From Cognatiluteimonas telluris (GTDB lineage Bacteria > Pseudomonadota > Gammaproteobacteria > Xanthomonadales > Xanthomonadaceae): 44,417 nucleotides of DNA. Below the pieces are notes generated by a model. That model was not told where the DNA came from. It did not search any database and was given only the letters and a program-made list of their open reading frames with translations. Below, piece by piece: positions 1 through 44,417 of this stretch (the first letter of the stretch is position 1; each line of letters opens with the position of its first letter). The stretch lies in NCBI RefSeq assembly GCF_011320095.1, contig NZ_JAANOY010000018.1, positions 1 to 44,417 of the forward strand. The letters run 5' to 3'. Position numbers and translations under genes: made by a program.

Positions 1-377
1 AAATTCGGAGGCGGCGGCAGGCGGTCGGCGATCGGCGGCGTGGCCGCTGGCGCCGGCACGTCGGCGGTCGCGACCGGCGCCGGCGTGGCCGCAGCCACCG
101 GCTCGGGCGGGCGTTCGACCGGGCGATACGCCGGCATCGGCGGCGGCGGCTGGATGACCTGCTTCTTCTGCCGCGTGCCCTTCGGGCAAGGCGTGTCGTT
201 CTGCACGGTGAGATGGCCGAAGACGTCGGTGCAGCGATAGATCACCACGTCAGCGGCGTGCACGCGCCCTGCGGGCAGCAGCAGCGCCAGCGCGGCGGCC
301 CCCAGCAGGCACGCGATCGCCGTGCGCCGGGGCCGCAGGGTGCCGGCACGCGGGCCGCCGCTCGTCCGGTCTGGCAT
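1..377 (-). CDS. DUF4124 domain secreted protein (partial, C-terminus outside window)
   Basis: Leftward gene cut by the left edge; 125 codons are visible. An arginine-rich N-terminus is followed by a hydrophobic stretch (about residues 22-37) ending in VHA-AD, which looks like a Sec signal peptide. Next comes a DUF4124 core (VIYRCTD..GHLTVQNDTPCPKG, two cysteines), then a Pro/Ala-rich region. DUF4124 proteins are small envelope proteins common in Xanthomonadaceae and have no assigned biochemical role. The ATG overlaps the stop of the preceding DUF4124 gene by one base (TGATG at 375-379), so the two are probably co-translated paralogues. Function unknown. Confidence 0.75.
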   Translation of the reverse strand, partial: MPDRTSGGPRAGTLRPRRTAIACLLGAAALALLLPAGRVHAADVVIYRCTDVFGHLTVQNDTPCPKGTRQKKQVIQPPPPMPAYRPVERPPEPVAAATPAPVATADVPAPAATPPIADRLPPPPN

Positions 378-1081
378 CAATGTCCTCCGCAATCTTCGTC
401 CAGGCGCGCATTGATGCCGCGCTCCTCGACCGTCAGTGTGTCGCGCTCGTTGGGCATCGCGTTGAAGAAGCGATGGCGGATGGCGTCGCGGCGGTCGCGC
501 AGGCGTGCGCAGACTTCCGGCTGCGGCAAGGCATGGCAGTCGTCGCGGACCCAGGTGCCGGCGCCATACGCCCGGCGCGGCACCGGGCGCGGCCGGGTGA
601 GCGTGGTGCTGCCGTGATCGATGCGCACGTTGCCATCGGTGATGGCCAGCGAAGTGTCCGACCCGCGGCCCGCGCGTCCGTGGCCGCCGCCGGTGATCAT
701 CGGATAGTCCAGCGTCCACAGCGGCACCCAGCGCGGATTTCCGTCCGCGGTGTCGCTGGTGTACGGCTCGCCGCCGGGTGGAATGCATTCGTAGAGCGGA
801 CGCGGCGCGCGCAGCACCACAGTGCGCACCGGTGGTGCAGTGGGTCCCCCGGTTGCCGGCGCCGGCGGGCGCGACGGCACGGGCGGCGCGTCGGTGGGCC
901 GCACCATCGTGCGCGCCTGCTGCGCCTGGCCCTTGCCGCAGGGCGTGTCGCGGAACGTGAGATGGCCGCTGGCATCGGTGCAGCGATAGATCGTGACGTC
1001 ATTGGCCGCGCCCGCCACCGGCGTGCCGCCGGCGAGCGCCAGGACCAAGAGGACACCGGCAATTGCACGCATGGGCGGCAT
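377..1081 (-). CDS. DUF4124 domain secreted protein
   Basis: 234 residues from the ATG at 1081; an alternative ATG lies at 1072. A GGTGG stretch about 8 nt upstream supports 1081. There is a signal peptide (MRAIAGVLLVLALAGG..VAGA), then a DUF4124 core (TIYRCTDASGHLTFRDTPCGKG), a Pro-rich linker, and a C-terminal region with four further cysteines (LYECIPPGG, RDDCHALPQPEVC, DEDC) that could form disulfides in the periplasm. The adjacent gene repeats the DUF4124 core, suggesting a tandem duplication. It lies 70 nt downstream of tsaC on the same strand. The family is clear, the function is not. Confidence 0.75.
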   Translation of the reverse strand: MPPMRAIAGVLLVLALAGGTPVAGAANDVTIYRCTDASGHLTFRDTPCGKGQAQQARTMVRPTDAPPVPSRPPAPATGGPTAPPVRTVVLRAPRPLYECIPPGGEPYTSDTADGNPRWVPLWTLDYPMITGGGHGRAGRGSDTSLAITDGNVRIDHGSTTLTRPRPVPRRAYGAGTWVRDDCHALPQPEVCARLRDRRDAIRHRFFNAMPNERDTLTVEERGINARLDEDCGGH

Positions 1082-1151
1082 CTTGCGCGCCACCCCGTGA
1101 TGCGCCAAGTCCATGCCGTCGCCGGGTTTGCGCCGATTCATGTCGCCGCGC

Positions 1152-1718
1152 TCACTGCGCGCGCAGCACGGCCCCGGAGCGCGCATCCCGGATCGCGGTC
1201 GGATTGGCGAGCGTTCCCACCTCACCGTCAAGGATGCCGTCCAGCCGCGCGAACAGCATCGGCGCAAAGCCGTCCCGGGTTTTCGGCGGCGGCGCACCCG
1301 CCGGATTGGCGCTGGTCGACACCAGCGGACCGCCGAACGCGGCGCACAAGGCGACCACCCGTGGATGCGCACTCACGCGCACCGCGACGCCATCGTGCGT
1401 GCCGGTGATCCAGCGCGGCACCCGGCCGGTGACCGGCACGATCCAGGTGTTCGGACCAGGCCAGGACGCGAACACCGCATCGCGGTTCGCCGGCGACAGC
1501 GCGTCCCAATCGACCAGGCCGTCGAGCTGCGCAGGCATGCCCGCGATCAGGATCAGCCCCTTCTCCACCGCGCGCTGCTTGAGGTCCAGCAGGCGCATGA
1601 CCGCGGCTTCATCGAACGGATCGCAGCCCAGGCCCCACACCGCCTCGGTCGGGTAGGCGATGACGCCGCCGCGGTGGAGGAGGACGGCGGCTTCGGGAGG
1701 CGTCAGTGGGGCGGTCAT
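1152..1718 (-). CDS. tsaC: L-threonylcarbamoyladenylate synthase (YrdC/Sua5 family)
   Basis: 188 residues, the normal length of short TsaC proteins. TsaC makes threonylcarbamoyl-AMP from threonine, bicarbonate and ATP, the first step of t6A37 formation in ANN-decoding tRNAs. Family signatures are visible: GGVIAYPTEAVWGLGCDP near the N-terminus, LKQRAVEKGLILI, and VSTSANPAG in the nucleotide-binding site. The start at 1718 was chosen because it begins 17 residues before the YPTEAVWG motif, as in the family; the longer open frame to 1874 adds only low-complexity Arg/Ala sequence. It lies 165 nt downstream of topA on the same strand. Confidence 0.93.
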   Translation of the reverse strand: MTAPLTPPEAAVLLHRGGVIAYPTEAVWGLGCDPFDEAAVMRLLDLKQRAVEKGLILIAGMPAQLDGLVDWDALSPANRDAVFASWPGPNTWIVPVTGRVPRWITGTHDGVAVRVSAHPRVVALCAAFGGPLVSTSANPAGAPPPKTRDGFAPMLFARLDGILDGEVGTLANPTAIRDARSGAVLRAQ

Positions 1719-1883
1719 GTCGTTGGCAGGCGTGTGTTGGGCTTGGTGGCGCGCCCGGCGGCGACGGGTCGAGGCGCGAAGGCAGCCGTCGTGCTCGTGT
1801 TCCGCCGCGAGCCCGTCGCCTGCAGCGGTTGCCGGCGCGCGCGAGATACGCGCGACGGCGATGTCCACGATCAAGCGCCCGGG

Positions 1884-4442
<2,559 letters not shown>

Positions 4443-4521
4443 GGCGGCGGAGGGTCTCGTGTGCAGCGGGGGTGCGCCGTGAATCCGGCGCGCGAAGAGT
4501 GGACCGGACGCAGGGTCCAGA

Positions 4522-4562
4522 GAAGCCGAACGCCCGGGGCCGGGCCCCAGGCGTTCAGCTTC
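4522..4562 (-). terminator. Long stem-loop upstream of topA (terminator-like or leader structure)
   Basis: The arms GAAGC-x-GAACGCC-x-GGGGC and GCCCC-x-GGCGTTC-x-GCTTC flank a 3-nt loop. On the plus strand the two x positions are C/A mismatches. On the minus-strand RNA they become G-U wobbles, giving an unbroken 19-bp stem. This indicates that the structure acts in the leftward transcript (smg to topA). No U-tract follows, so a classical intrinsic terminator is uncertain; a topA leader structure is the alternative. Confidence 0.55.
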
Positions 4563-4670
4563 TTCCTTATTACAGTGGAATCACGGCTTGGGCTGGGATG
4601 TCAAGCCGCGCGCCGGTTCCGCCCGAGCGGGACAAGGGCCGGGTGCGGCGATGAAGCCCGCTGAGAGCGC

Positions 4671-4714
4671 CCTCATCCGCCCTTCGGGCACCTTCTCCCG
4701 CGAACGGGAGAAGG
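4671..4714. repeat. REP-like double palindrome
   Basis: Two nested hairpins: GCCC-TTC-GGGC (4679-4689) and a 10-bp perfect stem, arms 4691-4700 and 4705-4714, with a 4-nt loop. The layout (CCTCATCCGCCC..., then a CTTCTCCCG palindrome) resembles a dispersed intergenic palindrome that I recall as common in Xanthomonadaceae and other proteobacteria. It begins 13 nt after the smg stop and may also end or stabilise the dprA-smg transcript. Only one copy is seen in this window. Confidence 0.55.
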
Positions 4715-4726
4715 GGTCGCCGTGGT

Positions 4727-5212
4727 TCAATGCACCGGTTCGGGCTCGTCCAGGAACATCTGGGTTTCCATCCAGGCGTAGGCGGCCTCGGCCCCCGGCT
4801 GGTTGAACAGGACCATCAGCACCACCCATTTCAGGTCGTCCAGGTCCAGCTCGTCCTGGTCCAGCGCCATCGCGCGGTCCAGCACCAACTCGCGCTGCCC
4901 GGCATCGAGCACCCCCTGCTGCTCCAGGAAGAGCAGGAAGCCGCGGCATTCGGTGTCGAGCTTGTCCAGCTCGTTGCCGAAGTAGACCCGGATCGGGCCG
5001 TCGGCGCGGGCGGGCGACGCGCCGGGACGCTGCGCGGCGAGCGCATCGAGCCAGTCCAGCGCCTTGTGCACTTCGGCCAGGCTGAAGCCGGCCTGGGTCA
5101 ATTCGTTGAGCAGTGGGCCGTTGGCGTCGCGGTCCCCCAGCGGCGGCGGCACGTCTTCGGTGAAATAGTGTTCGAACAGGTACAGCAGCACATCCAGGAT
5201 GCTTTCTTTCAT
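4727..5212 (-). CDS. smg: Smg family protein (DUF494)
   Basis: 161 residues starting [17 protein letters not shown], the characteristic Smg N-terminus, which fixes the start at 5212. GAGGGAA lies just upstream as a ribosome-binding site. The protein is acidic and helical, with a conserved C-terminal half ([23 protein letters not shown]). Smg is conserved in beta- and gammaproteobacteria next to dprA and topA; its molecular role is not established. Here it is the last gene of a leftward lysM-dprA-smg run. The open frame continues upstream to 5461, but that part is low-complexity and overlaps dprA. Confidence 0.9.
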
Positions 5213-5414
5213 TTCCCTCGGCCTGCGCCGGGCGGCGCTGTGGAGAGGAGCGGTGCGAACCTCGCGGCCCGCGCCGGTTTCGCCGTCGGACTCCCTGCCC
5301 GCCGGCGTCTTGGCCCCGGCCTGCGCCGGAGCCGCCGCCACCTGACCCCGCGGTGGCGGTTGCGCTGCGTCCTGCAGCGCCGCGCCCAAGGCCTGGATCC
5401 ACCGGAACCGGCCG

Positions 5415-6620
5415 TCAGCGCTTGCGGGAATAGCGGCCGTGTCGGACATCGACACGCCCATCCAGCTCCATGACCAGCAGCATGGAGGACAGTTCCGAGG
5501 CCGTCAATCCGGTGCGCTCGACCAGTCGGTCCATATCCGTTGGGTCGTGGCCCAGGGCACACCACAAGCGCTGGTAGTCAGGGTCCGGGGGCGTCCAGCG
5601 GCTGGCGGCACTGGCGATGACCGTGGCATCGGAGGTGGGGATGGCCAGGCGCCCGCGCAAGGCCTCGGCCAGCTCCGCCGCCGCGGGCGCCAGCGCCTGG
5701 ATGACCTCCGTCGCGCACTCCACCAGCCCGGCGCCCTCCCGGATCAGGGCATGACAGCCGCGGGCCATCGGATTGTGGATCGAGCCCGGCACCGCGAACA
5801 CGTCTCGCCCGCCCTCCGCCGCCATGCGCGCGGTGATCAGGGCGCCCGAGCGCGCGGCCGCCTCGATCACCAGCGTCCCCAGCGCCAGCCCGGCGATGAT
5901 CCGGTTGCGACTGGGGAAATGCTCCCGCCGCGGCTGGGTCCCGGGCAGGTGTTCGCTGACGATGGCACCGTGCGCCTGGACCCGCGCGTGCAGCCCGGCG
6001 TTGGCGCGCGGGTAGGGCACGTCGGCGCCGGTACCGAGCACGGCGATGGTGCGGCCGCCGGCGGCCAGCGCACTGAGGTGGGCAGCGGTATCGATCCCGG
6101 CCGCCAGCCCGCTGGTCACCGCCAGCCCGGAGGCCGCGAGGGCATGGGCGAAGTCGCTGGCGTTGTCGCGGCCGCCGGCGCTCGGGGAGCGGCTGCCAAC
6201 GATCGCAACCGAGGGATGCCACAGGCAATCCGGATCCCCGGCCACGAACAGCAGTAGTGGCGGGCTGGCGATGCGCCGCAGCAGCGCCGGGTAGTCCGGA
6301 TCCTGCCAGCCGAGCAGATGGTGGCCGGGTTCGCCACACCAGGCCTGGCCACGCGCCAGCATGTCGGCGTCGGCCCGGTCGAGTGCCTGCATCTGTGCGG
6401 TGTCCAGGCCGGCGCGACGCCAGCCCGCGGGACCGGCCGCCAGTGCGGCCGCCGGTGACGGGTACGACGCCAGCAGCTGGCGTCGCGGTTCGGCCGCGCC
6501 GCCGGCCGCCGCCAGTCGCAGCAAGGCATCCTGGTCTGCGTCGCCGGCCGCGGCCGCCGGGGAGCGAGCGGGAAACGGATGGATGGAGGTGGGCGGGCTT
6601 TCCGGACTACGTGCGCGCAT
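5415..6620 (-). CDS. dprA: DNA-processing protein DprA (Smf)
   Basis: 401 residues. DprA binds incoming single-stranded DNA during natural transformation and loads RecA. The order is an N-terminal helical region, a Rossmann-like core with [38 protein letters not shown] and [22 protein letters not shown], and a C-terminal winged helix ending [24 protein letters not shown]. The ATG at 6620 is preferred over an in-frame GTG at 6638, because an 11-bp hairpin ends only 6 nt before that GTG. No good Shine-Dalgarno sequence is seen for either. 202 nt separate its stop from smg. Confidence 0.94.
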
Positions 6621-6644
6621 CAGGCCAGCCTGGGCCACAGACGA

Positions 6645-6668
6645 CGACGGCGCCCTCGGGCGCCGTCG
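6645..6668 (-). terminator. Perfect 11-bp hairpin between lysM and dprA
   Basis: Arms at 6645-6655 and 6658-6668 (CGACGGCGCCC and its exact complement) with a 2-nt loop; realistically 10 bp with a 4-nt loop. It is placed 44 nt after the LysM gene stop and 24 nt before the dprA ATG on the minus strand. It lacks a U-run, so it may be a weak terminator, an attenuator or a 3'-end stabiliser. Confidence 0.45.
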
Positions 6669-6712
6669 CGTTGCAGTGTCGGAAAACCACCGGGCGCGCG
6701 CCCGGCGGCGCC

Positions 6713-7912
6713 TCAGTAGGGCGCGTCGGGGTGCTTGAGCTGGTAGCCCACGTGGGTTGGCTTGATGCTGTCCATCACCAGCCCGTAGCTGACCTTGTCG
6801 AAGGTGCGGAACACCATCACGTGGCCGGCGAATTCGTCGGGCAACCGCACCTTGGCGCGCTCGGGGATGGTGTCCTCGGTGCGCTCGGCCCCGTATTCCA
6901 CCCGGTCCACCGCATTGCTGCCGGTGCGCCAGATCGAGAAGACGGTCCCGTTGTCGACGCCTTCGCGCGAACCGACCGACAGCGCGATCACGTCGTGGGT
7001 ACCGGCGTTGGCAAGCATGTCGCTCGTCGCCAGCACCGTGGCGCGGCCGTAGTCGAGCTGCTGCCTGGGGGGATGCGGGAAGAACTGCAGGTCGTAGGGC
7101 TGGGCGTCGACGGGCACCAGCCGATCGCCCACCCGCACCTCGCGGCCTTCGTCGTCCAGCAGCACGGTGCTGGCCTCGATGCCGCCGACTTCGCCGCGGG
7201 TCAACGTGCCGGTGGTGACCTGCACCAGCTCGAAGCCGAGCAATTCATTGCCGTTGTCCGGCGTCAGCGCGTTGGTCCAGTAGTTGGCGAAATCGATCGT
7301 GCGCCGGCCGCGGAAATCCAGGTCGTCCTGGTGGAACAGGTCGCAGCAGGCGGTCCGGTCCAGGCGCGTGTAGCGCTGGGCCGGGCGCAGGATCGCGAAG
7401 CGCTGGCCCGCCTGGGCGCCGCCCAGGCCGCGGACGTAGACGACCTGGCCTTCGCTGGAGCGCAGGCGGTCGCCTTCGAGCCCGACCACGTACGGCATCT
7501 GCTCGAAGGCATCGACCACGCGCAGGTTCTTCAGGAACGGTTCGACCTCGGCCAGCGGCACCGCGTTGATCGCCGGCGCGTTGCGCGGGCCCGGCTGCAC
7601 CGCCACGCGGTCCAGGTAGGCCAGGCTGAGCACGTCGCCCGGATAGATCAGGTGCGGGTTTTTGACCTGCGGATTGGCCTGCCAGATTTCCGGCCACAGC
7701 CAGGGCTTCTTCAGGAAGCGCCCGGCGATATCCCACAACGTGTCGCCACGCTGCACGACGTAGGTGTCGGGGTGGTCGCCGCGCATTTCCACGGCGGCGG
7801 CGTAGGTGGCGACCGTCAGCAGCGCGACGGCGGCGATCTGCAGGCAGACCTTGGCCTTGCGCCCCGCTCTCGTCCAGCTGCCCTTCGACGCGCGCTCAAG
7901 CATTGCGTCCAT
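6713..7912 (-). CDS. LysM peptidoglycan-binding domain protein
   Basis: 399 residues. The ATG at 7912 has a strong ribosome-binding site (AAGGGGAG) 7 nt upstream. The N-terminus has one hydrophobic segment (residues 22-40) after a basic stretch, acting as signal or anchor. One LysM domain follows at about residues 50-96 (TYVVQRGDTLWDIAGRFLKKPWLWPEIWQANPQVKNPHLIYPGDVL), then about 300 residues without a domain I recognise. LysM binds the glycan backbone, so the protein probably sits in the periplasm. Homologues beside dprA are usual in pseudomonads and xanthomonads. Its specific job is unknown. Confidence 0.88.
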   Translation of the reverse strand: MDAMLERASKGSWTRAGRKAKVCLQIAAVALLTVATYAAAVEMRGDHPDTYVVQRGDTLWDIAGRFLKKPWLWPEIWQANPQVKNPHLIYPGDVLSLAYLDRVAVQPGPRNAPAINAVPLAEVEPFLKNLRVVDAFEQMPYVVGLEGDRLRSSEGQVVYVRGLGGAQAGQRFAILRPAQRYTRLDRTACCDLFHQDDLDFRGRRTIDFANYWTNALTPDNGNELLGFELVQVTTGTLTRGEVGGIEASTVLLDDEGREVRVGDRLVPVDAQPYDLQFFPHPPRQQLDYGRATVLATSDMLANAGTHDVIALSVGSREGVDNGTVFSIWRTGSNAVDRVEYGAERTEDTIPERAKVRLPDEFAGHVMVFRTFDKVSYGLVMDSIKPTHVGYQLKHPDAPY

Positions 7913-7952
7913 CTACCCGCTCCCCTTGGAGATTTTCCCCTGTTGCAGCGGC

Positions 7953-7983
7953 AATATAGCCCACAAGCGACGCGTCTTGGCAA
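7953..7983 (-). promoter_or_regulatory. Candidate sigma-70 promoter for the LysM gene
   Basis: On the minus strand TTGCCA (7983-7978) is followed, after 19 nt, by TATATT (7958-7953), about 41 nt before the ATG. The spacer is long, so the -35 assignment is weak; the -10 is good and lies in a local AT-rich patch. Confidence 0.4.
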
Positions 7984-7994
7984 GCCCGCGGCGT

Positions 7995-8000
7995 TACAAT
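7995..8000 (+). promoter_or_regulatory. Candidate -10 element for def
   Basis: TACAAT lies in the divergent lysM-def gap. No convincing -35 is found 16-18 nt upstream: TTGGCA at 7977-7982 is only 12 nt away. It would give a def leader of about 100 nt. Confidence 0.35.
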
Positions 8001-8109
8001 CGGCAAGGCGGCGGCCATGCCGGCTGCCGATGTGACCGTCGCCGCTGTTTTCCGGCGGTACGCGCCGTTCGTCTCCTCTCCGCCTCCGTCCCCCGCTTCC
8101 CTTCCGGTC

Positions 8110-8619
8110 ATGGCCCAGCTCCCGATCCTCGAATTCCCCGACCCGCGCCTGCGCACCCGCGCCGCGCCCGTCGACCCTGCCTGGCTGGCGGAAGCGTCGA
8201 CGCAGCAGCTGATCGATGACATGTTCGAGACCATGTACGAGGCGCCCGGGATCGGCCTGGCCGCGAGCCAGGTCGACGTCCATCGGCGCTTCATGGTCAT
8301 CGACGTGTCCGAGGAGCGCGCGCAGCCGCGGGTGTTCGTCAATCCGGAGATCACCGCGCGCAGCGGCGAGCAGGTCTACCAGGAAGGCTGCCTGTCGGTC
8401 CCCAACATCTTCGCCGACGTCACCCGCAGCGACACCATCACCGTGACGGCGCTGGATCGCCACGGCGTCGCGTTCGAGCTCCATGCCGACGGCCTGCTGG
8501 CGGTCTGCGTCCAGCACGAGATGGACCATCTGGAAGGCAAGCTGTTCGTCGACTATCTGTCCCCGCTCAAGCGCGAACTGGTTCGCAAGAAGCTGGCGAA
8601 GGCGCGCAAGGCGGCGTGA
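8110..8619 (+). CDS. def: Peptide deformylase
   Basis: 169 residues, the normal size. It removes the N-formyl group from nascent proteins and uses an Fe2+ (or other metal) centre. All three family motifs are present: GIGLAASQ (residues 47-54), EGCLSVPN with ligand C94, and QHEMDHLEG with H136, E137 and H140. The ATG at 8110 begins [15 protein letters not shown], matching the family start; the frame is open to 8017 but that part is not conserved. It pairs with fmt downstream in the formyl-methionine cycle. Confidence 0.97.
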
Positions 8620-8631
8620 CGCCATCCCGGC

Positions 8632-8650
8632 CCCGGGCCGCCGGCCCGGG
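8632..8650 (+). terminator. GC-only hairpin after def
   Basis: CCCGGGCCG and CGGCCCGGG separated by one base, 12 nt after the def stop. There is no U-tract. It could stabilise the def mRNA or attenuate read-through into fmt. Confidence 0.35.
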
Positions 8651-8763
8651 AGACCGCCACGCCGCCTTCGACCGCGCGCGCCTGTTGCAGGACAACGCCG
8701 CGACGTGTCGCTCCCCGCGCGGTTCCCCCTTTACTTCCAGCCTTCGAACGCGGTCCCTCGCCC

Positions 8764-9690
8764 ATGAGAATCGTTTTTGCCGGCACGCCGGAATTCGCCG
8801 TGCCCTGCCTGCGCGCTGCCGCGCAACGCAATGAAGTCGTCGCCGTCTACACCCAGCCCGATCGGCCCGCCGGTCGCGGCCGCGGCCTGCAGTCGTCGCC
8901 GGTCAAGCGCGAAGCGCTGGCGCGTGGCCTGCCGGTGCTGCAGCCCGAATCATTGAAGACGGCATTGTCGCGCGATGCCCTGCGCGCGCTGAAACCGGAC
9001 CTGCTGGTGGTGGTCGCCTATGGTCTGATCCTGCCGCGCGCGATCCTCGACATCCCGCGCCTGGGCTGCTGGAACGTGCACGCCTCGCTCCTGCCGCGCT
9101 GGCGCGGCGCCGCGCCGATCCAGCGCGCGATCGAAGCCGGCGATGCGGAAACCGGCGTGTGCCTGATGCAGATGGATGCCGGCCTGGACACCGGCGCGGT
9201 CCTGCTGTCGCAACGGCTGGCGATCGGCGCCGACGAAACCGGTGGCCAGCTGCACGACCGCCTCGCCACGCTGGGCGCACAGACGCTGGCCGACGGCCTG
9301 GGCCTGCTGCGCGCGGGCATGCGCCCGGTGCCGCAGACGCAGCCCGACGCCGGCGCGACCTACGCCCGCAAACTCGACAAGGCCGAGGCGCGGCTGGACT
9401 GGACGCAGCCGGCCGAGGTGCTGGCGCGCAAGGTGCGCGCGTTGAATCCCTGGCCGATGGCCGATGCGCTGCTCGCGGGCGAGCGGGTGCGGGTGCACGA
9501 GGCGGGCGCGATCGAGCGCGTGCGCGACGCGGCGCCCGGCGTGGTGCTCGGTGCCGGCCGCGACGGGATCGATGTCGCCTGTGGCCGCGGCGCATTGCGG
9601 ATCCGCGTCCTGCAGCGCGACGGTGGCCGCGCGATCAGCGCCGCGGATTTCGTCAATGCGCGCGGCACCGGCTTCGTCGATGCCGGTTAG
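8764..9690 (+). CDS. fmt: Methionyl-tRNA formyltransferase
   Basis: 308 residues (about 315 in E. coli). It transfers a formyl group from 10-formyl-THF to initiator Met-tRNA. The N-terminal catalytic domain shows [10 protein letters not shown] and the [16 protein letters not shown] motif with N104 and H106, then MDAGLDTG with D142, the canonical catalytic triad. The C-terminal OB-like domain follows ([18 protein letters not shown]). It follows def by 144 nt. The rsmB gene that usually follows def-fmt is absent here. Confidence 0.97.
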
Positions 9691-9820
9691 CAGCGCCATG
9701 CCCGTTGCGGACCCCGGCACTGCGAGTGCCCGTGGCGACGCAACCGATGCCGCAACGAACAATTCCACTGCGGTGAAACCATTGGCAGTCGATTGCCCGC
9801 AAATCGCCGGCGGCCGGATC

Positions 9821-10657
9821 ATGCGAGGCGACAATGGCACCGCGAATGTCGGTGTTGTTGTCGATGGAGTCGGCGACGCCGTCGATGGCGGCAGCCACGG
9901 CGTCGCATGCGCCCCGATGGGCGCTGCACGCGCGGGCGACGATGCCGATCGTGGCCTGGACCTGGCGGTGCTGTATCGCGATGAACACCTGGCGGTGGTC
10001 GCCAAGCCCGCTGGACTGATGGTCCACGACAGCGCGCTGGCACGCGGCGAGAGCGACTTCGCCGCCGACCGCCTGCGTGCGCAGTTCGCGCGGCCGGTGT
10101 TCCTGGTCCATCGCCTGGACCGCGCCACCAGCGGCTGCCTGCTGCTCGCCTTCGACCGCGAGACGGCATCGCGGCTGGGCAAGGCATTGATGGCCGGCGA
10201 GGTCGACAAACAGTACCTGGCCATCTGCCGTGGCTGGCCGGAGGCGGACTTCAGCGTCGACCATCCGCTCGACGGCGGCCCGGGAAAACCGCTGAAGAAG
10301 CCCGCGATCACCGCCTTCGTCCGCCGCGCCACCACCGAGCTGGACTGGCCGTCGGCGGGCTTCCCGACCTCGCGCTACGCGCTGCTGCAGGTCGCGCCAC
10401 GGACGGGCCGCTTCCGCCAGATCCGGCGCCACCTCAAGCATCTCTCGCACCACCTGATCGGCGACAGCAGCCATGGCGACGGCCGCCACAACCGGGCGTT
10501 CCGCGCGCGCGGGATCCACCGCATGTTGCTGCACGCGCAGCGCCTGGCGTTCGTGCATCCGCATTCGGGTATCCGGATCGAAGCGGTGGCGCCGGTGGAT
10601 GCCGAATTCGCACGCGCGCTGGCATTGTTCGGCCTGTCTGACGCCGACATCGGCTAA
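9821..10657 (+). CDS. truC: tRNA pseudouridine synthase, TruC-like (RluA family)
   Basis: Pseudouridine synthase with the RluA-type catalytic motif HRLDRATSG (Asp of HRLD) and VVAKPAGLMVH upstream. The segments QIRRHLKHLSHHLIGDSSHGDGRHNR and IHRMLLHAQRLAFVHPHSG match TruC, which modifies U65 of tRNA(Ile) and tRNA(Asp); other RluA members lack the GDGRHNR form. The start is unsettled. Conserved sequence begins near 9950, so the ATG at 9917 (246 residues) is minimal, 9821 gives 278 residues, and 9698 is also in frame. None has a clear ribosome-binding site. The 9701-9916 stretch is less GC-rich than its surroundings and may be largely untranslated. Confidence 0.82.
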   Translation: MRGDNGTANVGVVVDGVGDAVDGGSHGVACAPMGAARAGDDADRGLDLAVLYRDEHLAVVAKPAGLMVHDSALARGESDFAADRLRAQFARPVFLVHRLDRATSGCLLLAFDRETASRLGKALMAGEVDKQYLAICRGWPEADFSVDHPLDGGPGKPLKKPAITAFVRRATTELDWPSAGFPTSRYALLQVAPRTGRFRQIRRHLKHLSHHLIGDSSHGDGRHNRAFRARGIHRMLLHAQRLAFVHPHSGIRIEAVAPVDAEFARALALFGLSDADIG

Positions 10658-10711
10658 CCAGGCGGCCCCGGCCTGCGGGCCGATCGCGGCGAGGTTCGCA
10701 CCCGCCGCCCT

Positions 10712-10717
10712 TACACT
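10712..10717 (+). promoter_or_regulatory. -10-like TACACT placing arfB on a leaderless transcript
   Basis: TACACT is followed by six bases (GCGCGC) and then the arfB ATG, so the expected transcription start coincides with the start codon. No Shine-Dalgarno sequence is present. Confidence 0.5.
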
Positions 10718-10723
10718 GCGCGC

Positions 10724-11143
10724 ATGCTGCACATCGCCGACAACGTCGAGATCGCCGACGACGAACTGCTCGAGCGCTTCGTGCGCGCCACCGGCCCGGG
10801 CGGCCAGAACGTCAACAAGGTCGCCACCGCGGTCGAACTGCGTTTCGATGTCGCGCGATCACCGTCGCTGCCCGAAGCGGTACGCGAGCGCCTGCTGGCC
10901 AAGCGCGACCGCCGCCTGACCAGCGAGGGCGTCTTCGTCATCAGCGCACAACGCTTCCGCACCCAGGAGCGCAATCGCGAGGATGCACGCCTGCGGCTGG
11001 CGGCCTTCATCGGTTCGGGCCTGCGCGCGCCGACGCCGCGCATCGCCACCCGGCCCACGCGCGCGTCGAAACAGCGCCGCCTGGACGCCAAGCGCGGACG
11101 CAGTACGATCAAGCAGGGGCGCACGCAGCGCGACTGGGACTGA
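10724..11143 (+). CDS. arfB: Alternative ribosome-rescue peptidyl-tRNA hydrolase ArfB
   Basis: 139 residues, the E. coli ArfB (YaeJ) length. It enters the A site of ribosomes stalled without a stop codon and hydrolyses the peptidyl-tRNA. The catalytic GGQ lies at residues 26-28 in ATGPGGQNVNKV. The C-terminal basic tail (SKQRRLDAKRGRSTIKQGR), which binds the mRNA channel, is present, separating ArfB from release factors 1 and 2. It sits between truC and an acyltransferase on the same strand. Confidence 0.94.
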   Translation: MLHIADNVEIADDELLERFVRATGPGGQNVNKVATAVELRFDVARSPSLPEAVRERLLAKRDRRLTSEGVFVISAQRFRTQERNREDARLRLAAFIGSGLRAPTPRIATRPTRASKQRRLDAKRGRSTIKQGRTQRDWD

Positions 11144-11152
11144 CGGCAACCA

Positions 11153-11761
11153 ATGGGCGAGGATTCGACCGCGAGCGACATCGTGTTGCCGCTGCCGCCC
11201 AATGCGCCGCGCACCGGCGGTCGCTTCGGGCGCTGGCTCGGACGCAGCGCCCTGCGCCTGGGCGGCTGGCGTATGGTCGGCGCCTTCCCCGACATTCCCA
11301 AGCTGGTACTGGTCGGCGCCCCGCACTCGTCCAATTGGGATGGCATCTGGGGCTTCGCGGCAAAGCTCGCCCTGGGCCTGGACATCAAGATCCTGGGCAA
11401 GCGCGAGCTTTTCTGGTGGCCGCTGGCGCCGGTCCTGAGGTGGCTGGGCGTGATCGCGGTCGACCGCAACGCGGCCAGTGGCGTGGTCGAGCAGCTTGCG
11501 ACGCTGATCGGCAGTTCTGACAAATTCTGGTTCGGATTGGCCCCGGAGGGCACCCGCAAGCCGGTCCGGCAGTGGAAGACCGGGTTCTGGAAGATCGCCC
11601 GGGCGGCCGGAGTCCCGGTCCTGCCGGCCTATTTCCACTATCCCGACAAAGTGATCGGGATCGGCCCCCCTGTTGAGCTTTCGGACGACATGGCCGCCGA
11701 CATGGCTCAACTGCGTATCTGGTATCGGCCCTGGCAGGGTCGGCACCACGGGACGGAGTGA
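11153..11761 (+). CDS. PlsC-like 1-acyl-glycerol-phosphate acyltransferase family protein
   Basis: 202 residues. Acyltransferase motif I is HSSNWD (H58-x4-D63), and motif III is APEGTRK (EGTR at 132-135). A basic amphipathic N-terminus precedes them. The protein probably acylates a lysophospholipid or related acceptor at the inner membrane; the substrate cannot be read from sequence. It begins 9 nt after the arfB stop, so it probably shares its transcript. Its 3' end is followed after 15 nt by a sigma-54 promoter, which separates it from the downstream polysaccharide genes. Confidence 0.85.
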   Translation: MGEDSTASDIVLPLPPNAPRTGGRFGRWLGRSALRLGGWRMVGAFPDIPKLVLVGAPHSSNWDGIWGFAAKLALGLDIKILGKRELFWWPLAPVLRWLGVIAVDRNAASGVVEQLATLIGSSDKFWFGLAPEGTRKPVRQWKTGFWKIARAAGVPVLPAYFHYPDKVIGIGPPVELSDDMAADMAQLRIWYRPWQGRHHGTE

Positions 11762-11776
11762 GTGCTCCCGAGCAAA

Positions 11777-11792
11777 TGGCACGCCAATTGCT
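11777..11792 (+). promoter_or_regulatory. Sigma-54 (RpoN) promoter of the epimerase-glycosyltransferase operon
   Basis: TGGCACG-CCAA-TTGCT matches the -24/-12 consensus at every conserved position, with GG and GC separated by the required 10 nt. The predicted transcription start is about 11803, leaving a leader of about 61 nt before the ATG at 11864. It lies in the only non-coding gap upstream of the operon and points the right way. RpoN promoters need an enhancer-binding ATPase; none is encoded in this window. Confidence 0.82.
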
Positions 11793-11863
11793 TGCGCATG
11801 GTCACGGTTTCATCAATGCTGTGTGAGGATCCGACGGCCGCGCCGCGGGTCGAGGGGAAGGGC

Positions 11864-12892
<1,029 letters not shown>

Positions 12893-14233
12893 CACGATCG
12901 GACTGCTGCGCGGGCCCGACAAGACCGTACCGACTCCCGCGGAAGACTGGCGCAAGGCGATCGTCGACGTCGTCATTCCGGCATTCAAGGAAGAGGACAA
13001 CATCGTCCACTGCCTGGCGTCGCTGGCGCGCCAGACCATGCGCCCGCGCAACGTCATCCTGGTCGAGGACGGGGCGAAGGACCAGACCGTGCCGCGCGCG
13101 CGCGAATACGCCGCGGCCGCCGGGCTCGACCTGACCGTCATCGAACGCGCGGCGTCGATCGGCAAGACGCCGACGATCAAGCGCCAGGCGCGCGAGTTCG
13201 ACTCCGACGTGGAGTTCATCCTCGACGGCGACACCTTTCTGGAGTCGCCGGACTACATCGCCCGCTGCGTGGAAGAGCTCTACCAGGGCGTCGGCATCGC
13301 CAGCGCCTGCGGCACGATCCTGCCGATGCGGCCAACCGATCGCCACGCGCTGGCGCAGACCCCGGAATTCCAGCGCTGGCATGGCGCGCCGACCTACGAC
13401 GACCCGCACGCGCGGCGCGGCGCGTTGCATGCGCTGTGGTGGTGGACCACCAACATCTACCGCGAGTGCCTGTACCTGTTCCTGCAGCGTTTTGTCTACA
13501 AGGGACAGATGGTGTTCTTCGGCAGCATCACCAACCCGGTGGGTTGCGCGGTTGCCTATCGGCGCAAGTACATCGCCGATCTCTTCGACCATTACGAGCC
13601 GCTGTTCGGCGACGACCTGACCAACTCCGAGGACATCTTCATCGGCTTCGCGCTCAACTACGAGGGCTACCGCAACATCCAGCTGCAGGACGTGCTGGCG
13701 CGTTCCGAGGAACCGGAAGTCCAGCGGCTGCCGCGGCAGATCTACCTGTGGTCGTCGTCGTTCCTGCAAAGCTGCTACTACTTCGACGCGCTGCTGCGCA
13801 CGCCATTCAAGACCGTCAAGCGCTGGCGCAAGGCCCGGCGCGACCGCGCCAGCGGCGAGGCGCAGCGGATCGAGGAACTGCGCAAGGTCAAGGAGCAGTA
13901 CCGGCAGCCGTTCGGCAAGGCGTACACGCTCCAATACGGCCGGCCGATCGGCTGGGCAATGTTCCTGGCGGCGCTGGAAAAGGTCGCCTTCCCGACCGCG
14001 CTGGTGATCATGCTGGTCCTGCGCATGTGGGAGGCGCTGGCGGTCACGCTGGTGGCCGAACTGGTGGTGTCGCTGGCGGTGCTGTTCGTGGTCTCGCGCG
14101 GCGCGCGCATCGCCACCGTGCTCAAGGGCATCGTGATCACGCCCCTGCGTTACCTGCTGATCGTGGCCGATACCTTGACGATGCTGCGCTTCGCCAGCGA
14201 CCTGTGGATCACCGGCAACCGGAAGTGGCGCAA

Positions 14234-15676
14234 ATGAGCCTTCGTACCCCGCTCGCCGCGCTGGCGATGGCCGTGCTGGCGACACTGCCGGCGATGGCAC
14301 GCGCGCAGGACGCCTCCAACGGCTACCAGCAGGCGCTGGAAGCGGGCTGGAACGGTCGCTACGGCGACGCCCTGGCGCGCATCGATGCCTATCTGGCGAC
14401 CCATCCCGACGACCGCGCCGCGCAACTGGATCGCGCCCGCTTCCTGGCGTGGCGCGGCGACTATGCCGCCGCCAACACCGCCTTGTCGAAATTCCCCGAC
14501 GGTGATGCCGAGGCCGCCGGCCTGCGCGCGCGCACGCTGGCCTGGGCCGGGAGGCGCGACGCCGCGCTGGCGCTCAATACACCGCTCTACGAGGCAACAC
14601 CCGACGACTACGACCTGGCCTGGACCCAGGCCCTGGCGCTGCACCAGGGCGAATGGCCGCAGCGTGCGCTGCCGGCGCTGGCGATGGTCCAGTCGCTGAA
14701 ACCCGACAGCGCCGATACCCGCTCGCTGCGCGACGCGGTTCGCCTGCCGCTGTTCTCAATGGTGTCGATGCCGTTGTCGATCTACAGCGATTCGGACGAC
14801 ATCGAGATCCGCAGCATCGGCGCCGGCGCCAGCCTGTGGCTGGGCGACCAGTGGCGGCTGCTGGCCGATGGCCTGCGGCGCGCACATTCGGCGCCGGCGA
14901 CGGGACCGTTCGCCCCCCTGGGTGGTGGCAACTCGGTCGATGAAACCCGAGCGGGCGTGGGCCTGCGCTATGCGCCGTCGCCCGAGGTCGCGGTGGAAGG
15001 CTGGCTGGGGCGTTCTCACCTGGACGACGACACGCCGGCCACGGACGATGCGACGATCGGCCGCCTGTCGCTCTCCCAGCGCGTCAACGATTCGGTTTCC
15101 TACACGCTGACCGCCGACCGCGATCGCATCGATGCATCGCCGCGCGCCCTGGCCGTGGTTCGCAACGGACTGACGGCGGACCTGCACTGGACGCCGGGAT
15201 TGCGGGATACGGTTTCAGGCCGCGCCAGCCTGCAGGACTTCGACGACGACAACCGCCGGCAGTCGCTGCTGCTGGACTACCGGCATGCGACCTGGCGCGG
15301 CGACCATGTCATGTTCGACCTCGGCGGCCAGGCCGAATGGCAGCACAACACCAGCAACACCGGCAACGGCTACTACAGCCCGGATCGTTACGTGCGCGTC
15401 GCGCCGCAGGCGTCGGCGTACGTCGGGCTGTCGCCCGATGCCGGGCTGTACCTGTCCGCGGCGCTGGGCGTCCAGCGTGACGAGACCTTCGACAGCTGGA
15501 AGCGCGCCGGCGACGTCAACGCCGAGCTGACGCTGGGCATCTACAGTCCCTGGCAGCTGGTGGCGCGCGTCGGTTACAGCCAGCGCCTGAACCAGTTCGG
15601 CCGCTACGAAGGCCGCACCGGCGGCCTCGAACTGCGCTATCGGTTCTGCGCCTATCGCGCAGGTCGCTGTCCCTGA
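14234..15676 (+). CDS. Outer-membrane TPR/beta-barrel protein, putative polysaccharide exporter (YaiO/PgaA-like layout)
   Basis: 480 residues. The signal peptide ends ARAQDA (about residue 24). Residues 26-170 form TPR-like helix pairs (GYQQALEAGWNGRYGDALARIDAYLATHPDD and following). From about 175 to 471 are alternating beta-strand segments typical of an outer-membrane barrel, with strands ending in aromatic residues. The last strand (LELRYRF) is followed by a short tail with two cysteines, which is unusual for a barrel C-terminus. The TPR-then-barrel order is that of exporters such as PgaA, BcsC and AlgK/AlgE. Its ATG overlaps the glycosyltransferase stop (ATGA), so the two are translationally coupled. 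The export role is inferred. Confidence 0.8.
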   Translation: MSLRTPLAALAMAVLATLPAMARAQDASNGYQQALEAGWNGRYGDALARIDAYLATHPDDRAAQLDRARFLAWRGDYAAANTALSKFPDGDAEAAGLRARTLAWAGRRDAALALNTPLYEATPDDYDLAWTQALALHQGEWPQRALPALAMVQSLKPDSADTRSLRDAVRLPLFSMVSMPLSIYSDSDDIEIRSIGAGASLWLGDQWRLLADGLRRAHSAPATGPFAPLGGGNSVDETRAGVGLRYAPSPEVAVEGWLGRSHLDDDTPATDDATIGRLSLSQRVNDSVSYTLTADRDRIDASPRALAVVRNGLTADLHWTPGLRDTVSGRASLQDFDDDNRRQSLLLDYRHATWRGDHVMFDLGGQAEWQHNTSNTGNGYYSPDRYVRVAPQASAYVGLSPDAGLYLSAALGVQRDETFDSWKRAGDVNAELTLGIYSPWQLVARVGYSQRLNQFGRYEGRTGGLELRYRFCAYRAGRCP

Positions 15677-15688
15677 GAGTCGACGGGA

Positions 15689-16639
15689 TTACGGCGCCAG
15701 TCCGGTGCCGTCGCGCGGCGCAGGCTGGATGAGGTCGACGAAGGCGCGCGCGTGCGCCGACAGCCTGCGGCTCTTGCGGGTGACCACGCCGTAACTGCGC
15801 GAGGGGAAATATGCGGCCAGCGAGCGCGCGGCGATGCGGGTGCGATCGAGCTCGGTGAGGCAGATCGCGGTCACGATCGAAATCCCCAGGCCCATCGCCA
15901 CGTACTGCTTGATCACTTCCCAGCCGCCGACTTCCAACGCCACCGTGTACGGCACCCGGTTGCGCTGGAACACCAGGTCGACCAGCCGGTAGGTCGTCAG
16001 CCGCTGCGGCGGCAGGATCAGCCCGTAGGGCGACAGGTCCTCCAGCGCCACCTCGCGCCGGGTCGCCAGCGGATGGTCGAGCGGGGTGATCAGCATCGGT
16101 TCGAACTGGTAGACGGGCCGGTACTCCAGGTCCGCCGGCACGTCCAGCATCGAGCCCACGGCCAGGTCCACCGCATCCGAGCGCAGCAGGTCCAGCCCAC
16201 TGGCGCCGGTGACGTTGTGCAGGCGTAGCCGCACCCCGGGCTGGCGCTGGCGGAAGGCGTCCACGATCCCCGGCAGCAGGTAGAGGATGGTCGAGCTGCC
16301 GGCGGCCACGTCCAGGTCGCCGGCGTCCAGGCCGCGGATCTGTTCCTGGAAGGCCCCGTCCAGGCCATCGAGGCCTTCGACCAGCGGCCGCGCCAGCGCG
16401 TACAGCGCATCGCCCTCGCGGGTCGGCAGCAGCCGGCGGCCGCTGCGCTCGAGCAGCTTGACCCCCAATTCACGCTCCAGGGCCTGCAATTGCAGGGTGA
16501 TCGCGGGCTGGCTGACGTACAGCGACTCGGCCGCGCGCGACACCGAGCCCAGGCGGACGGTCTGGCAGAAGGCTCGCAGCGGCTTCAGACGGTCGGCCTT
16601 GTAGGCGAATCGCGGTGCCGCGGGCTGGCGTCCGGCCAT
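15689..16639 (-). CDS. LysR-type transcriptional regulator (CysB-like)
   Basis: 316 residues. The N-terminal winged helix-turn-helix covers residues 19-78 (LRAFCQTVRLGSVSRAAESLYVSQPAITLQLQALERELGVKLLER). The C-terminal periplasmic-binding-protein-like effector domain spans about 105-305. The HTH and the effector region (GWEVIKQYVAMGLGISIVTAICL) look most like the CysB/Cbl group. It is divergent from aceB across a 141-nt gap that contains direct repeats and overlapping promoters, so control of the glyoxylate shunt and of itself is likely; this is inferred from position. Its stop lies 12 nt from the convergent outer-membrane protein gene. Confidence 0.9.
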   Translation of the reverse strand: MAGRQPAAPRFAYKADRLKPLRAFCQTVRLGSVSRAAESLYVSQPAITLQLQALERELGVKLLERSGRRLLPTREGDALYALARPLVEGLDGLDGAFQEQIRGLDAGDLDVAAGSSTILYLLPGIVDAFRQRQPGVRLRLHNVTGASGLDLLRSDAVDLAVGSMLDVPADLEYRPVYQFEPMLITPLDHPLATRREVALEDLSPYGLILPPQRLTTYRLVDLVFQRNRVPYTVALEVGGWEVIKQYVAMGLGISIVTAICLTELDRTRIAARSLAAYFPSRSYGVVTRKSRRLSAHARAFVDLIQPAPRDGTGLAP

Positions 16640-16650
16640 TGGCAGGGCTC

Positions 16651-16683
16651 TGTATAAGTCCAGCTAATGGTACGCATTGTCAA
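16651..16683 (-). promoter_or_regulatory. Candidate promoter of the LysR gene
   Basis: On the minus strand TTGACA (16683-16678) and TATACA (16656-16651) are both near consensus but 21 nt apart. With TATACA as the -10, transcription would start only about 5 nt before the ATG. Confidence 0.35.
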
Positions 16684-16704
16684 AACTGGTTTGTCAAATA
16701 ACGT
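16677..16704 (+). promoter_or_regulatory. aceB promoter with repeated TTGTCAAA operator
   Basis: TTGTCA (16677-16682), a 16-nt spacer and TAACGT (16699-16704) form a plausible sigma-70 promoter about 75 nt before aceB. TTGTCAAA occurs twice (16677-16684 and 16691-16698, 14 nt apart), and GTACGC occurs at 16670-16675 and 16703-16708, 33 nt apart. Such spaced repeats in a divergent gap are likely binding sites for the adjacent LysR protein. Confidence 0.5.
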
Positions 16705-16780
16705 ACGCCAGCGGATTGTCGGCGACGGCGCACCCCGACCGTGGCACCCACGGCCGCCACGAACGCAAGGAGGCACTCCC

Positions 16781-18400
16781 ATGGTGGCAGTCCTGAAACC
16801 GCAGGCCGGCGACGCCCTCGTGCTGACCCGCCAGCTCCCGGGGCAGGCCGAGCTGCTGCCCGCGGCCGCCCGGGTCTTCCTGGCCGAGCTGCACCGACGC
16901 TTCGAGCCCGAACGCCAGGCGCGCTTGGCGGCGCGGATCGAACGCCAGGCGTGCTTCGATGCCGGCGGCCTGCCCGACTTCCGCGCCGACACCGCCGAAC
17001 TGCGGGCGGGCGACTGGCAGGTTTCGGAACTCCCGGCAGCGCTCCTCGACCGGCGGGTGGAGATCACCGGCCCGGTCGATCCGAAGATGGTCATCAACGC
17101 GCTCAACGCCGGCGCGCAGGTGTACATGGCCGACTTCGAGGACTCGACCGCGCCGACCTGGGCCAACCTCGTCGGCGGCCAGCAGGCGCTGCGCGCCGCG
17201 GTCGCCGGCACGCTGGAATTCGACGCGCCCGGCGGCAAGCACTACGCCCTGCGTCCGTTCGCCGAACAGGCGGTGCTGATGGTGCGGCCACGCGGCTGGC
17301 ACCTGGACGAGAAGCACGTGCAGGTCGACGGCCAGCCGATGAGCGCGAGCCTGTTCGACCTGGGCCTGTTCGCGTTCCACAACGCGCGCGCGCTGGCGGC
17401 GAAGGACCGCGGCCCCTACTTCTACCTGCCCAAGCTGCAGTCGATGGAGGAAGCCGCGCTGTGGGACGCGGTGCTGGCGCACATCGAGCGTGCCCTCGGC
17501 CTGCCGGCCGGGCGGATGAAGGTCACGGTGCTGATCGAAACGCTGCCGGCGGCATTCGAGATGGACGAGATCCTGCATGCGCTGCGCACGCGCGTGGCCG
17601 GCCTCAACTGCGGGCGCTGGGACTACATTTTTTCCTACATCAAGACCTTCCGCGCCCATCGCGACAAGGTGCTGCCCGAGCGCGGGCAGGTGGCGATGAC
17701 GCAACCGTTCCTGAAAGCGTATTGCGACCTGCTGATCCGCACCTGCCACCGCCGCGGCGCGCATGCGATGGGTGGGATGGCGGCGCAGATCCCGATCCCG
17801 CGCGACCTGGAAGCCAACGCCGCGGCGCTGTCGCGGGTGCGCGAAGACAAGCAGCGCGAGGCGCGCGCGGGGTGCGACGGCACCTGGGTCGCGCATCCGG
17901 CGCTGGTGCCGCTGGCGCGCGACGTCTTCGACGAACACCTGCCGTGCAAGCACCAGCACCGCGTGCGCCGAGACGACGCGCAGGTGACGCGCGACGACCT
18001 GGTCGCGCCACCGCTGGGCAGCATCAGCCGCGCCGGCTTCGACAACAACGTCGAGGTCTGCGTGCGTTACCTCGCCGCCTGGCTCGACGGCCAGGGCTGC
18101 GTGCCGATCCACTGGCTGATGGAGGACGCGGCGACCGCCGAGATCGCGCGTGCGCAGCTGTGGCAGTGGCTGCATGCCGGCGACGGCGACCGCACGGGCC
18201 TGCACCTAGCTGATGGCACGTCGATCGACTTCGCGCTGTTCGAGCGCGCGCTGATCGGATTGCCGAGCCGGCTCGCCGCGCAGGGCGCGATGCCCGGCGC
18301 GGACCACGTCGATGCGGCGATCGCGCTGCTCGACGAACTCACCCACCGCGACACGCTCGCCGAATTCCTCACCCTGCCCGCGTATGACCTGATCGACTGA
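16781..18400 (+). CDS. aceB: Malate synthase A
   Basis: 539 residues (533 in E. coli). It condenses glyoxylate and acetyl-CoA to malate. The start at 16781 is set by a perfect AAGGAGG at 16767-16773, 7 nt upstream; the open frame to 16667 is the promoter region. Family signatures include [51 protein letters not shown] and [14 protein letters not shown]. It is followed 65 nt downstream by aceA. No aceK is present. Probably controlled by the divergent LysR gene. Confidence 0.97.
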
Positions 18401-18465
18401 GCGATGGCCGCCGCGAACGCGGATTGCGCTGTCGCGCCACCACCCTCGACGCCAAGGACCGACAC

Positions 18466-19782
18466 ATGAAGACCACGTTGCCGACCGCCGAACAACTCAA
18501 GCTGGACTGGAGCAACAACGCGCGCTGGGAGGGCATCTCCCGCAACTACGCGGCCGAGGACGTCGTGCGCCTGCGCGGCACCGTCGCGATCGAGCACTCG
18601 CTGGCCAGGCTGGGCGCGGAAAAGCTGTGGCGCGCGCTGCACGGCGAGGACTTCGTCGCCGCGCTGGGCGCGCTCACCGGCAACCAGGCGATGCAGCAGG
18701 TCAAGGCCGGGCTCAAGGCGATCTACCTCTCGGGCTGGCAGGTCGCGGCCGACGCCAACGTCGCCGGCGAGATGTATCCCGACCAGTCGCTGTATCCGGC
18801 CAACTCGGTGCCGCTGGTGGTCAAGCGCATCAACAACGCGCTGCTGCGCGCCGACCAGCTGCAGCACGCCGAGGGTGACGACAGCATCGACTTCCTGCAG
18901 CCGATCGTCGCCGACGCCGAGGCGGGTTTCGGCGGGGTGCTCAATGCCTTCGAACTGATGAAGGCGATGATCGAGGCCGGCGCCGCCGGCGTGCATTTCG
19001 AGGACCAGCTGGCCAGCGCCAAGAAGTGCGGGCACATGGGCGGCAAGGTGCTGGTGCCGACCCGGGAGGCCGTCGAGAAGCTGACGGCCGCGCGCCTGGC
19101 GGCCGATGTCATGGGCGTGCCGACGCTGATCGTCGCCCGCACCGACGCCGAGGCGGCCGACCTGCTCACCTCGGACATCGACGCCAACGACAAGCCGTTC
19201 TGCACTGGCGAGCGCACCGTCGAAGGCTTCTTCAAGACCCGCAAGGGCCTGGAGCAGGCGGTCTCGCGCGGCCTGGCCTATGCGCCGCATGCGGACCTGG
19301 TCTGGTGCGAGACCGGCAAGCCGGACCTGGCCTTCGCGCGCGCGTTCGCCGAAGGCATCCATGCGAAATATCCGGGCAAGCTGCTGGCGTACAACTGCTC
19401 GCCCAGCTTCAACTGGAAGCAGAACCTGGACGACGCCACGATCGCGAAGTTCCAGCGCGAGCTGGCGGCGATGGGCTACAGGTTCCAGTTCATTACCCTG
19501 GCGGGATTCCATGCGCTGAACTACTCGATGTTCCACCTCGCCCATGGCTATGCGCGGCGGCAGATGAGCGCTTTCGTCGAACTGCAGCAGGCCGAGTTCG
19601 CCGCCGCCGGGCAGGGCTTCACCGCGGTCAAGCACCAGCGCGAGGTGGGCACCGGCTACTTCGACTCGGTGGCGCAGGCGATCCAGGGCGCGCAATCCTC
19701 GACGGTCGCCTTGAAGGGCTCGACCGAAGAAGCGCAATTCCACGCGCCGCCGTCGCCGCCCGAGGCTGCCGCCGCCGCGTAG
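18466..19782 (+). CDS. aceA: Isocitrate lyase
   Basis: 438 residues. It cleaves isocitrate to glyoxylate and succinate and feeds malate synthase, allowing growth on acetate and fatty acids. The catalytic loop KKCGHMGGK has C188. Mg-binding and substrate residues lie in [12 protein letters not shown] and [19 protein letters not shown] is also conserved. The start at 18466 has AAGGA upstream and begins [15 protein letters not shown] as in the family. The last 15 residues are a Pro/Ala-rich tail. It ends 35 nt before the convergent antiporter gene. Confidence 0.97.
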
Positions 19783-19817
19783 TAAGCGGGAGGACCTCCG
19801 GCGAAGCCAGTCCGCGA

Positions 19818-21563
19818 TCAGCCGGTGATCAGCCGCTCGCCGGCGCCGGCAAACTTCAGCCCGACCTGCAGCACGCGATCGTCCTGGACCGCGCGCACCA
19901 CCAGCAATGCCGGCCCGAGCGCAACCCGGTCGCCGACCTGGGCCTGCTCGTCGAAACGCTCGTCGAACACCTGAGCGGCGGTCGACCTGGCGAAGCGCGG
20001 CGGGATCGCCAGTCCATAGAACGATGCCAGCTCGCCCAACGGGACGTCGCCGGGCAGGCTGAACAGGCCGAACATGTCCTGCTCCGCCTCGCGCGCATCG
20101 GCGCCTTCGGCAAACAGCCAGTCCAGGCGCGCGGCCTGCGCGCTGGGGGCGACGAAGTACGCATAGTCGTTGGGCGCCAGCGCGCCCACTTCGCCGGGCA
20201 GCAGGATGGCGCCGTCGCGCACGGCCATCGCCAGCCGCACCCGCCCCGGCAAGGGCGCGCCGCGTAGCAGCGCACTACCGGGTGCGACCCGGTAGCCGAC
20301 CATCTCGTACTCCAGCTGCCCGGGCAGGTCGAGCTGGATGCGCCGGGTGTTGGGATCGCTGCGTGGCACCGCGACCCCGAACCGGTGCGCCGCGCGCGCC
20401 AGCGTCCAGCCCTGCACCAGCAGAGAGGCCAGCACGACCAGGAAGGCGACGTCGAAATACAGCCGTGCGTTCGGCAATCCGGCCAGCAGCGGGATCGAGG
20501 CCAGGAAGATGCCGACCGCGCCGCGCAGTCCGACCCAGCTGATGAAGCCGATCTCCTGCCAGCGATAGCCGAAGGGCAGCAGGCAGGCCACCACGGCCAC
20601 CGGGCGGGCGACGAACATCAGGAACGCCGCCACCCCCAGCGCCGGCCACAACACCTTGAGCAGTTCGCTGGGCGAGGCCAGCAGGCCCAGCAGCAGGAAC
20701 ATCACCAGCTGCGCGAACCAGGTCGCGGCGTCCTGCACCGCCAGCACGTCGGCGCGCGCGCGCACCGGCCGGTTGGCCACGACGATGCCGGCCAGGTAGA
20801 CGGCGAGGTAGCCGCTGCCGCCGAGCAGGTTGGTGGCCGCGAACAGCGCCACCGCCGACGCCAGCGCCAGCCACGGATGCAGGCCCGAAGGCAGCGACAC
20901 CCGGTTCAGCGCCGCGACGATGCCGCGGCCGCCGGCATAACCGGCGCCCAGGCCCAGCACGATCGCCCACACCAGCTCAATCGCCATCCGCACGGCACCG
21001 ACCTCGGCGCCGACGTCACGCGCCGCCAGCCAGCTGGTCAGCGCGACGGTCAGGAACACCGCGGCCGGATCGTTGCTGCCCGATTCGATCTCCAGGGTGG
21101 CGCCGCTGCGCCGCTGCAGGTGCAGGCCGCCGGCCCGCAACAGGAAGAACACCGCCGCCGCGTCGGTCGAGGCGACGATGGTACCCAGCAGCAGCCCCTC
21201 CACCGGCGGCAGGTCGAGCAGCTTCATCGCCGCCAGTGCGGTGAGCACCGCGGTCAGCACCACTCCCACGCTCGCCAGCACCAGCGCCGGCACGACGCTG
21301 CCGCGCACCTGCGCCGCGCGCGTTCGCAGGCCGCCGTCGAACAGGATCACGCTCAGCGCCAGCGCGCCGACCAGGAAGGTGAAGCGGGTGTCGTTGTAAC
21401 GGATGCCGCCGATGCCGTCTTCGCCCAGCAGCAGGCCGAGCATCAGGAACACCAGCAGCAGCGGAGCGCCGAAGCGCCGCGCGAGCACCGAGGAGGCGAT
21501 CCCCACCAGGATCAGCAGCGAGCCGCCGAGCAGGGTGAGCTCGATTGCGTGCAGGCTCTCCAA
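19818..21563 (-). CDS. cvrA: K+/H+ antiporter, CvrA/NhaP2 type (CPA1)
   Basis: 581 residues. The start codon is TTG at 21563, with GGAG 6 nt upstream; the protein begins at the position expected for the family. About 12 membrane helices fill residues 8-390, including LFDGGLRT, IVASTDAAAVFFLLR and ESGSNDPAAVFLT, the acid-rich ion path of NhaP-type exchangers. A TrkA-C (RCK_C) domain follows at about 405-490 and a CorC/HlyC-like domain at the C-terminus. It exchanges K+ (or Na+) for protons at the inner membrane and is thought to serve volume or pH control. It faces aceA and lies downstream of the oxygenase gene on the same strand. Confidence 0.92.
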   Translation of the reverse strand: MESLHAIELTLLGGSLLILVGIASSVLARRFGAPLLLVFLMLGLLLGEDGIGGIRYNDTRFTFLVGALALSVILFDGGLRTRAAQVRGSVVPALVLASVGVVLTAVLTALAAMKLLDLPPVEGLLLGTIVASTDAAAVFFLLRAGGLHLQRRSGATLEIESGSNDPAAVFLTVALTSWLAARDVGAEVGAVRMAIELVWAIVLGLGAGYAGGRGIVAALNRVSLPSGLHPWLALASAVALFAATNLLGGSGYLAVYLAGIVVANRPVRARADVLAVQDAATWFAQLVMFLLLGLLASPSELLKVLWPALGVAAFLMFVARPVAVVACLLPFGYRWQEIGFISWVGLRGAVGIFLASIPLLAGLPNARLYFDVAFLVVLASLLVQGWTLARAAHRFGVAVPRSDPNTRRIQLDLPGQLEYEMVGYRVAPGSALLRGAPLPGRVRLAMAVRDGAILLPGEVGALAPNDYAYFVAPSAQAARLDWLFAEGADAREAEQDMFGLFSLPGDVPLGELASFYGLAIPPRFARSTAAQVFDERFDEQAQVGDRVALGPALLVVRAVQDDRVLQVGLKFAGAGERLITG

Positions 21564-21700
21564 GCGCCGCTCCAGTCAGGTCCCCCGGCATCCTAGCAAG
21601 CGCCCGTGGCGGCAATCGGCGCGGCTCCGCGCGCGGCGATCGGCGGCGCGCCGCGATCGCCTGACTGCGGGCGGCGCGCCAACGGCATGGCGGCTCCCGG

Positions 21701-22414
21701 TCAGCGCGCGAACAGCTGTTCGGCCCGCTGGAACAGGATCCAGCTGGTCGCGATCACCTTGTCGCCGCCCACCGGACGATTGCCGCGATGGGTATGGGTG
21801 AATGCCGCCGGGGCGATCAGCAGCCGGCCGCTGCGCGGCACCACCCTGCGCTGCTGGAAGAGGAATTCGGTCTCGCCCGCCGTGAACCCCTCGTTGAGGT
21901 AGAGCGTCCACAACAGGTGCCGGTGCAGCGTCTCGGCGCCCGGGTCGCGCGGATACAACTCGCAGTGCCAGTAGGGATAACCGCCTTCGCCGTCGGCATA
22001 CCACTGCAGGTTGATGGCGCCCGGACGCAGGCAGGCCTGCACCAGCGGGGCAAGCGCAGCGTCGTCCATCGCTGCCAGCTGCGCCGCTTCCAGCCGCCGT
22101 GGCTGGCCGTCGGCGCCAGGCGCCTGCAGCATCAGCGGCGCCAGCAGCGCCTGCGGGTAACGGCGCAGATAGGCGAGCAGTCCCGCGAACACCGCCTGGT
22201 TGAGCGACGCCTCGACGTCGGCCCAGTCCGGCCGGCCCGCCAGTGCCAGGTCGCGGCTGTGCTTGAGGTCGGGGAAGACGCCGGCGCCAACGCGACCGGG
22301 TCGCAGCGCATCGCTCCCGCGCAGGCGGGCGAGGATCGCGGCGCAGCTCGCGGCCGGCAGCGCGTCATCGATGACTTCGATGAAGTCGCAACCGGGGGCG
22401 GGGGCCCCGTTCAC
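21701..22414 (-). CDS. 2-oxoglutarate/Fe(II)-dependent oxygenase superfamily protein
   Basis: 237 residues starting at GTG (22414), whose GTG shares four bases with the fbp stop (GTGA), so translation is coupled to fbp. A double-stranded beta-helix oxygenase is indicated by YWHCELYP (H150-x-E152 as Fe ligands), [33 protein letters not shown] (distal H207 or H209) and [10 protein letters not shown], with K219 possibly binding 2-oxoglutarate. The HxE form instead of the usual HxD is worth noting. The arrangement resembles prolyl-hydroxylase-like enzymes that modify proteins; the substrate is unknown. Confidence 0.8.
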
Positions 22415-23502
22415 GCCTGCGCCCGCACCTCGGGCTGGATACCGGCGTCGAACTGGTGGTGGTACTGCACCGCCGCTTCGACTTCCGCTTTCGATCCCAG
22501 GAACACCGGCACGCGCTCGTGCAGGTGGCTCGGCACCTGGTCCAGGATCCGCGCGCGGCCGGTGCTCGACGCGCCACCGGCCTGCTCGACCAGCATCGAC
22601 ATCGGGTTGGCCTCGTACATCAGGCGCAGCTTGCCGGCCCTGGTCGGGTCGGTGTTGTCCTGCGGCCGTGCGCCGAGCTTGCGGTCCCAGGGGTAGATGA
22701 AGATCCCGCCGCGGGTCAGGATCCGGTGCACGTCGGCCACCATCGAGGCGATCCAGCGCATGTTGAAATCCTTGCCACGCGGGCCTTCCCTCCCAGCCAG
22801 CAGGTCGCGCACGTAGTCCTGCATCGGCGCTTCCCAATGGCGCTGGTTGGACATGTTGATCGCGAATTCGCGCGTCTCGGCCGGGATCCGCATCTCGCGC
22901 TGGGTGAGCATGAACGATCCCTGCTCGCGATCCAGGGTGAAGCCATGCGTGCCGTGGCCGGTGGTCAGCACCAGCATCGTGGACGGGCCATAGATGCAGT
23001 AGCCGGCGGCGACCTGGGCCGTGCCCGGCTGCAGGAACGACTGCGTATCCACGCATTGGGCATCGCCCGGGCAATCGAGCACCGAGAAGATCGTGCCGAC
23101 CGAGACATTGACGTCGATGTTGCTGCTGCCATCCAGCGGATCGAACAACAACAGGTAATTGCCGCGCGGGTAGGCGTCGGGAATCGGGAAGGGCTCCTCC
23201 ATCTCCTCCGAGGCACAGGCGGCCAGGTGGCCGCCCCAGGCGTTGGCCTCCAGCAGTACGTCGTTGGCGATCACGTCGAGTTTCTTCTGCGCCTCGCCCT
23301 GGATGTTGATCGATGCACCCTGCGCGCCCGCGGCCTCGCCGAGCACGCCGCCCAAGGCGCCCTTGCCGACCGCGACGGCAATGGTCTTGCAGGCGCGCGC
23401 GACGACTTCGATCAGCAGCCGCAGGTCGGCGTTGATGCGCTGCTCGCGCTGCTCTTCGATCAGGAACCGGGTCAGGGAGACGGGCGTTGCGGGCGTGGGC
23501 AT
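22411..23502 (-). CDS. fbp: Fructose-1,6-bisphosphatase class I
   Basis: 363 residues (the E. coli enzyme has 332). It hydrolyses fructose-1,6-bisphosphate in gluconeogenesis. The metal and phosphate site [21 protein letters not shown] is intact (DPLDGSSN at 121-128), and [12 protein letters not shown] and [11 protein letters not shown] are conserved. The start at 23502 begins [18 protein letters not shown], fitting other proteobacterial sequences; the frame stays open to 23559. It lies downstream of phhA and a small unknown gene. With aceBA nearby it would support growth on acetate or amino acids, though shared control is not shown. Confidence 0.96.
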
Positions 23503-23599
23503 GGCGTGGTGGCGACGATGGGAAGCCGCCATTGTCGCCTGCGCTTGCCAGCCGCGCACCCGCAGGCAGGCGCACCGCTGCAGCGGCTGCGCGACGCCG

Positions 23600-23950
23600 C
23601 TATGCCGCCAGCGGGTTCTGCGGGGCGACCGGGCCGGCGGCGACAGCCTGGCCGGGACGGGCGCTGGCGCGCCGGCGCAGGACGCCGGTCAGCGTCTTGT
23701 GCGCCATCGCCAGCATCAGCAGCGGCGCGCTGGGATCGGCGGCGGTCATGACTCGCTTGGCGGCCTCGATGGCGTCGGCCGCGACGATGAAATCGTCACC
23801 CGAAAGCATCGGCCTCAGGCTGCGCAGGCAGGCGTCGAGCTGGCGCTCGAAATCGGGGTTGCAGCCCTGCCCGGCGCGGCGGGTGGCTTCGTGCATCAAC
23901 GAATTGACGTGGCTGAGTTCATCCATGAGTTCCTCGGCGGCAAAGTCCAT
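23600..23950 (-). CDS. Small hypothetical protein
   Basis: 116 residues from the ATG at 23950, with GAAGGT 6 nt upstream. The start [27 protein letters not shown] is acidic and helical; two cysteines follow ([13 protein letters not shown]), and the end is Ala/Pro-rich. The frame is open to 24064, where a CATCAHEGTC cluster could be translated if an upstream start were used. I recognise no family. It lies between phhA and fbp on the same strand, with 123 nt before it. Confidence 0.6.
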
Positions 23951-24073
23951 GCAGGTACCTTCGTGCGCGCAGGTCGCACAGGCTGCGATCGGGGGGAAAA
24001 TCATCCGGGCGGGCGAGTGAGAGCCCGGTGTAGGCCGCCGCCGCGCGGCTGATCCGTTCAGCAACGGGCCGGA

Positions 24074-24973
24074 TCAGAAGTCCGGATCGTCCGGCCAGCC
24101 TTCGCCGCTGCCGCGGTGGTACACGCGGTCGGAGTCGAGCACCGTGCCCGCCGGATACGAAGGCTGGTTGCCCAGCCTGGCATAGATCGGGGCGAAGTCG
24201 GGTCCGGTCGCCTGCATCAGCTGCTCGAAGCTGTCGATGACGAAATAGGTCTTCTGGAACGTGTCGATGCGGTAGCGGGTGCGCATGATGCGTTCGAGGT
24301 CGAAGCCGATCCGGTTCGGTGCGTCGGAATCCAGACAATGGATGCTCTCGCCCTTGGACGAGACGATGCCGCTGCCGTAGATGCGCAGGCCGTCGGCCTG
24401 GCGGATCAGGCCGAATTCCACCGTGTACCAGTACAGCCGGGTCAGGTTGACCAGCGCCTCGGGGCCGATGCCATGCGCCTTGACGCCGCCACGGCCGTAG
24501 GCGGCCATGTAGTCGGCGAACACCGGATTCATCAGCAGCGGCACGTGGCCGAACAGGTCGTGGAAGAGGTCGGGCTCGGCCAGGTAATCGAGCTGCTCGG
24601 GCTTGCGGATCCACCAGGTGACCGGGAACCGGCGATTGGCCAGGTGCTCGAAGAAGGTCAGCTCCGGCAGCAGGCCTTCGACCCCGACCAGGGTCCAGCC
24701 GGTGGCCTTCTCGAGGATGTTGTTGAGCTCGGCGAATTTCGGGATCGCGTCGGGCGTCATCCCCATCGCATCCTGCGCGACCAGGAACTCGTCGCTGGCG
24801 CGACCGACCAGCAACTTGCGCTGGCGCTCGAACAGCTGCGCCCAGACGTCGTGGTCGACCGCCGTGTAGGCCGCCCACGGCTGCTCGACCACGGCGGTGG
24901 TGTAGACCGGGACGTAGCCCTTGTCGGTCTGCTGGTGCTCGACGCGGGTGGGAGCGGGAGGCGTGGCGTTCAT
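24074..24973 (-). CDS. phhA: Phenylalanine 4-monooxygenase
   Basis: 299 residues, the bacterial single-domain length. It hydroxylates phenylalanine to tyrosine with tetrahydropterin and non-heme iron. The iron site is complete: H138 and H143 in PDLFHDLFGHVPLL, and E186 in YWYTVEFGL. The ATG at 24973 is 6 nt after a TACCAT -10-like box and has no ribosome-binding site, suggesting a leaderless mRNA. No phhB (pterin dehydratase) is adjacent. The start begins MNATPPAPTRVEHQ, as expected for the family. Confidence 0.96.
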   Translation of the reverse strand: MNATPPAPTRVEHQQTDKGYVPVYTTAVVEQPWAAYTAVDHDVWAQLFERQRKLLVGRASDEFLVAQDAMGMTPDAIPKFAELNNILEKATGWTLVGVEGLLPELTFFEHLANRRFPVTWWIRKPEQLDYLAEPDLFHDLFGHVPLLMNPVFADYMAAYGRGGVKAHGIGPEALVNLTRLYWYTVEFGLIRQADGLRIYGSGIVSSKGESIHCLDSDAPNRIGFDLERIMRTRYRIDTFQKTYFVIDSFEQLMQATGPDFAPIYARLGNQPSYPAGTVLDSDRVYHRGSGEGWPDDPDF

Positions 24974-24979
24974 GCCCCG

Positions 24980-24985
24980 ATGGTA
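24980..24985 (-). promoter_or_regulatory. -10-like TACCAT giving leaderless phhA
   Basis: On the minus strand TACCAT, then six bases (CGGGGC), then the phhA ATG. No Shine-Dalgarno sequence is visible. Confidence 0.45.
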
Positions 24986-25000
24986 ACCCCGCCCCGGCAT

Positions 25001-26713
25001 TTATCGCGATGACGTCGCCACCGCGCGCAGCTGGCCGAAGAAGTCACCGGGACGCCAGCGCGGCGGTTGCGTTGCGTCGCCCAGTCGCCGCCCCAGCGCC
25101 GCCGTGAGCGCCGCCATGCGCGCGGCATCCTGGTACTGGATCGGCTGGCTGGCGTCGTCGCAGGGCTGGTGGTAGCAGCGGCGCAGGAACTCACGCTGGG
25201 CGAGCTTGGGCAGCGTGTGCTCGTCGGCCTTCTTGCCCGCGCTGGCCGCGCCCGGGACCACGCCACCATCCAGGTACAGCGCCGGCACCCCGGCGCGCAC
25301 GAAGGCGAACTGGTCACTGCGCACGAACACCGCTTCCTCGGGAAAGGGATCGGGCGACACGGCGATGCCCAAGGGTTTCGCCGCCGCCTCGAGCGCGGCC
25401 TGCAGCGAGGAATGCGTCGCGCCGATCGGCACCACGTCGCGCGTGGGCACCAGCAGCATCGGCATGTCGAGGTTGATGTCGGCGGCCAGCGGTTGCGGCG
25501 GATGAGTGACGAACCACTGCGCGCCGAGCAGGCCCTGCTCCTCCGCCGTCAGGGCGACGAACAGCAGCGGCCGCTCCGGCGTCGCGTGCCGCAGCGCCCG
25601 CGCGGTCTCCAGCACGATCGCCACGCCCAGCGCATTGTCCAGCGCGCCATTGCGGATGGCGTCGCCAGCGACCGGCGCCCCGATCCCGAGGTGGTCCAGG
25701 TGCGCGCTGAACACGATCGCCTGCGACGCCAGCGCCGGGTCGGTCCCCGGCAGGCGCGCGACCACGTTGCGGCTGTCCAGCGGCGCGATGAAGCTGCGTG
25801 CCGCCAGCGACAGCGTCACCGGCAAGGCGAAGCCCTTCAATGTTCCGGCCTGGGCCGCCTGGGCCAGTTCGGCCGCGGTATGCCCGCTGCCGTCGAACAG
25901 CAGGTCCGCGGCGGCGGCGCTGACCCGCACGACCACGCGCAGTTGCGGGAAGGTGCCGATGCCGCGGCCATCGGCGGCGCGCAGGCGCAACTGCGGCTGT
26001 TCCCAGTTCGCGGCCTGCGCCGACCAGGGCGCGCGCGCCTCGTCGTCGGCGGTGTCGACGAACACCGCGCCGACCGCGCCACGCTGCGCCAGCGCGCGCA
26101 ACTTCTCCTCGCGCGAGGCGTGGAAGGCGCGGCGGTCGTCGTCGAACGCCGCCGGTGCCCCGCCGAGCACCACCGCAATCTTGCCGTGCAGGTCGAGTCC
26201 GACGAAGTCGTCGTGCTCCAGGTCCGGCGCCGACACGCCTTGGGCGACGAACACCGCGGGCGCGCGCACGCGCGCATCGGCCGCGTCGAAGCCCGGCTCG
26301 GTGAGGAAGTGGTCGCGAAAGCGCAGTGCGATCGTGCGATCGCGGCGCGCCACGTCCAGCCGCGCGCCTTGCGCCAGCCGCGTGGCCTGCAGCAGCGGCA
26401 CCCGTTGCGAAAACGTCCCGGCGTCACCGGCCGGCTGCAGCCCCAACGCGTGGAATCGCGTGGCGACGACATCGGCGGCACGCTCGAACCCGGGCGTGCC
26501 GGTGCGCCGGCCCTGCATGGCGTCGCTGGCCAGGGTCGCCACGTCCGCGCGGATGCGCCGGGCGGCGGGGCTGGTCGTCGCAGCGGTAGCCGCCGGCGCG
26601 GAAGCCGTCGCCGCCGGCGGGGTGGGCGTCCCCGATCGCGAACATCCCGCCAGAACGCAGGCGCCGACCAGCAACGCGGCGCGCGCAGCGCAAACCAGAC
26701 CCGGAACAGCCAT
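25001..26713 (-). CDS. M28 family metallopeptidase, lipoprotein
   Basis: 570 residues. The N-terminus is a lipoprotein signal peptide with lipobox LAGC (C24), followed by an Ala/Thr/Pro linker. A PA-type insert domain covers about 130-230. The M28 zinc aminopeptidase core has SAHLDHLG (H338, D340), NGALDNALG (D359), LTAEEQGLLG (E391, E392) and DINLDMPM (D416), the expected two-zinc site. It probably cleaves N-terminal residues from peptides in the periplasm or at the outer membrane. An ATG three codons upstream (26722) is also possible. The stop lies 27 nt before the phhA ATG on the same strand. Confidence 0.9.
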   Translation of the reverse strand: MAVPGLVCAARAALLVGACVLAGCSRSGTPTPPAATASAPAATAATTSPAARRIRADVATLASDAMQGRRTGTPGFERAADVVATRFHALGLQPAGDAGTFSQRVPLLQATRLAQGARLDVARRDRTIALRFRDHFLTEPGFDAADARVRAPAVFVAQGVSAPDLEHDDFVGLDLHGKIAVVLGGAPAAFDDDRRAFHASREEKLRALAQRGAVGAVFVDTADDEARAPWSAQAANWEQPQLRLRAADGRGIGTFPQLRVVVRVSAAAADLLFDGSGHTAAELAQAAQAGTLKGFALPVTLSLAARSFIAPLDSRNVVARLPGTDPALASQAIVFSAHLDHLGIGAPVAGDAIRNGALDNALGVAIVLETARALRHATPERPLLFVALTAEEQGLLGAQWFVTHPPQPLAADINLDMPMLLVPTRDVVPIGATHSSLQAALEAAAKPLGIAVSPDPFPEEAVFVRSDQFAFVRAGVPALYLDGGVVPGAASAGKKADEHTLPKLAQREFLRRCYHQPCDDASQPIQYQDAARMAALTAALGRRLGDATQPPRWRPGDFFGQLRAVATSSR

Positions 26714-26857
26714 GGCGAACATCCACGAAAAGTTGCGCGACGCTAGCACGCCGCCATCGCCACGCAAGCCGGTCGCCAGAAGCGGCGACGCGGTGACGCG
26801 GGCGCGGCGCGGACGCGCGCAGGTCGCGCTCGCCACCAGCACCGCGATCGCCGGGCC

Positions 26858-27646
26858 CTAGCGCCGCTGCGTGAAGGGCAGTACGACTGGCGCTCCAGCC
26901 TGCGTGGTCTCCTCGCGCTCCCAAAGCACCGGCACCTGCGGCGGCCGTGCGGGCTCGAACTGCGAGCGCTCGGCCGCGGCCGCGGCCTGTGCCGTGGCGG
27001 CGAGGTCTTCTTCCAGTTCCCACGAGTACCGCCGGCGCGCGGGCAACGGATCGCAACGGCGAAGCAGCCATGCGGCCAATACACCGGACATGGCGCCGCC
27101 CAGGTGCGCCTGCCACGACACCCCGGGCTCGTGCGGCAGCACCGTCAGCAGCATGCCGCCGTAGAGGAAGAACGCGATCATCGCCGCCGCGATCGCCGGC
27201 CGGTCGCGACGCAGCAGTCCGAGCGTGAACACCAGGAACATCAATCCGTGGGTCAGCCCGCTCGCGCCGAGGTGCCAGCTGCCGGCATCGCCGAGCATCC
27301 ATGCGCCCAGGCCCGAGCCGATCCACAGCAGCGGCAGCGCGCGCGGCGTCGCTCGCGGATACACGGTGCCGGCGAGCGTGCCGAGCAGCAGCAGCGACAC
27401 CGCGTTCGCGCCCAGGTGTCCGGGCGAGCCATGCAGCAAGGGCGCGAACACCACGCCCACGAGGCCACTCCAGCGATGCGGCGCGATCGCCAGCCAGCGC
27501 CAGTCGAACACCTGCTGGGCGGCGAAGGCGATCGTCATCAGCAGCACGAAGCCCAGGCTGGCGGTCAGCGCGCGCTGCAGCCGGCGGCGATCGAGCGCGC
27601 GCTGGGCGGGACTGTCGGGGACCGGCTCGGGCATGGGCAGGTGCAT
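26858..27646 (-). CDS. Rhomboid family intramembrane serine protease
   Basis: 262 residues. Six membrane helices span about residues 28-195. The catalytic serine is S129 in GASG and the histidine is H181 in QAHLGGAMSG; H77 and N81 (HGSPGHLGANAVSL) match the oxyanion-side residues of GlpG. The C-terminal 65 residues are a soluble Ala/Glu-rich tail. It cleaves membrane proteins within the bilayer; the target is unknown. It is divergent from rlmI across 89 nt. CATCCT lies 6 nt before its ATG, a weak leaderless candidate. Confidence 0.92.
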   Translation of the reverse strand: MHLPMPEPVPDSPAQRALDRRRLQRALTASLGFVLLMTIAFAAQQVFDWRWLAIAPHRWSGLVGVVFAPLLHGSPGHLGANAVSLLLLGTLAGTVYPRATPRALPLLWIGSGLGAWMLGDAGSWHLGASGLTHGLMFLVFTLGLLRRDRPAIAAAMIAFFLYGGMLLTVLPHEPGVSWQAHLGGAMSGVLAAWLLRRCDPLPARRRYSWELEEDLAATAQAAAAAERSQFEPARPPQVPVLWEREETTQAGAPVVLPFTQRR

Positions 27647-27722
27647 GACCCGAGGATGGCGACGAACGCGCCGGATGCAAGCGGAGGCGCCGCCGCAGCC
27701 CGGGCGGGTGCGGACCGCCGCG

Positions 27723-27728
27723 TAGAAT
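27723..27728 (+). promoter_or_regulatory. -10-like TAGAAT giving leaderless rlmI
   Basis: TAGAAT is followed by 7 bases and the ATG at 27736. The alternative in-frame ATG at 27727 overlaps this box and could not then be transcribed as a start. Confidence 0.5.
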
Positions 27729-27735
27729 GCGCGCG

Positions 27736-28905
27736 ATGAACGACGCGATCCCCACCGTCCGCCTGCGCAATCCCTGGCGTTCCAACCATCCCTGGATCTT
27801 CCAGAAGCTGGTCGACAAGCCGGTGAGCAAGCCCAAGCCCGGGAGCGTGGTCGACATCGTCGGCATCGATGGCGACTGGATCGGGCGCGGTTTCTACAAC
27901 GGCCATTCGCGGATCGCGCTGCGGATCCTGGAAACCGATCGCGAGGTCGCGATCGACGCCGGCTGGTTCGCGCGGAAGATCGCCGCGGCGGTGGCGCTGC
28001 GCCGCGAGGTGTTGCAGCTCGACGCGATCTCCGACGCCTGGCGGGTGGTGCATTCCGAAGGCGACGGCCTCAGCGGACTGGTGGTCGACCGCTACGGCGA
28101 CCTGCTGGTGGTCGAATATTTCAGCGCCGGCATGTTCCGCCACCGCGAATGGATCTACGACGCGTTGCGCGCGCAGTTTCCCGGTTGCCGTTTCCACGCC
28201 TTCGCCGACGAGCACGTGCAGAAGCAGGAATCGTTCGACTTCCGCGGCAGCGAACCGGCGCAGCCGGCGATCATCACCGAGCACGGCATCCGCTTCCGCG
28301 CCGATCCGGCCGGTGCGCACAAGACCGGCTTCTTCGCCGACCAGCGCGACAACCGGCAATGGCTGAGCCAGCACGTTGCCGGCAAGCGCGTGCTCGACCT
28401 GTGCTGCAACACCGGTGGCTTCGGCGTGTACGCCGCGGTGCGCGGCGCCGGCGAGGTCGTCGGCATCGACATCGACGAGGACGTGCTGGCGATCGCGCGC
28501 GGCAACGCCAAGCTCAACGACGCGCGGGTGAAGTTCATCCAAGCCGACATCTTCCCGTGGCTGCGCGACGCCGGCCAGCGCGGCGATGCCTACGACGTGG
28601 TGATCCTCGACCCGGCGAAGATGACCCGCGATCGCGAGCAGGTCATCCCGGCGCTGAAGAAATACCTGGACATGAACAAGCTCGCGATGGGCGTGGTCAA
28701 GCCCGGCGGATTGGTGGCGACGTTCTCGTGCACCGGGCTGGTGAGCGAGGACGAGTTCCTCGGCATGCTGCGGCGCGCGGCGTTCTACGCCGGGCGCACG
28801 GTGCAGGTGCTGAAGGTGTCGGGCGCGGGCCCCGACCATCCGTTCCTGGCGCAGGTGCCGGAATCGCGTTACCTGAAGGCGGTGTTCTGCCGCGTGCTGG
28901 ACTGA
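27736..28905 (+). CDS. rlmI: 23S rRNA (cytosine-C5)-methyltransferase RlmI-like
   Basis: 389 residues (396 in E. coli). It probably methylates C1962 of 23S rRNA. The N-terminal PUA domain covers residues 1-75 (RNPWRSNHPWIFQKLVD...). The Rossmann methyltransferase core has VLDLCCNTGGFGVYAA (SAM site), GIDIDEDVLAIARGNAKLN, VVILDPAKM (motif IV) and ATFSCTG with the likely catalytic cysteine. The related double-domain RlmK/L is much larger. The start at 27736 is preferred because the ATG at 27727 lies inside the -10 box. Its last 37 nt overlap the convergent small gene. Confidence 0.9.
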   Translation: MNDAIPTVRLRNPWRSNHPWIFQKLVDKPVSKPKPGSVVDIVGIDGDWIGRGFYNGHSRIALRILETDREVAIDAGWFARKIAAAVALRREVLQLDAISDAWRVVHSEGDGLSGLVVDRYGDLLVVEYFSAGMFRHREWIYDALRAQFPGCRFHAFADEHVQKQESFDFRGSEPAQPAIITEHGIRFRADPAGAHKTGFFADQRDNRQWLSQHVAGKRVLDLCCNTGGFGVYAAVRGAGEVVGIDIDEDVLAIARGNAKLNDARVKFIQADIFPWLRDAGQRGDAYDVVILDPAKMTRDREQVIPALKKYLDMNKLAMGVVKPGGLVATFSCTGLVSEDEFLGMLRRAAFYAGRTVQVLKVSGAGPDHPFLAQVPESRYLKAVFCRVLD

Positions 28906-29195
28906 GGGCGCAGCGAGATCGGGATGATCTCGTCGCGGCCCAGGCGGGTGGCGAACCGGTTGCCGACGTGGCGGCCGATGTACGTGCCCAGTCCGCGGCC
29001 TTCGCGCGCCAGCGCCTTCATGCGGCCCACGTGGCGGCGGCCCGGGACGTCGTAGGTGTACAGGTAGACGTTGCCGTCGACGAACTGCACGGCGATGCCG
29101 TCGGGCACGATCGAGTAACCCACCACGCCCGAGTGCCCGCTTTCGTTGCGGTAACGGTGGAACGGCGGCATCCGTAGCGCAGTGACAGCTTCCAT
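28869..29195 (-). CDS. Small hypothetical protein, KTSC-like
   Basis: 108 residues. The core GYSIVPDGIAVQFVDGNVYLYTYDVPGRRHVGRMKALAREGRGLGTYIG resembles the KTSC fold (strand-strand-VP-helix-SxG pattern), whose function is unknown. The ATG at 29195 follows TAGGAT by 7 nt with no ribosome-binding site, so it is a leaderless candidate. Its 3' end runs 37 nt into the end of rlmI on the other strand. It is divergent from rmuC across 81 nt. The KTSC assignment is tentative. Confidence 0.65.
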   Translation of the reverse strand: MEAVTALRMPPFHRYRNESGHSGVVGYSIVPDGIAVQFVDGNVYLYTYDVPGRRHVGRMKALAREGRGLGTYIGRHVGNRFATRLGRDEIIPISLRPQSSTRQNTAFR

Positions 29196-29202
29196 GCGCC
29201 CG

Positions 29203-29208
29203 ATCCTA
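29203..29208 (-). promoter_or_regulatory. -10-like TAGGAT giving leaderless KTSC-like gene
   Basis: On the minus strand TAGGAT is followed by 7 bases and the ATG at 29195. Confidence 0.4.
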
Positions 29209-29263
29209 TGGGGCCAAAAGTGTGCGTGCGATGAAGTGGCGCAACGGGTGAGACCGGCGTCGC

Positions 29264-29269
29264 TACACT
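29264..29269 (+). promoter_or_regulatory. -10-like TACACT giving leaderless rmuC
   Basis: TACACT is followed by 7 bases and the rmuC ATG at 29277. It is the same hexamer as before arfB. No Shine-Dalgarno sequence is present. Confidence 0.5.
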
Positions 29270-29276
29270 GTCCGGC

Positions 29277-30869
29277 ATGACCGCCACGCTGCTGATCCTG
29301 TTGTTCCTCGCCGTGCTGGTGGCCATCGCCATGCTCGGGCTCCTGCTTCGGCGCGGCCTTGCCACGGCGCCACAGGCGATGACCGAGCTGGAGCGCCTGG
29401 CGGCCGAACTGGCCGGCGAGCGCGACAACGCGCGCCTGCAATCGGGCGAGATCGGCAGCCTGAATGGGCGCCTGGGTGCCTTGGAAAGCACGCTGGCTGC
29501 GCGCGAGGAGGCGCTCGCGCGGACGGAGGCGCAGCGCGCCGAGCTGCAACAGCACAATGAACAGGCGCGCCAGCAGATCCACGTCGCGACCGTCGCGCTG
29601 GCCGAGCGCGAGGCGGGGCTGGCCGAAGCGCAGGGACGGCTGGCCAGACTGGAGTCCGAGTTGGCGCGGTTGCGTGAACAGGCTGAAACGCTCCAGATCG
29701 AGCATGCGCAGGCCAACGCCAACCTCGCCCATGCGCGCCAGGCGAACGTCGACATGCATGCGTTCCTTGCCGAGGCGCAGACGCGGCTGTCCGGCGCATT
29801 CAGCGAACTGGCCGGCAAGGTATTCGACGAGCGCGGCCAGCAGTTCGAGAAGAACGTGCAGCGGGCGACGTCGCAGTCCAAATCGGACATCGAAACCCTG
29901 CTCAAGCCGTTCGCCGACCAGCTGGGGCAGTTCCGTATCCGGGTCGACACGCTGTATTCGGAAGAGGCCAAGGAGCGCTCGATGCTGCTGGGCGCGGTCA
30001 ACGAACTCAAGACGCTCAACCAGGACATGGCCCAGCACACCGATGCGCTGACGCGCGCGCTGAAGGGCAACGCCAAAGTTCGCGGCGACTGGGGCGAACT
30101 GATGCTCGAAAGCGTGCTGCGCGGGTCCGGGCTGGAGGAAGGCCGGCATTACGACCGCCAGAAAAAAGCCGTCGACCAGGATGGCGCGCGCCTGCATCCG
30201 GACGTGGTCGTGCGGCTACCGGACGAGCGCCGCGTGGTGGTCGACAGCAAGGTCAACCTCATCGCCTGGCAGGAGGCGATGAACGCGCAGACGCCCGAGC
30301 AGCAGGACGAAGCCATGCGCCGCCACGCTGCCGGCCTGCGCCAGCACGTGCGCGACCTGGGCGAGAAGAACTACCCCAAGGCGGTCGGCGATTCGGCGCT
30401 GGAGATCACCATCGCCTTCGTGCCGATCGAGGGCGCACTGTCCGCGGCGCTGGGGTTCGATCCGGCGCTGCAGACCGATGCCTTCGACCGCCGCGTGGTG
30501 TTCGCCTCGCCCAATACGCTGATGGCGCTGCTACGGGTGGTCGAACGGCTGTGGACACGCGACAAGATCCAGCGCGAGGCCGTCGACATCGCCAAGAGCG
30601 GTGGCCTGGTGCTGGATGCGTTGATGACGTTCCTGGCCGACTTCGATCGCGTCGGCCAAGGACTGCAGCAGGCGACCGAGGCCTTCAACACCGCGCACCA
30701 GCACCTGCGCGAATCGTCCAAGGCGGTAATCCCGCGCGCGCGACGGCTGGCGTCGCTGGGCGTGCAGGGCAAGAAGCCGCTGCGCGACGAACTCAAGCCC
30801 GACGCCTCCGATCCCGAGGACGCCGCGCGACTGCCTCTTCTGGACCTGCCCATCGACGACGGGCGCTGA
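29277..30869 (+). CDS. rmuC: DNA recombination protein RmuC
   Basis: 530 residues. One N-terminal membrane helix (residues 4-25) is followed by a long coiled coil (about 35-160, Glu/Ala/Arg heptads). The RmuC domain runs from about 200 to 490, with GNAKVRGDWGELMLESVLRGSGLEEG, DVVVRLPDERRVVVDSKVNLIAW and FVPIEGALSAAL. The D-x-K core resembles restriction-type nucleases. RmuC limits inversions at short inverted repeats and affects phage defence in some bacteria. It ends 39 nt from convergent mlaA. Confidence 0.95.
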   Translation: MTATLLILLFLAVLVAIAMLGLLLRRGLATAPQAMTELERLAAELAGERDNARLQSGEIGSLNGRLGALESTLAAREEALARTEAQRAELQQHNEQARQQIHVATVALAEREAGLAEAQGRLARLESELARLREQAETLQIEHAQANANLAHARQANVDMHAFLAEAQTRLSGAFSELAGKVFDERGQQFEKNVQRATSQSKSDIETLLKPFADQLGQFRIRVDTLYSEEAKERSMLLGAVNELKTLNQDMAQHTDALTRALKGNAKVRGDWGELMLESVLRGSGLEEGRHYDRQKKAVDQDGARLHPDVVVRLPDERRVVVDSKVNLIAWQEAMNAQTPEQQDEAMRRHAAGLRQHVRDLGEKNYPKAVGDSALEITIAFVPIEGALSAALGFDPALQTDAFDRRVVFASPNTLMALLRVVERLWTRDKIQREAVDIAKSGGLVLDALMTFLADFDRVGQGLQQATEAFNTAHQHLRESSKAVIPRARRLASLGVQGKKPLRDELKPDASDPEDAARLPLLDLPIDDGR

Positions 30870-30908
30870 TCGACGACGCTTGGCAACTCCACGCAGCCGC
30901 GTTGGCGC

Positions 30909-32079
30909 TTACGGCACGCCTTCGATGCCCGGCATCGCGCTGGCCGGTACAGTCGGATTGTCCTGGTCGTCGCGCAGGTAGGCGGGCAGCGAGTCGTCCT
31001 GCTTCTGCTGGCGGTCGCCGAAGATCTGGTAACGCCGGCGCTGCAGCCAGGCATCGCGGAACAGCGCGTACTCGTCGGTCGCGCCCTCGCGCATGCTGTC
31101 GACGGCGAACAACTGCGTGCGCACGTCGACCAGTTGCAGGCCCTGCAGGAACACCCGCGCACGGTCGCTTTCCACCTGGCGCAGCGGCGCCAGCGGCGCA
31201 TCGCCGATCAGTCCGAACACGTCGCGCACCGTGCGCGGGCCGAACAGCGGCAGTTCGACGTAGCGCGAGCGCTCCCAGCCCCAGACGCCCAGGGTCTGCC
31301 CGAAGTCCTCGCTGTGCATCGGCAGCCCGACCGACGAGGCCGGATCGAACAGCCCGCCGAATCCCATCGTGGTGTTGAGGGCGAAGCGGCCCATCGCCTG
31401 CGCCGCCCCCTTCGGCTTGCCCTGCAGCAGCGCATTGAGCGCGCTGATCGGCTGGCCGAGGTTGTTGAAGAAATTGCCCACGCCCAGGCGCACCGGCCGC
31501 GGCACGACCGCGACGTACGCCTTCGCCAGCGGCCGCGCGATGCGGCGGTCGACGACGTTGTTGAAGGCGTGCACGCGCCGGTTCAGCGGCTCCCACGGGT
31601 CGTAACTGGCGGGCAGTTCGGCCGGCGCGGGCAGGGTCGGATCCGCGATCGGGTTGTAGGCCTGGCCCGGTGGGCCGTAGAGCGCGTCGTAGTCGCGCTC
31701 GGCCTGGGTCCGCGGGTCGGCCGCGGGCACGACGGCATCGGCATCGCGGGCGGCGGCGCTGGCGTCGCCTTCGATCGCCGTGGATTGGACCGCGGCCACG
31801 TCGGTTGCGGGCGCGGCGTTGGCGTCGGCATCGGTCTGCACCGGCGCGGGCGACGCGCCAGTGGCAGGCGTGGCTTCCAGCAGGCAGGCTTTCAGCAGGC
31901 AGGCTTTCAGCAGGCAGGCTTTCAGCAGGCGTCGCGGCAACCGCCTGGGGTTCGGTCGACGGGCCAGCCGCCGTCGTGGACGGCAGCGGGGTGGACGGCA
32001 AGGGTGCGGCGTCCTGCGCCTGCGCGGCACCGGTGAGCAGGCCCAGCGCCAGCAGCAGGACAATCGGGTGACGGTTCAT
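30909..32079 (-). CDS. mlaA: Outer-membrane lipid asymmetry protein MlaA (VacJ), frameshifted between signal peptide and mature domain
   Basis: MlaA removes misplaced phospholipids from the outer leaflet of the outer membrane and passes them to MlaC. The N-terminus MNRHPIVLLLALGLLTGAAQ is a signal peptide without a lipobox. It is read from 32079, continues to a PAESL repeat near 31878, and then turns into implausible Cys/Arg-rich sequence. The conserved MlaA domain (YDPWEPLNRRVHAFNN at about 31604, GLFDPA, DFGQTLGVWG, LPLFGPRTVRD) is intact in the +1 frame down to 30909. Removing one C of the pair at 31877-31878 joins both parts as PAEATPATGASP. This may be a sequence error, a null mutation or recoding. 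A TAAACT box lies 6 nt before the ATG. Confidence 0.85.
31878..31930. repeat. 15-bp tandem repeat, 3.5 copies, inside mlaA
   Basis: CAGCAGGCAGGCTTT occurs three times in full (31878-31892, 31893-31907, 31908-31922) plus 8 nt. On the mlaA strand it encodes PAESL repeats in the signal-peptide frame. A change in copy number keeps the frame, but the frame break lies at its promoter-distal edge (31877-31878). Confidence 0.9.
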
Positions 32080-32085
32080 GCGCGC

Positions 32086-32091
32086 AGTTTA
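32086..32091 (-). promoter_or_regulatory. -10-like TAAACT giving leaderless mlaA
   Basis: On the minus strand TAAACT is followed by GCGCGC and the ATG at 32079. The layout is identical to that of arfB. It would give mlaA its own start downstream of mlaB and supports 32079 as the real start codon. Confidence 0.5.
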
Positions 32092-32126
32092 GTGGCCGCG
32101 ATGCGGGCGCGACAGTCGCGCCGCGA

Positions 32127-32417
32127 TCAGCCGACGTAGGCCAGCGCCGGGTCGAGCCGGTAGGCTGCGCGCAGTGCGGCCAGTCCCGCAGGATCGCCGC
32201 TGACCGCGACGCCGCCGGCGCGCTGCGCGAGCTCGGCCAGCAGCGCCACGCCCGCGCTGTCGACGCGGCTGACGCCGCCCAGGTCGAAGCGATGCACGCC
32301 TTCGAGCAGGCCCAGCGCCCGTGGCCAGGCGGCGGCGACCGCCGCGGTGGTCAGCGCGCCGCCGACACGCAGGGTGTCGCCGTCGCGCTGCAACGTCACC
32401 GCATCAGTGCCTGGCAT
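32127..32417 (-). CDS. mlaB: STAS-domain protein MlaB
   Basis: 96 residues, the MlaB size. STAS fold: TLQRDGDTLRVGGALTTAAVAAAW, then FDLGGVSRVDSAGVALLAELAQRAG with the conserved DSAG loop. MlaB binds MlaF in the cytoplasm and is needed for activity of the MlaFEDB transporter. The ATG at 32417 overlaps the end of mlaC by 14 nt; the open frame upstream belongs to mlaC. Order and spacing match Mla operons. Confidence 0.88.
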   Translation of the reverse strand: MPGTDAVTLQRDGDTLRVGGALTTAAVAAAWPRALGLLEGVHRFDLGGVSRVDSAGVALLAELAQRAGGVAVSGDPAGLAALRAAYRLDPALAYVG

Positions 32418-33060
32418 CGGCCTGCAGCTGGCCGCTGCGCAGGTCGGCGGCGACCTGCGCGATCGACTTGTGGGTGAGTTCGGCATCGAACTGCTGGCGG
32501 AAGGTCTGCACGAAGGACACGCCTTCGACCATCACGTCGAACACCTTCCAGGTGCCGCCGGACCTGCGCATCAGGTAATCGACCGGCACCGGCTCGCCGC
32601 CCTGGCGCAGCATCTCGCTGGCGACCTTGACCCCAAGGCCGCGCGGCAACACGGTCTCGGACTTCACCCGAACCCGCAGCCGGGTGTTGAAGTCCAGCAG
32701 CGAATCGCCGTAGCGCTGCATCAGGTTGTCGGCCAGCGCATCGGCGAACAGCTTGACGTCGGCATCGCTGGCGCCGCGCGCGTGGCGGCCGAGCACCTGC
32801 CGCGCCGCGTAGTCGCGGTCGAACATCTTGCTGAACTCGCTGGAGACGAACTGGCGCAGCGCGGCGCGGTTCTTGGTGAACTCCGCGCGCCGCTGCTCCA
32901 GCGTCGACAGCACGCGCTGGCTGTTGTCCAGCACCATCTGGCTCGGCGATGCGCTCGCCGTGGCGCTGGCGTCCTGCGCGCGCGCGGGCATCGGCGCGAA
33001 CGCAGCCGCGCCCATGGCCAGGCTGGCGGCGACGGCGATCGAAAGGAAGGAACGCTTCAT
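32404..33060 (-). CDS. mlaC: Periplasmic phospholipid-binding protein MlaC
   Basis: 218 residues. The signal peptide ends ARAQDA (about residue 29). The Tol_Tol/Ttg2 (MlaC) domain follows, with SEFSKMFDRDYAARQVLGRH, FADALADNLMQRYGDSLLDF and YLMRRSGGTWKVFDVMVEGVSFVQTFRQQFD. It carries phospholipid across the periplasm between MlaA and MlaFEDB. Its ATG overlaps the mlaD stop by 4 nt, so translation is coupled. Confidence 0.95.
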   Translation of the reverse strand: MKRSFLSIAVAASLAMGAAAFAPMPARAQDASATASASPSQMVLDNSQRVLSTLEQRRAEFTKNRAALRQFVSSEFSKMFDRDYAARQVLGRHARGASDADVKLFADALADNLMQRYGDSLLDFNTRLRVRVKSETVLPRGLGVKVASEMLRQGGEPVPVDYLMRRSGGTWKVFDVMVEGVSFVQTFRQQFDAELTHKSIAQVAADLRSGQLQADARH

Positions 33061-33581
33061 GGATTGGCATCCGTGGCAGGGGGGTTGGAGGTGTCGCTGC
33101 CGGCATCGGGCGTCGTCGCCTTGCCGCCGCCACCGAACATGTACTTGCCGACCATCTGGATCAGGTCGACCGCCGGCGTGGTGAACGCGATCTCGTCGCC
33201 GGGTTTCAAGGCCTGGGTGTCGCCGCCCGGCTGCAGGCCGATGTAGCTTTCGCCGAGCAGGCCGCCGGTGAGGATGCCGGCGGAGGTGTCCGCGGGCAGG
33301 TCGTTGTAGCGGTCATCGATGTCCAGGGTCACGACGGCGTCGAATTTGACCGGGTCCAGCTGAATGTCGGCCACATTGCCGACCACGACGCCGCCAATCT
33401 TGACCGGCGCCGACGTGCGCAACTGGCCGAGGTTGGTGAAGCGCGCCTTGAGCGGATAGCTGTGCGCGCCGAAGCCGAACTTGCCGTTGGTCGAGGCCAG
33501 CGCCAGCACCAGCAGCGAGGCCAGCGCGAGCAGCAGGAAGGCGCCGACGGCGAATTCGAGACGGGGACCGCGGACGGACAT
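33057..33581 (-). CDS. mlaD: MCE-domain lipid transport protein MlaD
   Basis: 174 residues. One membrane helix (about residues 9-31), then an MCE domain (YPLKARFTNLGQLRTSAPVKIGGVVVGNVADIQLDP... ILTGGLLGESYIGLQPGGD). MlaD forms a hexameric periplasmic ring on MlaE. The last 25 residues are Gly/Thr/Pro-rich. The start at 33581 has TGAGGAA 7 nt upstream; an upstream in-frame start at 33611 is less likely. It follows mlaE by 30 nt. Confidence 0.95.
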   Translation of the reverse strand: MSVRGPRLEFAVGAFLLLALASLLVLALASTNGKFGFGAHSYPLKARFTNLGQLRTSAPVKIGGVVVGNVADIQLDPVKFDAVVTLDIDDRYNDLPADTSAGILTGGLLGESYIGLQPGGDTQALKPGDEIAFTTPAVDLIQMVGKYMFGGGGKATTPDAGSDTSNPPATDANP

Positions 33582-33611
33582 GATCGATTCCTCAGGCGTG
33601 GCGTGCGGCAA

Positions 33612-34364
33612 TCACTTGCCGAACAGGAAAGCGGACAGCACGAAGTTGAACATCAGCACCAGCAGCGAGGCATTGACCACCGCGCGCGTGGTCGCCACCG
33701 AGGTGCCTTCGACGGTGGGCTCGGCATGGAAGCCGACGTAGGAGGCGACCAGCGCCGCGGTGCCGCCGAACACGGCGGACTTCTCCAGCGCGACCAGGAA
33801 GTCGTGGCGGAAGTCGACGGCGTCCTTGAGCACCTGCCAGAACGTGCCGCTGTCGATGCCGATGATGTGCACGGCTTCGAAGTAGCTGGCGCTGATCGCG
33901 AGGGAGCAGAAGAAGCCGGTGAGCAGCGGCACGCAGATCACCGCCGCCCAGAAGCGCGGCGCCACCGCTTTCGCGATCGGATCGATCGCCATCAGGCCCA
34001 GCGCGGTGATCTGGTCGGTGGCGCGCATCAAGCCAAGTTCCGCCGCGATCGAGGACCCGGCGCGACCGACGAACAGCAGCGCGGTCAGCACCGGCGCCAG
34101 CTCGCGATACAGGCCCAGGCCCACCAGCGCGCTGATCTGGTTGCTGGCGCCGTAGGTCTCTAGCGCGCGATAGCCCAGCAACGTCACCGACAGCCCGACG
34201 AAGGCGCCGCCGACGGCGATGATCGGCAGCGAGCGGGCACCGATCTTGTAGATCTCGCGCACCAGCTCGGCGAGGAAATCCCGCGTGGGCGTCGAGGCGC
34301 GCAGCACAGACAACGAGAACAGGCCGGCGCGGCCGAGCGAGCGGGTGGCGGCGACAAACGGCAT
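33612..34364 (-). CDS. mlaE: MlaE permease
   Basis: 250 residues with five or six hydrophobic helices. Family signatures: GARSLPIIAVGGAFVGLSVTLLGYRAL, YRELAPVLTALLFVGRAGSSIAAELGLMRATDQITAL and MAIDPIAKAVAPRF. It is the membrane subunit of the Mla ABC transporter. The ATG overlaps the mlaF stop by one base (TGATG). Confidence 0.96.
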   Translation of the reverse strand: MPFVAATRSLGRAGLFSLSVLRASTPTRDFLAELVREIYKIGARSLPIIAVGGAFVGLSVTLLGYRALETYGASNQISALVGLGLYRELAPVLTALLFVGRAGSSIAAELGLMRATDQITALGLMAIDPIAKAVAPRFWAAVICVPLLTGFFCSLAISASYFEAVHIIGIDSGTFWQVLKDAVDFRHDFLVALEKSAVFGGTAALVASYVGFHAEPTVEGTSVATTRAVVNASLLVLMFNFVLSAFLFGK

Positions 34365-35152
34365 CAGGCGGCTTCCTGTTCGCGCGCGGTGGCGTCGAAG
34401 GCGATGGGACCGTCGGGCTCGCCGCGCAGGAACTGCAGCACCAGCGGATCGCGCGTCGCCTCCAGTTCGGCCGGCGTGCCGGAAAACACGATGCGGCCGT
34501 TGGCGATCACGATCGCGCGGTCGGCGACCGGCAACGTCTCGTGCACATGGTGGGTGACGATGATGCTGGTCAGGCCGAGGCTGGCGTTGAGCCGCGCGAT
34601 CAGCGCCATGATCACGCCGCTGGCGATCGGGTCCAGCCCGGTCAGCGGCTCGTCGTAGATCATCAGCGGCGGATCCAGCGCCAGCGCACGGGCCAGCGCC
34701 ACGCGGCGCGCCATGCCGCCGGACAGTTCGCGCGGGTAAAGACCGGCCGCCGCGCGCAGGCCGACCGCGTGCAGCTTCATCGCCACCAGCCGCTCGATCA
34801 CCGGCCGCGGCAGGTCCGTGTGCGTGTGCAGCGGCAGCGCGACGTTCTCGGCCACGCTCAGGTCGGTCAGCAGGCCGTTGCCCTGCAGCAGCACGCCGAT
34901 GTCCTTGCGCCGCTCGAGCAGCGCCCGCATGCGCGTCGGCAACGGCGCGCCGAGCACCTCGACGGTGCCCGCGACCGGTTGCAGCTCGCCGGTCAACGCC
35001 GCCAGCAACGTCGACTTGCCGCTGCCCGACGGCCCCAGCACCGCGGTGATGCTGCCGCGCGGCACCACCAGGTCGATGCCTTCGAGCACGGCGCGGCCGC
35101 CGCGTTCGAGGCGGACATCGGTCAGGCGCACGGCGGGCGAATCGGTCGTCAT
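34364..35152 (-). CDS. mlaF: MlaF ATP-binding protein
   Basis: 262 residues. ABC ATPase with Walker A GPSGSGKS (40-47), signature LSGGMARR (143-150) and Walker B LMIYDEPLTGLDP (163-175), then the H-loop VTHHVHE. It powers phospholipid movement by MlaFEDB at the inner membrane. It is the first gene of the mlaFEDCB(A) run. No clear promoter is seen; a weak TTGAGC/TGTAAC pair lies about 60-30 nt upstream. No strong ribosome-binding site was found. Confidence 0.96.
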   Translation of the reverse strand: MTTDSPAVRLTDVRLERGGRAVLEGIDLVVPRGSITAVLGPSGSGKSTLLAALTGELQPVAGTVEVLGAPLPTRMRALLERRKDIGVLLQGNGLLTDLSVAENVALPLHTHTDLPRPVIERLVAMKLHAVGLRAAAGLYPRELSGGMARRVALARALALDPPLMIYDEPLTGLDPIASGVIMALIARLNASLGLTSIIVTHHVHETLPVADRAIVIANGRIVFSGTPAELEATRDPLVLQFLRGEPDGPIAFDATAREQEAA

Positions 35153-35511
35153 CGACGCAGGTCCGTTTTGGCGAGGAGCGTGACAGCGCGGTCGGTTACA
35201 GCGCCGGGCGCGCGGGCACGCTCAAAAAGCGGGAAAGCTTGGCCGCCGCCCGCTGAATGGCGGCGGAGCGGCGCCGCGCATTGTCGCAGCTTCGCCAGCG
35301 CCGCCCGTTCGCGCCGCGAACCCGCCGGGTCCGCGTCGCGCAACCGACCTCCGCAGGAGCGGCTCCAGCCGCGAGCCCTCCGTGGGCCACGGGCCCCCGC
35401 GCACGCACCGGCGCCGCAACGGCAGCCCCACCCCCTCCCCGCGTACCGCGACGCCCCCGGCGCCGCCACCGGTCTCTGCGCCTGCGACCGCGCTCCGGCA
35501 AGATGCGCTGG
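35153..35511. other. mlaF-recC divergent intergenic region
   Basis: 359 nt without a supportable gene. It carries a REP palindrome (35353-35374) and a weaker GC-rich inverted repeat around 35243-35266 (GCCGCC/GGCGGC). The plus frame continuous with recC is open from 35257, but its translation is Arg/Pro/Ala-rich with no conserved sequence, so I treat it as non-coding. Confidence 0.6.
35353..35374. repeat. REP element (GGAGCGGCTCCAGCCGCGA type)
   Basis: GCAGGAGCGGCTCCAGCCGC is the typical REP sequence of xanthomonads and pseudomonads. The palindrome arms GCGGCT (35359-35364) and AGCCGC (35367-35372) flank a 2-nt centre. A single copy lies between divergent operons; such elements are mobilised by RAYT transposases, none of which is in the window. 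Confidence 0.7.
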
Positions 35512-38500
35512 ATGCCGACCGCGCCGCCGCTTCGATCGCCCGACTTCCGCCTGTACCACTCGAACTCGCTGGAAGTGCTGGCCGGGCTGCTGGCGGACGA
35601 ACTGCGTTCGGCCGCGCCGGGGCAGCCGTTGCTGGCCCCCGACACGGTGCTGATCCCCCAGGTGGCGATGCGGCGCTGGCTGCAGGCGACGATGGCCGAG
35701 CGGCATGGCATCGCCGCGAACCTGGCGTTCCTGACCCCCGGCGAGTTCGTGGGGCACGCGCTGGCCGCCAATGCCGGCCCGGCCAACCTGGCGGGCGGCG
35801 GTAACGACCTCGACGCCGACAACCTGCACTGGCACCTGTACGCGGCGCTGCTCGATCCCTCGCTGCGCGCGCGGCCGGCGATGGCGCAGCTCGCGGGCTA
35901 CCTGGACGGCGACGACGGCGTGCCGAAGGAAGGCATGCTGCAGGACGGCATGCTGCAGGACGGCATGGTGAAAGCGTGGACGCTCGCCGGCGAACTGGCG
36001 ACCGTGTTCGGGAAATACCAGGCCTGGCGCCGCGACTGGCTGCTGCGCTGGGAAGGCGGCGCGGATCCGGACGATCCGCAGGCGATCCTATGGCGCGCCG
36101 TCGCCTCGGGCCGCGACCATCGCGCACGCCGGATCCAGGGCTACCTGGCGCGGTTCGGTGGCGATGCCGGCGTCGACGCCGTGCCTTCGCTGCCCGCGGG
36201 GCTGCCGCCGCGGCTGTTCGCCTTCGCCACGCTCAATGTCTCGCCCGACGTGCTGCGGGTGATGGCGAGCCAGGCGCGTGTCGGCACGCTGCACTTCTAC
36301 CTGCCGACGCCGACCAAGGAATACTGGGGCGACCTGCAATCGCTCGGCGCGCACCTGCGCGCGGGCACCGATCCGTTTTCAATCGGGCAAGCCGGCGACC
36401 ACTGTGCGGAAAACCCGCTGCTGCGCGACTGGGGTGCCGCCGGCCGCGACTTCATGGCGCTGCTGGGCAGCTACGAGGTCGTGCATCCGTCCGGCGAGAT
36501 CGCCGCCTACGCCGATCCCGAAACCGCACCCGGCAGGACGCTCGCCGACGGCGGCCTGCGCGACAGCCTGCTGCGGCGGATGCAGGGCGACCTGTTCCAT
36601 CGTCGCGCGGCGCCGTCCGGCGCGCTGCGCCCCGACGTCGATGCGCGCGATCCCAGCCTGCAGTTCCACGCCTGCCACACCCGGCTGCGCGAATTGCAGG
36701 TGCTGCACGACCGCCTGCATGCGCTGCTGGAGGACAAGCGCTTCGATCCGCCGCTGCAGCCGCGCGAGATCGCGGTGCTGGCGCCGGACATCGATCCGTA
36801 CGTGCCGTACCTGGACGCGGTGTTCGGCGGAAGCGGCCGTGGCGAGGCGGGCATCCGGCAGGCGATCCCGTGGGCCATCGCCGACGCCAGTCCGCTGGCC
36901 GGCGAGCCGCTGGCGGCCGTGTTCCTGCGCCTGCTGGCATTGCCGGTCTCGCGCTTCGGGCTGGAGGAAGTGCTGGAGCTGCTCGCCAGCCCGCCGCTGG
37001 CCGAAGCCGCGGGGCTCGACGGCGCGGCGTTCGAACGCCTGCGCGCCTGGCTGCACGAGGCGGGCGCGCGCTGGGGTATCGACGCCGCGCATCGCGCGCG
37101 GATGGGAGCGCCGGAGGACGACGCCTACACCTGGCAGTTCGCGCTCGACCGGCTGCTGCTCGGCCACGCGACGGACGCCGACGCGCTGGTCGAAGGCGAC
37201 GGCGCGCGCGTGGCGCCGTGGACCGATCTCGAAGGCAGCGCCCTCGACGCGCTGGACGTGCTGCTGCGGCTGCTGCGCGTGCTGGCCCGCCACCAACGCC
37301 TGCTCGGCGAAGCGATGCCGCCGTCGGCCTGGCGCGAACGCCTGCTGGGCCTGCTCAGGTCGGTGCTGCCGCGGCCGCGCATCGGCGGCAGTGGCGAGCG
37401 TGCCTACGAGCGCCTGTGCAAGCTGATCGACGCCTTCGCCGAAGACGCGGCGCGCGCCGGCTACACCGCGCCGGTGCCGGGCGAAATCGTGCGCGCGCAT
37501 TTCGCGCAGGTGCTGGGCGAGGCCGACACGCGCGCGCCGCTGCTCACCGGCGGCGTCAGCTTCGCGCGCATGGTGCCGATGCGGCTGCTGCCGTTCCGCG
37601 CGATCTGCCTGCTCGGCATGAACGACGGCGACTTCCCGCGGCGCGATCCCGCCGCCGGGCTCAACCGCCTCACCGCCGAACTGGGCACCGAGCGTCGCCG
37701 GCATGGCGACCGTTCCACCCGCGACGATGATCGCTATCTGTTCCTGCAGCTGTTCTCGTCGGCGCAGGATGTGTTCCACGTCAGCTGGATCGGCGCCGAC
37801 CCGCGCGACGGCAGCGCGCGCGAGCCGTCGGCGGTCGTGTCCGAATTGCTGGCCGCGGCGGCCGCGTACCACGCGCCGGCGGACGCCGATGCGCTGGTGC
37901 TACGGCATGCGCTGCAGCCGTTCTCGCCGGCCGCGTTCGGCAGCGGCGATCCGCGCCACTTCAGCTACGACGCGCGCTGGCATCCGGCGGCGGGGCAGCT
38001 GTCGGGCGTGCGCACGACGCTGGCGCCGTGGATGCGCGCAGGCACTTCGCTGCCGCCGCCGGTCGAGGCGGAAACCGAGTTGTCGCTGGAATCGCTGCGC
38101 CGCTTCCTGCTGGCGCCCGCCGAGCAGTTCCTGCGCCAGCGCCTCGGCCTGCGCCTGCCCGAGGTCGAGGCGGCGGGTGAGGACATCGAGCCGCTGCGTG
38201 CCCCCGGCGGCGGGCTGGAACGCCACCGGCTGCAGCACGCGGTGTTCGACGCGCTGCTGGCCGGCGAGCGCCGCGACGCGCTGCTCGAACGCCTGGGCGC
38301 GCAGGCGCTGCTGCCGTCCGGTGCGCTCGGTGCGCGCGCGCTGTCCGACGTGCTCGACGAAGTGGCGCCGTACGCGGAGCACTTCGCGCGCTGGCGCGGC
38401 GACACGACGGCTTTGGAGCCGTTGCCGCTGGAAGCCAGCATCGATGGCGTGCGCCTGCACGCCCGGCTCGGCGGCGTGTGGCCGGCGGGCTTCGCGCGGG

Positions 38501-39033
38501 TGCGCTTCGGCGCGCCAAACGGTGCCTCCGTTCTCCGCAACGGGCTGGACTGGCTGCTGGCGAGCGCCGCCGGCGAATCGCGGCCGATGTTCGAATTCCA
38601 CGCGGAGAAGGGCGGCAACCTCGGCCCGCACGAACGCGGCCGCATTGATCCGGCGCAGGCGAAGGACGCCCTGCGCACGCTGATGGCGCTGCGCGCGTCC
38701 GGCCTGCGCGAACCGCTCCCGTTCGCGCCGCGCAGCGGCTGGAAGTATTACAGCGCGGCGACCGCCGAGCGCGGCATCGAGGACGCGCGCAAGCAGTGGC
38801 AGGGCAGCAACCGCACGTGGGGCGAGGGCAGCGGCACGGCCTGCGAACTCGCCCTGCGCGCGCGCGATCCGTTCGCCCACCGCGACGCCCTGCGCGCCTT
38901 TGTCGCCAACACAATCACCGTGTTCTCCGCGGTCGGCAGCGGCATCGCGAGCATCAGGCACGACGCGCCGGAGCTCGACGAGGACGCCATCGCCAACGCG
39001 ACGCTGTCGCGCGACGAGGACGAAGGCGAATGA
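35512..39033 (+). CDS. recC: Exodeoxyribonuclease V gamma subunit RecC
   Basis: 1173 residues (1122 in E. coli). RecC threads the DNA strands and recognises Chi in RecBCD. The N-terminus FRLYHSNSLEVLAGLLADEL matches the family. Further signatures are VLIPQVAMRRWLQATMAERHGIAANLAF, PREIAVLAPDIDPYVPYLDAVFG, MVPMRLLPFRAICLLGMNDGDFPRRDP and FLQLFSSAQDVFHVSWIG. An in-frame 15-bp tandem duplication encodes GMLQDGMLQDGM near residue 145. Start 35512 was chosen over 35503 (also ATG); CAAGAT lies 7 nt before it. Its stop overlaps recB (ATGA). Confidence 0.94.
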   Translation: MPTAPPLRSPDFRLYHSNSLEVLAGLLADELRSAAPGQPLLAPDTVLIPQVAMRRWLQATMAERHGIAANLAFLTPGEFVGHALAANAGPANLAGGGNDLDADNLHWHLYAALLDPSLRARPAMAQLAGYLDGDDGVPKEGMLQDGMLQDGMVKAWTLAGELATVFGKYQAWRRDWLLRWEGGADPDDPQAILWRAVASGRDHRARRIQGYLARFGGDAGVDAVPSLPAGLPPRLFAFATLNVSPDVLRVMASQARVGTLHFYLPTPTKEYWGDLQSLGAHLRAGTDPFSIGQAGDHCAENPLLRDWGAAGRDFMALLGSYEVVHPSGEIAAYADPETAPGRTLADGGLRDSLLRRMQGDLFHRRAAPSGALRPDVDARDPSLQFHACHTRLRELQVLHDRLHALLEDKRFDPPLQPREIAVLAPDIDPYVPYLDAVFGGSGRGEAGIRQAIPWAIADASPLAGEPLAAVFLRLLALPVSRFGLEEVLELLASPPLAEAAGLDGAAFERLRAWLHEAGARWGIDAAHRARMGAPEDDAYTWQFALDRLLLGHATDADALVEGDGARVAPWTDLEGSALDALDVLLRLLRVLARHQRLLGEAMPPSAWRERLLGLLRSVLPRPRIGGSGERAYERLCKLIDAFAEDAARAGYTAPVPGEIVRAHFAQVLGEADTRAPLLTGGVSFARMVPMRLLPFRAICLLGMNDGDFPRRDPAAGLNRLTAELGTERRRHGDRSTRDDDRYLFLQLFSSAQDVFHVSWIGADPRDGSAREPSAVVSELLAAAAAYHAPADADALVLRHALQPFSPAAFGSGDPRHFSYDARWHPAAGQLSGVRTTLAPWMRAGTSLPPPVEAETELSLESLRRFLLAPAEQFLRQRLGLRLPEVEAAGEDIEPLRAPGGGLERHRLQHAVFDALLAGERRDALLERLGAQALLPSGALGARALSDVLDEVAPYAEHFARWRGDTTALEPLPLEASIDGVRLHARLGGVWPAGFARVRFGAPNGASVLRNGLDWLLASAAGESRPMFEFHAEKGGNLGPHERGRIDPAQAKDALRTLMALRASGLREPLPFAPRSGWKYYSAATAERGIEDARKQWQGSNRTWGEGSGTACELALRARDPFAHRDALRAFVANTITVFSAVGSGIASIRHDAPELDEDAIANATLSRDEDEGE
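35932..35970 (+). repeat. 15-bp tandem repeat inside recC
   Basis: GGCATGCTGCAGGAC occurs at 35932-35946 and 35947-35961 with a partial third copy to 35970. It encodes GMLQD repeats and keeps the frame. It has the same period as the mlaA repeat but an unrelated sequence. Confidence 0.85.
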
Positions 39034-42000
39034 GTACCGCGCCCGCCCGCGATGCCTATCTCGAGCTGCCGCTGGACGGCGTGCGCCTGATCGAGGCGTC
39101 CGCCGGCACCGGCAAGACCTTCACCCTGGCCACGCTGGTCACGCGCCTGGTGGTCGAACGCGACCTGCGGGTCGGTCAGGTGCTCGCGGTGACCTTCACC
39201 GAAGCGGCCACGCAGGAGCTGCGCAAGCGCATCCGCGAGCGCATGCTGCTCGCCCTGGAACTCGTCGAGGCGCCAGTCGTCGACGGCGAGGACGCCGAGG
39301 CGGCGTTGACCGGCGACATCCTGCAGGCGCACCTGGCGCGCAGCGGCGAACGCCCCGACGCGCTGCGCCGCCGCCTGCGCGCGGCCGCGCGGGACATCGA
39401 CCTGGCGGCGATCTTCACCATCCACGGTTTCTGCGCGCGCGTGCTGCGCGAACATGCGCTGGAAAGCGGGCAGGGCTTCGATCCACCGGAACTGCTCGCC
39501 AACGACCGCGGCCTGCGCGAGGAACTCGCGGCCGACCTGTGGCGCACGCATGGCCGCGACGCGGCGGGCGCGGAGGATCTCGCGGCGCTGTGGAAGGGCG
39601 GCCCCCAGGCGCTTGCCGCCGACCTGCGCGCGCTGATGCGCGAGCCGGTGCTGCTGCCGCCGGACGCAGCGCTGCCTTCGGACCCGATGCCCGCGGTGCT
39701 GGCCGCCGGCCACGCGCTTGCCGAGGGATTCCGCGCGCACGGCGAGGACTTCCTCGCGCTCCTGCTCGACGCGCTCGAACGCAAGGTGCTGCATGGCGGC
39801 AGTTACAAGGCCGCGTGGATCCAGCCGCTCTGGACCGCGCTGGCGGGCTGGTGCGAAGGCGGCGATTACTCCGCACCGCTGCACGAAAAGCTCCGCTGGC
39901 TCACCCCGCGCATGCTGCAGGAGAAGACCAACAAGGCGCACGTGGGCAAGACGCCGCAGTCGCCGCTGTGCGCGCTGATCGACGACTACCTGCGCGCGCT
40001 GGCTGGGTGTGACGCGTACCGAATCCGCCGCCGCATCGCCCTGCTGCATTGCATCCGCGCGGATGCGCGCGAGCGGCTCGCGCTGCTCAAGCACCAGCGC
40101 CGCCTGCAGGCCTACGACGACATGATCGACGGCGTCGCCGACGCGCTCGACGGTCCCCGCGGCGAGGCGCTGGCCCGCAGTCTGCGCGTGCAATACGCGG
40201 TCGCGCTGGTGGACGAGTTCCAGGACACCGACGCGCGGCAGTGGAGGATCTTCGATCGCGTGTTCGGCCGCGGCGCCATGGCGGATGGCAGCGCGCCGGC
40301 GCTGTTCCTCGTCGGCGATCCCAAGCAGGCGATCTACAGCTTCCGCGGCGGCGACGTACACACCTACCTCGCCGCGCGCGCCACCGCGGACGAGGCACCG
40401 GCGCTCGTGCACAACTTCCGATCGCGGCCGTCGGTGCTCGCGGCGATCCAGGCGCTGTACGCCCAGGCGGGCGACGACGCCTTCGTCGACCGGCGCATCC
40501 GCTTCCGCGCGGTCGAGGCCGGCGGCAAGCGTACGGACGCGGATTTCCAGCGCGACGGTTCCGATGCACCGGCGCTGACGCTGTGGCGCGCGCCCGACCC
40601 GAAGCCCGACGACAAGGGCGAGGTGAAGCCGTGGAAGGCCGAGGACTCGCGCGTGCATTGCACCGCGGCCTGCGTCGCGGCGATCCACGCCGTGCTGTCG
40701 GAGGGCCGCGCCGGCACCGCCACCATCGACGGCAAGCCGGTGCAGCCGGGCGACATCGCCGTGTTGGTGCGCACGCACGGCGAAGCCACGCGGCTGCAGC
40801 AGGCGCTGGCCGTGGTCGGCATCCCGGCGGTCGCCGCCGGCAAGCAGAGCCTGTTCGACACGCTCGAAGCGCGCGAAGTGCACGCCCTGCTGCTCGCGCT
40901 GCTGCAAAGCGGCGACGACGGCCGCCTGCGCGCCGCGCTGTCGACGGTGCTGGTCGGCGTCGACGCCGCCGCGATCGCGGCGCTCGACGGCAGCGATCAC
41001 GACTGGCAGCACCGGGCGCTGGCCTGGCGCGAGCGCCTGCTGCGTGGCGGCCCGCTCGCGCTCATCGGCGACCTGTGCGCGGAACACGCGCCGCGCCTGC
41101 TCGGCCTCACCGATGGCGAACGGCGCGTCGGCAACTACCTGCAACTGGCCGAAGCACTGCAGGAAGCGCAGGCGCACACGCTCGGGCTGCACGGCCTGGT
41201 CGAATGGCTCGGCGCGCGCATCGCCAACGCCGACCCCGACGACGAGGCGCAGCTGCTGCGCCTGGAGTCCGACGCGCGCCGCGTGCAGATCGTCACCCTG
41301 CACAAGAGCAAGGGCCTGGAATACCCGCTGGTGTTCCTGCCGTTCATCGGGATCGGCGGTAGGGAGCCGTCGCCGGGCCGGTACTGCACCGCGCAGGGCG
41401 AGGACGACAACACGCGCCGCCTGCACTGGAAGATCGAGGTTCCCGAAGCGCAATGGGGCCACGCCAAAGAGCGCTGGACCACCGAGCAGCACGCCGAGCA
41501 GGCGCGCCTGCTCTACGTCGGCCTGACCCGCGCGCGGCATGCACTGTGGCTGGCGAGCGGCGCGTTCTACAACGCCGGCAAGGCCGCGCTCGCGCCGATG
41601 CTCGCCGACCTCGTCGCGCTGCAGGCCGTGCCGTGCATCCGCGTCGACACCGTCGTGCCGTCGGCCGCGCTGTCGCGACTGCCGCCGGAATCCGACGCCG
41701 CCGTGCCGCCGGCCCGGATCGCGACGCGCGCGCTGTCGACCGACTGGTGGGTGCACAGCTTCAGCAGCCTGGCGCGCAAGACCGGCCCGGCGGAGGACGC
41801 CTCGACGTCGGCCACGCTGCCCGCGCCGGGCGGCACGGACGAAACTATCGCCGTCGAGGACGATCCGGCGCCCAGCGCCACCTACGAGATGCATGACCCA
41901 CGCTTCGCCGGCCCGCAGTTCGGCGTCGCCATGCACACCGCGCTGGAGCGCACCGACTTCGCCGCGTGGCGCGCGTGGCTGCCCGGCGATGCCGCGCCCG

Positions 42001-42689
42001 GCGCCGAAGCGACGACGATTGCCCAGGCGCTGCGCGAACAAGGCTACCCCGAAGACGTGCTGGACGACGGCGTCGCGTTCGTGACGAGCCTCGTCGGCAG
42101 GACCCTGCGGGTCGTGCTGCCCGAGGGCGTGCAGCTGTGCAACGTGCCGGGCGAATGGCGCCGCCCCGAGCTGGAGTTCCAGTTCCCGCTGCGGCCCGCC
42201 CGCGTCGACGCGCTGCTGCAGCTGCTGCACGAACACGACGTCGTGCCCGAGCGCCACGCCTTCGGCTTCCGCCAGCGCCTGGAAGGCCTGATGACCGGCC
42301 TCGTCGACCTGACCTACCGGCACGACGGCCGCTGGTACGTGCTCGACTACAAGTCCAACCGCCTGCCGCGCTACGACGCCGACGCGCTGGACGCGGCGAT
42401 GCAGCACAGCGAGTACGACCTGCAGGCGCTGGTGTACACGCTGGCGCTGCACCGCTGGCTGCGGTTCCGGCTGGGCGATGCGGCCGATGGCGGCGGCTAC
42501 GACTACGCGCGCGACTTCGGCGGGCACCGCTATGTGTTCAGTCGCGGCATCGATCTCGACATGCCTGCGAAGAGCGTGCCTGCGGCGGGCGCGGCTGCGG
42601 ACGCCGCGCCGGCGGGCGTGCATGCGCGCAAGTTCGATCCCGCGCTCATCCACGCGCTCGACGCGCTGTTCGCTGGGGAACCCACATGA
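39030..42689 (+). CDS. recB: Exodeoxyribonuclease V beta subunit RecB
   Basis: 1219 residues. A 3'-5' SF1 helicase with Walker A ASAGTGKT (23-30), TFTEAATQELRKRI (Ia), VDEFQDTDARQWRIF (II), FLVGDPKQAIYSFRGGD (III), VQIVTLHKSKGLEYPLVFLPF (V) and LLYVGLTRARHALWL (VI). The C-terminal nuclease domain keeps GVAMHTALE, GLMTGLVDLTY and WYVLDYKSN, the His, Asp, Asp-x-Lys set for DNA cleavage. With RecC and RecD it resects double-strand breaks and destroys foreign DNA. It is joined to both neighbours by ATGA overlaps. The ptrA gene found between recC and recB in E. coli is absent. Confidence 0.97.
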   Translation: MSTAPARDAYLELPLDGVRLIEASAGTGKTFTLATLVTRLVVERDLRVGQVLAVTFTEAATQELRKRIRERMLLALELVEAPVVDGEDAEAALTGDILQAHLARSGERPDALRRRLRAAARDIDLAAIFTIHGFCARVLREHALESGQGFDPPELLANDRGLREELAADLWRTHGRDAAGAEDLAALWKGGPQALAADLRALMREPVLLPPDAALPSDPMPAVLAAGHALAEGFRAHGEDFLALLLDALERKVLHGGSYKAAWIQPLWTALAGWCEGGDYSAPLHEKLRWLTPRMLQEKTNKAHVGKTPQSPLCALIDDYLRALAGCDAYRIRRRIALLHCIRADARERLALLKHQRRLQAYDDMIDGVADALDGPRGEALARSLRVQYAVALVDEFQDTDARQWRIFDRVFGRGAMADGSAPALFLVGDPKQAIYSFRGGDVHTYLAARATADEAPALVHNFRSRPSVLAAIQALYAQAGDDAFVDRRIRFRAVEAGGKRTDADFQRDGSDAPALTLWRAPDPKPDDKGEVKPWKAEDSRVHCTAACVAAIHAVLSEGRAGTATIDGKPVQPGDIAVLVRTHGEATRLQQALAVVGIPAVAAGKQSLFDTLEAREVHALLLALLQSGDDGRLRAALSTVLVGVDAAAIAALDGSDHDWQHRALAWRERLLRGGPLALIGDLCAEHAPRLLGLTDGERRVGNYLQLAEALQEAQAHTLGLHGLVEWLGARIANADPDDEAQLLRLESDARRVQIVTLHKSKGLEYPLVFLPFIGIGGREPSPGRYCTAQGEDDNTRRLHWKIEVPEAQWGHAKERWTTEQHAEQARLLYVGLTRARHALWLASGAFYNAGKAALAPMLADLVALQAVPCIRVDTVVPSAALSRLPPESDAAVPPARIATRALSTDWWVHSFSSLARKTGPAEDASTSATLPAPGGTDETIAVEDDPAPSATYEMHDPRFAGPQFGVAMHTALERTDFAAWRAWLPGDAAPGAEATTIAQALREQGYPEDVLDDGVAFVTSLVGRTLRVVLPEGVQLCNVPGEWRRPELEFQFPLRPARVDALLQLLHEHDVVPERHAFGFRQRLEGLMTGLVDLTYRHDGRWYVLDYKSNRLPRYDADALDAAMQHSEYDLQALVYTLALHRWLRFRLGDAADGGGYDYARDFGGHRYVFSRGIDLDMPAKSVPAAGAAADAAPAGVHARKFDPALIHALDALFAGEPT

Positions 42690-44417
42690 CCCCAGGCAAG
42701 ACTGCCGGCGCGACCGCCGCGTCGCTGCTCGACGCGCTCTGGCGCAGCGGCGCCCTGCGCACGCTCGACCACGCGCTCGCGCAGAGCCTGCGCCGCCTCG
42801 ACCCCGCCACGCCCGACAGCGTGCTCGCCGCCGCGGTCCTGGCCTCGCTGGCCGTCGCCAACGGCCATGCGGGCTTCGACCTGGCGTCACCGCGCACGCT
42901 GGTCGACGCACCCGACATCGCGTGGCCCGACGCCGACGCCTGGCGCCGCGAGCTGGCCGCGTCGCGCTGGGTGGCCGTGCCCGCCAACGGCGCCGACGTC
43001 TCCGACGCCGATCGCCCGCTGGTGCTCGAAGGCCCTCCCGGTGCACCGGGCCTGCTGTACCTGCGCCGCTACCGCGAATACGAACGCCGCGTCGCCGCCG
43101 GCCTGCAGCGCCTCGCCGCGGCGACGTCCGAAGCCGGCGGGGTCGACCTGGTCACCGGCGGCCCCGGCACCGGCAAGACCACCACGATCGCGCGCCTGCT
43201 GGTGCAGCTGGTCGAACAGGCGCGCGCCGCGGGCCGCACGGATCCGCACATCGCGCTGGCCGCGCCCACCGGCCGCGCCGCCGAGCGCATGGCCGAAAGC
43301 GTGCGCAACGCGCTGCAGGCGCTCGCCGCCGCGGGCACCGACGCCGGCGTCATCGAAACCCTGCCCGGCAGCGGCAGCACCCTGCACCGCCTGCTCGGCA
43401 CCCTCCCCGACAGCCCGCGCTTCCGCCACGACGCCGGCAACCCGCTGCCGTTCGACGTGGTCGTCGTCGACGAAGCCTCGATGATCGACCTGCCGCTGAT
43501 GGCCAAGCTGGTCGAAGCCGTCCCCGACGGCGCGCGCCTGGTACTGATCGGCGACCCCGACCAGTTGCCATCGGTCGAGGCCGGCGACGTGCTCCGTGGC
43601 GTCATCGCTGCGGCCGACGCCGGCGGCGACGCCTTTCCGGCGCGGCGCACCCACCTCACCCACGCCTGGCGCCAGCACGAAGCGCTGCAACTCGCACCGC
43701 TCGCCGCGGCCATGCGCGAAGGCGACAGCGCCGCCGCCCTGTCGCTGCTGCGCGGCGGCACGCTGTCGGGCGTCCACTTCCACGAGGACCTCGCCGACCC
43801 GCTGCAGGCGCCGCACCGCGACCGTCTGCTCACCCACTGGCGGGCGCTGGCCGATGCCGACAGCCCCGCCCAGGCACTCTCGCTGGCCTCGCGCCTGCGC
43901 CTGCTCACCGCCGTGCGCGACGGCCCGCAAGGCGCGCGTACCCTCAACGCCCGCATCGAGGCGATGCTCGCCGGCGCGGGCGGCGCGTCGGGCCGCCACT
44001 TCCAGGGCCGCCTGCTGCTGATCACCGAGAACAGCTATCGCCACCGCCTCTTCAACGGCGACATCGGCATCTGCTTCCGCGATGCCGATGGTGCCGTGAT
44101 GGCCTGGTTCCCCGGCGACACGCCCGACGCCCCGCGCGCCTTCCATCCCGCCGCGCTGCCCGCGCACGAGAGCGCCTTCGCGATGACGGTACACAAGGCG
44201 CAGGGCTCCGAGTTCGACACCGTGTGGCTGCAACTGCCACGCCACGACGCGCGCACGTTGTCGCGCGAACTGCTGTACACCGCCGCGACCCGCGCCCGCG
44301 CGGCGTTGCACGTCGCGGCCGGCGACGCGGTGCTGCGCGCGGCGCTGGCGCGCCATGTCGTCCGCATCTCCGGCCTGCGCCAGCGATTGCCGGCGCCGGC
44401 TGCAACGGCGCCCGCCG
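42686..44417 (+). CDS. recD: Exodeoxyribonuclease V alpha subunit RecD (partial at right edge)
   Basis: At least 577 residues are visible and the frame is still open at the edge; the E. coli protein has 608, so little is missing. It is a 5'-3' SF1B helicase with Walker A GGPGTGKT (158-165), AAPTGRAAERMAE (Ia), FDVVVVDEASMIDL (II), LVLIGDPDQLPSVEAGDVL (III), TVHKAQGSEFDTVWL (V) and LLYTAATRARAALHV (VI). An N-terminal RecB-binding region covers about residues 1-110. The ATG overlaps the recB stop (ATGA). Confidence 0.96.
   Translation, partial: MTPGKTAGATAASLLDALWRSGALRTLDHALAQSLRRLDPATPDSVLAAAVLASLAVANGHAGFDLASPRTLVDAPDIAWPDADAWRRELAASRWVAVPANGADVSDADRPLVLEGPPGAPGLLYLRRYREYERRVAAGLQRLAAATSEAGGVDLVTGGPGTGKTTTIARLLVQLVEQARAAGRTDPHIALAAPTGRAAERMAESVRNALQALAAAGTDAGVIETLPGSGSTLHRLLGTLPDSPRFRHDAGNPLPFDVVVVDEASMIDLPLMAKLVEAVPDGARLVLIGDPDQLPSVEAGDVLRGVIAAADAGGDAFPARRTHLTHAWRQHEALQLAPLAAAMREGDSAAALSLLRGGTLSGVHFHEDLADPLQAPHRDRLLTHWRALADADSPAQALSLASRLRLLTAVRDGPQGARTLNARIEAMLAGAGGASGRHFQGRLLLITENSYRHRLFNGDIGICFRDADGAVMAWFPGDTPDAPRAFHPAALPAHESAFAMTVHKAQGSEFDTVWLQLPRHDARTLSRELLYTAATRARAALHVAAGDAVLRAALARHVVRISGLRQRLPAPAATAPA

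Follow-up and report, generated by a model that had tools for sequence, protein, structure and literature searches.

Organization of the polysaccharide locus

The window, by which we mean the whole 44,417-nucleotide stretch of DNA analyzed here, contains three forward-strand genes that overlap end to start and form one unit. The first gene (11864..12892) encodes an NAD-dependent sugar epimerase/dehydratase of the SDR type (Pfam Epimerase, 2.8e-48, scanned from 11762), for which no NCBIfam model scores over its cut-off among the best 25 of 31 matches. The second (12846..14237) encodes a synthase-like family-2 glycosyltransferase (Glycos_transf_2, 4e-15) whose C-terminal part appears hydrophobic by eye and which weakly matches chondroitin synthase in the PDB (2.9e-6). 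The third (14234..15676) encodes a PgaA-like outer-membrane export barrel (PgaA_barrel, 3.7e-8, over the cut-off, scanned as the open reading frame 13436-15676); its match to TIGR03939 (3.8e-16) falls below that model's cut-off. An acyltransferase gene (11153..11761, + strand; Acyltransferase, 6.8e-12) lies upstream and outside the operon, while a LysR gene on the opposite strand and then a malate synthase gene follow downstream. The acyltransferase neighbor also occurs at the G070, G659, and G453 loci. In the latter two genomes, which lie outside the family, an RF-1-like gene, the acyltransferase, the operon, LysR, and malate synthase are all found together.

These assignments identify a predicted synthase-type surface-polysaccharide operon. 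It resembles the pgaABC/hms systems for poly-GlcNAc in combining a PgaA-type barrel with a GT2 synthase-like enzyme, but differs in that the epimerase leads the operon and that the three-gene unit contains no PgaB-like gene. We do not call it pga because the PgaA and PgaC NCBIfam models match only far below their cut-offs (58.5 against 366.65 bits for PgaA, 40.3 against 422.3 bits for PgaC). The glycosyltransferase itself falls far short of the cut-offs of both the PgaC and the NodC models.

An exact sigma-54 element in the gap before the operon

The acyltransferase and epimerase genes are separated by 102 bases (11762-11863). A mechanically assigned GTG start at 11762 would place the promoter site described below within the coding frame. 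We read the gap as non-coding because the alignable epimerase protein begins at the ATG at 11864 (MHILVTGGAGFIGSH), which is preceded by GGGGAAGGG, and because the open frame in G006 barely exceeds the match, spanning only 344 amino acids for a 342-residue epimerase alignment.

Promoters recognized by sigma-54 (RpoN) carry the consensus TGGCAY-N5-TTGCW, in which the GG and GC dinucleotides lie ten bases apart. A pattern scan of both strands locates TGGCACGCCAATTGCT at 11777-11792 on the + strand (TGGCACG-CCAA-TTGCT), with 0 mismatches to TGGCACGNNNNTTGCW; the GG at 11778-11779 and the GC at 11790-11791 have the ten intervening bases of the consensus. This is the only 0-mismatch match on either strand of the window. 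The element sits 15 bases past the acyltransferase stop codon (11759-11761) and 71 bases ahead of the epimerase ATG. Transcription from sigma-54 promoters usually begins some 12 bases downstream of the -12 GC, which would place the start at ~11803 and define a predicted 5' leader (11803..11863, + strand) that ends in the GGGGAAGGG ribosome-binding site.

A sequence-only reading of this DNA had proposed an exact RpoN match with GG-N10-GC spacing, directed into the epimerase-glycosyltransferase-barrel operon and unlikely to have arisen by chance. Each of these points holds. Given the base composition of the window (GC 0.709), exact matches are expected 0.008 times in the window and 0.53 times in the genome, where four are observed; for this gap and strand the expectation is 8e-6. 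Relaxed searches behave differently. At up to three mismatches the window contains 63 matches against 88 expected, which renders such matching uninformative, and at up to one mismatch the genome contains 23 matches against 28 for a reversed-pattern control, so the relaxed motif is no commoner. Because these relaxed counts do not exceed control or expectation, the motif search by itself does not carry the claim.

Conservation before orthologous operons

Orthologous operons were collected as a family sample (15 of 395 genomes, chosen for epimerase hits at E <= 1e-100) and an outside-family sample (11 genomes out of 398 sampled across the order, chosen for glycosyltransferase hits at E <= 1e-60). 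A site was scored as present where -24/-12 elements with GG-N10-GC spacing precede the epimerase start. Of the 26 genomes, 19 have such a site, 70-112 bases ahead of the epimerase start (11/15 within the family and 8/11 outside it), with 15 of the 19 at no more than two mismatches and the other four at three. Within the family, the match is exact in G000, differs by one base in G002, G006, G105, G108, and G066, by two in G070, G131, and G019, and by three in G062 and G015. Outside the family, all eight members of genus g98 carry the site (five at one mismatch, one at two, and two at three). The site is absent at the expected place in G079, G080, G202, G453, G620, and G499, the last of which has only a three-mismatch match at -243, and is decayed in G034, where the -12 GC is missing. 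Conservation upstream of orthologous operons was the test on which the earlier reading had staked itself, and the motif passed it in this sample.

The individual matches vary in weight. In composition shuffles of the 160-bp stretch, 0-27 of 2000 reached the observed match for the nine family sites at no more than two mismatches. For the two sites at three mismatches, 174 and 259 of 2000 did so, and the G062 and G015 assignments rest on position because shuffles match so often. An alignment anchored on the sites yields 1.63 bits for the fixed motif columns, 0.37 for the spacer, and 0.24 for the 30 upstream columns, the motif value being partly built in since each site was chosen as the best consensus match. 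The base directly after the motif, which lies outside the search pattern, is T in 19/19 genomes; these genomes are related, and eight of them belong to one genus (g98). In an unanchored alignment of the g98 promoters (n = 8), the sigma-54 site emerges among the conserved blocks. The gaps around the site otherwise hardly align. By inspection, G019 has a different gene upstream yet keeps the site, which argues that the site goes with the operon and not with the neighbor gene.

Paralogous GT2 loci (G010, G022, G026, G092, and a second copy in G079) were excluded from the 26 genomes. Three of these five carry a sigma-54-like site upstream (exact in G079, two mismatches in G010 and G026). The second glycosyltransferase gene of G079 (L180, L160; G079:C14), whose product is 53% identical to that of the window, ends ~530 bases before the epimerase gene and has its exact sigma-54 site 184 bases upstream of its own matched start. 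Also left out was a contig scan with 80 loci at 34-48% identity, which contained no close orthologues. A genus search around G070 found no further operon-bearing genome.

Candidate activators of the promoter

The genome encodes RpoN in one copy (E = 9.2e-61) and four strong sigma-54 activators, each containing receiver, AAA+, and Fis-type HTH domains; two further PF00158 matches are weak (27.3 and 23.0 bits) and fall outside this set of four. The genome thus provides both the sigma factor and the class of activator that a sigma-54 promoter calls for. Together with the retention of the site in 19/26 genomes and the lack of any sigma-70-like site in a promoter scan of 11600-11900, this favors the earlier proposal of sigma-54 rather than housekeeping control.

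Activator 1 is NtrC, which scores above the NCBIfam cut-off of TIGR01818 and, by eye, adjoins a sensor kinase. Activator 2, which no family model names, we designate PilR from the pilin gene (pilA) and sigma-54 site close downstream. Activator 3 is linked to an ABC operon. Activator 4, the C2 regulator, resides beside small-protein genes with divergent sigma-54 sites, and we set it aside as a candidate for the polysaccharide promoter, no close orthologue being found in the site-bearing G002, G006, G015, and G019, among others. The divergent sigma-54-like sites adjoining a sigma-54 activator gene at L070 (6508, - strand, one mismatch; 6712, + strand, exact) are ~200 bases apart and precede genes for small hydrophilic proteins. 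Another exact site, at L074:2573 (+ strand), lies 28 bases before the ATG (2617) of a small open frame.

A FleQ-type activator, one of the possibilities raised by the sequence-only reading, finds no counterpart here, as the Pfam FleQ domain matches none of the four strong activators and all of them carry receiver domains. G002, G019, and G062 contain only three strong activators each, and these correspond by orthology to PilR, NtrC, and the ABC-linked regulator. Provided that orthologous promoters rely on orthologous activators, the activator should therefore be one of these three.

A candidate PilR box (GTCACTTNNTGAC) was derived by eye from the family pilA promoters and then used for scanning. 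It occurs with no more than two mismatches at -97 to -112 before the pilA sigma-54 site in 6/10 family genomes, some of which are its source. Independently of that source, it also precedes one pilin gene in each of the eight g98 genomes at -154 to -157; among the 15 g98 pilin loci examined, eight have the box at this threshold and the other seven show at least three mismatches. Before the polysaccharide promoter, the box is found in 8/8 g98 genomes at -92 to -101 (reached by 0-9 of 300 shuffles each) and in G019 at -114, and G015 has a two-mismatch copy on the opposite strand at -96. It is absent at up to two mismatches before the polysaccharide promoter in 9/11 family genomes, the window included. 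As a control, it reaches this threshold before the ABC operon in 0/15 genomes. PilR has an orthologue in 19/19 site-bearing genomes and is kept in five of the seven site-less ones (G034, G079, G202, G453, and G620), a co-occurrence with a Fisher p of 0.065 when relatedness is ignored. PilR, the type IV pilus regulator, is our best guess for the activator, a tentative choice from sequence comparison that we rank above the ABC-linked regulator in a close call.

The alternative that the promoter is real but answers to the ABC-operon-linked response regulator (L072:8915-10270), with the polysaccharide as part of its regulon, appears unlikely, although this protein tracks the site across genomes better than PilR does (Fisher p of 0.0023 against 0.065). 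A full-length orthologue with at least 66% identity and no internal stop is present in 19/19 site-bearing genomes. Four of the seven site-less genomes lack the gene or have it split: G034 gives no match, G080 and G499 contain relatives at only 45%, and in G202 the gene is split. The p-value is not corrected for phylogeny. The regulator is nevertheless full-length in the site-less G079, G453, and G620. Its gene adjoins an efflux-type ABC operon as well as a sensor kinase, and what is evidently its binding box, TGTCCG-N0..3-CGGACA, lies at -50 to -80 before the sigma-54 site of that operon in 15/15 genomes in which the first gene was found (21 searched). Before the polysaccharide promoter, by contrast, this box is represented only by one- or two-mismatch copies (7/11 family genomes and 1/8 in g98), and the family copies sit inside the acyltransferase gene. 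At the L072 locus (G000:C35:8000-20000), the ABC-exporter operon is accompanied by a sigma-54 activator and a sensor kinase of its own. At L227 (G202:C4), the ABC-linked activator is split over two reading frames; G202 lacks the sigma-54 site and possesses PilR.

Control by NtrC, which would link the polysaccharide to nitrogen limitation, is less probable still. The earlier suggestion of an NtrC-type regulator stands insofar as NtrC is encoded (TIGR01818, over the cut-off) and a sigma-54 site precedes a gene that we take to be glnA, recognized from its first residues. NtrC orthologues are likewise present in 5/5 other genomes examined closely (G002, G019, G062, G535, and the site-less G034). 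The suggestion falters at the promoter itself: a GCAC-N7-GTGC type site is visible before glnA, but by eye none was seen before the polysaccharide operon.

It is very unlikely that the motif is a chance occurrence and that the operon is read from the upstream genes or from an unrecognized sigma-70 promoter. Such an origin would fit the relaxed genome-wide counts, which do not exceed the control, the seven of 26 relatives without the site, and the short gap to the upstream gene, where no terminator was found at 11600-11900 and read-through is possible. Against it stand the conservation of position in 19/26 genomes whose flanks hardly align and the want of a sigma-70-like site in the same interval. 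We reject as barely credible the idea that AGCAAaTGGCacGCCAaTTGCT (11771-11792) is a dyad operator for a dimeric repressor and only appears sigma-54-like: this near-palindrome overlaps the promoter and pairs at 9/11 positions, but 30 of the 44,396 22-mers in the window pair equally well, and what relatives retain is the -24/-12 bases rather than the dyad, which is not kept in G002 and G006.

A Clp-type box in related promoters

In the unanchored g98 alignment (320 bases, eight genomes), the clearest blocks are GTC..TTCCTGAC near -100, the sigma-54 site, AAATGTGAT-N5-TCACATT, and the ribosome-binding site. The block near -100 resembles the pilA (PilR) box. The AAATGTGAT-N5-TCACATT block contains an exact TGTGA-N6-TCACA box, of the type bound by Clp/CRP proteins, in 8/8 g98 promoters. 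This box begins 35 bases downstream of the -24 element's first base and hence covers ~+10 to +25 of the predicted transcript. Within the family, a Clp-type box with no more than two mismatches is found in 7/11 genomes, six of which have it at +22/+23 relative to the -24 T, about one turn upstream of the g98 position and across the predicted start. The shuffled means for this box are 0.6 and 0.9 genomes.

The window has no TGTGA-N6-TCACA match at up to two mismatches between -250 and +86 of the -24 T, and of the g98-type layout it keeps only the sigma-54 part. The link to c-di-GMP anticipated by the earlier reading is plausible only by way of the Clp-type box, which is perfect in one other genus and was not found at two mismatches in the window. 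The gap to the acyltransferase gene spans ~400 bases in G659, with the upstream box inside it, and 102 bases in the window.

A separate leader dyad, GTCAC-N5-GTGAC, occurs exactly near the predicted start in G070 (L061), where it overlaps a Clp-like box, and in G062 (L063), and with one mismatch in G105; it is not general.

Discussion

The sequence 11777-11792 very probably constitutes a working sigma-54 (RpoN) promoter of the three-gene surface-polysaccharide operon, its transcription being predicted from the DNA. RNA polymerase-sigma54 would bind this element as a closed complex, and transcription would start at ~11803 only after an AAA+ enhancer-binding protein has remodeled that complex, a role that PilR may fill. 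The polysaccharide is thus probably made only when a dedicated activator, perhaps PilR, calls for it.

Francke et al. 2011 (PMC3162934) describe a theme that crosses phyla, in which sigma-54 governs exopolysaccharide and other surface functions. Because control of exopolysaccharide genes by sigma-54 is already described there, the promoter class is ordinary. Here a single locus is traced through its orthologues, and the likeness is to the general theme. In Xanthomonas campestris, deletion of rpoN2 lowers extracellular polysaccharide and biofilm, and the available portion of that report describes direct RpoN2 binding at flagellar genes and no direct polysaccharide promoter (PMC7280030). RpoN2/PilR also governs pili, twitching, and biofilm in Xanthomonas oryzae, as a review describes (PMC8657755). 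The PilR-RpoN control of pilA is matched, in this genome and its relatives, by a similar box upstream of pilA together with a sigma-54 site; it differs in that the target considered here is a polysaccharide operon and that the window lacks the box.

The xag operon of Xanthomonas campestris, which also serves a surface polysaccharide, carries a Clp box: Clp represses xagA through the site TGTGA-N6-TCGAT, and c-di-GMP prevents Clp binding (PMC3528676, available text). In our case the perfect box is present in relatives and not in the window. RpoN occurs 0 times in the main text of that article as available, and the likeness is one of description and not of sequence, our comparison with Xanthomonas resting on gene content. 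Inhibition of the sigma-54 promoter Pu by CRP (PMC3900584, in the portion accessible) similarly has a CRP-family protein damping a sigma-54 promoter, as we propose for the relatives, although promoter, host, and regulator differ. We found no description of the present promoter in the accessible portions of the open-access literature on RpoN, Clp, PilR, and polysaccharide.

In the relatives, a Clp-like protein bound to the Clp-type box, which lies at the start or a little downstream of it, would keep the promoter shut until released by c-di-GMP, a proposal to which we give about an even chance. The same block and release at the window's own promoter is improbable. The outer modules may have disappeared as the gap to the acyltransferase gene became shorter. 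The ancestral arrangement could conceivably have been a three-module switch, in which PilR bound near -100 fires sigma-54 transcription while a c-di-GMP-sensing Clp at the start holds it back until c-di-GMP rises; the window's lineage would then have lost the outer modules as the upstream gene moved in, with the sigma-54 core left behind. We regard this fuller history as doubtful.

The class of promoter is already known, and its exact regulator is, from the sequences compared, a candidate. What the locus provides is a concrete, conserved candidate RpoN target, one that would make surface polysaccharide conditional on an activator. If PilR is that activator, polysaccharide production would be tied to piliation. 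If both the PilR and the Clp modules are real, one short promoter would integrate pilus signaling and c-di-GMP, and would offer a direct test case for the joint programming of pili and matrix in surface attachment.
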